A DNA stretch of 35,312 nucleotides, taken from the NCBI GenBank assembly GCA_028122555.1, contig JAOHSH010000009.1, positions 1 to 35,312 of the forward strand. The letters are read 5' to 3'. Positions 1-35,312 of the stretch are shown here, one piece after another (positions within the stretch are counted from its first letter, which is position 1; each line of letters starts with the position of its first letter). The notes beneath the pieces are model-generated. The model had not been told where the DNA came from and searched no databases. It worked only from the letters and a program-made list of their open reading frames with translations. A program made the translations under genes and the position numbers. The stretch comes from Methylophilaceae bacterium (lineage in GTDB: Bacteria > Pseudomonadota > Gammaproteobacteria > Burkholderiales > Methylophilaceae).

Positions 1-69
1 AGCAGATTTTTTAACCTTTTTTTTGGCTGTTTTTGTTTTTGATACTAATTTTTTAAGAAAATCAAACAT
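1..69 (-). CDS. ftsY: Signal recognition particle receptor FtsY, 5' end only
   Basis: The minus strand reads an ATG at 69 followed by 22 open codons to the window edge, giving MFDFLKKLVSKTKTAKKKVK and then KSA. A short FxFLKKL amphipathic start followed by a lysine-rich stretch is how many FtsY proteins begin. FtsY is the membrane-associated GTPase receptor that docks SRP-ribosome complexes. The NG GTPase domain would lie outside the window, so no catalytic motif can be checked. The call rests on this N-terminus and on context: in betaproteobacteria ftsY is usually divergent from an M16 peptidase pair followed by rsmD and coaD, exactly what follows here. Partial gene; identification is moderately sure. 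Confidence 0.6.
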   Translation of the reverse strand, partial: MFDFLKKLVSKTKTAKKKVKKSA

Positions 70-154
70 TATTTTTTCTATAATTAAGAACTTATTTTTA
101 TGATAATGGTCAGTAAACTATTATTATACAAGTATTAAGTAAAAAGGATTACAT

Positions 155-1522
155 GTGAATTATTTAAAAATAGTATTTATTTTATCTTTATTACCTTTAT
201 TTGCCCATGCTGACCTTCAAGTTCAAGAGATAACGCTAAAAAATGGCATGAGGGTTTTAGTAAAGGAAGATCATCGTTCACCAGTAGTAGTATCAATGGT
301 CTGGTACAGAGCAGGAAGCCTTGATGAAGTTAATGGTAAAACTGGGGTTGCTCATTTGCTTGAACATATGATGTTTAAGGGAACTAAAACAACTAAACCC
401 GGAGAATATTCAGAAATTGTTGCAGCTGCAGGTGGAAGAGAAAATGCATTTACTGGGGCAGATTATACTGCTTATTTTCAACGCTTAGAAAAATCAAAAT
501 TACCGGTATCTATGAAAATGGAATCTGACAGGATGCAAAATCTTGTTATAACTAAAGAAGAATTCAAAAAAGAAATTCAAGTAGTAATGGAAGAACGTCG
601 ATGGAGAACAGACGATAAACCAAAAGCTCAAGTTAACGAGTTATTCAACTCTCTAATTTTTAGAGCTCATCCTTATGGGAGACCAATAGTTGGATGGATG
701 AGCGATCTTGAGAATATGACACATGAAGATGCACTTGAGTGGTATAAAATGTGGTACAGCCCTAGTAATGCAATATTAGTTGTTGGTGGAGACGTTGATG
801 CCAAAGAGGTTTTTGCTGAAGCAAAAAAATATTTTGGAAATATTCCAGCATTTGAAATAGCTAAGAGGAAGCCACAAATTGAACCAAAACAGAACGGATC
901 TAGGAGGGCAATACTTAAAGCACCGAGTAAATTACCTTATATTCAAATGGGCTACCCAACACCTACCTTAGGAAAAGATGGTATAAAAAATAAAAAAGAA
1001 GCTTTCGCCCTTGAAGTTTTAGTTGGTATTTTGTCAGGTACTAGCTCATCAAGACTTAATCAGAATCTCGTTAGAAACACCTCAAGAGCAATAAGTGTTG
1101 GAGCGGGCTATAGTATGCTTTCAAGAGGAGGACAAGGTTCATTTGAAATGTATGCTACACCAAGCGAAACAATCTCTGTTGTTGATTTAGAAAAATATTT
1201 AAAACTTGAGTTAAAAAATATTGTTGATAATGGGGTTACTGACGCGGAATTAAAAAGAGTAATCACAAGTGTTATTGCTGGAGAAGTCTATCAAAAAGAT
1301 TCTGTTTATGGAGCTGTTATGCAAATTGGGCAGCTAGAAACTATGGGTTACTCTCATAAAATAGTAGATGATTATATAGACAATATTAAGCAAGTTACAT
1401 CTATAGAAATTCAAGCTGTCATTAAAAAATATTTCCATGATGATGCATTAACTATAGTGACTTTAGATCCTCAACCTCTGGATAAAAATAAAATATCGAA
1501 AGGAAAACCTCATGCTCATTAA
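155..1522 (+). CDS. Periplasmic M16 zinc peptidase, catalytic subunit
   Basis: A 455-residue M16B (pitrilysin / mitochondrial processing peptidase type) protein. Residues 1-19 form a Sec signal peptide (hydrophobic core, A-H-A before the cleavage point), so it should act in the periplasm. The inverted zinc motif HxxEH is intact as His67-Leu-Leu-Glu70-His71, with the third ligand at Glu146 or Glu147. The C-terminal half is the second M16 domain. In the substrate-binding segment the usual Arg/Tyr pair is missing: the aligned positions are Val306 and Ile313. The start is GTG at 155, with AAGGA at 144-148. The gene overlaps the next, also M16, by 11 bases, suggesting a heterodimer in which this subunit supplies zinc. 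The natural substrate is unknown. Confidence 0.93.
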   Translation: MNYLKIVFILSLLPLFAHADLQVQEITLKNGMRVLVKEDHRSPVVVSMVWYRAGSLDEVNGKTGVAHLLEHMMFKGTKTTKPGEYSEIVAAAGGRENAFTGADYTAYFQRLEKSKLPVSMKMESDRMQNLVITKEEFKKEIQVVMEERRWRTDDKPKAQVNELFNSLIFRAHPYGRPIVGWMSDLENMTHEDALEWYKMWYSPSNAILVVGGDVDAKEVFAEAKKYFGNIPAFEIAKRKPQIEPKQNGSRRAILKAPSKLPYIQMGYPTPTLGKDGIKNKKEAFALEVLVGILSGTSSSRLNQNLVRNTSRAISVGAGYSMLSRGGQGSFEMYATPSETISVVDLEKYLKLELKNIVDNGVTDAELKRVITSVIAGEVYQKDSVYGAVMQIGQLETMGYSHKIVDDYIDNIKQVTSIEIQAVIKKYFHDDALTIVTLDPQPLDKNKISKGKPHAH

Positions 1523-2804
1523 AAATATTTTTATCTTAGGATTATTTTTATTTTCTAATTTTACATTTGCCAAATTAGACATCCAACATTGGAAATCAGA
1601 TAATGGAGCCCGTATATATTTTATTGAAAATCATGATTTACCAATATTAGATATTAACGTTGATTTTAGGGCTGGAAGCGTCAAGGACACCATACAAAAT
1701 AGTGGATTGGCATCACTTACAAATCATATGATGGTCTTAGGATCAGACGGAATAAATGAAGAAGATCTAGCTAATAAGTTTATAGATTTGGGCGCTCAAC
1801 TTGACAGCTCCTTTGATCAGGATAAAAGTGGGTTTAGTGTAAGAACATTATCTGATAAAAAAAACGAGGCTGTTGATTTATTAACATTGGTTCTTCATAA
1901 ACCCAATTTTGATAGTGATATTTTGGAAAGAGAAAAGAAAAGATATATTGCAAGTATAAATCAATCAAAAACAATGCCAAGCTCTATTGCTTCAAAAGCT
2001 TTTATGAAAGCTTTATATAATCAACATCCTTATGGCTTACCAAGTTCTGGCGAAGTTGATACTATTAAAAAAATAAGAAAAAAAGATCTACACGATTTCT
2101 ATACAAATAGTTATTTGTCAAATGAATTATCAATTGTAATTGTAGGTGATATTTCAAGAAGAGAGGCTGAAAATTTTGGTAATAAGATTAGCCTAGGGTT
2201 TTCTGAAAATAAAATGATTTCAGTAATCCCCTCAGTTGATTACAATAAAGGTCAAAATATTGAAATTAGTCATCCTGCAAAACAAGCTCATCTTTTTTAT
2301 GGAGCCCCAATAATTAAAAGAGGAGACCCAGATTTTTTAACGTTATACTTAGGAAATTATATTTTAGGTGGTGGTGGGTTTGTATCAAGGCTAACACAAG
2401 AAATTAGAGAGGATAGAGGTTTAGCCTATAGTGTTTATAGTTACTTTATGCCATTTATTGAAGTAGGTCCTTTTCAAATAGGAATTCAAACAAAGAAGAG
2501 CCAAGTAAAACAAGCAAAAGAATTAATTCAAAAAACTGTCTCTGACTTTATTAAGAATGGTCCAACTAGAAGTGAATTAAGAAGAGCAAAGGATTTTATG
2601 ATTGGTGGGTTCCCACTAAGACTTGATAGTAATAAAAAGATCCTTGAATATGTAAGTATGATGGCATTTTATGGGTACCCATTAGATTATCTTGAAACAT
2701 TTACTGATAAAATTGATAAAATAACAGCTGAAGAAATTAAATCTGCATTTCAAAGGCGAGTTGATATGAGTAAATTTTCTACAGTTATTGTTGGTAGTGA
2801 GTAG
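1512..2804 (+). CDS. M16 peptidase-like protein, non-catalytic partner subunit
   Basis: A 430-residue M16 protein with a signal peptide (about residues 1-20, ending FTFA before KLD). Where its neighbour has HLLEH this protein has Ser68-Leu-Thr-Asn71-His72. The first His and the catalytic Glu are lost, so it should not bind zinc or cut by itself. It keeps the Arg/Tyr pair in the C-terminal domain (Arg299 and Tyr306, in IREDRGLAYSVYS), which the upstream subunit lacks. This matches the two-gene M16B pattern described for bacterial heterodimers such as the Sphingomonas SPH2681/SPH2682 pair, with one active site shared between subunits. ATG at 1512 has AAAGGA about 9 bases upstream, inside the end of the first gene. 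Its 3' end overlaps rsmD. Confidence 0.92.
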   Translation: MLIKNIFILGLFLFSNFTFAKLDIQHWKSDNGARIYFIENHDLPILDINVDFRAGSVKDTIQNSGLASLTNHMMVLGSDGINEEDLANKFIDLGAQLDSSFDQDKSGFSVRTLSDKKNEAVDLLTLVLHKPNFDSDILEREKKRYIASINQSKTMPSSIASKAFMKALYNQHPYGLPSSGEVDTIKKIRKKDLHDFYTNSYLSNELSIVIVGDISRREAENFGNKISLGFSENKMISVIPSVDYNKGQNIEISHPAKQAHLFYGAPIIKRGDPDFLTLYLGNYILGGGGFVSRLTQEIREDRGLAYSVYSYFMPFIEVGPFQIGIQTKKSQVKQAKELIQKTVSDFIKNGPTRSELRRAKDFMIGGFPLRLDSNKKILEYVSMMAFYGYPLDYLETFTDKIDKITAEEIKSAFQRRVDMSKFSTVIVGSE

Positions 2805-3336
2805 CCAAAAAAAAGGTTCAGTAAAAATTATTGGTGGTACATGGAAAAGAAAAAATATTTTTTTTCACGAGTCTGATAATTTAAGACCAACATTAAATAG
2901 AGTAAGAGAGATATTATTTAATTGGTTAGGCCAGGATTTATCGAATAAAGTCTGTCTCGATTTATTTTCTGGAAGTGGTATATTAGGTTTTGAATCTCTG
3001 TCAAGAAATGCTAAATCATGTCAATTAGTTGATAATAATGTTAAAGCTATTTTAAATCTTAACGATAATAAAAATAATTTAAGTGCTACAAATGCCTTAA
3101 TTATAAATTCAACAGCAGAAAATTTTCTAGAAAATAATGCACAGCTTTTTGATATTATTTTCTACGATCCTCCATTTTCAATAGCTGATCCTAATATTCT
3201 TTTAACTAAAATTAAAAATCATTTAAAGCCTAATGGCATCATATATTTTGAAACAAATAAACAATATTTAGGTAAAGAATTTAAAATTTTAAAGAATTCT
3301 AAAGCAGGAAAGGTATACTTTTGTTTATTACAATAA
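2797..3336 (+). CDS. rsmD: 16S rRNA (guanine966-N2)-methyltransferase
   Basis: RsmD-type Rossmann methyltransferase that uses SAM to methylate G966 of 16S rRNA in the assembling 30S subunit. Seen: the family start KIIGGTWKRK; the SAM-binding motif LDLFSGSGILGFESLSR at about residues 55-70; and the catalytic DPPF at about 124-127. Length of 179 residues is normal. No ATG fits. In-frame starts are TTG 2788, TTG 2791 and GTG 2797. I chose GTG 2797 because it gives a normal N-terminus and overlaps the peptidase stop by only 8 bases; there is no clear Shine-Dalgarno, so translation may be coupled to the upstream gene. The rsmD-coaD pairing is very common in proteobacteria. Confidence 0.93.
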   Translation: MSSQKKGSVKIIGGTWKRKNIFFHESDNLRPTLNRVREILFNWLGQDLSNKVCLDLFSGSGILGFESLSRNAKSCQLVDNNVKAILNLNDNKNNLSATNALIINSTAENFLENNAQLFDIIFYDPPFSIADPNILLTKIKNHLKPNGIIYFETNKQYLGKEFKILKNSKAGKVYFCLLQ

Positions 3337-3349
3337 AAAAATAGATTTT

Positions 3350-3832
3350 ATGAATGCAATATATCCAGGTACTTTTGACCCACTAACATTAGGCCACGAA
3401 GAAATTATTTATCGAGCTGCTAATCTTTTTGATCATCTATTAGTTGCAGTTGCTAAAGAATCTCCAAAATCTACGATGTTTCTCCTAGAAGACAGGTTAA
3501 AATTAATTGAAATTATCTCGAGTCAATATTCTAATGTTACTTTTAGCTCTTATGATTGTTTGACTATTGATTTTGCAAAAGCTAATAATATAAATGTGGT
3601 TGTAAGAGGTGCACGAAATTCAACTGATTTTAATTATGAATCACAAATTGCTCAAATGAATAGTACGATGGATAACACCTTAGAAAATATTTTTTTAATT
3701 GCGGCAGATCCCTTTAAATCAATTAATTCCTCACTAGTTCGTCAAGTGATTGATTTAAATGGAGATTATTCTAAATTTGTATCACATGAAGTTGCTAACT
3801 TTTTAAACAATATTAAAGTAAAGACTTCATGA
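3350..3832 (+). CDS. coaD: Pantetheine-phosphate adenylyltransferase
   Basis: CoaD (PPAT) transfers AMP from ATP to 4'-phosphopantetheine, the penultimate step of coenzyme A synthesis, in the cytoplasm. The N-terminus carries the nucleotidyltransferase signature GTFDPLTLGH (residues 7-16, with the T-x-G-H active site at 13-16). VVRGARNSTDFNYE and the C-terminal NSSLVRQVI are the expected substrate- and ATP-binding segments. Length of 160 residues is normal. It starts 13 bases after rsmD with no obvious Shine-Dalgarno (only A/T). The stop codon shares ATGA with the next start. In related genomes a ferredoxin gene often follows coaD; here an oxygenase-like gene takes that place. Confidence 0.96.
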   Translation: MNAIYPGTFDPLTLGHEEIIYRAANLFDHLLVAVAKESPKSTMFLLEDRLKLIEIISSQYSNVTFSSYDCLTIDFAKANNINVVVRGARNSTDFNYESQIAQMNSTMDNTLENIFLIAADPFKSINSSLVRQVIDLNGDYSKFVSHEVANFLNNIKVKTS

Positions 3833-4479
3833 AATATAATGTTCATCACTTTAACCCTAACCCTGGATATCTTTCATATAATCTTACTCAAGAAGAGATG
3901 AATTTTTTATGGAAGAGAATCGATGAAGCGAATAAAAAACATGATGTTATTAATGCTCAATTAGCAGGGAATATTTCTAAATCTCTTAATATGGGCTTAT
4001 ATGATCTTGATCCAATCTCCAAGATAGTTATGCCACTTTGTAGTGAATATCCAAAACAATTTGGACTTCCATATCGTTCTCAAGTCTCTGGTTTATCTGA
4101 TACTGAATCAAGACTTACTGAGTGGTGGGTAAATTATCAATTTCAAAATGAATTTAATCCCATGCATGCGCATAATGGAGTATATAGCTGGGTAGTTTGG
4201 ATGAAAATCCCTACTGAATCTGAAGAACAAAATTCAATTCCAATAGCAGCTAATAGCAATTCTCAAGGGAAAATTTCAAACTTTTATTTTACTTTCACAG
4301 ATACTTTAGGAAAAATAGTTAATTACGAAATTGCAATGGGTAAATCTGTTGAGGGTACTTTAGTTCTATTCCCAGCACAGTTAAAACATTCTGTTAATCA
4401 GTTTTATAATTGTGATGAACCAAGAATTTCTGTAGCGGGTAATATTAGTTTGTATTCATACCCACCAAAAAATAAATAA
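3829..4479 (+). CDS. Putative 2OG-Fe(II) oxygenase-like protein with an H-x-H motif
   Basis: A 216-residue protein that resembles the small 2-oxoglutarate/Fe(II) oxygenase-like family (Pfam 2OG-FeII_Oxy_5 type) common in marine bacteria and cyanophages. The double-stranded beta-helix core is recognisable. WWVNYQFQNEFNPMHAHNG gives His113-x-His115; SWVVWMKIP is the following strand; GTLVLFPAQLKHSV gives the distal His187; Arg199 lies 12 residues later, where 2-oxoglutarate is normally held. Classical enzymes have H-x-D/E, whereas here the carboxylate position is His115. No signal peptide is visible, so it is probably cytosolic. ATG overlaps the coaD stop by four bases, implying coupled translation. 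The substrate cannot be told from sequence; family assignment is by eye. Confidence 0.65.
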   Translation: MKYNVHHFNPNPGYLSYNLTQEEMNFLWKRIDEANKKHDVINAQLAGNISKSLNMGLYDLDPISKIVMPLCSEYPKQFGLPYRSQVSGLSDTESRLTEWWVNYQFQNEFNPMHAHNGVYSWVVWMKIPTESEEQNSIPIAANSNSQGKISNFYFTFTDTLGKIVNYEIAMGKSVEGTLVLFPAQLKHSVNQFYNCDEPRISVAGNISLYSYPPKNK

Positions 4480-4499
4480 ACTAATAAAAGGCATTAAAA

Positions 4500-4889
4500 A
4501 TGAGAATACTTCATAGCATGCTTAGAGTTAATGATTTAAAAGAATCAATTGATTTTTATCAAAATATTTTTGGAATGAAGGTTTTACGTCAAAAAGACTA
4601 CCCTGAAGGAAAATTTTCACTTGCTTTTATGGGTTATGGAGGTGAGAAAGAAGTTACAGTTATTGAGTTAACTCACAATTGGGGTACTGATAATTATGAT
4701 CATGGAAATGCTTTTGGCCATATTGCCATTGAAGTTGATGATGTTTATATAGCTTGTGAAGAAATAAAGATTAAAGGTGGAAATGTAGTTAGAGAAGCAG
4801 GCCCTATGATGGGATCAAAGTTACTACTAGCATTCGTTGAAGACCCTAATGGCTATAAAATAGAGTTAATTCAAAAAGACACATTTTAA
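4500..4889 (+). CDS. gloA: Lactoylglutathione lyase (glyoxalase I)
   Basis: GloA isomerises the hemithioacetal of methylglyoxal and glutathione to S-lactoylglutathione, detoxifying methylglyoxal in the cytoplasm. All four metal ligands of the E. coli-type (nickel-activated) enzyme are present at the same numbers: His5, Glu56, His74 and Glu122. The C-terminal [14 protein letters not shown] is the family signature. The short form (129 residues, no eukaryotic-type insertions) fits the bacterial Ni enzyme. AAAGG lies about 8 bases before ATG 4500. It is the last gene of the plus-strand run; its stop ends at 4889, directly against the dnaJ stop on the other strand. Confidence 0.95.
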
Positions 4890-6002
4890 TTATTCAAAAA
4901 AATCTTTAACTGTATCAAGCCAAGTTTTAGATCTAGGACTATGTTTGTCACTATCAGCTTGATTCATTCGCTCTAACTCTTCTAGAATATTTTTTTGTTT
5001 TTCAGTTAGCTTAACTGGTGTTTCAACTACAACGTGACAGTGTAAATCACCTATCTGATTTTCTCTAACTGGTTTAATACCTTTGCCTTTTAATCTAAAT
5101 GCTGCACCTGTTTGTGTTTCAGGAGGAATTTTTATTTTAGCATTTCCATCAAGAGTAGGAATTTCTAATTCACCACCAAGTGCTGCAGTAGAAAAACTAA
5201 TAGGCATTTCACAGTGTAAATTTGCCCCATCACGTTCAAAAATTTGATGCTCCTTTAAATTAATAACTACATAAAGATCACCTGTAGGCCCTCCATTAGT
5301 TCCAGCTTCGCCTTCACCCGAAAGTCTAATACGATCACCATCATCTACTCCAATAGGTATTTTAACTGATAATGTCTTAGTCTCTCTGATGCGGCCTGAC
5401 CCATCACAATCTGGACAAGGATCTTTAATAGTCGTTCCTACACCATTACAATTTGGACATTCTTGTTGAACTGAAAAGAAGCCTTGCTGCATTCTAACTT
5501 GTCCTTGTCCATGACAAGTTCCACATTCAATTGGTTGAGATCCCTTTTTTGCACCTGATCCTTTACATGATTCACATGAGACCATTACTGGTATTTTTAT
5601 TTGATTTTCTGTTCCTTTAGCTGCTTGCTCAAGTGAAATCTCCATATTAAATCTAAGATCAGCACCACGATAAACATTAGATCTCGTATTTGATCTTCCA
5701 CCTCCAAATATATCGCCAAATATATCGCCAAAAGCATCACCAAAATCTGCACTACCAGCGCCACCCATATTTTGATCTACGCCAGCATGCCCATATTGAT
5801 CATAAATTGTTTTTTTTTGTGGATCGGATAAGACATCGTAAGCTTTTTTGACCTCTTTGAAGGTTTCAGTTGCTTCAGGATTGCCATCATTACGATCTGG
5901 ATGATGCTTCATTGCAAGCTTTTTATAAGCTTTTTTAATTTCAGTATCTGAAGCTTGTTTATTTAAACCTAAAGTATCGTAGTAATCTTTTTTATCAGCC
6001 AT
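4890..6002 (-). CDS. dnaJ: Chaperone protein DnaJ (type I Hsp40)
   Basis: Full-length 370-residue co-chaperone. The J domain has HPD at residues 34-36, which triggers DnaK ATP hydrolysis. A Gly/Phe-rich linker with repeated GDxFGDIFG units follows. Next is a zinc domain with four Cys pairs ([32 protein letters not shown]) and then the substrate-binding C-terminal domains. It is the last gene of grpE-dnaK-dnaJ, 63 bases after dnaK. The start ([13 protein letters not shown]) is canonical but has no Shine-Dalgarno. Instead a perfect 16-bp hairpin ends 7 bases before the ATG, which may lower DnaJ output relative to DnaK or control initiation. Confidence 0.97.
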
Positions 6003-6009
6003 AGCGAAA

Positions 6010-6045
6010 ATATAGTAGAGGTAATTTTAATTACCTCTACTATAT
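6010..6045 (-). promoter_or_regulatory. Perfect hairpin in the dnaK-dnaJ intergenic region
   Basis: The arms at 6010-6025 and 6030-6045 are exact inverse complements (16 bp, four G-C pairs) around a 4-base loop at 6026-6029. Read on the minus strand, the hairpin is followed by only TTTCGCT and then the dnaJ ATG. The four-U run is too short for a strong intrinsic terminator. It could be a partial terminator, a 3' stabiliser for dnaK mRNA, or a structure covering the dnaJ ribosome-binding region. Confidence 0.7.
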
Positions 6046-6065
6046 ATAATTATTTAAAGAATTAT

Positions 6066-8006
6066 TTATTTTTTCTTGTCGTCTTTCTTGTCGTCTTTTT
6101 TTACTTCTTCAAATTCAGCATCAACAACTTCAGCATCAACAGTCTTTTCTTTATTTTTTCCATCTTCTTTTGGTTGTGCTTGACTAGCTTGTTGATCAGC
6201 ATGTATTTTTTCACCAAGTTTTTGAGATGCTTCAGCAAGTATTTTATTTTTTGCTTCAATATCATCTTTATTATCAGATTTTAAAGCTTCTTCGAGCTCG
6301 TTAATAGCTTTCTCTATTTTTTCTTTTTCATTTTTTTCTACTTTGTCAGGGTGGTCAGTCATAGTCTTTTTAACTGAATGGATCATACCTTCAGAAAGGT
6401 TTTTTGCATCAACTAATTCTCGTAATTTTTTATCTTCCTCTGCATGAAGTTCAGCATCATCTTCCATTTTTTTAATCTCCTCCTCACTTAGGCCGCCACT
6501 AGATTTAATAACAATTTTATTTTCTTTACCTGTAGCTTTATCTTTTGCGTTGACATGCAAGATACCATTTGCATCAAGATCAAATGTAACTTCTATTTGA
6601 GGTGTTCCTCGAGGAGCTGCTGGTATTTCATCAAGATTAAATTGGCCTAAACTTTTATTTCCAGCAGCCATTTCCCTTTCACCTTGAAATACATTAATTG
6701 TTACTGCGCTTTGGTTATCTTCTGCTGTTGAAAATGTCTGAGACTCCTTTGTAGGAATTGTAGTATTTTTTTTGATTAACTTTGTCATAACACCACCCAT
6801 TGTTTCAATACCTAAACTCAAGGGAGTAACATCTAACAACAATACATCTTTTACGTCTCCTTGAAGTACGCCACCTTGAACTCCTGCACCAACTGCAACA
6901 GCTTCATCGGGATTAACGTCTTTTCTCGGCTCAACTCCAAATATCTCTTGTACCTTTTCCTGAACTTTGGGCATTCTAGTCTGACCACCAACAAGAATTA
7001 CATCAGCGATCTCATTTGAAGCTCCAGAATCTTTCAAAGCAGTTTTACACGGAGCAATAGTTCTTTCTATAAGATCTTCAACTAAAGATTCAAGTTTTGC
7101 CCGAGTTAATTTAACGACCAAATGTTTTGGACCAGAAGCATCTGCAGTTAAATAAGGTAAATTAACTTCTGTTTGAGTACTACTTGATAATTCAATTTTA
7201 GCTTTCTCTGCAGCTTCTTTGAGTCTTTGTTTAACAAGAACATCTTTACTTATGTCTACACCATTCTCTTTGTTAAATTCCTCAGCAAGAAAATCAATGA
7301 TTCTATTGTCAAAATCCTCACCACCTAAAAAAGTATCTCCATTTGTTGATAGAACTTCAAATTGATGTTCGCCGTCTACGCTTGATATTTCAATAATGGA
7401 AATATCAAAGGTACCACCTCCCAAATCATAAACAGCAATTTTTCTATCGCCTTCTTTTTTATCTAAGCCAAAAGCTAAAGCAGCTGCAGTTGGCTCATTA
7501 ATAATTCTTTTAACGTCTAATCCAGCAATTCTCCCAGCATCTTTAGTAGCTTGTCTTTGACTATCATTAAAATATGCAGGTACAGTAATAACCGCATCTG
7601 AAACCTCTTCACCAAGATAGTCTTCTGCAGTTTTCTTCATTTTTCTTAAAATTTCTGCAGAGATTTGAGGTGGTGCCATTTTTTCACCCTTTATTTCAAC
7701 CCAAGCATCTCCATTATCTGCTTTTGAAATTTTATAAGGCATTAAGCCTATATCTTTTTGAACTTCATCTTCGCTAAATTTCCTTCCAATTAATCTCTTA
7801 ACTGCATAAACTGTATTTTCAGGATTCGTAACAGCTTGTCTTTTTGCCGGAGCACCTACAAGAGATTCTCCACCTTCTTGAAATGCAACAATTGATGGCG
7901 TTGTTCTAGTACCTTCAGTATTTTCAATTACCTTTGGTTTGCCATTTTCCATAACAGAAACACATGAGTTCGTTGTTCCTAAATCAATTCCAATAGTTTT
8001 TGCCAT
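6066..8006 (-). CDS. dnaK: Chaperone protein DnaK (Hsp70)
   Basis: A 646-residue Hsp70 with the N-terminal ATPase domain ([11 protein letters not shown] start, [15 protein letters not shown] phosphate loop, [14 protein letters not shown]), the linker [19 protein letters not shown] and the beta-sandwich/lid peptide-binding domain. It folds and protects cytosolic proteins in an ATP cycle driven by DnaJ and reset by GrpE, both adjacent. The C-terminus keeps the conserved VDAEFEEV but is followed by an unusual K/D run ([11 protein letters not shown]), created by a 12-base tandem duplication at 6072-6095. AAGGA lies about 10 bases before the ATG. A sigma32-type promoter lies 39-67 bases upstream, so dnaK-dnaJ can be heat-induced apart from grpE. 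Confidence 0.98.
6072..6095 (-). repeat. 12-base tandem duplication in the dnaK 3' end
   Basis: The plus strand has the 12-mer TTTCTTGTCGTC twice without interruption (6072-6083 and 6084-6095). On the coding strand each copy encodes the four-residue unit DDKK, lengthening the charged tail after the conserved EEV. This looks like replication-slippage growth of a disordered tail, without a change of frame. Confidence 0.85.
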
Positions 8007-8044
8007 TTTAAATATTTCCTTAATAAAATTAAATTCTTACACTA

Positions 8045-8073
8045 TAAATAGGGGTACTTATATATATTTCAAG
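8045..8073 (-). promoter_or_regulatory. Sigma32 (RpoH)-type promoter for dnaK-dnaJ
   Basis: On the minus strand CTTGAA (8073-8068) is followed after 13 bases by CCCCTATTTA (8054-8045). This is close to the proteobacterial heat-shock consensus CTTGAA, 13-15 bases, CCCCATnT. The -35 element overlaps the grpE stop codon (TGA at 8071-8069). Predicted transcription start is near 8038, giving a leader of about 30 bases that includes the dnaK Shine-Dalgarno. Confidence 0.75.
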
Positions 8074-8584
8074 TTTTTTTTTCTTTTTCTTTTGAAACCG
8101 ATACTAATGCGGGTCTTAAAACTCTTCCGTTTAGCGTATATCCTTTTTGGAAAACAGAAAGAATCTTATTAGCTTCTTCTTCAGAATCCAACATTGTCAT
8201 TGCTTGATGAAAATTAGGGTCAAATGTTTCACCTAAAGGATCTAATGCTTCAATATTAAATTTTTCAAATGAAGTAGTTAGCTGTTTTGCAGTTAATTCA
8301 ACCCCATCTTTGTAACTTTCTAATGTTGCATTTTTAATAGCTAAAGCTGCATCAAGACTATCTTTAACAAGAAGAATTTCCTGACTAAAGCTTTCTACAG
8401 CATATTTTCTTGTTTTTTCAGCTTCCTCTAGCGCTCTTTTCCTATTGTTTTCTAATTCTGCTTTTGTATAAAGCACTTGTGCTTCAAGAGCAGAAATTTT
8501 TTCGGCCTGTTCAGCTAAATCTTTATCTATAGCTTTTGGCTTAACTGTTTTTTTAGCTTTCTTTGCTGTGGTTTTATCTGTCAT
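8069..8584 (-). CDS. grpE: Nucleotide exchange factor GrpE
   Basis: A 171-residue protein with the GrpE layout. There is a Lys/Ala-rich disordered start (about 1-22), a long dimerising coiled coil (EQAEKISALEAQVLYTKAELENNRKRAL onward) and a C-terminal beta domain (FDPNFHQAMTML, VFQKGYTLNGRVLRPALVSVSK) that pries ADP from DnaK. It is the first gene of grpE-dnaK-dnaJ. No Shine-Dalgarno is visible before the ATG (A/T-rich leader). A sigma32-like promoter at 8619-8647 gives a leader of about 30 bases. Its stop codon lies inside the -35 element of the dnaK promoter, so the two genes are both linked and separately inducible. Confidence 0.96.
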   Translation of the reverse strand: MTDKTTAKKAKKTVKPKAIDKDLAEQAEKISALEAQVLYTKAELENNRKRALEEAEKTRKYAVESFSQEILLVKDSLDAALAIKNATLESYKDGVELTAKQLTTSFEKFNIEALDPLGETFDPNFHQAMTMLDSEEEANKILSVFQKGYTLNGRVLRPALVSVSKEKEKKT

Positions 8585-8618
8585 ATTTATAAAAAATACT
8601 AATGTTAATGTTAAAAAT

Positions 8619-8647
8619 AATATGGAGACAGTTTAAATAATTTCAAG
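8619..8647 (-). promoter_or_regulatory. Sigma32 (RpoH)-type promoter for grpE
   Basis: On the minus strand CTTGAA (8647-8642), then 14 bases, then CTCCATATT (8627-8619). This differs from the CCCCATnT heat-shock -10 by one base in the C run. Predicted start is near 8613, about 29 bases before the grpE ATG. No CIRCE inverted repeat (TTAGCACTC / GAGTGCTAA) is present nearby. Confidence 0.7.
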
Positions 8648-8683
8648 ACTATTATTATAAAATTATTCAATGTAATTACATAT

Positions 8684-8713
8684 TTGACTTATTTACATCA
8701 TTTCATTGATAAT
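8684..8713 (+). promoter_or_regulatory. Sigma70-type promoter for edd-eda
   Basis: TTGACT (8684-8689), an 18-base spacer, then GATAAT (8708-8713). Both hexamers differ from consensus by one base. The predicted transcription start is near 8720. That would leave the ATG at 8716 untranscribed and favours the ATG at 8746 as the edd start. The promoter is divergent from, and close to, the grpE heat-shock promoter. Confidence 0.65.
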
Positions 8714-8745
8714 GCATGGCTAAGATCAAAAAAATACATAAAACT

Positions 8746-10563
8746 ATGAAGCAATCGATTACTGAAATTACAGAACGTATTAAAGAAAAGAGTAGACCTA
8801 CTAGGACTGCCTACCTCGATAGAGTCTCCTCAATGAAGAAACGAGATAGAGGAAGTGATCGTTTGGGTTGTGCTAACGTAGCTCATGCAATTGCAGCACT
8901 TCCTAAAGATGATAAATTCAAAATAGTATCAGAAAGGCAGCCAAATCTTGCTATTGTTACAGCTTATAACGATATGCTATCAGCCCATAAGCCATACGAA
9001 AGTTATCCTGAAATGATAAGGCAAGCAGCTGCTAGTTTTGGAGCAACAGCTCAAGTTGCTGGCGGCGTTCCTGCAATGTGTGATGGTGTTACACAAGGTG
9101 AGCCTGGAATGGAATTAAGCCTTTTCTCAAGAGATAATATTGCTATGGGCGCTGCAATTGGTTTGTCCCATGATGTGTTTGATGGAGCTATTATGCTTGG
9201 TATTTGCGACAAAATTGTTCCTGGTTTACTTATTGGCGCACTTCATTTTGGTCATTTACCTACAATTTTTATACCAGCAGGACCAATGTCTACTGGCATT
9301 GATAATACATCTAAGTCAAAAGTTAGAGAGCAATATGCCCAAGGAAATATAGGCCGAGATAAGCTGTTAGATTCAGAATCAGCGGCATATCATGGTGAAG
9401 GAACTTGTACTTTTTATGGAACTGCTAACAGCAATCAGATGCTTATGGAGGCAATGGGACTTCATGTCCCGGGTGCAGCATTTATTCACCCATATGACGG
9501 TATTCGTAAAGAGCTTACCATTGAAGCAGTCAGATTAATAATAAAAAATATTACAAATAAAGAAACCACTGCAATTGGAGAATTGGTTGATGAAAGGGTA
9601 ATTATTAATGCAATGTCAGCTCTTCTTGCAACTGGCGGATCAACAAATCACCTTATACATTGGGTAGCTATTGCTAGGGCTGCTGGAATTGTAATTGATT
9701 GGTCTGATTTTCATGATTTAGCCAAATCAGTCCCACTGTTAGCTAGTGTTTATCCAAATGGTAAAGCCGATGTAAATGAATTCCAGAAGGCTGGAGGCCC
9801 TGCTTTTGTGATAAGAGAATTGATACAAGGTGGCTGCATGTACCCAGACGTTATCACATCAAGTTTTGGAGGTATAGCTGAGTATGCTAAAAAACCAATA
9901 TTAAAAAATAAAAAACTCTCTTGGAAAGATATTCCTAAAGAAAGTGGAGATGAATCTATTGTCAGAAAAATTGATAAGCCATTTAATGTATCTGGTGGTT
10001 TGAGGTTGCTTAAGGGAAATATCGGGCGATCTGTAATTAAAATTTCTGCTGTACCTAAAGAAAATCATATTATTGAAGCGCCAGCTCTAATATTTAATAG
10101 TCAAGAAGAGTTGTTAGCTGCCTTTGATGAACAAATTTTAGATCAAGATTTTATTGCAGTAATTCGTTTTCAGGGACCAAAAGCTAATGGTATGCCAGAA
10201 CTTCATAAGCTTACGCCACCACTATCTGTAATTCAAAATAAGGGATTTAAGGTTGCTATCGTTACTGATGGGAGAATGAGTGGTGCTTCTGGAAAAATTC
10301 CCGCAGCTATTCATATGAGTCCGGAAGCTGCTGCTGGTGGATCTATCTCGAAAATAAGAGATGGCGATATCATTAGATTAAATGCTGAAGTCGGATCATT
10401 AAATGTTCTTGTTGAGGATAGTGAATGGGATAAAAGAAAACTTGAAGAGATGACTAAGGAACAGAAAATAAATAATGGCCATGGAATAGGTAGAGAACTT
10501 TTTGGAAATATGAGAAAAAATGTTTTATCAGCAGAAGAAGGTGCAATAACCTGGATAAATTAA
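8746..10563 (+). CDS. edd: Phosphogluconate dehydratase (Entner-Doudoroff)
   Basis: Edd dehydrates 6-phosphogluconate to 2-keto-3-deoxy-6-phosphogluconate (KDPG) using a 4Fe-4S cluster. Seen: the IlvD/Edd family segments MCDGVTQGEPGMELSLFSRD, GICDKIVPG and GEGTCTFYGTANSNQM, which carry the cluster cysteines, and the C-terminal GRMSGASGKIPAAIHMSPEA. From ATG 8746 the protein has 605 residues, matching the roughly 603 of E. coli. An upstream in-frame ATG at 8716 adds ten mostly basic residues but lies before the predicted transcription start. Neither start has a Shine-Dalgarno. eda follows after 16 bases. In ribulose-monophosphate methylotrophs this pair cleaves hexose phosphate to pyruvate; that role here is inference. 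Confidence 0.96.
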   Translation: MKQSITEITERIKEKSRPTRTAYLDRVSSMKKRDRGSDRLGCANVAHAIAALPKDDKFKIVSERQPNLAIVTAYNDMLSAHKPYESYPEMIRQAAASFGATAQVAGGVPAMCDGVTQGEPGMELSLFSRDNIAMGAAIGLSHDVFDGAIMLGICDKIVPGLLIGALHFGHLPTIFIPAGPMSTGIDNTSKSKVREQYAQGNIGRDKLLDSESAAYHGEGTCTFYGTANSNQMLMEAMGLHVPGAAFIHPYDGIRKELTIEAVRLIIKNITNKETTAIGELVDERVIINAMSALLATGGSTNHLIHWVAIARAAGIVIDWSDFHDLAKSVPLLASVYPNGKADVNEFQKAGGPAFVIRELIQGGCMYPDVITSSFGGIAEYAKKPILKNKKLSWKDIPKESGDESIVRKIDKPFNVSGGLRLLKGNIGRSVIKISAVPKENHIIEAPALIFNSQEELLAAFDEQILDQDFIAVIRFQGPKANGMPELHKLTPPLSVIQNKGFKVAIVTDGRMSGASGKIPAAIHMSPEAAAGGSISKIRDGDIIRLNAEVGSLNVLVEDSEWDKRKLEEMTKEQKINNGHGIGRELFGNMRKNVLSAEEGAITWIN

Positions 10564-10579
10564 ATTTAAAGAGATTAAT

Positions 10580-11197
10580 ATGAAAACAATTGAATTAGTA
10601 AAGTATGGTCCTGTAATTCCAGTAATTGTTATAGAAGATGTTAATGACGCAGTTCCTATAGCAGAAGCATTATTAGAAGGAGGGATAAAAGTTCTAGAAA
10701 TTACATTAAGAACAAATTGTGCTTTGAAAGCAATTGAAATGATAGCTTCTAAAGTCCCTGATGCTATTGTTGGGGCAGGAACATTGAGAACAGATTCTGA
10801 TGCAACAAATGCTAAAATTGCAGGAAGTCAATTTGCTGTTAGCCCAGGGTATACGAAAGAAATGGGTTTGATATGTAAAGAGATAGATCTCCCGCTTCTT
10901 CCGGGCGTTTCTTCTGGCAGTGAAGTTATGCAAGCCAGCAATGATGGGTTTTCTTTTTTAAAATTATTTCCTGCAGAAGCTGTGGGTGGTATTAGCCTAC
11001 TAAAAGGTTTTGCAGGGCCTTTTATTGATATTAAGTTTTGCCCAACTGGTGGAATAACGATTGAATCTGCACCAGATTTTTTAGCATTATCAAATGTACC
11101 TGTTTGCGGTGGAACATGGCTTACTCCAAAAAAATTAATCGAAAAGAAAAACTGGTCAGCTATCACAAAACTTGCTAAGCAAGCAAAATCAATTTAA
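10580..11197 (+). CDS. eda: KDPG aldolase
   Basis: Class I aldolase that cleaves KDPG to pyruvate and glyceraldehyde 3-phosphate. The Schiff-base lysine is Lys128 in FSFLKLFPAEAVGG and the general base Glu40 is in VLEITLRT. Both lie five residues before their E. coli counterparts (Lys133, Glu45). GAGTLR and the phosphate-binding PTGGI are also present. Length of 205 residues is normal. A weak AAAGAG ribosome site precedes ATG 10580. It lies in an operon with edd and makes the direct next step of the same pathway; the HAD gene follows after 6 bases. Confidence 0.97.
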   Translation: MKTIELVKYGPVIPVIVIEDVNDAVPIAEALLEGGIKVLEITLRTNCALKAIEMIASKVPDAIVGAGTLRTDSDATNAKIAGSQFAVSPGYTKEMGLICKEIDLPLLPGVSSGSEVMQASNDGFSFLKLFPAEAVGGISLLKGFAGPFIDIKFCPTGGITIESAPDFLALSNVPVCGGTWLTPKKLIEKKNWSAITKLAKQAKSI

Positions 11198-11203
11198 TTT
11201 TTA

Positions 11204-11857
11204 ATGATTGATTTAAATAAATACAATACAATTATTTTTGATTGCGATGGTGTTATTTTAAATTCTAATTTTCAAAAAATTGAGGCTTATAGAAATACTG
11301 CAATAACATATGGAGCAACAAAAATTCAGGCTGAAAAGCTTGTTGCTCATCATGTTGAGCTTACTGGAATATCGCGGTATATAAAATTTAAGTATTTTTT
11401 AAAAGAAATTATGAATGAGGAAATTAGAGATTCTTCTATGAGGATATTAGTTGATAATCTTAATAATGAGGTAAAAAATTTATTAAAAAATTGTGAGATT
11501 GCAAGTGGATTAGAAAAGCTTAAACATCAAACTCAAAAACTATCATGGATGGTAGCTTCAGGAGGGGATCAAGACGAATTAAGATTTCTTTTCGATGAAA
11601 AAAATATTTCTTCTTATTTTGAAGGTGGTATTTATGGAAGTCCAACATCAAAGCATGAGATTATAGAAGAAAAATTAAAAGATAAAAATTTTTTACCTGC
11701 ATTATTTCTTGGGGATTCTTTATATGATATTCAAACTGCTAAAAAGTATGACCTAGATTTTATTTTTATTTACGGATGGACAGATTTAAATGGTTGGAAA
11801 GAAATATGTCATGAAAATAAATTAACTTATGTCGAAAAAATTGCAGATCTAATCTAA
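11204..11857 (+). CDS. HAD-family hydrolase, substrate unknown
   Basis: A 217-residue haloacid dehalogenase-type phosphatase. Motif I is FDCDGVILNS (nucleophile Asp13, acid/base Asp15). Motif II is the Ser in WMVASGG and motif IV is GDSLYDIQTA. A helical cap lies between motifs I and II, as in phosphoglycolate phosphatase-like enzymes. It is not a GmhB-type heptose bisphosphatase, which has a different small-cap layout. It follows eda by 6 bases with no Shine-Dalgarno, so it is probably co-transcribed with edd-eda and may act on a sugar or acid phosphate. No specific function can be given. Its TAA overlaps the hldE TAG on the opposite strand. Confidence 0.85.
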   Translation: MIDLNKYNTIIFDCDGVILNSNFQKIEAYRNTAITYGATKIQAEKLVAHHVELTGISRYIKFKYFLKEIMNEEIRDSSMRILVDNLNNEVKNLLKNCEIASGLEKLKHQTQKLSWMVASGGDQDELRFLFDEKNISSYFEGGIYGSPTSKHEIIEEKLKDKNFLPALFLGDSLYDIQTAKKYDLDFIFIYGWTDLNGWKEICHENKLTYVEKIADLI

Positions 11858-13314
11858 CTCAATTTTTGTATAATTTTACTAGAACTTTTTCCTTGTACTA
11901 CAGGAATTAAAATAACTTTACCACCCCATTTATTCATTTCTTTTGCTCCCACTACATTTTTTAGAGTGTAGTCATTTCCTTTAAATAATATATCAGGCTT
12001 AATTGATTTAATTAAGTTTAGCGGAGTTGTTTCGTCAAATAAGATTACGCTGTCAACTGATTCAAGAGAACATAGAACTAGTGCTCTATCTGCCTCACCA
12101 ACAATTGGTCTACTTGCCCCTTTATTTTTTCTAACTGAACTATCGCTATTAAGAGCAACAATTAAAAGACCAACTTGTGCTTTGGCTTTTGCCAAATAAG
12201 TAACATGACCAGCATGGATAATATCAAAACATCCATTAGTAAAGCCAACAACTAAAGATGGGTCAGTTTTTCTTAAATTTTTAACTACATTTGTATAATC
12301 TTCTATGGTGGAAACTTTTTTAATAGTGTTGATACTAGTTAATGAATGAAGCTCAACTAATAATTCATTTTGCTGAATTGGCATCGTTCCAATTTGTTTA
12401 ACAACAATACCTGCAGCTAAATTAGCTAATTCAAAACCATCTCTTAGAGATAAATTTGCAATAATGCTAGCCGTTAATGTAGCAATAACAGTATCACCAG
12501 CTCCTGAAACATCAAAAACTTGATTTGATGCTCTTGTCGGGTATTCTTCAATTTTATTAGTTGTTATATGCTTAATGCCATACTCACCTTGAGTCATAGC
12601 AATAAAATTGAAATTATATTTTTTTACTAATTTTTTTAGAGATATATCAAGTAATTTTTCATCTTTTTCACTTAAATTTGCTAATAAATAAGCTTCTTTT
12701 TTATTAGGAGTAATTGCTGTTGCTCCCCGATACTTTTCTAGGTTTTTACCTTTAGGATCAATAATAACTGGAATATTTTTTTTATTTGCTGCTTTAATAA
12801 TTTTCTTTAATAGTGAAGTAGTAAGAAATCCTTTTTCATAATCAGAAATAATTATTGCACTTGGACTATTGGATATAAGCTTTAGAATTTTTTTTGATTC
12901 AACTTGGTTTGGACCTGTCGAAAATTCATCATAATCAAGCCTCACTATCTGTTGTTGGCCACCCATAATCCTAGTTTTAGTAGTAGTCGCACCTTTTTTC
13001 TTTACTAAATATTGAGTAGATATACCATTTTCTTTAAATAAATCTTTTATAATTTTCCCAGAGTTATCATTACCAATTTCTCCAACTATTAGTGTTTTGA
13101 TTCCTAGGCATGAAAGATTTAGGGCAACATTTCCTGCTCCTCCAATTTTATTAATATTTTCATTTACATCTACAATAGGTACTGAGGCTTCAGGTGATAA
13201 TCTTTTAACATCACCGCTAATATACCTATCAAGCATAATATCGCCAATGACTAAACCCCATTTATTTTTAGAATTAAATCTATTACTTACAATATCAATT
13301 ATATTATTGTTCAA
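11854..13314 (-). CDS. hldE: Bifunctional heptose-7-phosphate kinase / heptose-1-phosphate adenylyltransferase
   Basis: Fused enzyme of ADP-heptose synthesis for the LPS inner core. The N-terminal ribokinase-like domain (about 1-325) phosphorylates D-glycero-D-manno-heptose 7-phosphate. It has GGAGN at 58-62 and DVSGAGDT with catalytic Asp274. The C-terminal nucleotidyltransferase domain (about 350-486) adenylylates the 1-phosphate product. It has NGCFDIIHAGH, with the H-x-G-H type site at 367-370, and a C-terminal GKSSSKII. Length of 486 residues matches the fused form. The start is TTG at 13314, with no in-frame ATG before residue 27. It begins two bases after the hldD stop, so translation is probably coupled. 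Betaproteobacteria often have split kinase and transferase genes; here they are fused. Confidence 0.96.
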   Translation of the reverse strand: MNNNIIDIVSNRFNSKNKWGLVIGDIMLDRYISGDVKRLSPEASVPIVDVNENINKIGGAGNVALNLSCLGIKTLIVGEIGNDNSGKIIKDLFKENGISTQYLVKKKGATTTKTRIMGGQQQIVRLDYDEFSTGPNQVESKKILKLISNSPSAIIISDYEKGFLTTSLLKKIIKAANKKNIPVIIDPKGKNLEKYRGATAITPNKKEAYLLANLSEKDEKLLDISLKKLVKKYNFNFIAMTQGEYGIKHITTNKIEEYPTRASNQVFDVSGAGDTVIATLTASIIANLSLRDGFELANLAAGIVVKQIGTMPIQQNELLVELHSLTSINTIKKVSTIEDYTNVVKNLRKTDPSLVVGFTNGCFDIIHAGHVTYLAKAKAQVGLLIVALNSDSSVRKNKGASRPIVGEADRALVLCSLESVDSVILFDETTPLNLIKSIKPDILFKGNDYTLKNVVGAKEMNKWGGKVILIPVVQGKSSSKIIQKLS

Positions 13315-13316
13315 AA

Positions 13317-14300
13317 CTAAGCATACCTATCTGAAGTAAGAAGATAATTTTGCATATAGTCGCTAACCCCTTCTTTTAAGTTTTTAAATTTTAAGTTTAA
13401 GCCCAAAGCTTTAATCTTATCAAGATTAGCTTCCGTATGGTATTGATATCTACCATTTAAATCATCTGGCATATTAATATACTTGATACTAGATTTATCA
13501 CCTTTTGTATTTAAGATAACAGCCTCAGCTAAATCATTAAATGATTGAGCAGTCCCAGTTCCTGAATTAAATAGTCCTGAAATATGATTATTTTTTAAAA
13601 AAAACATAACATACTCCACAGCATCTTTTACATAAATAAAATCCCTTAATTGCATTCCATCTTTATATTTTTTATTTTCACTTTTAAATAATCTTATTTC
13701 TTTTTCTTTTTGGTACTGTTGGAATGCATGAAAAACAACACTGGCCATTCTTTTTTTATGATATTCATTTGGCCCATAAACATTAAAGAATTTTAAACCA
13801 CACCATTGTGGCGGTGTTGGTTGATTAGATTTTACTTGAGCATTAACCCATTGATCAAAAAAATGTTTTGAATATCCATAAGCATTTAAAGGGATCAATT
13901 TTGATAGTAAATTCTCATTATCATCATAACCATTCTCGCCATCGCCATAGGTTGCAGCAGAACTCGCATAAATAAATGGCACATTATTTGTTGCACACCA
14001 ACTCCATAACATTTGGCTATAACGAATATTTGAAACCAATAATTTATTAAAATTTGATTCTGTTGTAGCACTGATAGCTCCCATGTGAATGACAGCAGTA
14101 ATTTGCTTATTATTTCTGATAAATTTTGGAAGATCATTTTTATCAATTAAATCAATAAATTTTCTTTTATTGATATTTTTTTCTTGTTCTTCATTAGACA
14201 TATCATCAAAAATAACAAACTTATTTTCATTAAGAATTGTATTTAGGTGCCAAGCAATCATGCTCCCAATCATTCCTGTACCACCAGTAAGAATTATCAT
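13317..14300 (-). CDS. hldD: ADP-L-glycero-D-manno-heptose 6-epimerase
   Basis: Last enzyme of ADP-heptose synthesis, converting the D-glycero to the L-glycero form for LPS core assembly. It is a 327-residue short-chain dehydrogenase/epimerase. The NAD(P)-binding TGGTGMIGS is at residues 5-13, IHMGAISATTE lies near 71, and the catalytic Tyr141-x3-Lys145 is in NAYGYSKHFFDQW. KFFNVYGPNEYHKKRMASV is the substrate-binding family signature. The first glycine loop ends GMIG rather than the usual GFIG, a mild change. It lies between hemH (9 bases upstream) and hldE (2 bases downstream) on one minus-strand transcript, so both ADP-heptose enzymes are made together. Confidence 0.95.
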   Translation of the reverse strand: MIILTGGTGMIGSMIAWHLNTILNENKFVIFDDMSNEEQEKNINKRKFIDLIDKNDLPKFIRNNKQITAVIHMGAISATTESNFNKLLVSNIRYSQMLWSWCATNNVPFIYASSAATYGDGENGYDDNENLLSKLIPLNAYGYSKHFFDQWVNAQVKSNQPTPPQWCGLKFFNVYGPNEYHKKRMASVVFHAFQQYQKEKEIRLFKSENKKYKDGMQLRDFIYVKDAVEYVMFFLKNNHISGLFNSGTGTAQSFNDLAEAVILNTKGDKSSIKYINMPDDLNGRYQYHTEANLDKIKALGLNLKFKNLKEGVSDYMQNYLLTSDRYA

Positions 14301-14309
14301 ATGCTTTTC

Positions 14310-15407
14310 TTATTTAAATTTTTCAGCTTGTTTTTTTGTTAAATTTGATGATCTTTGTTCTTTCACCTTGGACCATTTAGGATCGAGCCATCCCTGAAGG
14401 TTTGAACTTGAGATTATACCCATTGCCTTGATCCAATTTGGATCACTATTTAAAGCAGGAATATACTTGTAATTTTTTCCTCCATTATCAATAAATATAG
14501 ACTTTCCTTCCATATTTATCTCTTCAAGTGTTTCAAGACAGTCACTCGAAAAACCAGGACATATTACATGTAAATTATTTATTTTTTGTTTACCAAGATC
14601 AGCAATAACTTCTGCAAAATATGGTTTTAACCATTCAGCCTTTCCAAACCTAGATTGAAAGCAGACTTGGTAATCATTATCTTTTAAATTTAAAGCTTCT
14701 GCTAACAAGCGCCCAGTTTTATGGCACTCACAATGATAAGGATCACCTTGGTATAAAGATTTTTTTGGTATGCCATGAAAACTCATTATCAATTTTGTGG
14801 GCTTACCATTTTTTTTCCAATAAGTTAATACTGATAATTTTAATGCATTTATATAAGCGGGGTGGTCGTGATAATGACGAATTGTTCTAATTTCAGGAAC
14901 ATTTCTTGTCTTTAATAGTAATCTCCATAAACTATCCATGGCTGATGCTGAAGATGAAGCTGCATATTGAGGGTAAAGAGGAAAAAGAAGAATTTTTGTA
15001 CAGTTTTTTTCTCTAAGTTGGCTAAAAGCTTTTTTTATTGATGGCTCACCATAACTCATACCTAAAGAAACCTCTATTGGCTGCTTATAAATTTTTTCAA
15101 GATGTTTCTTTAGTAACCTTGATTGAGCTTTTGCGTTTACTAAAAGAGGAGAGCCTTTTGATGTCCATATTTGACTATATTTTTTTGCAGAAGACCTTGG
15201 CCTAAAAACTAAAATAATACAATATAAAATCCAACACCAAACAAAACGTGGAATTTCTACGACTCTTCTATCAATTAGAAACTCACCAAGGTATTTTCTT
15301 ACCTCTTGAGGTCTTGGTTCTTTCGGTGTACCTAAGTTCGAAAGAATTATACCTATTTTAGGTGGGTCTCCATGACTATAATTAGGTTCTTGATTGAAAT
15401 AGCTCAT
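14310..15407 (-). CDS. hemH: Ferrochelatase
   Basis: HemH inserts Fe2+ into protoporphyrin IX to make protoheme. The 365-residue sequence has the N-terminal LSNLGTP, the central SFHGIPKKSLYQGDPYHCEC with active-site His211, and CPGFSSDCLETLEEI with the conserved Glu292. A hydrophobic stretch at 54-68 (FVWCWILYCIILVF) corresponds to the membrane-contacting lip. No Shine-Dalgarno is visible. It sits 8 bases after hrcA and 9 before hldD. The pairing with hrcA is common in betaproteobacteria and has no clear functional meaning. Confidence 0.96.
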   Translation of the reverse strand: MSYFNQEPNYSHGDPPKIGIILSNLGTPKEPRPQEVRKYLGEFLIDRRVVEIPRFVWCWILYCIILVFRPRSSAKKYSQIWTSKGSPLLVNAKAQSRLLKKHLEKIYKQPIEVSLGMSYGEPSIKKAFSQLREKNCTKILLFPLYPQYAASSSASAMDSLWRLLLKTRNVPEIRTIRHYHDHPAYINALKLSVLTYWKKNGKPTKLIMSFHGIPKKSLYQGDPYHCECHKTGRLLAEALNLKDNDYQVCFQSRFGKAEWLKPYFAEVIADLGKQKINNLHVICPGFSSDCLETLEEINMEGKSIFIDNGGKNYKYIPALNSDPNWIKAMGIISSSNLQGWLDPKWSKVKEQRSSNLTKKQAEKFK

Positions 15408-15415
15408 ATAAATTA

Positions 15416-16426
15416 TTACTTAATTGAATTGCTCAACAGTTTAGCAGTGATATCAACAATCGGAATAACTCTTTCATATGCCATTCTTGTTGGACCAATT
15501 ACACCAAGCATACCAAGAATTTCCCCGTCAGCTTCATAAGGCGCTGTAATAACACTACATTCATCAAGAGCTTGATAACCAGATTCTTCTCCAATAAAAA
15601 TTTGTATTCCATCAGCTCGATGACTTTTTTCCAGTAACTGGAGTAAGGCTGATTTTTTATCAAAAATCTCAACAATTTTTCTTACGCTAGAAACATTTTG
15701 TGAAAGTTCTGAAGTTTCTAGTAGATTTTTTTGCCCTGACATAATTAAGTTATCATTTTGATCGACATCCCCAGATGTCTCAATTGCAGCATTCATAAGA
15801 GCAACCATTTCGGCTTTCATAGTTTTTAATTCATTTACTAACTTACTTTTTACTTGCTCAATATCAAAGCCTGCATAATGTTGGTTGAAAAAGTTTGATG
15901 CTTCTAAAAGGCTTTGTTTGTTGTAATCATTTTCTGTGTAAAGTACTCTATTTTGAACTCCGCCATCGTCGGTCACAATAATCACTAGAATTCTATTATT
16001 CGATAATTCAAGAAATTCAATGTGTTTAAAAGAAACTTTTTTAGCACGAGGGATCAGAACAACTCCTGCAAACTTAGTTAAGTGAGATAGCGTATCTGCT
16101 ACAGAATTAATTAAATGTTTGCTATCAGAAATAATTAATTGTTCTTTTAATTTTGATATTTCTAATTCATCAAGCGATTTTATTGTCACCAAACTATCAA
16201 CAAAAAATCTATATCCTTTTTGTGTTGGAATTCGACCAGCGGACGTATGCGGACTTGTAATAAAACCAGCATCTTCAAGGTCTTTCATAATATTTCTTAT
16301 TGATGCTGGACTAAGGTCTAAACTTGAAGCATTTGCTAATGTTTTAGACCCAACAGGTTGACCATCACCAATATGATGACTGATTAATGTTTTTAATAGG
16401 GTTTGAGCTCTTTTATCTAAATCCAT
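15416..16426 (-). CDS. hrcA: Heat-inducible transcription repressor HrcA
   Basis: A 336-residue repressor that binds CIRCE operators (inverted repeat TTAGCACTC-N9-GAGTGCTAA) and controls chaperonin genes in many bacteria. Seen: an N-terminal winged helix (about 1-75, with VGSKTLAN and SPASIRNIMKDLEDAGFI, and the HTSAGRIPTQKGYRFFVDSL segment) and a C-terminal GAF-like sensing/dimer domain ending GVIGPTRMAYERVIPIVD. No CIRCE element is present before grpE, dnaK or hrcA itself in this window, so its target is probably groESL elsewhere. The leader upstream of its start (16427-16528) holds two direct copies of TTCGTTAA. First gene of hrcA-hemH-hldD-hldE; no Shine-Dalgarno. Confidence 0.95.
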   Translation of the reverse strand: MDLDKRAQTLLKTLISHHIGDGQPVGSKTLANASSLDLSPASIRNIMKDLEDAGFITSPHTSAGRIPTQKGYRFFVDSLVTIKSLDELEISKLKEQLIISDSKHLINSVADTLSHLTKFAGVVLIPRAKKVSFKHIEFLELSNNRILVIIVTDDGGVQNRVLYTENDYNKQSLLEASNFFNQHYAGFDIEQVKSKLVNELKTMKAEMVALMNAAIETSGDVDQNDNLIMSGQKNLLETSELSQNVSSVRKIVEIFDKKSALLQLLEKSHRADGIQIFIGEESGYQALDECSVITAPYEADGEILGMLGVIGPTRMAYERVIPIVDITAKLLSNSIK

Positions 16427-16528
16427 GAATTTATAATTAATTCGTTAAATAATTTCGTTAATGCATTAATATATACATATTATATATTTTACTGTCTCAA
16501 TCTTAACAAAGCTAGTTTAAAAAAAATA

Positions 16529-17398
16529 ATGGTAATGAAATTTAAAAAAATTGCGATAATTGGAAAATACCCTTCTTCAGAAGAGACTAAGGAAATCCAT
16601 AATCAACTTATTCAATTAATAACTCATTTAAGCCAAAAAGATTTCGAATTATTTATTGAGGAGAAAACTCAAAGACAAATAAAATTAAATAAATTTAAAT
16701 CTTTGCCACTTAGTGAAATAGGTAAACAAGTTGATATAGCTATAGTTGTTGGTGGTGATGGAACAATGCTTGGAGTTGGAAGAACATTAGTAGACACTAG
16801 AATTCCACTAATAGGGATAAATCAAGGTCGTTTTGGATTTTTAGCTGATTTAAATATCGATAGCATGTTTACCAATATTGATAATATTTTAAATGGTATT
16901 TATATCCAAGATAATAGAATGTTAATTGAAACAACAGTTGAAAGAAATAATAAAGTAATTTACGAATCTTTTGCTTTAAACGATATTGTTATAAGAAGTG
17001 GTTTAAGACTTATTGAATTAGAAGTAAATATCGATGAAAGATTTGTTCATACCCAAAGATCTGATGGTTTAATTGTTAGCTCACCAACAGGTACAACAGC
17101 CTATGCTCTCTCTGCCGGGGGTCCAATTATTCATCCAAATTTAGATGCTATTACTATTGTACCCATTAGCCCACATACATTAAGTAATCGACCTATTGCT
17201 GTTAGTGGAGATAGTAAAATCTTGATTAAAATAGTAAATATGGATGAAGCCTATGCTAGCATCGATGGACAAATACAAATACCTTTAGATAAAAAAGATA
17301 CTATAAGTATTAAAAAAGCTAAACAATCTATTTCTATCCTTCATCCAAAAGATTATTGTTATTTTGAGATGCTTAGAAATAAGTTGAATTGGGGATAA
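16529..17398 (+). CDS. nadK: NAD kinase
   Basis: NadK phosphorylates NAD to NADP with ATP. The 289-residue protein has the catalytic GGDGT loop at residues 75-79 and the NAD-binding SSPTGTTAYALSAGGPIIHP, followed by the family segment PISPHTLSNRP. Two nearby starts, ATG 16529 and ATG 16535, are both in frame. The second gives MKFKKIAIIGK, the more usual beginning. Neither has a Shine-Dalgarno and I cannot decide. It is divergent from hrcA across 102 bases and is followed by recN after 8 bases, a standard proteobacterial pair. Confidence 0.96.
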   Translation: MVMKFKKIAIIGKYPSSEETKEIHNQLIQLITHLSQKDFELFIEEKTQRQIKLNKFKSLPLSEIGKQVDIAIVVGGDGTMLGVGRTLVDTRIPLIGINQGRFGFLADLNIDSMFTNIDNILNGIYIQDNRMLIETTVERNNKVIYESFALNDIVIRSGLRLIELEVNIDERFVHTQRSDGLIVSSPTGTTAYALSAGGPIIHPNLDAITIVPISPHTLSNRPIAVSGDSKILIKIVNMDEAYASIDGQIQIPLDKKDTISIKKAKQSISILHPKDYCYFEMLRNKLNWG

Positions 17399-17406
17399 AT
17401 TTATAA

Positions 17407-19062
17407 ATGCTTGAAAATCTTTCAATTAAAAATTTTGTTATTGTTGATTACTTAGAACTAAATTTTAAAGGCGGGTTCTCTGCTTTAACTGGTGAAACTG
17501 GTGCAGGTAAGTCGATTCTTATTGGTGCACTTTCATTAGCTCTTGGCCAAAGAGGTGATAGCGGGGTAGTTAGACAAAACACAGATAAATCAGATATTTC
17601 AGCTACATTCAATGTTCAAGGTAATGAGTATGCTCAAGAATGGTTAAAAAAGAATGAACTTGAATCTAATGAATATGATGTTCTTTTAAGAAGAGTTATA
17701 TATCAAGACGGCAGAACTAAAGGTTTTATAAATGGGGTACCAGCAACTATTAATCAATTAAAATCAATAGGTGAATTGCTTATTGATATTTATAGCCAAA
17801 ATTCACATCATTCATTATTAAAAAATTCTATACAAAGAGAAATTTTAGACAATTTTTCAGGCTTAAATAATGAAGTTTTAGAAATTAAAGAGCTTTATGA
17901 TAATTGGCATAAGTTATTTATAGAAAATGAAAATTTTAAAAAAAATAAAGAATCTTATATTGAGGAATTAAAAGAACTTGAAGAAAAAAATAAAGAGTTT
18001 ATAGCTCTGGATTTTTCTTTGTCTGGATGGCAAGATATTCAAGAAAATCATAAAATGCTTTCGAATAGTGCAGAATTAATTAATGGTGTGCAAGAATGTA
18101 TTGCAAGGTTAGATAATGATGATTCTTCTGCATCTAGTCAAATCAGCCAGCTTCAAATTAACCTATCAAATTTAGCTGATCTTGATAAAAGCCTTGGAAA
18201 TCAATTAAAAATTATTGACACTATATCTATGGAAGTAAGTGAGCTTATTCGTGAGTTAAACCATTACTTACATACATTAGAAATTAATGAGGAATTAAAG
18301 CATGAGGTTGAATCTAAAATTCAGAATACATATGATTTTTGTAGAAAATATCGTTTAAAGCCTGAAGAGTTAGAAGCACTTAGTAAAGATTGGCAAGTTA
18401 GATATGATTTATTGGTAAATCTAATAGACGCAGAAGGAATCACTGAGGTATTAACAGAAGCAAAATATAGTTATGATCAAGCCGCTTTGAGATTATCAAA
18501 AAAACGTGGAAAAGCCGCATTAGAACTTAATTCTATAATTACAGATAAACTGAAAGATTTATCTTTTACACATGGAAAATTTCATGTTAATTTAAAATCA
18601 ATTGAGCCTAGTGCTAATGGAAATGAGCAAGTTGAATTTTTAATTTCAACATATCTTAATGCGGAATCAAAGCCAATACAGAAGGTAGCATCAGGTGGGG
18701 AATTGTCCAGAATTAGTTTGGCAATAAGAGTTGCTTCGGTTAAAAAAGCAAATATTCCAGTAATGATTTTTGATGAAGTAGATGTTGGAATAGGTGGAGG
18801 GGTTGCTGAAGTAGTTGGAAAATTATTAAAAGACTTAGCTGATGATACTCGACACCAGATTTTTGCCATTACACATTTACCTCAAGTTGCTGCGCAATCT
18901 TTAAATCACTTTAAAGTTTCAAAAAAACAAATAAACGGTGAAACTGTCAGTCAAATAAACTTACTTGATCAAAGTGGTCGAGTTAAAGAACTGGCCAGAA
19001 TGCTGGGGGGAGTTAAAATAACAGATACAACTATAGAGCATGCTAAAGAGCTATTAAGTTAA
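17407..19062 (+). CDS. recN: DNA repair protein RecN
   Basis: SMC-like ATPase that helps pair and repair broken DNA ends with RecA. It has 551 residues. Walker A is GETGAGKS at 29-36. A long central coiled coil follows (about 150-370, rich in E/K/L heptads). The ABC signature ASGGELSR lies near 428 and Walker B MIFDEVDVGIGG near 455, then THLPQVAA. The short coiled coil is normal for RecN compared with true SMC proteins. It lies 8 bases after nadK. Its last 9 bases overlap the 3' end of fur on the other strand, so the two mRNAs are antisense at their ends. No LexA box was recognised upstream. Confidence 0.96.
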   Translation: MLENLSIKNFVIVDYLELNFKGGFSALTGETGAGKSILIGALSLALGQRGDSGVVRQNTDKSDISATFNVQGNEYAQEWLKKNELESNEYDVLLRRVIYQDGRTKGFINGVPATINQLKSIGELLIDIYSQNSHHSLLKNSIQREILDNFSGLNNEVLEIKELYDNWHKLFIENENFKKNKESYIEELKELEEKNKEFIALDFSLSGWQDIQENHKMLSNSAELINGVQECIARLDNDDSSASSQISQLQINLSNLADLDKSLGNQLKIIDTISMEVSELIRELNHYLHTLEINEELKHEVESKIQNTYDFCRKYRLKPEELEALSKDWQVRYDLLVNLIDAEGITEVLTEAKYSYDQAALRLSKKRGKAALELNSIITDKLKDLSFTHGKFHVNLKSIEPSANGNEQVEFLISTYLNAESKPIQKVASGGELSRISLAIRVASVKKANIPVMIFDEVDVGIGGGVAEVVGKLLKDLADDTRHQIFAITHLPQVAAQSLNHFKVSKKQINGETVSQINLLDQSGRVKELARMLGGVKITDTTIEHAKELLS

Positions 19063-19518
19063 CTTGTGACATTTTGCAATATTCTCTGCTCCACCTAACT
19101 TACAAGAACACGGATTTTTTGTGCAATCTGCATAGATAACTAAAGCATGCTCAATAATATTAAACCCATTCTTTTTAGCTATCAATTTTTGTTGATTTTC
19201 AATTTCTTCATTAACAAATTCTTGAATAAATCCACATTGAAGACATACAATATGATCATGATGATCTTTTTCATTAAGTTCAAACACTGCCTTATCACTT
19301 TCAAAATGATGGCGAATTAATATACCTGATTGTTCAAATTGAGTTAATACTCGGTAAATAGTTGCTAATCCAATTTCGTCATCAGATCTAAGCATTATTT
19401 TAAAGATATCTTCAGCAGAAAGGTGTTTATCTTTATTTTTTTCAAAAATACTAAGGACTTTTATTCTTGGTAGAGTTGCTTTAAGGCCAGTTTTTTTTAG
19501 GTCATCATGTTCTTTCAT
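19054..19518 (-). CDS. fur: Ferric uptake regulator Fur
   Basis: Fe2+-sensing repressor of iron uptake genes. The 154-residue sequence has the N-terminal winged helix (LKATLPRIKVLSIF, DEIGLATIYRVLTQFEQSGIL), the metal-binding HHDHIVCLQCG and a C-terminal Cys-containing tail (CTKNPCSCK). I chose ATG 19518 because GGAG lies 10 bases upstream and it gives the usual MKEHDDLKKTGLK start. An in-frame GTG at 19524, two codons earlier, is an alternative. It stands alone on the minus strand, divergent from bamE by 57 bases. No recognisable Fur box (GATAATGATAATCATTATC-like) lies in that gap, so autoregulation is not supported by sequence. Confidence 0.96.
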   Translation of the reverse strand: MKEHDDLKKTGLKATLPRIKVLSIFEKNKDKHLSAEDIFKIMLRSDDEIGLATIYRVLTQFEQSGILIRHHFESDKAVFELNEKDHHDHIVCLQCGFIQEFVNEEIENQQKLIAKKNGFNIIEHALVIYADCTKNPCSCKLGGAENIAKCHKLT

Positions 19519-19575
19519 GTCCACATAACTCCAAAATTATTTAACTTAATATCTATCATGTTATATTATGAGCCT

Positions 19576-20226
19576 ATGCAAATAAAGATATATCTTCGGA
19601 AATTTTGTCTATTTTTTCTTTTATATAACCTAATATCATGCTCATCAATTAATATTCCTACTACTTTACCTGAAGTTTATAAAATTGATATCCAGCAAGG
19701 TAATGAAATAAGTTCTCAAATGCTAATGAAATTAAAACCTGGAATGACTAAGGCACAAGTTCGTTTTGTTTTAGGAACACCTTTAATTCAAGATACTTTT
19801 CATCAAGAAAGATGGGACTATGTTTATGAAATGAGAGTTAAAGACATTATGATTGAGAGAAGGCATGTTGTTTTAAATTTTGCAGATGAAAAATTAAAAA
19901 CAATAACAGGCGCCGTTATACCTAAATCTGACGATGGGAAATTAAATATTGATGAAAAAAGTAAACCACAGAAAGACCTTCAACTTGATGAGAAAAAAGG
20001 TAATAATGAGAATGAAGTCTCTGATAGGAAAGTAAAATCTTCTAAACCAGAGGAACTACCACCGTTAATTGAGGACACAGAATTGACTTTAGATAAAGAT
20101 CCGCCAGTATCTGTTGATACTGCTGAATCAATTAATGAAGCGATAAAACAGGATATTATCGACTCTCTACCAGAAAAGGATGACCCTGGTTACTTTGATC
20201 TTTTATTAGAAAAAATAGGATTTTAA
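19576..20226 (+). CDS. bamE: Outer membrane assembly lipoprotein BamE with a long acidic tail
   Basis: SmpA/OmlA-type lipoprotein of the BAM complex, which inserts beta-barrel proteins into the outer membrane. ATG 19576 gives a lipoprotein signal (MQIKIYLRKFCLFFLLYN then LISC) with the lipidated Cys at residue 22. In-frame ATG 19558 is less likely because it puts polar residues ahead of the signal. The BamE fold is clear: GMTKAQVRFVLGTP, then FHQERWDYVYEM. The core ends near residue 117. A further 100 residues of mostly charged, low-complexity sequence follow, ending in the hydrophobic DPGYFDLLLEKIGF. Total 216 residues against about 113 in E. coli. The bamE-fur and bamE-dapB neighbourhood is usual. 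dapB starts 3 bases later. Confidence 0.93.
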   Translation: MQIKIYLRKFCLFFLLYNLISCSSINIPTTLPEVYKIDIQQGNEISSQMLMKLKPGMTKAQVRFVLGTPLIQDTFHQERWDYVYEMRVKDIMIERRHVVLNFADEKLKTITGAVIPKSDDGKLNIDEKSKPQKDLQLDEKKGNNENEVSDRKVKSSKPEELPPLIEDTELTLDKDPPVSVDTAESINEAIKQDIIDSLPEKDDPGYFDLLLEKIGF

Positions 20227-20229
20227 AAT

Positions 20230-21042
20230 ATGAAAAAACCTTTAAGAATACTTATTGTTGGCGCTTCTGGAAAGATGGGACAAACTTTAATAAATGAAGT
20301 TTCAGATGACCATGAGTTGTTATTAACTGGAGCAATTGATCAACCATCTAGTAATATTTTAGGTATGGATGCCGGAGCCTTATTTGGTATTAAAACTAAT
20401 ATTACAGTTAGTGATGATCTTTCCTCGATAATGAAAGAAGGAGATCATCTAATTGATTTTACAAGACCTGAAGTCTCCATGAAGTACCTAGAAATGTGCG
20501 TTAAAAATAATGTTAAGTATGTACTAGGAACTACGGGCTTTTCAGATGAAGAAAAAGAAAAAATTTCTCTTGCATCAAAAAAAATTCCAATTTGTTTTGC
20601 TCCCAATATGAGTGTAGGTGTGAATGTTTTAGTTTCATTGGTAAAAGAGGCTACTAAAGTTCTTCATAGGGATTACGATATGGAGATCATTGAATCTCAT
20701 CATAGAGATAAAGTTGACGCACCATCAGGAACAGCTTTAAGACTAGGAGAAACTATTGCAAATACTGCAAAGTTAAACCTTAATGAAAATAGTGTTTTTC
20801 ATCGAGAAAGTAGAATAAATAAACGAAAAAAAAATGAAATTGGTTTTTCAGCTATTAGGGGTGGAGATATTGTTGGTGATCATACTGTTTTATATGCTGG
20901 AGATGGAGAAAGAATTGAGCTAACGCATAAAGCAGGAAGCCGGACTACTTTTGCAAAAGGTGCAATTAAGGCAGTTAAATTTCTGACAGATCATTCTTTT
21001 GGTCTGTTTGACATGATGGATGTTTTAAATTTAAAAAAATAA
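20230..21042 (+). CDS. dapB: 4-hydroxy-tetrahydrodipicolinate reductase
   Basis: DapB reduces 4-hydroxy-tetrahydrodipicolinate with NAD(P)H in lysine and meso-diaminopimelate (peptidoglycan) synthesis. It has 270 residues. The nucleotide-binding GASGKMGQ is at about 11-18 and the GTTGF loop near 102. The catalytic and substrate-binding segment ESHHRDKVDAPSGTALRLGE is near 160. AGGA about 10 bases upstream serves ATG 20230. It is 3 bases after bamE; carA follows after a 120-base gap with its own promoter and hairpin. Confidence 0.97.
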   Translation: MKKPLRILIVGASGKMGQTLINEVSDDHELLLTGAIDQPSSNILGMDAGALFGIKTNITVSDDLSSIMKEGDHLIDFTRPEVSMKYLEMCVKNNVKYVLGTTGFSDEEKEKISLASKKIPICFAPNMSVGVNVLVSLVKEATKVLHRDYDMEIIESHHRDKVDAPSGTALRLGETIANTAKLNLNENSVFHRESRINKRKKNEIGFSAIRGGDIVGDHTVLYAGDGERIELTHKAGSRTTFAKGAIKAVKFLTDHSFGLFDMMDVLNLKK

Positions 21043-21063
21043 CAAATATTTATATGTTTTAAA

Positions 21064-21092
21064 TTGTAGTAAAGAAGCTAATGATTTATAAT
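21064..21092 (+). promoter_or_regulatory. Sigma70-type promoter for carAB
   Basis: A perfect -10 TATAAT (21087-21092) lies 17 bases after TTGTAG (21064-21069), a poor -35 match (3 of 6). Predicted transcription start is near 21099, the first base of the hairpin at 21098-21125. The gap between dapB and carA (21043-21162) contains nothing else that looks coding. Confidence 0.55.
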
Positions 21093-21097
21093 TGTAT

Positions 21098-21125
21098 AAA
21101 CGGGCGGACCTAAAACCACCCGTTT
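21098..21125 (+). promoter_or_regulatory. Hairpin at the predicted 5' end of carAB mRNA
   Basis: AAACGGG (21098-21104) pairs with CCCGTTT (21119-21125). A C/A mismatch and two further G-C pairs extend the stem, leaving the 8-base loop ACCTAAAA. It is the only G+C-rich patch of the gap. The 3' side lacks a proper U-run, so it is a poor intrinsic terminator for dapB. Its position at the promoter start site suggests a 5' stabilising stem or a regulatory leader for the pyrimidine/arginine enzyme CarAB. Confidence 0.6.
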
Positions 21126-21162
21126 GTTATATCTGATAGATTATTTACCATGGAGAGTTTTC

Positions 21163-22296
21163 TTGTCGTCAAAATTGCCGGCCATACTAGCGCTTGCAGA
21201 CGGAACAAAGTTTCGAGGCACTTCAATTGGTATTAAAGGATCTGTAGTTGGCGAAGTAGTTTTCAATACTGCAATGACTGGATATCAGGAAATACTCTCC
21301 GACCCTTCTTATACAGAACAAATTATTACTTTTACCTATCCTCACATTGGAAATACAGGAATAAACTCTGAGGATTTAGAATCAAAAAAAATTTATGCAA
21401 AAGGTCTGATTATCAGAGACCTTCCAATTATACATTCTAATTTTAGATCGACTTCTTCAATTTCCAACTACCTTAAGAAGGAAAAAATAGTTGGTATATC
21501 GGGAATTGATACTCGTGCCCTTACTCAACATTTAAGAAAAAATGGAGCTCAATCTGGCTGCATTATGACTGGAGATATAGATGAGAAGGAAGCTATAAAA
21601 AAAGCAAAATCTTTTAAAGGAATTGCAGGTATGGATTTGGCAAAAGTTGTGTCAACACAAAAAAAATATATAGCTAAAGAAGGTGAATGGCAACTTGGAG
21701 TGGGCTATCAAAAACCACAAAAGTATAAATATCATGTTGTTGCATACGACTTTGGAATTAAAAGAAATATATTAAGAATGTTAACCTCGAGGAATTGTAA
21801 GGTAACTGTTGTACCAGCAACAACATCAGCTAAAGAAGTTTTATCAATGAAGCCTGACGGAGTATTTTTATCAAATGGTCCTGGTGATCCTGAGCCATGT
21901 GATTATGCAATCGACAATATTAAGATGATTATGAAGAAAAAGTTACCTATCTTTGGTATTTGTTTAGGTCATCAATTATTAGCATTAGCAAGCGGAGCAA
22001 AAACAAAAAAAATGAAATTTGGACATCATGGTGCAAATCATCCTGTGCAAGATAATAAAACAAAAAAAGTATTTATTACAAGTCAGAATCATGGATTTAC
22101 AGTAGATGCATCCTCTCTTCCTAAAAATCTTAAAGTAACTCATATTTCATTATTTGATAAAACTTTACAAGGCATTAATCGTATTGATATTCCAGCATTT
22201 AGTTTTCAAGGTCATCCTGAAGCTAGCCCTGGCCCTTCAGAAATGGATTATTTATTTGATCAGTTTATTAAAATGATAATAAAAGGAAAAAAGTAA
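21163..22296 (+). CDS. carA: Carbamoyl-phosphate synthase small subunit (glutaminase)
   Basis: CarA hydrolyses glutamine and channels ammonia to CarB for carbamoyl phosphate, the precursor of arginine and pyrimidines. The class I amidotransferase triad is Cys267 (FGICLGHQ), His351 and Glu353 ([11 protein letters not shown]). The N-terminal domain ([30 protein letters not shown]) contacts CarB. There is no ATG. I chose TTG 21163 because GGAGA (21152-21156) is 6 bases upstream and the protein then starts [15 protein letters not shown] with 377 residues, near the E. coli length of 382. The open frame reaches back to TTG 21124, which would run through the leader hairpin. carB follows immediately. 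Confidence 0.96.
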
Positions 22297-25200
22297 GTGG
22301 CTAAAAGAAGAGATATAAAATCGATTCTTATTATTGGTGCAGGACCAATTATTATTGGACAAGCATGTGAATTTGATTATTCTGGCGCACAAGCATGTAA
22401 AGCCCTAATGGAAGAGGGTTATAAAGTCATTTTAGTAAATTCAAATCCGGCAACAATTATGACTGATCCTGACCTTGCACATAAAACCTATATTGAACCA
22501 ATTCAGTGGGATATCGTTAGTAAAATAATAGCTAAAGAAAAGCCAGATGCACTTTTGCCTACAATGGGTGGGCAGACTGCACTTAATTGTGCTTTAGATT
22601 TAGATAAAAATGGAATATTAAAAAAATATAATGTCGAATTAATCGGTGCTTCGAAAGAAGCGATTGATAAAGCTGAAGATAGACAGCAATTTAAAGAAGC
22701 AATGTCTAAGATTGGTCTTTCTTCAGCTCGATCCTTAATGGCTCATAGTTTGGAAGAAGCAGTCCAAGTTCAAGCTAGCATAGGATACCCTGCAATTATT
22801 CGACCTTCTTTTACAATGGGGGGGAGTGGAGGAGGAATTGCTTACAATCAAGAAGAATTTATTAATATTTGTAAAAGAGGTTTAGATGCTTCACCAACAA
22901 ATGAGTTATTAATTGAAGAGTCACTTCTAGGTTGGAAAGAATTTGAAATGGAAGTTGTAAGAGATGTAAAAGACAATTGTATTATTATTTGTTCAATTGA
23001 AAATTTAGATCCAATGGGAGTTCATACTGGCGATTCAATTACTGTTGCACCAGCTCAAACATTAACTGACAAAGAATATCAAATAATGAGGACTGCATCT
23101 ATTGATGTTTTGAGAGAGGTTGGAGTTGAGACAGGTGGCTCAAATGTTCAATTTGCAATTAATCCTAATGATGGTCGAATGGTTATTATAGAAATGAACC
23201 CAAGGGTATCGAGGTCCTCAGCTTTAGCATCTAAAGCTACAGGTTTTCCAATAGCAAAAATCGCAGCTAAATTAGCAGTAGGTTTTACTCTTGATGAGTT
23301 GAGTAATGATATAACCGGAGGTTTAACTCCTGCATCATTTGAGCCATCAATTGATTATGTTGTAACTAAAATTCCAAGATTTGCTTTTGAAAAATTTCCA
23401 CAAGCAAATTCCAAATTAACAACTCAAATGAAATCTGTTGGTGAGGTTATGTCTATTGGAAGAACATTCCAAGAATCTTTTCAAAAGGCATTAAGAGGTC
23501 TTGAAATCGATGTAGATGGATTATCTGAGCAATCAACAGATAAAAATGAGATTATTAAAGAGTTAAGAGAACCAGGTCCAAATCGATTATGGTTTTTGGG
23601 TGATGCTTTTAGGGTAGGGCTATCTATTGAAGAAATATTTCAACATTCCAAAATAGATCCATGGTTTCTCCACCAAATAAAAGATTTAGTTGATACAGAA
23701 GAAAAAATTAGAGAAATGACTTTAAAGTCATTTAGTTCGAGAATACTCTTTGATATAAAACGTAGAGGTTTTTCAGATAGTCGAATTGCTAATCTCATAG
23801 GAAAAAAAATTAAAGATATTCGATCATTACGTCATAAACATAAAATTCATCCAGTTTACAAAAGAGTTGATACTTGTGCTGCTGAATTTGAGACATCCAC
23901 TGCTTATCTTTATTCAACTTATGAGCAAGTTTGCGAAGCTAAGCCTACAAGTAAGAAAAAGATCATTATAATTGGTGGGGGACCCAATAGAATTGGCCAA
24001 GGTATTGAGTTTGATTATTGTTGCGTCCACGCAGCTCTTGCCTTAAGAGATATTGGATATGAAACAATTATGATTAATTGTAATCCAGAAACAGTATCAA
24101 CTGATTATGATACTTCTGATAGATTATATTTTGAACCCGTTACTTTAGAAGATGTTCTTGAAGTTATTAAAATAGAGAATCCATGGGGGGTAATCGTACA
24201 ATATGGCGGACAAACACCACTTAAACTTGCAAAAGCATTAGCTCAAGAAGGTGCTCCAATAATTGGTACACTTCCTGATGATATTGATGCAGCTGAAGAC
24301 CGCGAGCGTTTCCAAAAAATTATAGAAGATTTAAAACTAAGGCAACCACCTAATCGAACTGCTAAAAACCCAACACAAGCAATTAAGTTAGCTGAAGAAA
24401 TTGGCTACCCCTTAGTTGTAAGACCAAGCTATGTTTTAGGTGGTAGAGCTATGGAAATAGTTCATGAGAAGAGTGATCTTGAGAGATATATGAGAGAAGC
24501 AGTCAAGGTTTCAAATGAATCACCAGTATTATTAGATCGATTTTTAAATGATGCTATTGAGATTGATATTGATGCTGTCTCAGACGGAAAAGTTGTTATC
24601 GTAGCAGGCATTATGGAGCATATTGAACAGGCTGGGGTTCACTCAGGTGATTCAGCTTGCTCACTTCCACCTTATAGCTTATCAAAGAAAATACAAAAAA
24701 AATTAATTACTCAAACAAAGCAAATGGCAAAAGCATTAAACGTAATAGGTTTAATGAATGTTCAATTCGCAATACAGAATGAAGAAATATATGTATTGGA
24801 AGTAAATCCAAGAGCTTCTAGAACAGTGCCATTTGTTTCCAAGGCAATAGGCAGACCATTAGCTAAAATTGCTGCAAAAGTTATGGCTGGAAAAACTCTT
24901 AGAGCATTAAATTTTTCAAAAGAAATTGAGCCTAGATTTTTTTCAGTTAAAGAAGCTGTTTTCCCATTTATTAAATTCCCAGGTGTTGATACTATTTTAG
25001 GACCAGAAATGAAATCTACTGGTGAAGTTATGGGTATCGGTAAAACTTTTGTAGAGGCATATATTAAATCTCAGCTTGGGGCTTCAACATCCTTACCAAA
25101 AAATGGTAAGGCTTTTATTAGCGTTCGAAAAGAAGACCATAAAAATGTTGTTGATATTGCAATATCTCTTAAAAATCTTGGTTTTAAGCTAGTAGCAACT

Positions 25201-25500
25201 AAGGGTACTGCAAAAATATTAATGGAAAATAAGATGGATGTAGTACCAGTAAATAAAGTTGCTGAAGGTAGACCACATATTGTTGATATGATTAAAAACG
25301 ATGAAATTGATTTTATTGTTAATGTTACTGAAGATAAACAAGCTATTGCCGACTCATACGAGATAAGAAGAAATGCTTTACAAAATAAAGTAACTTATTA
25401 CACAACGCTATTTGGAGCCCGAGCAGCTTGCAAAGCTATGAATTATAAAAATCAACTTAGTGTAGTTTCTTTGCAAAGCTTGCATAAAATATCGTCTTAA
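22297..25500 (+). CDS. carB: Carbamoyl-phosphate synthase large subunit
   Basis: CarB makes carbamoyl phosphate from bicarbonate, CarA-derived ammonia and two ATP. It has 1067 residues in the classic duplicated layout. The first carboxyphosphate ATP-grasp half begins [19 protein letters not shown] (about 12). An oligomerisation region lies around 400-550. The second carbamate-phosphorylating half begins [19 protein letters not shown] (about 556), and a C-terminal MGS-like allosteric domain runs from about 935. The glycine loops [15 protein letters not shown] and [15 protein letters not shown] are intact. The start is GTG at 22297, directly after the carA stop, with AAGG about 10 bases upstream. 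Confidence 0.98.
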
Positions 25501-25558
25501 AATAGACTCAATAATTATTAATAAAAAAATAAGGTGATAATTTACATAGGAACAATCA

Positions 25559-26035
25559 ATGAATCAAATTCCAATTACCCGAAATGGCGCAGATTTACTT
25601 AAAGCTGAATTAAAGCAATTAAAAAGTGTTGATAGGCCAAATATTGTTCAAGCAATAGCTGAAGCTCGGGCTCAAGGAGATTTATCGGAGAATGCAGAAT
25701 ACGATGCTGCAAAAGAACGTCAGGGATTTATTGAAGGGCGACTTGCTCAAATTGAAGCAATACTATCCCAAGCGATAATAATTGATCCTGCTTCATTGAA
25801 TGCAGACGGAAAATGTGTTTTCGGATCAACTGTAGAAATAGAAGACTTAGATGAGGATAAGAAAGTTACTTATCAGATTGTAGGAGACGATGAAGCTGAT
25901 ATTAAAGATAAAAAAATATCTATAAATTCTCCTTTAGCCAAAGCGATAATTGGTAAAGAGGAGGGTGATGTTATTGATTTTCAGTCACCAGGTGGATTAA
26001 AGAATTACGAAATTGTCAAAATATCTTATATTTAA
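25559..26035 (+). CDS. greA: Transcription elongation factor GreA
   Basis: GreA rescues backtracked RNA polymerase by stimulating cleavage of the extruded RNA 3' end. The 158-residue sequence has the N-terminal antiparallel coiled coil whose tip carries the acidic catalytic pair in [16 protein letters not shown] (about 41-56). The C-terminal FKBP-like domain has [27 protein letters not shown] and [22 protein letters not shown] lies about 7 bases before ATG 25559. It follows carB by 58 bases, a common proteobacterial order. The acidic stretch DLDEDKK in the C-terminal domain is family-typical. Confidence 0.97.
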
Positions 26036-26038
26036 TTT

Positions 26039-26485
26039 ATGAATGTCTTTTTTCAAAAGCTAGCTATAATAATTTCTTCACTTTGGGTGGGTGGATTATG
26101 GTCAATGTTGATGGTAACAACAATTTTATTTAATAAAATACCGAGCACATATATAGCTGGTGAAATTGTAAATGATATGTTTGCTTTCATGAATTTGTTT
26201 GGAATGTTCGCTTCAGGCTTTCTTATAATATTTGGTTTTAAAAAAGAAAATTTATTTTTTATTAAATCTTTAACTTTTTGGTTGTTAATTTCAATGTTAA
26301 GTTTGACTTTAATTAGTTATTTTGGAATTAATCCTTTACTAGAGAATATTAGAGATAGTTCTGTGTCTAAGGAAATAATAGAGAGTGTTTTTGTAAATAG
26401 GTACGCTACATGGCATGGGATTGCAAGTGCTGGATTTCTAATTGAATGTTTTTTAGGTATTTTTTTAGTTCTAAAAATACGTTAG
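26039..26485 (+). CDS. DUF4149 family membrane protein
   Basis: A 148-residue integral membrane protein of unknown function. Four hydrophobic segments are visible: about 7-29 (IIISSLWVGGLWSMLMVTTI), 48-67 (FMNLFGMFASGFLIIFGF), 74-98 (TFWLLISMLSLTLISYFGI) and 122-147 (IASAGFLIECFLGIFLVL). The first helix has the WxGG pattern I associate with DUF4149 (TMEM205-like), and a DUF4149 gene between greA and yhbY is the normal betaproteobacterial order. It starts 3 bases after greA without a Shine-Dalgarno, so it is probably translated by coupling. It ends 3 bases from the yhbY stop on the other strand. Confidence 0.8.
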   Translation: MNVFFQKLAIIISSLWVGGLWSMLMVTTILFNKIPSTYIAGEIVNDMFAFMNLFGMFASGFLIIFGFKKENLFFIKSLTFWLLISMLSLTLISYFGINPLLENIRDSSVSKEIIESVFVNRYATWHGIASAGFLIECFLGIFLVLKIR

Positions 26486-26488
26486 ATT

Positions 26489-26776
26489 TTAAGGTAATTT
26501 AATTTTTGAATCTTCATTGGCCCTAAAAACAACTAACTGTTTACCTATATGATTAATTGAAATTGCATTAAGTTTTTTGCATATTAAATTTAAGAAATCT
26601 TGTCTTTTCTTTTTATCATTAACTTGAGCTTGGATCTTAATTAACTCATGAGCCTTTAAGCTGCCTTCAATTTCTTTAATAACTGCATCAGAAAGACCTT
26701 TGTTACCAATTTGAACAACAGCGTCAATAGAGTGAGAAAGGCTTTTTAAATAAGAAATTTGTTTTGAATTTAGCAT
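26489..26776 (-). CDS. yhbY: YhbY family ribosome-assembly RNA-binding protein
   Basis: A 95-residue CRM-domain protein of the YhbY type, which associates with pre-50S particles. The GxxG RNA-contact loop is present in VQIGNKGLSDAVIKEI. The ordered start LNSKQISYLKSLSHSIDAVVQIG and the later HELIKIQAQV segment are family-typical. It is monocistronic on the minus strand, divergent from rlmE by 36 bases, a conserved arrangement that places two ribosome-maturation genes back to back. No Shine-Dalgarno is visible in its A-rich leader. Confidence 0.93.
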   Translation of the reverse strand: MLNSKQISYLKSLSHSIDAVVQIGNKGLSDAVIKEIEGSLKAHELIKIQAQVNDKKKRQDFLNLICKKLNAISINHIGKQLVVFRANEDSKIKLP

Positions 26777-26812
26777 TTTTTTTTTAATTTAATAGGATGT
26801 GAATCATATCAG

Positions 26813-27436
26813 ATGAAAAGAACAAGGACTAGTAAAAGCTGGATGTCTGAGCATACTTCTGATTTATTTGTTAAACAAGCGCAAAAAGATGGTTATCGTT
26901 CGCGTGCTGCATATAAATTAATTGAAATTAACAAAAAATATAATCTTTTGAAAGAAGATATGATAATTGTGGATTTGGGCTCAGCGCCAGGAAGTTGGTC
27001 GCAAGTTGCTATAAAAAAAATTGGTTCGAAGGGAAAGGTATTTGCATTAGATTTATTAGAAATGCATCCTATTAAAGAAGTGGATTTCATCAAGGGCGAT
27101 TTTAGAGATACTGAAGTATTAAGTAAATTAGAGAATAAATTAAATAATTTACAGGTTGACCTTGTAATTTCCGATATGGCACCCAATATTACTGGTATAA
27201 AGGTAGTTGATCAATCAGCGGCTATTTACCTAAATGAGCTTGCTTTAGATTTTTCTTGCAATTGGTTGAAACCGAATGGACATTTTTTGGTCAAGTCTTT
27301 TATAGGTTCAGATTTTGATAGCTTTGTAGACTCGATTAAGCCTTTTTTTAAAAAGGTAATAAGGTTTAAACCAAGCTCTTCAAGGGATAGAAGCTCAGAA
27401 ATATTTGTTTTAGGGATAGAAAAGTTAAATACATAG
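26813..27436 (+). CDS. rlmE: 23S rRNA (uridine2552-2'-O)-methyltransferase
   Basis: RlmE (FtsJ/RrmJ) 2'-O-methylates U2552 in the A-loop of 23S rRNA, late in 50S assembly. It has 207 residues. The SAM motif is VDLGSAPGSWSQVA (53-66). The catalytic K-D-K-E tetrad is complete at Lys35, Asp121, Lys161 and Glu196, each three residues before its E. coli counterpart. A weak AGGA lies too far upstream (about 15 bases) to be convincing. It precedes ftsH as in E. coli, where the pair is heat-shock induced; I could not find a sigma32 promoter before it here. Confidence 0.96.
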   Translation: MKRTRTSKSWMSEHTSDLFVKQAQKDGYRSRAAYKLIEINKKYNLLKEDMIIVDLGSAPGSWSQVAIKKIGSKGKVFALDLLEMHPIKEVDFIKGDFRDTEVLSKLENKLNNLQVDLVISDMAPNITGIKVVDQSAAIYLNELALDFSCNWLKPNGHFLVKSFIGSDFDSFVDSIKPFFKKVIRFKPSSSRDRSSEIFVLGIEKLNT

Positions 27437-27497
27437 ATTTTTAAGTATTTTCTAGTTTAGAATGAAGATTGAATAACTGATTGTTAAAGGAAAAAAA

Positions 27498-29387
27498 TTG
27501 AATAACAACTTAAGAAGTATTTTAATATGGCTTGCAATTGGCGTCTTTATGATGACCATATTTAACCAATTTTCTGGATCACCTCGATTTGAAAATAAGT
27601 TGGTTTATTCCCAGTTTATGAATCAAGTAAAGTCTGGAAATATTTCAAAGGTAGAAATTGATGGCCATAATCTTACAGGTATAACTTCTGATGGAAAAAA
27701 GTTTTCCACCTACTCCCCTACGGATCCATGGCTGGTATCCGATTTACTTGAAAATAATGTAGTTGTGGATGCTAAACCTGAAAAACAACAATCACTTTTA
27801 ATGAGTATATTTATTTCATGGTTTCCAATGATTCTATTAGTTGGTGTATGGATATTCTTTATGCGTCAGATGCAGGGTGGAAATAAAGGTGGTGGCCCAT
27901 TCTCTTTTGGTAAAAGTAAAGCAAGACAACTTGATCAAGCTACAAATAAAACAACTTTTAAAGATGTTGCAGGATGTGATGAAGCCAAAGAAGAAGTCCA
28001 TGAATTAGTTGATTTCCTTAAAGATCCTACAAAATTTCATAAACTAGGTGGCAGAATACCTCGAGGTGTTTTGATGGTTGGTCCTCCGGGGACTGGAAAA
28101 ACTTTACTTGCAAGAGCAGTTGCAGGTGAAGCAAATGTTCCTTTTTTCACAATATCAGGATCTGATTTTGTTGAAATGTTTGTTGGTGTTGGTGCGGCAA
28201 GAGTTAGAGATATGTTTGAGCAAGCTAAAAAAAGCTCACCATGTATTATTTTTATAGATGAAATAGATGCAGTTGGAAGAAGTAGGGGCTCAGGAACTGG
28301 TGGAGGAAACGATGAACGCGAACAAACATTAAACCAATTACTTGTAGAGTTAGATGGTTTTGAGCCTAATTCAGGAGTTATTGTAGTAGCCGCAACCAAT
28401 AGAGCAGATGTCCTTGATAAAGCATTATTAAGACCAGGTCGTTTTGATAGACAAATTATGGTTTCACTTCCTGATATTAAAGGTAGAGAAGAAATTTTAC
28501 TTGTTCATATGAGAAAAATACCAGCTGATCCTGATGTAAAAGCAGATATTATTGCTCGAGGGACCCCTGGTTTTTCTGGAGCTGATTTAGCAAATTTAGT
28601 TAATGAATCAGCTTTATTTGCCGCAAGATCAAATAAGCGTACTGTTGATATGGAAGATTTTGAAGAAGCAAAAGATAAGATATTTATGGGCCCAGAAAGA
28701 AAATCACTCATTATGAGAGAAGAAGAAAGAAGAAATACGGCTTACCATGAATCAGGACATGCTGTTGTTGCAAAACTTCTACCTAATGCTGATCCAGTTC
28801 ATAAAGTAACAATCATGCCAAGAGGTTGGGCTCTTGGTCTTACTTGGCAGTTACCAGAATTCGATAGCTTTAGTAATTTTAAAGAGAAAATGTTGGAAGA
28901 AATATCTATTCTTTTTGGCGGTCGAATAGCCGAGGAAGTTTTTATGAAGCAGATGTCAACTGGTGCAGCAAATGATTTTGAAAGAGCCACTAAGCTAGCT
29001 AGAGAGATGGTAACTAAATATGGTATGTCAGAAAAATTAGGAACTATGGTCTACGTAGATGATAATCAAGATTCTTTCTTAAATACTAAATCTATTTCTG
29101 AGGCAACGCAGCAAAAAGTTGATACAGAAATAAAATCTATTTTGGATACGCAATATAAAATTGCTCGCAAGCTAATTGAAAAAAATAAAAGAAAAGTTGA
29201 GGCAATGGCTAAGGCACTTCTTGAATTTGAAACAATTGATAGCGAACAGATTGCAGATGTAATGGCAGGTAAAAAAGTCAGAGCACCCAAACCATCTAAA
29301 GGATCTGAAAAGCCACCAAAAGACAAGAAGGGCCCAACTATTGGCCCCGACAGTTTGGCAACTCAACCTGCAGCAAAAAACAAATAA
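27498..29387 (+). CDS. ftsH: ATP-dependent zinc metalloprotease FtsH
   Basis: Membrane-anchored AAA+ protease that degrades misfolded membrane proteins and regulators (in E. coli, sigma32 and LpxC). It has 629 residues. TM helices are at about 5-24 and 102-121 with a periplasmic domain between. Walker A is GPPGTGKT (195-202) and Walker [12 protein letters not shown] (250-260), followed by the second region of homology [18 protein letters not shown]. The protease HESGH is at 417-421 with third zinc ligand Asp493. The start is TTG at 27498, with AAAGG 7 bases upstream (27486-27490). The C-terminal 40 residues are a K/P-rich tail. An intrinsic terminator follows the stop. Confidence 0.97.
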
Positions 29388-29390
29388 TAA

Positions 29391-29416
29391 AGGGGGCGTA
29401 AAGCCCCTTATTTTTT
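29391..29416 (+). terminator. Intrinsic terminator after ftsH
   Basis: AGGGGGC (29391-29397) pairs with GCCCCTT (29403-29409, one G-U) around a GTAAA loop, followed by A and a run of six T (29411-29416). It begins 3 bases after the ftsH stop. The U-run ends 2 bases before the folP ATG at 29419. Confidence 0.85.
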
Positions 29417-29418
29417 CG

Positions 29419-30237
29419 ATGAACTCAATACAAAATCTCCTGAAAAAAAATAGAAAGGCTCTTATTATGGGAGTGCTTAATGTGACACCTGATTCTTTTT
29501 CTGATGGAGGAGAGTTTATTGATCTTAAAAAAGCCCTCAAGCATACTGAAATGATGATTGATAATGGTGCTGATATAATTGATATTGGCGGTGAATCATC
29601 CAGGCCCGGAGCAAAAGTGGTTTCAGCAAATGAAGAAAGAAAAAGAATTGAACCTGTAATAAAATCCATAAAGAAAATCTTTAATATTCCGTTATCAATT
29701 GATACATATAAACCAGAAATTATGAACTTAAGTATTGATTTAGGGGTTGAGATGATTAATGATATTTATGCATTAAGACAGCCTGGAGCTATAGAGGTTG
29801 TTATTAATTCAGATGTGATTCTGTGTTTAATGCATATGAAAGGTAAACCTAAAGATATGCAAAATAATCCCTCATATCAAAATATAATTGAAGAAGTAAA
29901 CCAGTTTCTAAAAGAAAGAATTGATTTTTGCTCACAGTTTGGGATTGATCAAAAAAGATTAGTTGTAGACCCAGGTTTTGGATTCGGTAAAACATATGAA
30001 AATAATTTAAAATTATTTCAATCTTTAAATAAGTTAAAATTTTCTACAATTCCTTTACTTATAGGTATATCAAGAAAATCAATGATTAGAAATATTGTTG
30101 GAGACGAAGAAAGTGATATTATTCAGGCAAGTGCAATTATGTCAGCACTTGCTGTTTTAAGAGGTGCAAAAATAGTTAGAGTTCATGATGTTAAAGAAAC
30201 AAATATTGCGCTTAAGATTTTACAAAAAAATAATTAA
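29419..30237 (+). CDS. folP: Dihydropteroate synthase
   Basis: FolP condenses p-aminobenzoate with dihydropterin pyrophosphate in folate synthesis; it is the sulfonamide target. It has 272 residues. Seen: MGVLNVTPDSFSDGG (about 17-31), DIGGESSRPGA, CLMHMKGKPKDMQ, DPGFGFGKTYENN, GISRKSMI and the C-terminal RVHDV. The frame is open upstream into ftsH, but ATG 29419 gives the normal short lead-in (MNSIQNLLKKNRKALI). There is no Shine-Dalgarno, and the start lies 2 bases behind a terminator U-run. Expression must therefore come from read-through or an unrecognised promoter in the end of ftsH. glmM follows after 7 bases; ftsH-folP-glmM is a standard proteobacterial order. Confidence 0.95.
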   Translation: MNSIQNLLKKNRKALIMGVLNVTPDSFSDGGEFIDLKKALKHTEMMIDNGADIIDIGGESSRPGAKVVSANEERKRIEPVIKSIKKIFNIPLSIDTYKPEIMNLSIDLGVEMINDIYALRQPGAIEVVINSDVILCLMHMKGKPKDMQNNPSYQNIIEEVNQFLKERIDFCSQFGIDQKRLVVDPGFGFGKTYENNLKLFQSLNKLKFSTIPLLIGISRKSMIRNIVGDEESDIIQASAIMSALAVLRGAKIVRVHDVKETNIALKILQKNN

Positions 30238-30244
30238 ATATTAA

Positions 30245-31582
30245 ATGACAAGAAAATATTTTGGTACTGATGGAATAAGAGGCAAAACTGGAGAGCACCC
30301 AATAACTCCTGAGTTTTTTGTTAAGCTTGGTTATGCTGCTGGTATTGTACTTACGAAATCATTGAATAATGATAAAAAACCATCAGTTGTAATTGGTAAA
30401 GATACTAGAATTTCAGGATATATGCTTGAATCTGCACTTGAATCAGGCTTCTCATCAGCTGGAGTTGATGTTTTTCTGACGGGCCCAATTCCAACTCCAG
30501 CAATAGCATTTTTAACAAAATCGTTAGGTGCACAAATAGGTGTGGTGATTTCAGCATCTCATAATTCATTTGAAGATAATGGTATTAAGTTTTTCTCTGA
30601 TTTAGGTCTTAAACTTTCGGATTCTGTAGAGCTAGAAATAGAAGCTTTATTAGACAAAGAAATTAATTCTATTCCAACAAATAAGTTAGGTAAGGCTTCG
30701 AGAATTAATGACGCAATTGATAGATATGTAAGTTTTTGTAAAAATACTGTTGATCCTAGTTTCAATCTAAAAGATTTAAAAATTGTTTTAGATTGTGCAC
30801 ATGGAGCAACATACCAGGTTGCTCCAATAGTATTTTCTGAACTAGGTGCTAATGTTCTTACAACTAATAATAAACCAGATGGATTGAATATAAATCATGA
30901 TGCTGGTTCAGTTCATCCTGAGTTCTTACAAGAGAGTGTTTTAAGCAATAGCGCTGATTTAGGAATTGCATTTGATGGAGATGGTGATCGAGTAATTATG
31001 GTTGATTCGAATGGTAATTTAATTAATGGCGATCAACTTTTATTCTTAATTGTTCAGGATTATTTTAACAATAAAAAACTTAAAGGCGGGGTTGTAGGTA
31101 CTTTAATGACGAATCTAGCTTTTGAAGAGGAGTGTCAGAAAATGAATATTCCTTTCATAAGGACTGACGTGGGTGATCGTTATGTTTCAAAGATGCTTTA
31201 TGAAAAAAATTGGATGTTAGGAGGTGAAAATTCTGGGCATATTCTTATAACTGATAAACATTCAACTGGTGATGGAATTATTTCTGCATTACAAGTTTTA
31301 AATGCAATTATTAATATTAAAAAACCTATTGAGGAAGCATTAAAATCAATTCTAATGTACCCACAAATTTTGATTAATTTACCAATCACTGGAAAAGTAG
31401 ATTTAAAATCATCGGTGATGGATAAGGCTATTATTGATGCAAAATTAATGATGGAAAATAAAGGACGAATTTTAATTAGAGAATCAGGAACTCAGCCATT
31501 AATAAGAGTTATGACTGAAGGACCCAATAAAGATAAAGCAATTAAAGCTGCAGAATTTTTAATAAAAAAAATAAAGTCTTAA
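30245..31582 (+). CDS. glmM: Phosphoglucosamine mutase
   Basis: GlmM interconverts glucosamine 6-phosphate and glucosamine 1-phosphate on the way to UDP-GlcNAc, feeding peptidoglycan and lipid A. It has 445 residues. The start KYFGTDGIRG is typical. The phosphoserine loop is VVISASHNSFEDNG, with the active serine at 105. The Mg2+ loop DGDGDR is near 243, the sugar loop is GGENSGHI and the C-terminal phosphate site is RESGTQPLIRVM. No Shine-Dalgarno is present. It is the last gene of the run, and its stop is 5 bases from the pstB stop on the other strand. Confidence 0.97.
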   Translation: MTRKYFGTDGIRGKTGEHPITPEFFVKLGYAAGIVLTKSLNNDKKPSVVIGKDTRISGYMLESALESGFSSAGVDVFLTGPIPTPAIAFLTKSLGAQIGVVISASHNSFEDNGIKFFSDLGLKLSDSVELEIEALLDKEINSIPTNKLGKASRINDAIDRYVSFCKNTVDPSFNLKDLKIVLDCAHGATYQVAPIVFSELGANVLTTNNKPDGLNINHDAGSVHPEFLQESVLSNSADLGIAFDGDGDRVIMVDSNGNLINGDQLLFLIVQDYFNNKKLKGGVVGTLMTNLAFEEECQKMNIPFIRTDVGDRYVSKMLYEKNWMLGGENSGHILITDKHSTGDGIISALQVLNAIINIKKPIEEALKSILMYPQILINLPITGKVDLKSSVMDKAIIDAKLMMENKGRILIRESGTQPLIRVMTEGPNKDKAIKAAEFLIKKIKS

Positions 31583-31587
31583 TTTAT

Positions 31588-32370
31588 TTATCCAAATTTA
31601 CCAGTTATATAATCTTCAGTTTCCTTTTTTGATGGATTTGTAAAAATCTGATTAGTCCCATCAAACTCTACCAACTCACCAAGATACATATAAGCAGTAT
31701 AGTCAGATATTCTGGCAGCTTGCTGCATATTGTGAGTCACAATTAATATTGATAATTTTTGTTTTAATTCTGACATTAATTCTTCTATATTCATTGTTGC
31801 AATTGGATCTAGAGCTGAAGTGGGCTCATCGAATAGCATGATTTCAGGCTCTGTTGCCAGAGCTCTTGCTATACACAATCTTTGTTGTTGACCACCTGAA
31901 AGATTAAAGGCTAGATCTTGTAAACGGTCTTTGACTTCACTCCATAACGATGCCCCTTTTAAGGCTTCTTCAACTTTCTCATCCAATGTTCGTTTATTTG
32001 ATTCACCTCTAACTCTGAGACCATATGCTACATTTTCATAGATTGATTTAGGAAAAGGATTAGGTTTTTGAAATACCATACTAATTCTCATTCTTACTTC
32101 GATCGGATCAACATTTTCTAAAAGTATATCGGTGTTATCTGGTTGTAAAATAATTTTGCCGTCATAACGATTTCCAGCATAAAGATCATGCATCCTATTA
32201 AAACATCTAAGAAAAGTTGATTTTCCACAACCTGAAGGACCAATGAGTGCAGTGATTTTATTTTCGTAAACAGGTAAGCTAACTTTTTTTAATGCTTGTG
32301 TTTTATCAGCATAAAAGAAACTAAGATCCTTAGATTCAGCTTTAATTATTTCATTATGTTTTTTTACCAT
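31588..32370 (-). CDS. pstB: Phosphate ABC transporter ATP-binding protein
   Basis: PstB powers high-affinity phosphate import. The 260-residue ABC ATPase has Walker [10 protein letters not shown] (about 43-51), the family insert [16 protein letters not shown], the Q-loop [10 protein letters not shown], the signature LSGGQQQR, Walker [13 protein letters not shown] and the switch His in VTHNMQQA. Its ATG overlaps the pstA stop by 7 bases, implying coupled translation. It is the last gene of pstS-pstC-pstA-pstB in this window. A phoU gene often follows pstB; here the next gene is glmM on the opposite strand, so phoU is not in the usual place. Confidence 0.97.
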
Positions 32371-33308
32371 TTAATTTTTTTCCTAATATTGTATCTCAGT
32401 TTTATAGCTAAACCATTCATTAAAAGTGTAAGCATTATTATAACTGCACCTGTAGCTGCAGCATTAATATGAAAAGCTAGTTGTGGTCTGGAGATCCAAT
32501 TAAACATTTGAATAGGTAGAACTGTAAAGCCAGATTCCAACCATTCAAAATTTATAAATGGAGGTTCTAGACCAATAGGACTTGGCGGTAAGAATGCAAT
32601 AAATGTAAGAGCTCCAATCGTAATAACTGGTGCGGTTTCTCCAATAGCTCTGGCCATACCAATAATTACACCAGTCAAAATTCCTCCATAAGAATATGGG
32701 ATTACATGATTATGACAAACTTGCCATTTTGTCGCTCCGACTGCATAAGCAGCTTCCCGAATATGGACAGGTATTGCTCTAATAGCCTCTCTTGTTGAGA
32801 CAATTACTATAGGAAGCATAAGAAGTGCTAAGGTAAGACCTGCAGTTAAAATACTTTGACCTAATCCAAAGCTGTAAACAAATAATCCTAAAGCCAACAA
32901 CCCATAAATAATTGAAGGTACACCAGCTAAATTAGAAACATTAATTTCTATTAAGTCAGAAAACCAGTTTTTTTTAGCATACTCTTCAAGATAAACACCT
33001 GAGGTAATTCCTAAAGGAACTGCAACAAAAAAAGTAACTAAAAGCACCAATGAAGAACCAATCCAGGCTGATAATATACCTGCTCGGGCTGCACGCCTAG
33101 AAGGAAAATTTGAAAAGAAATCTAAATTAAATCTTGGGTAGCCATCAATTACCAGATCAAGAAATAAAATTAGAAGTGTAATAGTAAGTGATGCGATTAC
33201 AAGTGTCCCTAAACTGGCAAAAATAAAATCATGTCGTTTATGATTAGCAATCGTTTTTCGGATTGAATCTAGATTCTTATTGGCAGCTGCTTTATTTTGA
33301 ATAGCCAT
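32364..33308 (-). CDS. pstA: Phosphate ABC transporter permease PstA
   Basis: One of two membrane channel subunits of the Pst importer. It has 314 residues: a cytosolic basic N-terminus of about 28, then about six hydrophobic segments. The EAA cytoplasmic loop that docks on PstB is [21 protein letters not shown]. The segment [16 protein letters not shown] after NVSNLAG is PstA-typical, as is the large periplasmic loop before the last helices. It lies 4 bases after pstC. A GGAG 13 bases upstream of ATG is a weak ribosome site. Confidence 0.96.
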
Positions 33309-33312
33309 TTAT

Positions 33313-34239
33313 TTAATAACGCTCCGCATACTTTTTACGTACTGCATGTCCTAAAATATTAATTAGCAAAGTCATTATTAATAAAGTCAATCCTGCAGCA
33401 AAGATACTTTGATACCCAATACCACCATGTTCTAAATCCCCTAATGCAACCGAGACTATGTAGGACGTAATAGTAGCGGCACTTTCAACAGGATTAAATG
33501 TAAAATTTGGCTGTTGTCCAGCAGCAATTGCTACGATCATCGTTTCACCTACAGCGCGGCTAATTGCTAAAATATATGCTGCAACAATTCCAGAAATAGC
33601 CGCAGGTGTTATAACTCTTATTGCTGTTTGAAATCTTGTAGCACCCATAGCATATGCTCCTTCCCTCATCGACATTGGCACGGCTCTCATAGAGTCTTCA
33701 GCTACAGATGCAATATAGGGAACAATCATTATTCCCATAACAATTCCAGGGCCTAACATATTAAAAGTTGTTAAATCAGGATATATTTTTTGTAACATTG
33801 GCGTAACTAACATCAGTGCAAAGTAACCAAATACAACAGTAGGGACACCAACAAGTAATTCAAGTATTGGCTTAATTATTTCTCTTACTTTATGAGATGC
33901 AAATTCAGATAAGTAGATTGCAGTAATTGTACCAAGTGGGACTGCAACAATCAGGGCTATTCCAGTTGTTGTTAGCGTTCCAGATATTAGAGGTAAAATT
34001 CCATAATGTTTAATTGAGTAGTTCGGCGTCCATACAGTATCGGTTAAAAAATCGATTATGCTGACATATTGAAAAAAAGGAATGGCTTCTGATACTAGAA
34101 CATAGACAATTGCCAAAGTGATAAATATTGCTATAAGCCCGGAGCATAATAAACCAAATTCAATGAGCCTTTCTCTGAAGTTTCTTTGAAAGTTTTTGGC
34201 TAATCTTTGGCTGATAATTAAATCATTTTCGGGATTCAT
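33313..34239 (-). CDS. pstC: Phosphate ABC transporter permease PstC
   Basis: Partner permease of PstA. It has 308 residues with an N-terminal cytosolic segment of about 30 and six hydrophobic spans. The EAA loop is REGAYAMGATRFQTAIRVITP, and GVPTVVFGYFALMLV marks the PstC conserved helix. ATG 34239 has no Shine-Dalgarno. The 122-base gap to pstS (34240-34361) contains the strong pstS terminator and, downstream of it, weak promoter-like elements on the minus strand that I would not assign. No Pho box (CTGTCAT repeats) is visible, so pstCAB probably depends on read-through from pstS. Confidence 0.96.
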   Translation of the reverse strand: MNPENDLIISQRLAKNFQRNFRERLIEFGLLCSGLIAIFITLAIVYVLVSEAIPFFQYVSIIDFLTDTVWTPNYSIKHYGILPLISGTLTTTGIALIVAVPLGTITAIYLSEFASHKVREIIKPILELLVGVPTVVFGYFALMLVTPMLQKIYPDLTTFNMLGPGIVMGIMIVPYIASVAEDSMRAVPMSMREGAYAMGATRFQTAIRVITPAAISGIVAAYILAISRAVGETMIVAIAAGQQPNFTFNPVESAATITSYIVSVALGDLEHGGIGYQSIFAAGLTLLIMTLLINILGHAVRKKYAERY

Positions 34240-34321
34240 TTAATTTGGGTGTTATATTTTTCATAAAAGGGACTCAATAAATGATACGTATAATTCTATA
34301 AATTACAAATAGTTTTTTAAT

Positions 34322-34351
34322 AAAAAAAAGCAGTGTTTCCACTGCTTTTTT
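34322..34351. terminator. Intrinsic terminator between pstS and pstC
   Basis: GCAGTG (34330-34335) pairs with CACTGC (34340-34345) around a 4-base loop. The stem is extended by an A-run on the left and a T-run on the right, so it can work in both directions. Read from pstS (minus strand) it begins about 11 bases after the stop codon and ends in a run of eight T. It should release most transcripts after pstS, giving more binding protein than permease. Confidence 0.88.
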
Positions 34352-34361
34352 CTCATCTTTT

Positions 34362-35312
34362 CTATTGATTGGATGATGATAAATCTAACATTTGCTGGAC
34401 TGATAAACCAATAGCTGGCTTTTTGAAAGCTGTCCCAGTTTTGAGTGTTTTGTAGTGATTTGTAATTGCAGCATACTCAGATTTACTAAATGGTATATAG
34501 CCAACTTCTGTAGATAAAACTGCAGCATGTTTTAAATAAAAATCTATGAATTTTTTAACGTTCGGGTCAAATGCTGCTTTTGAAGCATTTAAATATATAA
34601 ATAAAGGTCTGGATAATGGATTATACGAACCATCCATTACAGTTTTTAATGAAGGCACTATAAATTTTCCCTTACCATTTTTAATTGCTACCGCATCTAA
34701 TTTATTTTTATTTTCATTGAAATAAGCTAAGCCAAAATAACCAAGACCTCCTTTATCACCAGATACACCTTGAACTAAAACGTTATCATCTTCTGAAGCA
34801 GTAAAGTCTCCTCTAATTGCTTTACTTTCCCCTACAATAGATTCAGTAAAGTAATCAAAAGTACCTGAATCAGCTCCAGGCCCATAAAGTTTTAATGGGG
34901 CATCAGGCCAACTATCCCTAACCTGGCTCCATTTCGTAATTTTACTTTGTGCTAATGGTTCCCATGCTTTTTTAAGCTCTGCTGGGGTCATTTCTTTTGC
35001 CCAGTCATTTCTTTTATTAACAACAATTGTAATTGCGTCAAAAGCAATAGGAATCTCAATAAAATCAATACCAGCTTCTTTACACTTCTTAATTTCATTT
35101 GGTTTAATTGGGCGTGATGCGTTAGAAATAACAGTATCACCACGACAGAATTTCTTGAAGCCACCCCCAGTTCCAGAAACTCCAACTGTTACCTTGATAC
35201 CAGTTTCTATTTGAAACTCTTCCGCAACTGCTTCTGTAATTGGATAAACAGTGCTTGACCCATCAATCTTTAGAATATATGTTGCTGCTATAGCCGAGTT
35301 TGAAAACAATAA
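34362..35312 (-). CDS. pstS: Phosphate-binding protein PstS, N-terminus cut by the window
   Basis: Periplasmic phosphate-binding protein of the Pst importer. Seen: the mature start KIDGSSTVYPITEAVAEEF, the phosphate-contact loops GVSGTGGGFKKFCRGDTVIS and GADSGTFDYFTE, and NASRPI. The frame stays open to the last base (the final codon read is TTA). The residues before ATYILKIDG (LLFSNSAIA) look like the end of a signal peptide, so the true start and the upstream promoter are outside the window. A TTG at 35309 is within the frame but is not a believable start. A strong terminator follows the stop. Confidence 0.95.
   Translation of the reverse strand, partial: LLFSNSAIAATYILKIDGSSTVYPITEAVAEEFQIETGIKVTVGVSGTGGGFKKFCRGDTVISNASRPIKPNEIKKCKEAGIDFIEIPIAFDAITIVVNKRNDWAKEMTPAELKKAWEPLAQSKITKWSQVRDSWPDAPLKLYGPGADSGTFDYFTESIVGESKAIRGDFTASEDDNVLVQGVSGDKGGLGYFGLAYFNENKNKLDAVAIKNGKGKFIVPSLKTVMDGSYNPLSRPLFIYLNASKAAFDPNVKKFIDFYLKHAAVLSTEVGYIPFSKSEYAAITNHYKTLKTGTAFKKPAIGLSVQQMLDLSSSNQ

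Follow-up and report, generated by a model that had tools for sequence, protein, structure and literature searches.

A PF13759-type oxygenase gene, probably gained from viruses, at the site of the coaD-linked ferredoxin gene in Methylophilaceae

The gene described here lies between coaD and a gloA-like gene in the window, the whole stretch of 35,312 nucleotides that was analysed, and encodes an oxygenase of the PF13759 family in the chromosomal slot occupied by a YfhL-type ferredoxin gene in relatives of the same genus. The explanation that we hold to be likely as a whole is that a PF13759 iron oxygenase was gained horizontally once, probably from marine myoviruses, replaced the coaD-linked ferredoxin, came under purifying selection and decayed in one lineage. 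The new elements of this work are the displacement of a conserved ferredoxin gene at a single site, whose stages can be traced, and the H-x-H motif found across the family. The case is a clean one, in which a virus-type enzyme replaces an iron-sulfur protein and the ancestral, replaced and decayed states can be seen in related genomes. The features of the locus are listed in Table 1.

Table 1. Features of the oxygenase locus, in positions of the window. A3 is the alignment of the window protein with its relatives.
Feature	Positions	Strand	Basis
rsmD-like methyltransferase gene, upstream neighbour (name presumed from the sequence)	2788..3336	+	ORF; homologue 5' of coaD in 25/26 loci, the 26th being cut at that point
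coaD, phosphopantetheine adenylyltransferase	3350..3832	+	TIGR01510, 162.1 bits vs cut-off 103.3
PF13759 / phrog_81 2OG-Fe(II)-type oxygenase gene, 216 aa, ATG start	3829..4479	+	ORF, Pfam, phrog_81, predicted fold
coaD stop / oxygenase ATG overlap, 4 nt (ATGA)	3829..3832	+	ORFs, sequence
Slot of the YfhL-type ferredoxin gene in genus relatives; without ferredoxin in the window	3833..4479	+	locus comparison, genome search
His113-x-His115 codons, candidate metal ligands 1 and 2	4165..4173	+	sequence read directly (His113 4165-4167, His115 4171-4173); invariant in 59/59 A3 rows; HxH in 96/96 relatives
His187 codon, candidate metal ligand 3	4387..4389	+	invariant in 59/59 A3 rows
Arg199-x-Ser201 codons, candidate 2-oxoglutarate carboxylate clamp (RxS)	4423..4431	+	A3 conservation; Arg199 codon 4423-4425 read directly
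gloA-like gene (lactoylglutathione-lyase type), downstream neighbour (name presumed from the sequence)	4500..4889	+	ORF; matched in 27/31 genus genomes

Family, predicted fold and metal motif

The oxygenase scored 40.2 bits with PF13759 (2OG-FeII_Oxy_5, cut-off 27) and is a member of that family, one of the two profiles that the initial annotation had named for a check. The other, TIGR02466 of NCBIfam, gave a weak match over residues 93-206, at 24.7 bits where its cut-off demands 62.5, and the protein is not a member of it. All 59 rows of A3, in which the window protein is aligned with 58 relatives encoded in viral contigs or bacterial genomes, matched PF13759 at E ≤ 0.01. The HxH...H arrangement and the downstream arginine are shared with the wider matches of this family, from which no defining difference was seen. 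The PF13759 profile, however, spans residues 99-204 alone and the N-terminal half of the protein is of phage type, the phrog_81 profile ('2OG-Fe(II) oxygenase') being matched over the full length (residues 1-212, E 4.1e-26). Likeness to the cyanophage cluster T4-GC 180 is suggested by the notes of four annotated matches that carry this label. Whereas phrog_81 and T4-GC 180 are phage groups, the window gene is chromosomal, stands in a string of methylotroph housekeeping genes and forms a long separate branch in the tree. The protein is a member of a known and functionally unexplored family, and would be a soluble, single-domain, iron-dependent enzyme.

The AlphaFold2 model calculated from A3 (mean pLDDT 91.2, pTM 0.88) has revealed a predicted double-stranded beta-helix of the 2OG-Fe(II) superfamily, in agreement with the frame first proposed for this protein, and 93 PDB chains were retrieved with the model by Foldseek at E 0.001 or better. 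The closest folds in VIA-align were two uncharacterised proteins, 3bvc from Roseovarius (Z 14.9, rmsd 3.4, 170 residues aligned) and 2rg4 from Oceanicola (Z 14.7, rmsd 3.3, 168 residues aligned), both with S-H-I-H at the motif and with 12-14% identity to the window protein in the structural alignment. They were followed by the prolyl-4-hydroxylase (P4H) of P. putida solved with EF-Tu (4iw3, 4j25; Z 14.2), HIF prolyl hydroxylase 2 (PHD2, 13.4) and AlkB (12.9), and the 50 matches listed consist of PHD2, P4H, AlkB, other oxygenases and the two uncharacterised chains. Because Z values within 1 of each other are a tie, this list identifies the superfamily and not the substrate. PDB sequence searches with the window protein or its profile gave chance-level matches alone, and the P. 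putida enzyme, whose triad is HxD, had no sequence match.

Textbook 2OG oxygenases bind iron through an HxD/E...H triad, and a triad of three histidines is unusual among 2OG enzymes. The window protein has histidine at the acid position. The initial annotation had located His113-x-His115, His187 and Arg199 in this reading frame, which was confirmed from the sequence, and had presented the missing Asp/Glu as an oddity; the residue is indeed missing, but this is no deviation, because HxH was found in all of the 96 relatives fetched (near-copies included), none with Asp or Glu at the second ligand position. The three histidines and Arg199 are invariant throughout A3, and Ser201 is kept in at least 90% of its rows. 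A wider search with PF13759 in 200 Pseudomonadota genomes gave 37 matches in 23 genomes, and 30 of these were fetched, including the window gene and a second match in the window genome. The motif was reached in 28 of the 30 and was HxH in every one, with the reservation that the search profile may favour HxH-bearing members; the third histidine was present in 30/30 and the arginine in 29/30, followed two places later by Ser (22), Thr (4), Val (2) or Cys (1). H-I-H or H-N-H is also found in four repeat-fused PF13759 proteins of the same genus. The 'missing acid' is consequently a family signature and, as far as can be judged from sequences, HxH is the rule in PF13759, in the phage subfamily and beyond, that is, in a large uncharacterised oxygenase family common to ocean phages, Prochlorococcus and Proteobacteria.

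Conservation and predicted fold suggest that His113, His115 and His187 bind Fe(II) within the beta-helix. The RxS arrangement, seen in the sequence, is consistent with 2-oxoglutarate being held by Arg199 and Ser201, in which case a side chain or a small molecule would be hydroxylated with release of succinate and CO2; the family might also use another cosubstrate or none. Among the papers listed for PF13759, cyanophage oxygenases, OM43 genomes, HXH or three-histidine enzymes and 2RG4, none was seen to treat the metal site of PF13759 or what the family does, and PMC10872708 makes no mention of oxygenase, ferredoxin, 2OG or coaD. The iron motif of AspH is given as HXG...H in the accessible part of PMC12816917, and SidB was modelled as HXH...E according to the portion available of PMC11481915.

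The oxygenase gene at the ferredoxin site

The start of the oxygenase gene overlaps the coaD stop, as originally described, and a gap of 20 bases lies between its own stop and the gene that follows. No terminator-like site was present in positions 2700-5100 (0 vs a mean of 0.6 in shuffles), which permits rather than demonstrates co-transcription, and the oxygenase is probably co-transcribed within the rsmD-coaD-X-gloA string, X being the variable slot. Both GC content and third-position GC of the gene resemble those of its neighbours and do not signal a foreign origin.

In genus relatives the slot belongs to another, unrelated protein, an electron carrier. A ferredoxin ORF of 82-88 aa lies within 330 nt upstream of gloA in 22 of the 26 genus loci read, the remaining four being the three oxygenase loci and that of G011, where the ferredoxin adjoins coaD and is further from gloA. 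The copy of G005 belongs to the YfhL family (NF033683, 131 bits vs a cut-off of 86). Whole-genome searches at E < 1e-30 found the YfhL-type ferredoxin in 23 of the 31 genus genomes; the tally rises to 26/31 at E 0.001, the extra matches, in G022, G046 and G004, being weak and either partial or of 34% identity within longer ORFs. No match was obtained in the window genome (G000) or in G017, both incomplete, and the search in G004 gave a single match of 28 residues (E 0.001) in an ORF of 110 aa elsewhere. In five other ferredoxin-negative genomes the locus is absent or disrupted: no coaD match was found in G042, G002 and G022; in G010 (99% complete) the contig ends at coaD, so that the slot is outside the assembly, and gloA and the YfhL-type ferredoxin are both unmatched; and G046 has many stops and a completeness of 47%. 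The genus genomes are therefore distributed as 23 with ferredoxin, three with oxygenase or its stub, none found with both and five in which neither was seen.

Outside the genus but within the family, genome G402 (locus L170) carries the order rsmD-coaD-fdx-gloA, and a ferredoxin gene stands by coaD in 15 of the 29 other Pseudomonadota coaD loci read, L170 included, so that the ferredoxin is taken as the ancestral state. The earlier remark that a ferredoxin often follows coaD thus holds, but the gene has not simply moved aside, since no copy was found in the incomplete genomes. A Fer4_7 search in eight genomes revealed that the three with the oxygenase locus still encode larger Fe-S proteins, and that each has a ferredoxin-like ORF of 110-116 aa. 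Since these three genomes are 69%, 77% and 92% complete, one cannot be sure that the YfhL-type ferredoxin is absent from the rest of them; its loss from the whole genome in the three lineages is likely, judging from the searches. The coaD-linked 2[4Fe-4S] ferredoxin gene of P. aeruginosa is described as essential, with its role left open, in the available part of PMC2984482, and position and type suggest that the YfhL-type ferredoxin of the genus is its counterpart. The lineage seems to be without a ferredoxin whose counterpart is essential in P. aeruginosa and, if true, it shows a small-genome cell living without the coaD-linked protein of that type. The double statement that PF13759 comprises three-His 2OG oxygenases across marine viruses and bacteria, and that a virus-type enzyme displaced here a coaD-linked ferredoxin of the essential type, is put forward tentatively, at somewhat under even chances.

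The window genome (857 kb in 41 contigs, 69% complete) is that of a Methylophilaceae lineage that we read as belonging to the marine OM43 group. A two-row profile matched the oxygenase in only 3 of 187 family genomes, which substantiates its first description as an accessory gene. Methylophilaceae bacterium AH-578-B19 (G017, JAOLWQ010000007.1) has a full-length orthologue of 64% identity at the same site, and G004 retains there a stub of 35-37 residues, about 550 bases having been lost from the middle of the gene so that the remnant runs into gloA. The matching arrangement in G017 and the stub in G004 exclude an assembly artefact. In a carB tree of 27 genomes, made by a quick method with SH-aLRT support only, the three genomes form one starred clade (97) nested among ferredoxin bearers, with G004 and G017 as sisters (95) and G002, in whose assembly the coaD locus was not found, as the next relative (99). 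The simplest history compatible with this nesting is one swap followed by one decay. Vertical inheritance with many losses is disfavoured by the same tree and by the 184 of 187 family genomes without a match. In G044, G005 and G043 (L036, L037, L040) rsmD is 71-73% identical to that of the window in the part compared; carB and coaD place these genomes with G009, and rsmD may have recombined between lineages.

Differences between the oxygenase genes of G000 and G017 amount to 55, 43 and 90 at codon positions 1, 2 and 3, with dN 0.271 and dS 0.970 (Nei-Gojobori), and all candidate catalytic residues are kept. The codon-position bias and the lower dN indicate that the protein is under constraint, although its neighbours have diverged less (dN 0.140 for coaD and 0.114 for gloA). 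In G004 the gene was mostly lost and is dispensable. The preferred history would accordingly be a single horizontal gain, most probably out of the marine myovirus gene pool, in the ancestor of three close marine Methylophilaceae, followed by retention under purifying selection in two lineages and large deletion in the third.

Origin of the oxygenase gene

The window protein matched 192 of 50,697 phage records, with S-SM2 as the best (46.5% identity), and the phages were named as Synechococcus, Prochlorococcus, cyano-, Pelagibacter or marine single-cell viruses. Relatives in viral contigs reached 46% identity (80 best of 531 candidates). A non-exhaustive pattern search of one genome per species (84,980 species) turned up 16 loci, namely that of G017, 11 in Prochlorococcus, two in SAR116, one in Rhodobiaceae and one in 'Proteobacteria TMED61'. 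H-x-H relatives are hence common in marine phages and picocyanobacteria, just as the initial annotation had stated. The TMED61 contig (L158, NHDO01000094.1) carries an ORF just 5' of the oxygenase copy and no clear chromosomal genes, and may be viral.

In a tree of 72 rows, the G000/G017 pair, on a long branch (1.07), joined the cyanophages S-SM2, S-B64, S-E7 and S-SCSM2R, together with viral contigs and the TMED61 row, with support of 88/90, and the same grouping was recovered at 80/87 without four long rows; the branch to the viral subclade was not starred. AU tests, for groups picked after inspection of the tree, rejected the union of the pair with Prochlorococcus (p 0.008) and a single clade of the 16 bacterial rows (p 0.0015), but not a union of the pair with SAR116/Rhodobiaceae (p 0.095). 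This last result and the unstarred branch leave room for a bacterial donor. The horizontal gain suspected at the outset is borne out by the trees, the AU tests and the carB phylogeny, and the sequence comparisons point to a viral donor as the likely one. Of the two results that the initial annotation had named as refuting it, lack of a profile hit together with another fold, or vertical inheritance throughout the order, neither was obtained.

No close donor was found among the phage records, viral contigs and bacterial species searched, and plasmids gave no match to the oxygenase. Methylophilales phages were absent from the phage tallies (192 records for the window protein, 193 for that of G017 and 210 for that of Mosig). 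A viral scan with the conserved N-terminus of the pair retrieved one relative of 29% alone, and single-protein viral scans none. A 2OG oxygenase, H176, is reported for the Methylophilales phage Melnitz-2 in the accessible part of PMC9004378; it was rejected as donor, being matched through the other oxygenase of Sf-FS3, between RecA and primase.

The coupling to coaD proposed in the initial annotation holds in position, but the idea that coaD was imported with the oxygenase has been dropped. In the identity table, which covers 16 of the 26 genomes, coaD of the three oxygenase-locus genomes is 75-83% alike among themselves and 33-50% alike to the other 13, and most other distant pairs are 37-51% alike, so the divergence is not special to these three. 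Among the 60 coaD-matching phage records listed of 64, there was no Synechococcus, Prochlorococcus or Pelagibacter phage. In Sf-FS3 a nucleotidyltransferase gene (L054:2513-2971) overlaps the oxygenase start by 4 nt and mimics the coaD arrangement; it was discarded as coaD (28.9 bits vs a cut-off of 103.3), its best NCBIfam match being rfaE_dom_II (56.9 bits, cut-off 181.5), and it passes the cut-off of the general domain TIGR00125 alone.

Gene contexts and candidate substrates

The contexts of the phage and viral relatives are mixed, so that no pathway was inferred from them. Nucleotide-sugar epimerases, tail proteins, other oxygenases and a helicase loader or SbcC-like gene occur in viral contigs, and a baseplate hub gene in S-E7. 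DNA repair and an influence on 2OG levels have been guessed as roles of cyanophage 2OG oxygenases in the portion available of PMC3037559, and their functions have not been specifically investigated according to the accessible text of PMC9602691.

Hydroxylation of a host protein on a prolyl or another side chain, comparable with the action of the P. putida P4H on EF-Tu, and of host or virion proteins in phages, is weakly ranked first from structural models and repeat-fused members, as a tentative candidate that we would not yet back against all the others together. P4H and PHD2 are the best structural matches after the two uncharacterised chains, the domain stands behind a long repeat region read as TPR in same-genus members (four proteins, three loci), and some viral relatives adjoin tail-type genes (L068, L069 and S-SM2, where a tail fibre gene occurs with other oxygenases). 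The strength of this reading is reduced by the nearly tied AlkB, fold alone showing no function, and by the tail genes being only part of the contexts.

An oxygenase of small molecules or glycan precursors (sugar, lipid or nucleotide-sugar) is a possible though rather unlikely assignment, suggested by L078, which is flanked on both sides by nucleotide-sugar epimerase PHROG matches, by a glycosyltransferase gene two genes upstream in S-SCSM2R and by a gene read from sequence as sugar-epimerase near the Rhodobiaceae copy; these are three contexts alone among those examined, and nothing similar lies beside the Methylophilaceae gene.

Somewhat less probable still is a nucleic-acid oxygenase with AlkB-like repair or base modification. 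Replication and recombination genes (DNA polymerase, UvsX/RecA, clamp-loader or recombination endonuclease) are found near the homologues of P-SSM2, S-SSM7, Sf-FS3, metaG-MbCM1 and pelagiphages, but the copies of P-SSM2, S-SSM7 and Sf-FS3 belong to a different starred subclade (98/90). Within the nearest subclade, S-B64 has gp3 and, three genes downstream, UvsY, in L086 an exonuclease gene and a helicase-loader gene flank the homologue, and in L140 it follows an SbcC-like gene; the other neighbours in that subclade are unrelated to DNA, and no DNA gene adjoins the bacterial copy. The AlkB fold match and the printed suggestion of DNA repair agree with this assignment as far as they go.

A non-functional passenger left by the insertion would fit the large deletion in G004 and the restriction of the gene to three genomes, but the constraint between G000 and G017 and their intact candidate catalytic residues largely refute it, and it is given very little weight. 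The least probable role is that of a functional substitute for the lost ferredoxin, or of a CoA-synthesis partner in the gene string, since against the one-site alternation stand the G004 site, without both ferredoxin and intact oxygenase, the other ferredoxin-like ORF in each of the three genomes and the fact that, to our knowledge, an oxygenase of the PF13759 kind is no electron carrier.

Several additional observations were made on genes of related type. The gene annotated as 'ferrochelatase' that adjoins the oxygenase in S-SM2 (L053:3243-3974) had no NCBIfam match at E 0.01, contains an H-T-D stretch and may itself be an oxygenase; in L074 a neighbour of similar kind gave a match to the 'ferrochelatase' PHROG. 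Viral contigs L099, L102, L104, L108 and L142 encode proteins of 505-523 aa with two oxygenase-like halves and H-x-H in each. The phrog_81 profile was matched by 30 of the 31 genus genomes, nearly all through other proteins, which are mostly ORFs of about 490-550 aa that match in their C-terminal part (L005, L016, L018 and others); a TPR-like repeat region and H-x-H are present in those that were read. Further phrog_81 matches in the window genome are G000:C11:10336-10920 and G000:C3:29660-29785, and three phrog_81 proteins are clustered in G042:C11 and also in G002:C37.
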